Of a DNA stretch of 11,209 nt, positions 1 to 11,209 are shown in pieces. The notes under the pieces are model-generated. The model saw only the letters and a list, made by a program, of their open reading frames with translations, did no database searches and was not told where the DNA came from. The stretch covers positions 1-11,209 of the forward strand of contig NZ_JAKKIE010000084.1 in assembly GCF_021742065.1 (NCBI RefSeq). Direction: 5' to 3'. A program made the position numbers and the translations under genes. Origin of the DNA: Rhizorhapis sp. SPR117 (GTDB lineage: Bacteria; Pseudomonadota; Alphaproteobacteria; Sphingomonadales; Sphingomonadaceae). Position 1 is the stretch's first letter. Each line of letters opens with the position of its first letter.

Positions 1-51
1 GAAGGACGTGGCGGGGTGTTCCGCGGCTTTGCGGGCCTGCGCCGCGTTCCT

Positions 52-2304
52 TCACATTATCGCGACCTCGCGATAAGGCATCTTATGCGCAGCTGCGCAT
101 AAAATGGCCCAGGCATCGGCATAGGCATCGTAGATGTCGATCTGATCGAGAGTGAGCTTGTGTTCGAGCGGGTCATATTCGACGCCCGCGAAGCTGAGCG
201 CGCGTGCGGTGTAGAGACCCATCGCCTTGAGATCGCGGGCGACGATCTCCATGGCGGCAATGCCACCGTCCTCCATGGCCGCCATGAAGGCGCCGCGGTC
301 CTGGAAGGCCGTGCCCGGCCCCCACAGCCCCAGACGCGAGGCGTAGCTGAGGTTGTCGGGCTTGGTGGCGCCGGTCGCGGATTCATAGACGATCCGGGCG
401 CGTGGCAGCGCGTTCTGCAGCCGGACGCCTGCGAGCCCTTGTTCCGATCCCTTGGCGTTGCCGAACTCGGTTTCGGTTCCGGCGGCATTGCCCATGGCGT
501 GGGATTCGTCGAACAGGATAACGCCTTCGAAACGGGGACCGGTCCATTCGAGGATCTGCTGGAGCCGCGAGGCCTGGTCGTGGCGCGCCGATCGAAGGGT
601 CGCATAAGTAAGAAAAAGGATGCCGCTCGGCATCTCGATCGATTGGCCGAGCGGAAAGGCGTCGAGCGGCTGGATATCGATGGGAAGACCGCCCAGATCG
701 CTCCAGTCACGACGGGCGTCCTCGAGGAGGCTCGCGCTTTTTGAGATCCAGATGGCGCGGCGGTTGCCCTGATTCCACTGGTCGAGAATGATCGCGGCGC
801 CCTCGCGACCCTTGCCGACGCCGGTCCCGTCGCCGACGAAATAGCCGGTGCGATAGGTGTTCCCGGCAGGATCCTCGTTCAGCTGATCGCCGGCCTGGTT
901 CGGAACGAACGTGCCAGGCAGATCGCGCGAAAATGCCTCGCCGGCATGGATGATCGTCTCGAGCTGCGCGTCCGAGAGACTTGAGGACGCGCGATGCTGC
1001 AGCGTCGGACGATGGCGGGGCGCCGGCGGCAGGACCGAGGCCATGGCGATGGATTCGACCAGTTCGTCCGGATGGGTCTTGGCATCATCGATGTCGATCC
1101 GGGCGAGGCGCCAGGGCGCATAGATGCCGACGGGATCACCAGCCGGTCTCGGCGTGTCGCGGATGGCGTAAGCCAGGGGCCTCGCCTCATCCCCCTTGGC
1201 GGCGATCCGGGCGGGGACGACGATCCGGGGGCGTGACAGGTTTTCGAAGAGCGAACCCGCCGCGTTGGCGATGCGCGGAGCGGGCCGCCTGTATGCGGCT
1301 TGTGCTGGCGGTATCGGCGGGGTCGACGGATCCAGCCGCGGCGGAACGACCAACACTGCCTCGAACGCGGCGTCGAGACTGTCGACCGTGCGACGATCGG
1401 GCGTTCCGGTCCATCCTTTGTCAAAGACAAGAAGGCGGACCGCGATACCCGTTCCGTGCTTGGCATAAGGATGGCCGAGAATGGTGATCTCGACGCGGGG
1501 TGGCACGAGCTCGGCAACGGCGTTGTAACCGCCGGCGTCGCTGCCGTCCGCGGCGAAAGCCGGCGACATGATGGCGACGCAGCGACCCCCCGCGGCGAGG
1601 CGCAGGAGAGCGGAGCGGAGGTGTCGCGCCCCCGCGTGGCGATCTCGGCCCCTGCCCTCGCTACGGCTGAAGGGCGGGTTGATCAGGACGATGCTCGGTT
1701 CGACACCAGCCGGGAGGCGGTCATGGATGAACTCGGCATCATGCTCGGCGACCGGTCGATCGAGCGCGAGCGAAAGGAGGCGTGCGCGTTGGGGGTCGCG
1801 CTCGTTGAGCGTCAGCGCGATCGTGTCGGACGCTGCGTGGGCGGCAAGCATGCCCGTGCCGGCGGAAGGTTCGAGGACGTGATCGCCGGCCCGCAACCGA
1901 GCGGCGAGCGCGGCAAGCCATGCGAGAGCCAGCGGCGTGCTGAACTGCTGCATCGCCACCTGGTGCTCGCTGCGGTAGGTTTGCGTCGGCAGCCTCTCCT
2001 GGAGCTGGCGCATGGCAGCAAATGTCGCGGCGGGATCGGAGGCGTTGCGAAGCGGACAGTCCGCCCGACCAAGGTAGAGCGCCTGGGCCGCTTCGAGCGC
2101 ATCATAGGCGTCGCGCATCGACCAGGCGCCGGTCGCGTCCGAGCTGTCGAAGGCCTCGGTCATTCGACGCTTGAGGCTTTGCCTGGTGGGGACCTCGCCG
2201 CGCGCGAGGCCGTCCGCGAGCAAACGGGCGACACCGAAGAGGCGAGCGGCCTTGTCCCGGGTGTCGTCGGCCGACTCCACCAGCCGAAGGAGAGGAAGGT
2301 TCAT
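52..2304 (-). CDS. Strawberry-notch-like methyltransferase/helicase, 3'-truncated
   Basis: This large DNA-modifying/ATPase protein belongs to the strawberry-notch-like family of alphaproteobacterial plasmids and elements. Its biological role there is not settled. Residues about 115-300 form a Rossmann methyltransferase domain, with SAM motif VLEPSAGTG (143-151) and catalytic motif NPPF (209-212), as in N6-adenine methyltransferases. Residues about 440-730 form helicase lobe 1: GDGTGVGKGRE (Walker A, 491-501), DESH (599-602) and SAT (642-644). The start at 2304 is chosen because AAGGAG lies 7 bases upstream; the open frame continues 27 codons further without a comparable site. Family members are usually about 1,400 residues with a second helicase lobe. 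This one has 750 and ends in a short foreign tail encoded by the palindromes at 57-102. Without lobe 2, helicase activity is unlikely. The methyltransferase half could still work. Confidence 0.85.
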   Translation of the reverse strand: MNLPLLRLVESADDTRDKAARLFGVARLLADGLARGEVPTRQSLKRRMTEAFDSSDATGAWSMRDAYDALEAAQALYLGRADCPLRNASDPAATFAAMRQLQERLPTQTYRSEHQVAMQQFSTPLALAWLAALAARLRAGDHVLEPSAGTGMLAAHAASDTIALTLNERDPQRARLLSLALDRPVAEHDAEFIHDRLPAGVEPSIVLINPPFSRSEGRGRDRHAGARHLRSALLRLAAGGRCVAIMSPAFAADGSDAGGYNAVAELVPPRVEITILGHPYAKHGTGIAVRLLVFDKGWTGTPDRRTVDSLDAAFEAVLVVPPRLDPSTPPIPPAQAAYRRPAPRIANAAGSLFENLSRPRIVVPARIAAKGDEARPLAYAIRDTPRPAGDPVGIYAPWRLARIDIDDAKTHPDELVESIAMASVLPPAPRHRPTLQHRASSSLSDAQLETIIHAGEAFSRDLPGTFVPNQAGDQLNEDPAGNTYRTGYFVGDGTGVGKGREGAAIILDQWNQGNRRAIWISKSASLLEDARRDWSDLGGLPIDIQPLDAFPLGQSIEMPSGILFLTYATLRSARHDQASRLQQILEWTGPRFEGVILFDESHAMGNAAGTETEFGNAKGSEQGLAGVRLQNALPRARIVYESATGATKPDNLSYASRLGLWGPGTAFQDRGAFMAAMEDGGIAAMEIVARDLKAMGLYTARALSFAGVEYDPLEHKLTLDQIDIYDAYADAWAILCAAAHKMPYREVAIM
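57..102. repeat. Compound palindrome with tyrosine-recombinase-site architecture
   Basis: Two adjacent palindromes share one design. At 57-76, TTATCGCGA and TCGCGATAA are separated by 2 bases. At 83-102, TTATGCGCA and TGCGCATAA are separated by 2 bases, forming a perfect 20-bp palindrome. The inner arms, TCGCGATAA (68-76) and TTATGCGCA (83-91), flank exactly 6 bases (77-82). This gives the TAA-6-TTA layout of dif/Xer-type and related tyrosine-recombinase core sites. The truncated helicase gene loses its conserved reading at base 103, the edge of the palindrome. I infer an element end or recombination site. A transcriptional stem-loop is the plainer alternative. Confidence 0.55.
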
Positions 2305-2383
2305 TGGGGGCTCCTTGATTTTTGGGGCTCCGCAGCCCCGCCACCCGTCACCTTCCCCCTCTCCTCCCAGGAACGGAGACAGC

Positions 2384-2419
2384 ATGAAAAATGGGGCCGC
2401 AGCTGGAAGCCACGGCCCC
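2384..2419 (-). terminator. Probable intrinsic terminator downstream of the ParB-like gene
   Basis: Read on the minus strand, a 7-bp GC stem (GGGGCCG/CGGCCCC, arms 2413-2419 and 2393-2399) with a 13-base loop is followed by ATTTTTC. This is a rho-independent terminator layout, 22 bases past the ParB-like stop codon. It suggests the helicase gene downstream is partly uncoupled from parB or depends on read-through. A second small stem (2324-2329 with 2334-2339) sits just before the helicase ribosome binding site but has no T-run on that strand. Confidence 0.55.
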
Positions 2420-2440
2420 TGAAGTCTTACTGCCGGGCAG

Positions 2441-4459
2441 TCAGGCGGCGTCGGCGATCGGCGCGTCGTCCTGCGGTTCGGCCTCGCAAACCGTCACGTC
2501 GGCCAGGCCGTCGTCCGAAGGCTCGGCCTCGTTGGCCGCCTGGGGTGCGATCGTCTCGAAGCGCATCGCCTCGGGTACCCAAGCCAAAGCGCGGGCCTTG
2601 TCGTCCGCACCGATGTGCATGTCCCCGGCGAAGAGCCTTTCGGCGGAGGCGGCCAGATCGTGCTTCTTGGAGGCACCATAACGCTGCCGGAGTTCGGCGC
2701 CGCCGACATCCTCGAACTGCGCGAGGATCGACGCCTTGCTGATGCGGTCGAAATAGTTCTTCGCCGTCGGCCGCCACCAGCTCGCCACGTCGATCTCCAG
2801 CTTCTGACCGAGATGGTCGATGAACGCGCTGCCCGTCTTGCCGGCGGGAACGGCATGGATGGTTCGCGCGATCGCCCAACCGAGCCAGGCGGCACGCGCC
2901 TCCTCGGGCAGGGCGCAGAAGGCGTCGTAGCGATCGCGGACATCGACATGGTCGGTCCAGCTGCGATCGAGGGCGGCATCGAGCTTGGCCCATTCCTCGG
3001 CCGCCTGCGTGTCGCTCTGGAAGCCGATGACGCGCGAGGGAGCCTCGTCCGAGCGGAGCTCGGTCGCGAGATCCCCGCCGCCATAGCGCTGGCGCGCCTT
3101 GTCGGCCATGTAGAAGGTGCCGAGATCGAGAGCGAACCGGGGATCGCTGGCGACATGGAGGCGCAACAGTTCCGCCTTCATGGTCGCGAGCTCGTCGGCC
3201 AGCCGCTGGCTGATGACGGGCTTGCCCGACGCCTGATCCTCGACCGTCTCGTCCTCGCCGTCCACCTCGGACGGCTCGCTTTCCTCGTCGTCCACGGCTG
3301 CCGGCGCGACATAGAGCTGCTCGTGGATCCGCGGCTGGCCGTCCCTGCCGATGACGACATAGGCGAGTGCGGTCGCTTTCTGCTCGTCGGTCAGGACCGG
3401 GGTCCGCTCCACGATGGCCTGATATTCGGCTTCGAGCTCGCGGGTTCGGGCCTCGTCGTCCTCGGTATAGCCCTCGCCATCCTCGTCCGATGCCCGCTCC
3501 TCGATCGTTTCGAGCTCGGCCTGGATTTCCTCGCAGCGTGCCTCCTGCTCCGGTGCGAGCGGCGGCAGTTCGGCGCGGACCGGCCGAAGATCATAGGTCT
3601 CCTGATAGGTGACATGGGTGGTCGGCAGAACGCGGATCTCGGCGAAACCTTCGCGCTCGCGAATGGCTTCGGCAGCCTCGGCGAGCTTCTCGTTGGCAAG
3701 CCGATCGACGAGGTCGCCATCGATCCAGCGTTCCGTCGCCTCGTTGGAAAAGAGGTCGGGATCGATCCGGCCTCCGGCCGCGACATAGGCCTCGCGACCG
3801 ACGAGCAGGGCCTTGGGATCGCCGCCCAGATAGGTGCCCTGGGCGAGCCGGCGCCTGATCTCGCTCGCATTTGTGCTGTAATAGCCTTGGCTCATCTCCT
3901 CGAAGACGGCGGCCTGCCGGGTGACGTCGGGATTGCTGCCATAGGCCATGGCGATCTCGAGCGTGATCTCGCCCTTGCGGAGCGCCTCGAAGACGACCTC
4001 GGCAAGGTCGGCGAGCCGCACGCGACCGAGGACGAAACGCTCCGACTTGTGGAATCGAGCGGCGACCTGTGCCGGCGTCTTGCCCTCCTTCTCGATCATG
4101 TTCTTGTACGCCATGCACTCGTCGGCGGGACTGGTGGGCAGCTTCTGGTTTTCCGCCAGGCTGAGCGTGATCGCATCCTTGGTGTTGGGCAACACCATGA
4201 CAGGAACCTCGAAGTCCTCGTGGAGCTTGCCCTTCTCGATGAGGCTGAGGACGCGGGTGAGACGCCGGCCGCCGCCGAAGATGCTGTAGCTGTCCTTTTT
4301 ACGCTTCACGGCCACGCCGATGAGGTTCTGGATGACGTAGCCGGTCTCGCCGATGAGCGCCTCCAGCTCGGCATCGGCTTCGGGATCGCTCTGGGTTCGC
4401 ACGTTGAGCGGGGAGACGACGCAGTTTCGCGCCGGTACGTAGACGATCGGATAATTCAT
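2441..4459 (-). CDS. Large ParB/RepB-type nuclease-fold DNA-binding protein
   Basis: This is a plasmid-type ParB-like protein of 672 residues, about twice the size of a partition ParB. The N-terminal ParB/Srx domain (about 1-110) contains GGGRR (62-66) and SLAENQ (100-105), which match the GERR and ENxxR boxes of ParB. A helix-turn-helix-like segment follows (about 129-150, AQVAARFHKSERFVLGRVRL), then a long region rich in Asp and Glu (about 340-450). The C-terminal half is unassigned. The start is chosen for MNYPIVYVPA, with AGGAG 7 bases upstream; a 40-codon upstream extension has no such support. No ParA lies beside it, so a role in partition is not shown. Large ParB-like proteins of this kind often accompany strawberry-notch genes on sphingomonad and rhizobial plasmids. 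The local gene order therefore suggests an element-maintenance or DNA-handling role (inference). Confidence 0.85.
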   Translation of the reverse strand: MNYPIVYVPARNCVVSPLNVRTQSDPEADAELEALIGETGYVIQNLIGVAVKRKKDSYSIFGGGRRLTRVLSLIEKGKLHEDFEVPVMVLPNTKDAITLSLAENQKLPTSPADECMAYKNMIEKEGKTPAQVAARFHKSERFVLGRVRLADLAEVVFEALRKGEITLEIAMAYGSNPDVTRQAAVFEEMSQGYYSTNASEIRRRLAQGTYLGGDPKALLVGREAYVAAGGRIDPDLFSNEATERWIDGDLVDRLANEKLAEAAEAIREREGFAEIRVLPTTHVTYQETYDLRPVRAELPPLAPEQEARCEEIQAELETIEERASDEDGEGYTEDDEARTRELEAEYQAIVERTPVLTDEQKATALAYVVIGRDGQPRIHEQLYVAPAAVDDEESEPSEVDGEDETVEDQASGKPVISQRLADELATMKAELLRLHVASDPRFALDLGTFYMADKARQRYGGGDLATELRSDEAPSRVIGFQSDTQAAEEWAKLDAALDRSWTDHVDVRDRYDAFCALPEEARAAWLGWAIARTIHAVPAGKTGSAFIDHLGQKLEIDVASWWRPTAKNYFDRISKASILAQFEDVGGAELRQRYGASKKHDLAASAERLFAGDMHIGADDKARALAWVPEAMRFETIAPQAANEAEPSDDGLADVTVCEAEPQDDAPIADAA

Positions 4460-4469
4460 GGTGTTACTC

Positions 4470-4513
4470 CTGGCGGCGGAGGCCGGACCATTCAGGCCAC
4501 CTGGCGCCGCCAG
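4470..4513 (-). promoter_or_regulatory. Stem-loop overlapping the ParB-like gene's ribosome binding site
   Basis: In the minus-strand transcript CTGGCGGCG (4505-4513) pairs perfectly with CGCCGCCAG (4470-4478) around a 26-base loop. The 3' arm ends in AG, the first two bases of the AGGAG ribosome binding site. Folding would therefore restrict initiation at the start codon at 4459. This is seen by eye and the free energy was not calculated. Confidence 0.45.
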
Positions 4514-4870
4514 TTCCCCACCCTCTTTCCTTCCTTTCGCAGTGCATCGGTCCGGTGCTTGACGCACGCGCGTGGCCAACGAGTTGCCGAGCGTCGGTGG
4601 GAATGGAGCCGAAGCTCAGCCAGCGGCCAAAGAGAGAGAGAAGACCGAATACACTGGCCACGGTCCGGCTGATCAAGGGTTGGCCGCACATGCTCCCATT
4701 CTGGCAACGATTTCCGAAGGAAACGGCGGAACTTGCTGGCTTGTCATGCTATTGTCACGCTCGGATCGGGCGGTCTTGCTGCAACACGATCGTGCCGGCG
4801 CATCGCCGAGCGGGCGCAAGGTCTCGTTCGCTGGCCCTGTCGGGCGAGCCTTCGGACTGAGGAGGAGGAG
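4514..4870. other. Intergenic region without a recognisable gene
   Basis: This stretch divides the minus-strand ParB/helicase genes from the plus-strand genes to the right, so it should hold the divergent promoters. I see no reliable -35/-10 pair. TTGTCA occurs twice on the plus strand (4741-4746 and 4752-4757), 11 bases apart, which could be two same-face protein-binding half-sites. The short frames here have no family resemblance. Confidence 0.4.
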
Positions 4871-5122
4871 ATGCTATCGTCGTTACCTGCCGCTCCCGGT
4901 CTGGGGCGCCTGCGGCCTGGCGAGGACCGGTTGGCTGCGCCGCTGAGCGGGAGGCGGGCTACCGAACCGGCTCAGCAACGCACGCGAGCCAGGCTCCCGA
5001 CCAAGGTCCACGCAACCGGAGCGTTCGTCCCTCCTCTCCTCGGGCAGAAAATGCCGATCCCCGCCCCGCGGGAGGCCAACGTCACCGCGACCGGTGCCCA
5101 GATTGCGAGTGCGGGCAAGTGA
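4871..5122 (+). CDS. Possible small hypothetical protein coupled to downstream regulator
   Basis: This 83-residue frame, rich in Ala, Pro and Arg, has no domain I recognise, no membrane segment and no Cys. Two things support it. A GGAGGAGGAG run lies directly before the ATG. The frame also ends in GTGA, so its stop (5120-5122) overlaps the likely GTG start (5119) of the next gene by four bases, a usual sign of translational coupling. Against it, the composition is what GC-rich non-coding DNA gives by chance. It may simply be a leader that drives translation of the regulator. Confidence 0.35.
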   Translation: MLSSLPAAPGLGRLRPGEDRLAAPLSGRRATEPAQQRTRARLPTKVHATGAFVPPLLGQKMPIPAPREANVTATGAQIASAGK

Positions 5123-5517
5123 ACTGCGGCGCGCAGGCCTGCCTTCCCACCGTCGATAGAGAAACCAGCTTGGCGGCAGAGCGACGCGCCCGGGTGTGCC
5201 GGCTTCTGATCGCGGAGCGGGAAATCGCCGGACGGCTGATCGACAAGATCTTCGTGTCGAATCCGCTCTGGGACATTTTGCTCGATATCTATCTCGCCGA
5301 ATTCGAGGGACGCCTGGTCTACCAGACCTGTCTGGCGCCGGGGGCCCCACCTGCCAACCCGCATCGGCAGTCCAGGCGCCTGGCCAGGCTGGGCGTGGTC
5401 GAACGGATGCTCGATCCGATGGACAACCGGCGGATAAACGTCAGGTTGACGCCGGAGATGCGGTCTTCGTTTGACGAACTCATGGATTCGCTCGGTTCGC
5501 TTTGGGCGAACGAGTGA
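5119..5517 (+). CDS. Small winged-helix (MarR-like) DNA-binding protein
   Basis: This 132-residue protein is probably a transcription factor. Residues about 20-130 read like a one-domain winged-helix protein common in sphingomonads: RLLIAEREIAGRLID, then WDILLDIYLAEFEGR, a helix-turn-helix region, LARLGVVERMLDP (end of the recognition helix into the wing), DNRRINVRLTP (wing), and a C-terminal helix. The DNRR..VRLT pattern is the MarR-type wing. The helix-turn-helix itself (APGAPPANPHRQSRRL) is Pro-rich and looks less regular than in relatives. The GTG start is uncertain: it has only a weak ribosome binding site but overlaps the preceding frame in GTGA, and the frame stays open upstream without a better start. 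The target is unknown. Confidence 0.65.
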   Translation: MNCGAQACLPTVDRETSLAAERRARVCRLLIAEREIAGRLIDKIFVSNPLWDILLDIYLAEFEGRLVYQTCLAPGAPPANPHRQSRRLARLGVVERMLDPMDNRRINVRLTPEMRSSFDELMDSLGSLWANE

Positions 5518-5561
5518 GCTGACGCCTCGGCGGCCTCGGCAGGCAAGTGCCAACCTCGAAC

Positions 5562-5609
5562 TTGTGACTTGATAGCCACTTCTATATATCCAATATCCAA
5601 GGAGGATAT
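5562..5609 (+). promoter_or_regulatory. Candidate vapBC promoter and autoregulatory operator
   Basis: TTGTGA (5562-5567) and TATATC (5585-5590) are 17 bases apart, an acceptable -35/-10 pair. Just downstream ATATCC (5593-5598) and GGATAT (5604-5609) form an inverted repeat around AAGGA. It overlaps the AAGGAGG ribosome binding site (5599-5605) of vapB. A further ATATCC lies at 5586-5591. VapB-VapC complexes usually bind such palindromes to repress their own operon, so this is the natural operator candidate (inference). Confidence 0.45.
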
Positions 5610-5612
5610 GCG

Positions 5613-5858
5613 ATGGCGCTCTATGTGAAGGATGCCGAGGTCGCGCGCATGGCAGAACGGCTGGCGATGCTACGGCGGATCAGCAAGAAGGAAGCGGTTC
5701 GCAGCGCGCTTCAGCATGAGCTGGAGCGTGAAGAGGCGGTCCCGTCCCTTGTGGAGCGGGGCCTCGAATTTGCCCGTGCCCTTCGCGCGCGCGGGAATCC
5801 GCGGAAAACGATCAAGAGCGACAAGGCCTTCATCGACAGCCTCTACGGGGAGAGCTGA
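5613..5858 (+). CDS. vapB: VapB-family antitoxin
   Basis: This 81-residue antitoxin belongs to the Rv0623-like/PSK transcription-factor group. The N-terminal part (MALYVKDAEVARMAERLAML) is the short strand plus helix used for dimerisation and DNA binding, with the RRISKKEAVRSAL helix following. The C-terminal tail (about 45-81) is the toxin-binding part and ends in the typical DKAFIDSLYGE. AAGGAGG lies 7 bases before the ATG. The stop overlaps the vapC start by one base (TGATG), so the two are co-translated. It should neutralise VapC and repress its own operon. The length is normal and nothing looks broken. Confidence 0.88.
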   Translation: MALYVKDAEVARMAERLAMLRRISKKEAVRSALQHELEREEAVPSLVERGLEFARALRARGNPRKTIKSDKAFIDSLYGES

Positions 5859-6253
5859 TGTTCGTCGATGCCTCTGCGCTCACCGCGATCCTGTGCGACG
5901 AAAATGACGGCCATGAGCTCCTGGCGAGGCTGCAGAAGGCCCAGGAGCGCCTCACCTCTCCGCTTGCGATCTGGGAGTCCGTGATCGCGGTCGCCCGCAA
6001 TCTCGGACTCGAGGTGCGCGACGCGCATGATGCGGTCGAACAGTTCTTGCGCCTAGCCGACATCGTGGTCGTGGCGGTCTCGCCGGAGGCGCGCGCGATC
6101 GCGATCGAGGCCTACGACCGGTTCGGGAAATCGCGCCATCCCGCCAATCTGAACTTCGGCGATTGCTTTGCCTATGCCTGTGCAAGACAGGCCCGCGTCG
6201 CGCTGCTCTACAAGGGCGATGACTTCCCCCATACGGACATCGAGACGGCATGA
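5858..6253 (+). CDS. vapC: VapC-family PIN-domain toxin ribonuclease
   Basis: This 131-residue PIN-domain endoribonuclease is the toxin of the vapBC pair. VapC enzymes cut tRNA or rRNA using Mg2+ held by acidic residues. Those residues are present here: D4 (MFVDASAL), E40 (SPLAIWESV), D102 (NFGDCFAYA) and D121/D122 (KGDDFPHTDI). The order and spacing are those of an active VapC, and the length is normal. There is no ribosome binding site of its own because it starts inside the vapB stop. It probably stabilises the plasmid or island by post-segregational killing. The RNA target cannot be read from the sequence. Confidence 0.9.
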   Translation: MFVDASALTAILCDENDGHELLARLQKAQERLTSPLAIWESVIAVARNLGLEVRDAHDAVEQFLRLADIVVVAVSPEARAIAIEAYDRFGKSRHPANLNFGDCFAYACARQARVALLYKGDDFPHTDIETA

Positions 6254-6285
6254 GAGCGATTTCGGGCTGCATTAGCGCTGCATAA

Positions 6286-6321
6286 GAACGGACCCACATT
6301 TGTGCTAATGTGAGTCCGTTC
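6286..6321. promoter_or_regulatory. Strong inverted-repeat operator before the ParD-like gene
   Basis: GAACGGACCCACATT (6286-6300) and AATGTGAGTCCGTTC (6307-6321) are inverted copies, 14 of 15 positions matching, around TGTGCT. The repeat lies in the gap between vapC and the ParD-like start (6339). That position and symmetry fit autorepression by a ribbon-helix-helix antitoxin dimer pair. TGTGCTAAT at its centre resembles an extended -10 box, so binding would block the promoter. Confidence 0.6.
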
Positions 6322-6338
6322 CTATGTGTGAGGCAATC

Positions 6339-6593
6339 ATGAGTCGGTTGACCATCGACATTACAGATCGGCAGCATCAGACCCTGAAGGCTTTGGCCGC
6401 CCTCCACGGCAAGACGATCAGGCAATATGCGATCGAGCGGCTGTTTCCGGCCGGTGCGGGGGAAGATCAGCCATGGCAGGAGCTGAAAACCCTGTTGGGC
6501 CGGCGGATCGCGGAGGGCTTGGCGGGCGACGTATCGCCCCGGAGCATTGGTGCAATCGTTGAGGAAGAGTTGGACGAGGACAGCCGCGCTTGA
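6339..6593 (+). CDS. ParD-like ribbon-helix-helix antitoxin, toxin partner broken
   Basis: This 84-residue antitoxin has an N-terminal ribbon-helix-helix (MSRLTIDITDRQHQTLKALA, then GKTIRQYAIERLF) for DNA binding and dimerisation, and an acidic C-terminal tail (SIGAIVEEELDED) that would wrap the toxin. The ATG at 6339 is preferred over the one at 6324 because GAGG lies 5 bases upstream and the ribbon starts there. The stop overlaps a TTG start of a ParE-like frame (TTGA at 6590). That frame is interrupted after 25 codons, so this antitoxin is now an orphan. It may persist as a repressor at the palindrome 6286-6321 or act on ParE toxins elsewhere. Confidence 0.8.
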   Translation: MSRLTIDITDRQHQTLKALAALHGKTIRQYAIERLFPAGAGEDQPWQELKTLLGRRIAEGLAGDVSPRSIGAIVEEELDEDSRA

Positions 6594-6721
6594 CCGCCAG
6601 CCACATCCTGACAAGGGCGGCGGAAGCGGATTTGCGGGACATCATTCGCTACACGCGCAAGCAATGAGGTAGTGCGCAGGTTCGGAGCTACATCGTCAGG
6701 CTGGAAATTGCGAACGCTTGA
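6590..6721 (+). pseudogene. ParE-like toxin remnant with in-frame stop
   Basis: From the TTG at 6590 the frame reads LTASHILTRAAEADLRDII then RYTRKQ, the opening of a ParE/RelE-type toxin (first strand and helix). A TGA at 6665-6667 stands where members of the family usually have Trp (RKQW.G..Q). Reading through it, the same frame continues GSAQVRSYIVRLEIANA, the second helix of ParE, to a stop at 6719-6721. The remaining half of the toxin, with its C-terminal strands, is not found downstream. One point mutation plus loss of the 3' end is the simplest explanation. A sequencing error would explain the stop but not the missing half. Confidence 0.7.
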
Positions 6722-7264
6722 AATCGTGTTGGAGCGGGGTGGTGTTCTCGTCCTGTCCGACGACAGGCTTGGCACACAGCTGAGTTAGCGGGCGCGCGGG
6801 TCGCCACCTAAAAGCCCCTCACCCAAGCGCGTGTCGTCGCGGCCGAACGGGGGCTCATGCCGCTGCTTAATGCCGAAGCGTTCGATAGCTAGTCGTATCT
6901 GGGAGCTCAGGGCAACCGAGCGAAGCCCTGAGAATACTATCGCATGCGAGACTAATTCTTTTTGACCGGACAATGAGTTGAACCGATCATTCGACATTCG
7001 GAGCCGCTGCACCTGTAAGGAGAGTTGGCGTGCGATTGGCGAATGGCGAAATTCCGCGCTACGGCAACGCGCAGCTCAGTCGGCCTCTTCGAACTCCAGG
7101 ACGGCAGCCTGTCATCCTCCAACGGCGTTCGTTCTCACAAATCCGCCGCTTCGATCGAACGAAAACGCGGGCCGTCCGTAACGGGTGCCATCCCTGGTCT
7201 TGGCTCGATCTCCTTGCACGAGCGACCGTATTCCGCGCTTCGGCCTATCCGTGAAGCGCGATCC
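6722..7264. other. Gene-poor stretch between toxin remnant and GntR gene
   Basis: No reading frame here shows a recognisable domain or a convincing ribosome binding site. A stem-loop of 8 bp (CTCAGGGC 6906-6913, GCCCTGAG 6925-6932, 11-base loop) is present without a following T-run. The stretch follows a decayed gene and precedes the lasso cluster, so it may contain an old junction, but I find no terminal inverted repeats or target duplication. Confidence 0.4.
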
Positions 7265-7912
7265 ATGTCCTCCGATCCGGTAACGACCACGCGTATCTAT
7301 GAGCAATTGAAGGCGGACATCATCGGGGGCCGCTTTCCTCCACGCACTCGGCTCGTAGAACGCGCTCTCGCCGTAGAATATGGTGTGAGCATCAGCCCTG
7401 TTCGCAGTGCAGCGTACTGCCTTGTCGGCGAGAAGCTGCTGAAGCTTCATCCGGGAGGCGGCTTTGATGTCCCCGACATCACGGAAGACGGCCTTCGCGA
7501 TCTCTACTTTTGGCATGGCCAGCTTCTCCGCAATGCTCTCCATGTCGGGAAACGCGCCGCACCAGAACGACCCCGCGAAGAGTTCGAAAGCCTGACCAAC
7601 CTGATCGCAGCAGCGGCTATCGCGGCCGCTGCGGCGAACCTCTTCTCGCATATTGCGGGTCATTCACCAAACGCACAACATCGCAGTGCAATCCTTGCCG
7701 CTGGTGAGCGCCTTCATGTGGTGAGACTCAGAGAGCCTTTAGTACTCGGCGGCGTGGCCGATGAGCTCGGGGCGGTCCAAGCCTTGACCGTGACCGGTAG
7801 AACCTCGGACCTGATGACAGCCATATGGGCCTACCACAGGCGCCGCCTCCGTCGCGTAACAGACCTGGTCGCCGCGGTCGGCGGCACGGTTCACGGCGGC
7901 CGATCCGACTGA
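7265..7912 (+). CDS. GntR/FadR-family transcriptional regulator
   Basis: This 215-residue regulator carries an N-terminal GntR winged helix at about 8-70: IYEQLKADIIGGRFPPRTRL, then LAVEYGVSISPVR as the helix-turn-helix, and a Gly-rich wing (HPGGGFDVPDIT). The rest is helical and resembles the FadR-type ligand domain, but the usual metal-binding Asp/His set is not clear and an Ala-rich run (115-124) is odd. The family normally has about 220-240 residues. The start at 7265 is chosen because the winged helix begins there; the frame is open for 80 codons upstream without homology. Its position 166 bases before the lasso precursor, on the same strand, suggests it controls the cluster (inference). 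It could also regulate an unrelated gene. Confidence 0.75.
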   Translation: MSSDPVTTTRIYEQLKADIIGGRFPPRTRLVERALAVEYGVSISPVRSAAYCLVGEKLLKLHPGGGFDVPDITEDGLRDLYFWHGQLLRNALHVGKRAAPERPREEFESLTNLIAAAAIAAAAANLFSHIAGHSPNAQHRSAILAAGERLHVVRLREPLVLGGVADELGAVQALTVTGRTSDLMTAIWAYHRRRLRRVTDLVAAVGGTVHGGRSD

Positions 7913-7989
7913 ATTCGTGCCAGAAACGACACATTCGACCGGTTTACTATCACCGCCCGCCATGACTGCGTCACAACTCGTGTCGTCAA

Positions 7990-8002
7990 TGATAGCTTAT
8001 CA
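7990..8002. promoter_or_regulatory. Candidate operator upstream of the lasso precursor
   Basis: TGATA-GCT-TATCA is a short perfect inverted repeat (5+3+5) in the only gap between the regulator gene and the lasso precursor. It is the best small palindrome I see there and is a possible GntR-type site. It is short enough to occur by chance, and no clear -35/-10 pair accompanies it. Confidence 0.25.
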
Positions 8003-8078
8003 GATCGGTGATCAACCTCCGCGCGGATAGGATCTGGCGTGCTGCACACCGCAGTACCCAATGCGAATGGAGGACACC

Positions 8079-8216
8079 ATGAGCCGCGAGAATGAACTGG
8101 ACGACGACCTCATCGATCTCGGTGCTGTCACCGAGGAAACCAAGGGACTACAATCGATGGGCCAACCGGATGAACTGACTGGTCTGGCCTTCGGTCCCGG
8201 CCTCGATCCGGAATGA
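8079..8216 (+). CDS. Lasso peptide precursor (astexin-like)
   Basis: This 45-residue precursor has a predicted leader (1-22) ending LIDLGAVTEETK, which closely follows the astexin-type leader end LIVLGKASAETR. The Thr at position -2, required for maturation of most lasso peptides, is T21. The core (23-45) starts with Gly. Its ring segment is GLQSMGQPD, and Asp9 would close the macrolactam with the Gly1 amine, as in astexin-1 (ring GLSQGVEPD). The 14-residue tail reads ELTGLAFGPGLDPE. L14 and F16 of the core are the bulkiest candidates for steric plugs. The core is acidic, with no Cys, Lys or Arg. GGAGG lies 5 bases before the ATG. The gene is followed directly by the B and C maturation genes, which strongly supports the assignment. 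Confidence 0.9.
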   Translation: MSRENELDDDLIDLGAVTEETKGLQSMGQPDELTGLAFGPGLDPE

Positions 8217-8222
8217 TCGCCT

Positions 8223-8246
8223 CGGGCGCGCGCTTGCGCGCGCCCG
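8223..8246 (+). promoter_or_regulatory. Strong GC hairpin between lasso genes A and B
   Basis: CGGGCGCGCG (8223-8232) and CGCGCGCCCG (8237-8246) form a perfect 10-bp stem closed by a CTTG tetraloop, 6 bases after the precursor stop. Only two T residues follow, so it is a weak terminator at best. It would more likely attenuate or protect the 3' end of the precursor mRNA, giving more precursor than enzyme. Stem-loops at this junction occur in other proteobacterial lasso operons. Confidence 0.7.
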
Positions 8247-8263
8247 TTCGTGATAGGCGCAAT

Positions 8264-8917
8264 ATGGCCATTCACCCTCAGATATATTTCACGCGGACGG
8301 GCGGCCGAACAATTCTCCTCGACGTGGCGGGCAATCGATATTTTTCACTGCCACATACCGCTGAGCAGGCGTTCTCTCGTCTATGCGAAGAAGGTTTCCT
8401 GAGTCCGGTCGACGAGGCTGCCCTCCGGTCGCTCTCTCGTCTTGGCATTGATTTGCACTCTCCACGCTCCACGCTTTGCCAGCCCAGCCCGCAGCCAGCT
8501 CGAACGACACTTGGTGAAGCAGCCCAATTAAGACCAAGCGGGCTCTCAATTGCTGTTGCATTGGTGCTGCAATTGGCAGCACGTATAGCATTGAAGCAAT
8601 TCGGCATCAGGGCAGTCCCCTTAACCCTGCGTTGGGTAAGACGTGATGAAGCATACCTGTCGAATGACGGGGCTCGAACCGCGCTCCTAATAGCGGCACA
8701 CCGAAAGGCAGCCCTATTCGCCGGACGACATGACCGCTGCGTGGAAAAGTCCCTTGCGGCTGCGTGGCATCTTGGAATTGCCCGTATCAGATGCACTGTC
8801 GTCGTGGGCGTGCGCTCCACGCCGTTTCTAGCCCATTGCTGGCTCCAACGCGACCACTGCGTCCTGAACGACGAACTTGACAAGGTAACAACCTTCACAC
8901 CAATCCTGGGCGTATAG
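8264..8917 (+). CDS. Lasso peptide maturation protease B (RRE fused to transglutaminase-like peptidase)
   Basis: This protein removes the leader peptide and hands the core to the cyclase. At 217 residues it is a fused B1-B2 protein, the usual proteobacterial form. Residues about 3-75 are the PqqD-like leader-recognition domain (YFTRTGGRTILLDVAGNRYF, then a helical part). Residues about 100-217 are the transglutaminase-fold Cys protease with C159 (GRHDRCVEKSLA), H191 (FLAHCWLQ) and D203 (VLNDELDK), a complete triad. The ATG at 8264 fits family starts. An in-frame ATG at 8213 overlaps the precursor stop (ATGA) and would add 17 basic residues encoded by the hairpin, so coupling from there cannot be excluded. 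The stop lies 4 bases before the C gene, so B and C form one unit. Confidence 0.9.
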   Translation: MAIHPQIYFTRTGGRTILLDVAGNRYFSLPHTAEQAFSRLCEEGFLSPVDEAALRSLSRLGIDLHSPRSTLCQPSPQPARTTLGEAAQLRPSGLSIAVALVLQLAARIALKQFGIRAVPLTLRWVRRDEAYLSNDGARTALLIAAHRKAALFAGRHDRCVEKSLAAAWHLGIARIRCTVVVGVRSTPFLAHCWLQRDHCVLNDELDKVTTFTPILGV

Positions 8918-8921
8918 CGTC

Positions 8922-10670
8922 GTGAGCCGCTTCATCTGCCGAGTAGCAATTGACAATAATGAGCCAAGACAACATTCTGCGCTACCATTCCAAAGTGCGG
9001 GCCTGAAACTTGCGTTCGCTTTCAAACAAGCTACATTGTATTGTAATGATATCCCGAAGTCCCAGCATTCTGTCGACGGCGACATTTACACAATAGGTTT
9101 GAGCTTCTCGCCGTCCGGCGATCAGCGTTCAGTTAGCGAAATTCGTAAGTGTGACAAGCATGCGGAAATTCTTCGTGAACGCTGGGGTTCATTTGTTTCA
9201 ATCAAAAGACATGTAGACGGTAGGGTTAGCGTCGTCCGCGACCCGTCCGGTCTCCAGCCTTGCTACTTCATGGAGGCGGACGGAGCGTTTGTCTTCTCGT
9301 CAGACGTAGACCTGTTGGTCAAGGGAGGGTTCCTGACACCAGCCATCGACTGGGCAGTCCTCGGAGAAACGCTTCTGTTCCCGGGAAACTTTCATGCCGC
9401 GACTGCCTTGCGCGGGGTTACAGAGTTATTGCCTGGGGAGCAGGCAACCATCACACGGAACGGAATAAGCATCGGTACGGTCTGGTCTCCTTGGGACATC
9501 GTGGTCGACGTTAAGATGACCTATGAGGATGCCACACGCGAATTAAGAGGTGCTCTGGAGACGGTTCACAGAGGCCTGTCCTCTGTGTCAAAACAATCTC
9601 TTGTAACAGTATCTGGGGGCCTGGATTCATCCATCATCGCTGCACTTACTTCTCGAGATTGCACAAAGACAACACTTGTGACATTCTACACCGATGATCC
9701 GTATGGGGACGAACGGCGTTACGCCCAAGGGCTCGCCGAGCATTTAAAATGTGAGTTGCTTGTACTTCCCTACGTCGCACCAGAGTTGGAAACGTGCTTG
9801 ACGATGCGCGCATTCCTGCCTCGGCCTACAAATCGAGGCCTAGCGATGGGAGTAGATTCGACGCTACGGAAACTGGCGTGCAAAGAAGAGTCATGCATGA
9901 TCTTTAACGGCTACGGTGGCGACAACGTATTTTGCTCTTTACGGTCAGCCCGCCCCCTTTCTGATGCGATACTCCATGGGCGCAGCTTGAAATTGGCGGG
10001 GCGTGTATCTCGTTCCCTCGCCAATTTGACAGGTGCATCATACTCACAGATTTGGAGCGCGGCGCTAAGGGGGGTTGCACGAGCTTTATCGGGCTCGACC
10101 GGCTATCGGTGGCCACGCAATAGCAGCATGCTCGGCGCGACTTTGCGGGAGATCGAGCGGCCCGCGATTCTACATCCCTGGCTGATGCGAGCCGAGGCGA
10201 CCATGCCCGGTAAGGCTGCCCACGTCGCATCGCTTGTCGTCGCGCATAATCATCTTGAACGCTTCGCCCAAGCAGACAACGTAACGAGCGTATCGCCACT
10301 TCTGACTTCGCCCATCGTAGAGCGAGCAATATCTGTTCCGACATGGATGTGGTTCGAGAATGACCTTGACAGATTCATCGCGCGCAAAGCCTGTTCCGAC
10401 CTCCTCCCTGCCAGCTTGGTATCTCGCACGACAAAGGGAACACCAGTAGCTTTGCATAGTCGCTTCTTTGAAGCGCATAGGAAAAGCCTCGGTGACTATC
10501 TCGCCAATGGATTGCTCGCTGACCGGAACCTACTCGACCGCGATGCCGTTGCTCGGTGCTGCAAAAGCGAGGGGCCGTCTAGGGGCTTGGACTTTCTGCG
10601 AATCTTGGAACTGGTTGACGTTGAGAGTTGGTGCCGTTTCTGGACGGAACAAGGCCTGCTGCTTCATTAG
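8922..10670 (+). CDS. Lasso cyclase C (asparagine synthetase B-like)
   Basis: This ATP-dependent macrolactam synthetase should adenylate the Asp9 side chain of the core and join it to the Gly1 amine. Its 582 residues match the family. The N-terminal glutaminase-like domain (about 1-190) lacks Cys2 (it starts MSRF), as expected because lasso cyclases use no glutamine. The synthetase domain has the ATP pyrophosphatase motif SGGLDSS (231-237) and NGYGGDNVF (329-337), which matches the second AsnB motif. The start is GTG, 4 bases after the B stop, with no other good start nearby. Its base composition is visibly richer in A and T than the ParB/helicase genes, with many rare-looking codons for a GC-rich host. 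This points to horizontal origin. The 3' end is overlapped on the other strand by the isopeptidase remnant's run-on frame. Confidence 0.92.
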   Translation: MSRFICRVAIDNNEPRQHSALPFQSAGLKLAFAFKQATLYCNDIPKSQHSVDGDIYTIGLSFSPSGDQRSVSEIRKCDKHAEILRERWGSFVSIKRHVDGRVSVVRDPSGLQPCYFMEADGAFVFSSDVDLLVKGGFLTPAIDWAVLGETLLFPGNFHAATALRGVTELLPGEQATITRNGISIGTVWSPWDIVVDVKMTYEDATRELRGALETVHRGLSSVSKQSLVTVSGGLDSSIIAALTSRDCTKTTLVTFYTDDPYGDERRYAQGLAEHLKCELLVLPYVAPELETCLTMRAFLPRPTNRGLAMGVDSTLRKLACKEESCMIFNGYGGDNVFCSLRSARPLSDAILHGRSLKLAGRVSRSLANLTGASYSQIWSAALRGVARALSGSTGYRWPRNSSMLGATLREIERPAILHPWLMRAEATMPGKAAHVASLVVAHNHLERFAQADNVTSVSPLLTSPIVERAISVPTWMWFENDLDRFIARKACSDLLPASLVSRTTKGTPVALHSRFFEAHRKSLGDYLANGLLADRNLLDRDAVARCCKSEGPSRGLDFLRILELVDVESWCRFWTEQGLLLH

Positions 10671-11136
10671 TTCCAATCTTAAGCGATGTCGACGCTTCCT
10701 GTAATGACCGCCAAGATCCGATGTCCGTTATCATTGAGGCTGGTCCTGATGATTTGTCGAGCATCCAGAAATTGAACCACGCTATGCTTCGATCATAGGC
10801 AGCCAACCGGTGCGCAGGCTGCCAGAAAATATGATACTCGTCGGGAAATACGTAGAGAGCGACGGGCTTACCGTTAGCACGCAATGCCTGTTCGCTTTCC
10901 AGAGCGTACAAGTATTCGCGATCAGATGTCTGAATCAGGAGGGGCGATCTTATTCGATGCGCATTTGCCGCGAGGGAATATTCTTTTGTACGCTCCACGT
11001 TTCCGTAATCGAACCCTGGATAGCCCATCGCTAGCGCCGATTTCGTAAGCAGCGGACCCAGCATCGCTCGAAGGGACACAGGGTCATCACAACAGGAGGA
11101 AATTGCGGCGGCCGCGAAGATCGGCGAATGAACTAG
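10579..11136 (-). pseudogene. Lasso isopeptidase remnant (S9 prolyl-oligopeptidase C-terminal part)
   Basis: The frame encodes the last part of a prolyl-oligopeptidase-fold hydrolase of the lasso isopeptidase (AtxE-like) group, which opens the macrolactam of the cognate peptide. It reads HSPIFAAAAISSCCDDP from 11130, then the catalytic Asp region LLIQTSDREY (Asp codon 10921-10923). The catalytic His region follows as FPDEYHIFWQPAHR (His codon 10831-10833), and then the terminal helix IAWFNFWML and SWRSLQEA. Upstream, stops at 11137-11139 and 11167-11169 close the frame. The GxSxG nucleophile region is not readable in any minus frame before the window edge. Beyond SLK (10678) the frame runs on about 32 residues antisense to the cyclase gene, so the native stop seems lost too. 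Alone, this fragment cannot be catalytic. Confidence 0.75.
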
Positions 11137-11209
11137 TCACCCGGAACTGTAATCCACCTCATTGATTCACGCCTCTTTGAGGAGATGAACAATGCTAGGT
11201 CGGCAGGCA

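What the first reader, a model, noticed from the sequence alone, without database searches (positions are those of the whole stretch)
8079..10670. Complete lasso peptide cluster with a core I do not recognise
The sequence shows a 45-residue precursor, a B protein with leader-binding and Cys-protease domains and an intact triad, and a cyclase with the ATP motif. From known astexin processing, cleavage after T21-K22 gives a 23-residue core. Its ring is GLQSMGQPD (Gly1-Asp9) and its tail is ELTGLAFGPGLDPE. My hand-calculated monoisotopic mass of the cyclised form is about 2310.1 Da, and the uncyclised peptide is 18.0 Da heavier. The ring follows astexin-1, but the Gly/Pro-rich acidic tail differs from those I know.
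Basis: partly seen in the sequence, partly recalled or inferred. Interest (0 to 1): 0.85.

Follow-up and report, generated by a model that had tools for sequence, protein, structure and literature searches.

The report
Lasso peptide cluster, isopeptidase gene broken
This stretch of DNA from a sphingomonad-like bacterium encodes an ordinary member of a known family of knotted (lasso) peptides with a new core sequence, next to a partner gene for a ring-opening enzyme that a jumping element appears to have interrupted.

Summary
A 45-aa lasso precursor (8079-8216), a fused leader-binding/Cys-protease B protein (8264-8917) and an ATP-motif cyclase C (8922-10670) are present and open. The core GLQSMGQPDELTGLAFGPGLDPE and mass (2310.084; 2+ 1156.049) check out. 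The precursor passes the curated Pfam 'Subterisin' and NCBIfam 'benenodin' cut-offs. The layout GntR-A-B-C, then a convergent Atxe2-type isopeptidase E, is that of published isopeptidase-containing clusters. The kind is known; the exact core was not found elsewhere in my searches, the nearest being a metagenomic precursor that differs at 3 of 23 core positions.

Two corrections. (1) The tail is not odd: 23 of 27 relatives' cores end G[LIM]xx[DE], as GLDPE does. (2) 'Complete' holds for A, B and C only. E is here a C-terminal fragment without its catalytic serine, cut at a CTAG site (11133) where an IS630-like end begins. The window stops 73 bases later, so receptor and regulator genes are unseen.

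Beyond the finding: a stable stem-loop follows 26 of 28 precursors examined, and the core is more conserved (87%) than its cyclase (50%) in the nearest relative, unlike 42 other cluster pairs of similar cyclase distance.

The parts
7265..7912 (+). GntR-type regulator, usual neighbour upstream of the precursor in this clade
   Evidence: PF00392 54.8 bits; 54% identity over 206 aa to the GntR directly upstream of a lasso precursor on a Sphingopyxis sp. DBS4 plasmid, L059
8079..8216 (+). Precursor A, 45 aa: leader MSRENELDDDLIDLGAVTEETK, core GLQSMGQPDELTGLAFGPGLDPE
   Evidence: PF24178 44 bits, NF033522 37 bits; position as in relatives
8145..8213 (+). Predicted 23-residue core; isopeptide Gly1-Asp9 inferred
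   Evidence: Thr at -2; Asp9 kept in P0002; mass
8223..8246 (+). Stem-loop in the A-B gap (10-bp stem, 4-base loop)
   Evidence: -28.4 kcal/mol, z -3.04; 26 of 28 precursors examined are followed by a stretch with z below -2
8264..8917 (+). B protein, 217 aa: leader-binding (RRE-like) domain plus Cys protease
   Evidence: NF033537, PF13471; C159/H191/D203; fold match to TbiB1
8922..10670 (+). C protein, 582 aa from GTG (start uncertain): ATP-dependent macrolactam synthetase
   Evidence: PF00733; SGGLDS invariant in 7 of 7
10579..11136 (-). 3' remnant of an Atxe2-type lasso isopeptidase (E), convergent with C; Glu and His at AtxE2 chain positions 610 and 638 kept, serine motif absent
   Evidence: NF033523 model 533-637 of 638, 139.7 bits (full-length cut-off 400); AtxE2 5txc E 1e-24; break point
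11133..11209 (+). Left end of an IS630-like element at a CTAG site; transposase start read at ATG 11192
   Evidence: First 21 bases identical to element ends in two S. meliloti regions, one annotated IS630; 82% over 76 bases to an element in G085 whose transposase frame also begins MLGRQA

Best explanation
An isopeptidase-clade (benenodin/astexin/subterisin type) lasso peptide locus of a sphingomonad. Shown: open A, B and C genes with family-typical motifs; E broken off at the window edge where an IS630-like end begins. Inferred from the family: B's N-terminal domain binds the leader, its Cys protease cuts after Thr21-Lys22, C activates Asp9 with ATP and joins it to the Gly1 amine around the threaded tail, giving a 23-residue lasso (2310.084 Da) or C-terminally trimmed forms. 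In intact clusters the peptide is thought to be taken up through the TonB receptor and opened by E; that last step is expected to be lost from this cluster. The A-B stem-loop most likely keeps precursor mRNA above that of B and C, by 3'-end protection or partial termination.
For: Curated hits above cut-off for A and B; B triad and C ATP motif conserved; RRE-like fold. Same gene order on plasmids: of 13 regions fetched (of 20 listed, 96 matching), 11 are annotated; in 11 of 11 A, B and C run one way (one A and one B found by tblastn) with a TonB receptor beyond, and in 10 of 11 E is annotated convergent with C. Review PMC9266682 (passages) calls this layout almost constant. Leader nearly the same as sphingocin's (PMC11006600, passages). 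E break and element end.
Against: No expression or product evidence. C is below the curated lasso-cyclase cut-offs. B's RRE domain is not found by sequence above threshold (15.5 bits against 70) and rests on a modest model. The 5' part of E could lie beyond the element. Only 77 bases of the element are seen.
Confidence: 0.9

Rival explanations
1. A decaying cluster: with E broken and perhaps the receptor operon lost, A-B-C is no longer expressed or selected.
For: E broken; the parE-like frame after parD carries an in-frame stop (read by eye), so the island holds another broken gene.
Against: A, B, C and GntR are open and keep their key residues; the core is very like P0002.
Confidence: 0.25
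2. The main mature peptide is shorter than 23 residues through C-terminal trimming, so the reader's exact mass would be missed.
For: Benenodin-1 is isolated with 5 tail residues missing (PMC13352647, legend passage).
Against: Nothing tested here; trimming depends on host peptidases.
Confidence: 0.4
3. It is an antimicrobial against near kin rather than a signal or carrier that is taken up.
For: Astexin-1 has narrow-spectrum activity (PMC9266682, passage).
Against: The same passage says the other known isopeptidase-clade peptides lack antimicrobial activity; no ABC transporter turned up among the 10 window ORFs scanned with Pfam.
Confidence: 0.1
4. The break in E is not fixed: other copies or cells keep E whole, or the right edge is an assembly fault.
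For: The B protein is listed on a contig of 11,209 bases, the window's own length, and the break lies 73 bases from its end; the precursor is also on a 4.25-Mb contig, whose E region I could not see.
Against: The junction has the CTAG site and terminal sequence of other copies of the element.
Confidence: 0.2

Closest known systems
P0002/P0004 metagenomic cluster (unnamed)
   Same: Precursor 82% identical, core 20 of 23; Asp9 and tail ELTGLAFG kept
   Different: Core positions 4, 5 and 18 differ; cyclase about 50% identical; pairing of P0002 with P0004 inferred from the same longest-contig length (142,067); state of E unknown
Sphingocin cluster, Sphingomonas BPH (PMC11006600, passages)
   Same: 45-aa precursor, leader ending DLGSVTEETK before Gly, A-B-C, adjacent isopeptidase and TonB receptor in the other direction
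   Different: Different core (GPGFINNDGVGGKLPFAGLSDD); isopeptidase reported present
Benenodin-1, A. benevestitus
   Same: Window precursor passes the NCBIfam benenodin cut-off; same clade layout per review PMC9266682
   Different: 8-residue ring there (passage), 9 predicted here
Astexins, A. excentricus
   Same: Isopeptidase clade; E remnant matches AtxE2; a hairpin was removed from the astexin-1 construct (PMC7549694, table row)
   Different: Different core sequences (recalled)
Sphingopyxis indica pMC4 precursor (L054)
   Same: Ring ends GQPD as here
   Different: Tail VQPGDRFILGGISADD; isopeptidase annotated at full length

Membership tests
Lasso peptide biosynthetic cluster | Precursor with Thr at -2, small residue at core 1, Asp/Glu at core 7-9 | tested here: met
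   T21-K22 before Gly23, Asp9
Lasso peptide biosynthetic cluster | B protein: leader-binding domain and Cys-His-Asp protease | tested here: met
   Protease; leader-binding domain by fold only, modest model
Lasso peptide biosynthetic cluster | C protein: asparagine-synthetase-like with ATP motif | tested here: met
   below curated lasso-cyclase cut-offs
Lasso peptide biosynthetic cluster | Threaded macrolactam product | not testable with these tools
   Needs MS and NMR
Isopeptidase-containing (benenodin/astexin) clade | Curated family score of precursor | tested here: met
   PF24178 44 over 27; NF033522 37 over 33
Isopeptidase-containing (benenodin/astexin) clade | GntR regulator before the precursor | tested here: met
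   7265-7912
Isopeptidase-containing (benenodin/astexin) clade | Whole Atxe2-type isopeptidase gene | tested here: not met
   Only the C-terminal part is in the window, cut where an IS630-like end begins; the remnant still shows clade origin
Isopeptidase-containing (benenodin/astexin) clade | TonB receptor and sigma/FecR pair beyond E | not testable with these tools
   Beyond the window end; no own genome held
IS630 family (IS870-like) | Terminal sequence, CTAG site, transposase | tested here: inconclusive
   Only the left end and 6 codons are in the window

The most novel reading that the evidence does not exclude
The peptide itself, not its machinery, is what selection holds still here: the core is 87% identical between two clusters whose cyclases have drifted to 50%, against 21-59% for the other 42 cluster pairs of similar cyclase distance. 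With E broken, this strain would be a natural producer that cannot open its own lasso, a supplier of a shared, receptor-defined signal or carrier, with the stem-loop after A as a clade-wide device for keeping precursor in excess.
Probability: 0.15. Interest if true: 0.55.

Novelty: new member of a known kind. Interest (0 to 1): 0.25.

Why it matters
It adds one core to a clade whose function is unsettled. A natural break of the isopeptidase beside open A-B-C genes would be a ready-made comparison for what ring opening is for. A core more conserved than its cyclase points to a conserved partner, perhaps the TonB receptor, that could be looked for.

Tried and rejected
Tail novelty: rejected after extracting 27 distinct cores from related loci. 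The extractor was given 27 places: 26 of the 32 B-protein hits (left out: L039, L040, L042, L045, which are the same places as L001, L003, L004, L005; L047; and L052, cut at its edge) plus L064. It demanded LG...T-x-[GASC] and D/E at core 7-9, so it cannot test those two features; it found none in L048, and the cores shared by L038/L002 and L043/L053 were counted once. Of the 4 cores outside G[LIM]xx[DE], three fit a laxer ending (26 of 27).

Locating the host: no own genome is held. Cyclase searches of 397 genomes (family sample, E up to 1e-85: 5 hits, 34-36% identity) and 396 genomes (order sample, partly the same, E up to 1e-95: 0 hits; at most 3 candidates per genome scored) gave no close relative. 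Genome contigs: 0 with the single cyclase; 36 loci with an alignment, of which 5 cover most of the cyclase at 31-38%. Viral contigs: nothing in three scans. Plasmids by protein with the precursor: 10 records, best matches 45-80%, none identical. The B search returned only the window's own protein and the precursor search had only 2 candidates; both say as much about the word filter as about rarity, since tblastn finds B relatives at 26-38%. PDB search with the core: two matches (nvWRAP-T, E 1e-4; Crov539, E 0.029), neither with a stretch passing on its own, taken as chance. Rfam: none at 7900-8500. The core's letters are in no main text of the paper library (supplements not searched).

Stem-loop control: 19 of 314 stretches after other stop-to-stop frames of 250 codons or more (mechanical, both strands, many not genes) fold at -22.9 kcal/mol or lower, against 26 of 28 after precursors. 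Both exceptions are the last precursor of a multi-precursor cluster (L056, L064). Not wholly new: a hairpin was removed from the astexin-1 construct (PMC7549694). A look for the founding astexin paper failed.

Element identity: the S. meliloti matches that led to it are weak by E-value (0.04-0.5), and in one of the two regions opened the only annotated transposase (IS5 family) lies outside the element. The G085 copy has its transposase frame in two pieces and the G180 copy showed no forward ORF of 150 aa.

Core-against-cyclase caveats: P0002 was found by its precursor, the other clusters by their cyclases; the 43 pairs share members and are not independent; L064 and the second L056 precursor were left out.

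Full report
What is there. The window reads, on the + strand, GntR (7265-7912), precursor A (8079-8216), B (8264-8917), C (8922-10670), then on the - strand a piece of a lasso isopeptidase (10579-11136), followed by 73 further bases to the window end. A passes Pfam Subterisin (44 bits, cut-off 27) and NCBIfam benenodin (37, cut-off 33); B passes NF033537 (66.5, cut-off 33); C matches Asn_synthase (86.3, cut-off 21) but not the curated lasso-cyclase cut-offs. B keeps Cys159, His191 and Asp203 in 6 of 6 aligned proteins. C keeps SGGLDS in 7 of 7. A model of B (pLDDT 73, 6 sequences) starts with three strands and two helices, and its best PDB match is TbiB1 with leader (probability 0.99, E 0.07); this is support, not proof.

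The core. Cleavage after Thr21-Lys22 fits the published sphingocin leader, which ends DLGSVTEETK before Gly (PMC11006600, passages), and a tblastn match of 80% over residues 5-24 to a Sphingopyxis precursor (L059). Pro8 rules out an 8-residue ring and Asp9 gives a 9-residue one; Glu10 is not excluded by any test but lies outside the 7-9 range given in that paper. Among 27 distinct cores from related loci, 22 have D/E at position 8, 5 only at 9, and 2 have Pro-Asp at 8-9, one of them also with GQPD. 23 of 27 end G[LIM]xx[DE], as this core does; their length (19-25), net charge (-5 to -1) and tail Gly+Pro fraction (0.06-0.38) include this core's 23, -4 and 0.36. The tail is therefore typical, if on the Gly/Pro-rich side. 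Phe16 is the only aromatic residue and a candidate steric lock; that is inference.

The setting. I fetched 13 of the 20 plasmid regions listed (96 records matched); 2 of the 13 (L055, L058) carry no annotation. In the other 11, A, B and C run in one direction and a TonB receptor lies beyond. E is annotated convergent with C in 10 (8 as Atxe2 family, 2 as prolyl oligopeptidase; in the eleventh, L057, tblastn finds it there). FecR and sigma follow in 10. GntR is directly upstream of A in 8 and on the far side in 3, one of which (L063) shows only 291 bases upstream of A. In L053 the precursor and in L062 the B gene are not annotated but are found by tblastn. Review PMC9266682 (passages) calls this layout almost constant. 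So the window is a standard cluster of this clade. The nearest DNA matches of the flank are Sphingobium, Novosphingobium, Tardibacter and Sphingomonas plasmids, the longer ones at 72-74%; the species is unknown.

The broken isopeptidase. The E piece covers model positions 533-637 of 638. In 19 of 19 relatives examined (of 28 tblastn hits), a GxSxG motif lies 7-8 residues before the point where the window's homology begins; none of the three frames of the window's last bases shows it. Against AtxE2 (5txc) the piece keeps Glu and His at chain positions 610 and 638 (counted), which I recall as triad members. At the break stands CTAGTCACCCGGAACTGTAAT, identical over 21 bases to element ends in two S. 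meliloti regions; in L065 an IS630 family transposase is annotated just inside and CTAG stands at both ends with inverted terminal sequence. In L066 the element's own transposase is not annotated. 76 bases match at 82-84% in 2 of 397 family genomes (3 places; a third genome has a short match), and in one, G085, the transposase frame begins MLGRQADAVVL, as the window's MLGRQA does, though that copy's frame is in two pieces. IS870 needs a CTAG target according to the title of a cited paper (reference list). The simplest reading is an insertion into E. Whether the 5' part of E lies beyond the element cannot be seen.

Stem-loop. Directly after A's stop is a 10-bp stem (-28.4 kcal/mol, z -3.04). 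The 50 bases after 26 of 28 precursors (the window's included) fold with z below -2, and 25 of 28 have an unbroken stem of 9 or more pairs; the two exceptions in z are the last precursors of multi-precursor clusters. The stems differ in sequence (by eye). There is no T run here, but some relatives have one (L050, L051), so partial termination is possible. No Rfam family matches. A hairpin was noted for the astexin-1 construct (PMC7549694, table row), and adding a strong ribosome site in the gap raised most yields 1.8- to 84.5-fold (PMC6092494, passage).

Core against cyclase. P0002, the only other precursor returned from 5.8 billion proteins at E up to 1 (2 candidates), shares 20 of 23 core residues. 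Its cyclase is taken to be P0004, the best cyclase hit after the window's own, because both list a longest contig of 142,067 bases; that pairing is inferred. Over 325 pairs of 26 clusters, 43 have cyclase identity of 40-60%; their core identities run 21-59% for 42 and 87% for this pair. The pairs are not independent, and P0002 was found through its precursor. Either selection holds the peptide or the A gene has been exchanged; DNA of that contig would tell.

Verdict. A real lasso cluster with a core not found elsewhere in these searches, of a well-described kind. Interest is modest; the interrupted isopeptidase and the conserved core are the parts worth following.

Noticed in passing
8223-8246 and the A-B gaps of related loci L001-L064: Stable stem-loop directly after 26 of 28 lasso precursors in this clade, sequence not conserved.
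   Followed up: partly
11133-11209: IS630-like left end at CTAG inside the isopeptidase gene.
   Followed up: partly
6324-6670: ParD antitoxin followed by a parE-like frame that carries an in-frame stop (read by eye).
   Followed up: no
5613-6253: VapB/VapC-like toxin-antitoxin pair, PSK_trans_fac and PIN domains, both open.
   Followed up: no
52-2385 and 2441-4579 (-): Plasmid or integrative-element genes: strawberry-notch-like NTPase and ParB-like protein. In Tardibacter pHSL4 the end of the matching NTPase gene is followed by three integrase/recombinase genes that separate it from a strawberry-notch C-terminal gene, so the left edge may be another element's insertion point.
   Followed up: partly
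P0002/P0004: Core 87% identical while cyclases are 50% identical, an outlier among 43 pairs of similar cyclase distance.
   Followed up: partly
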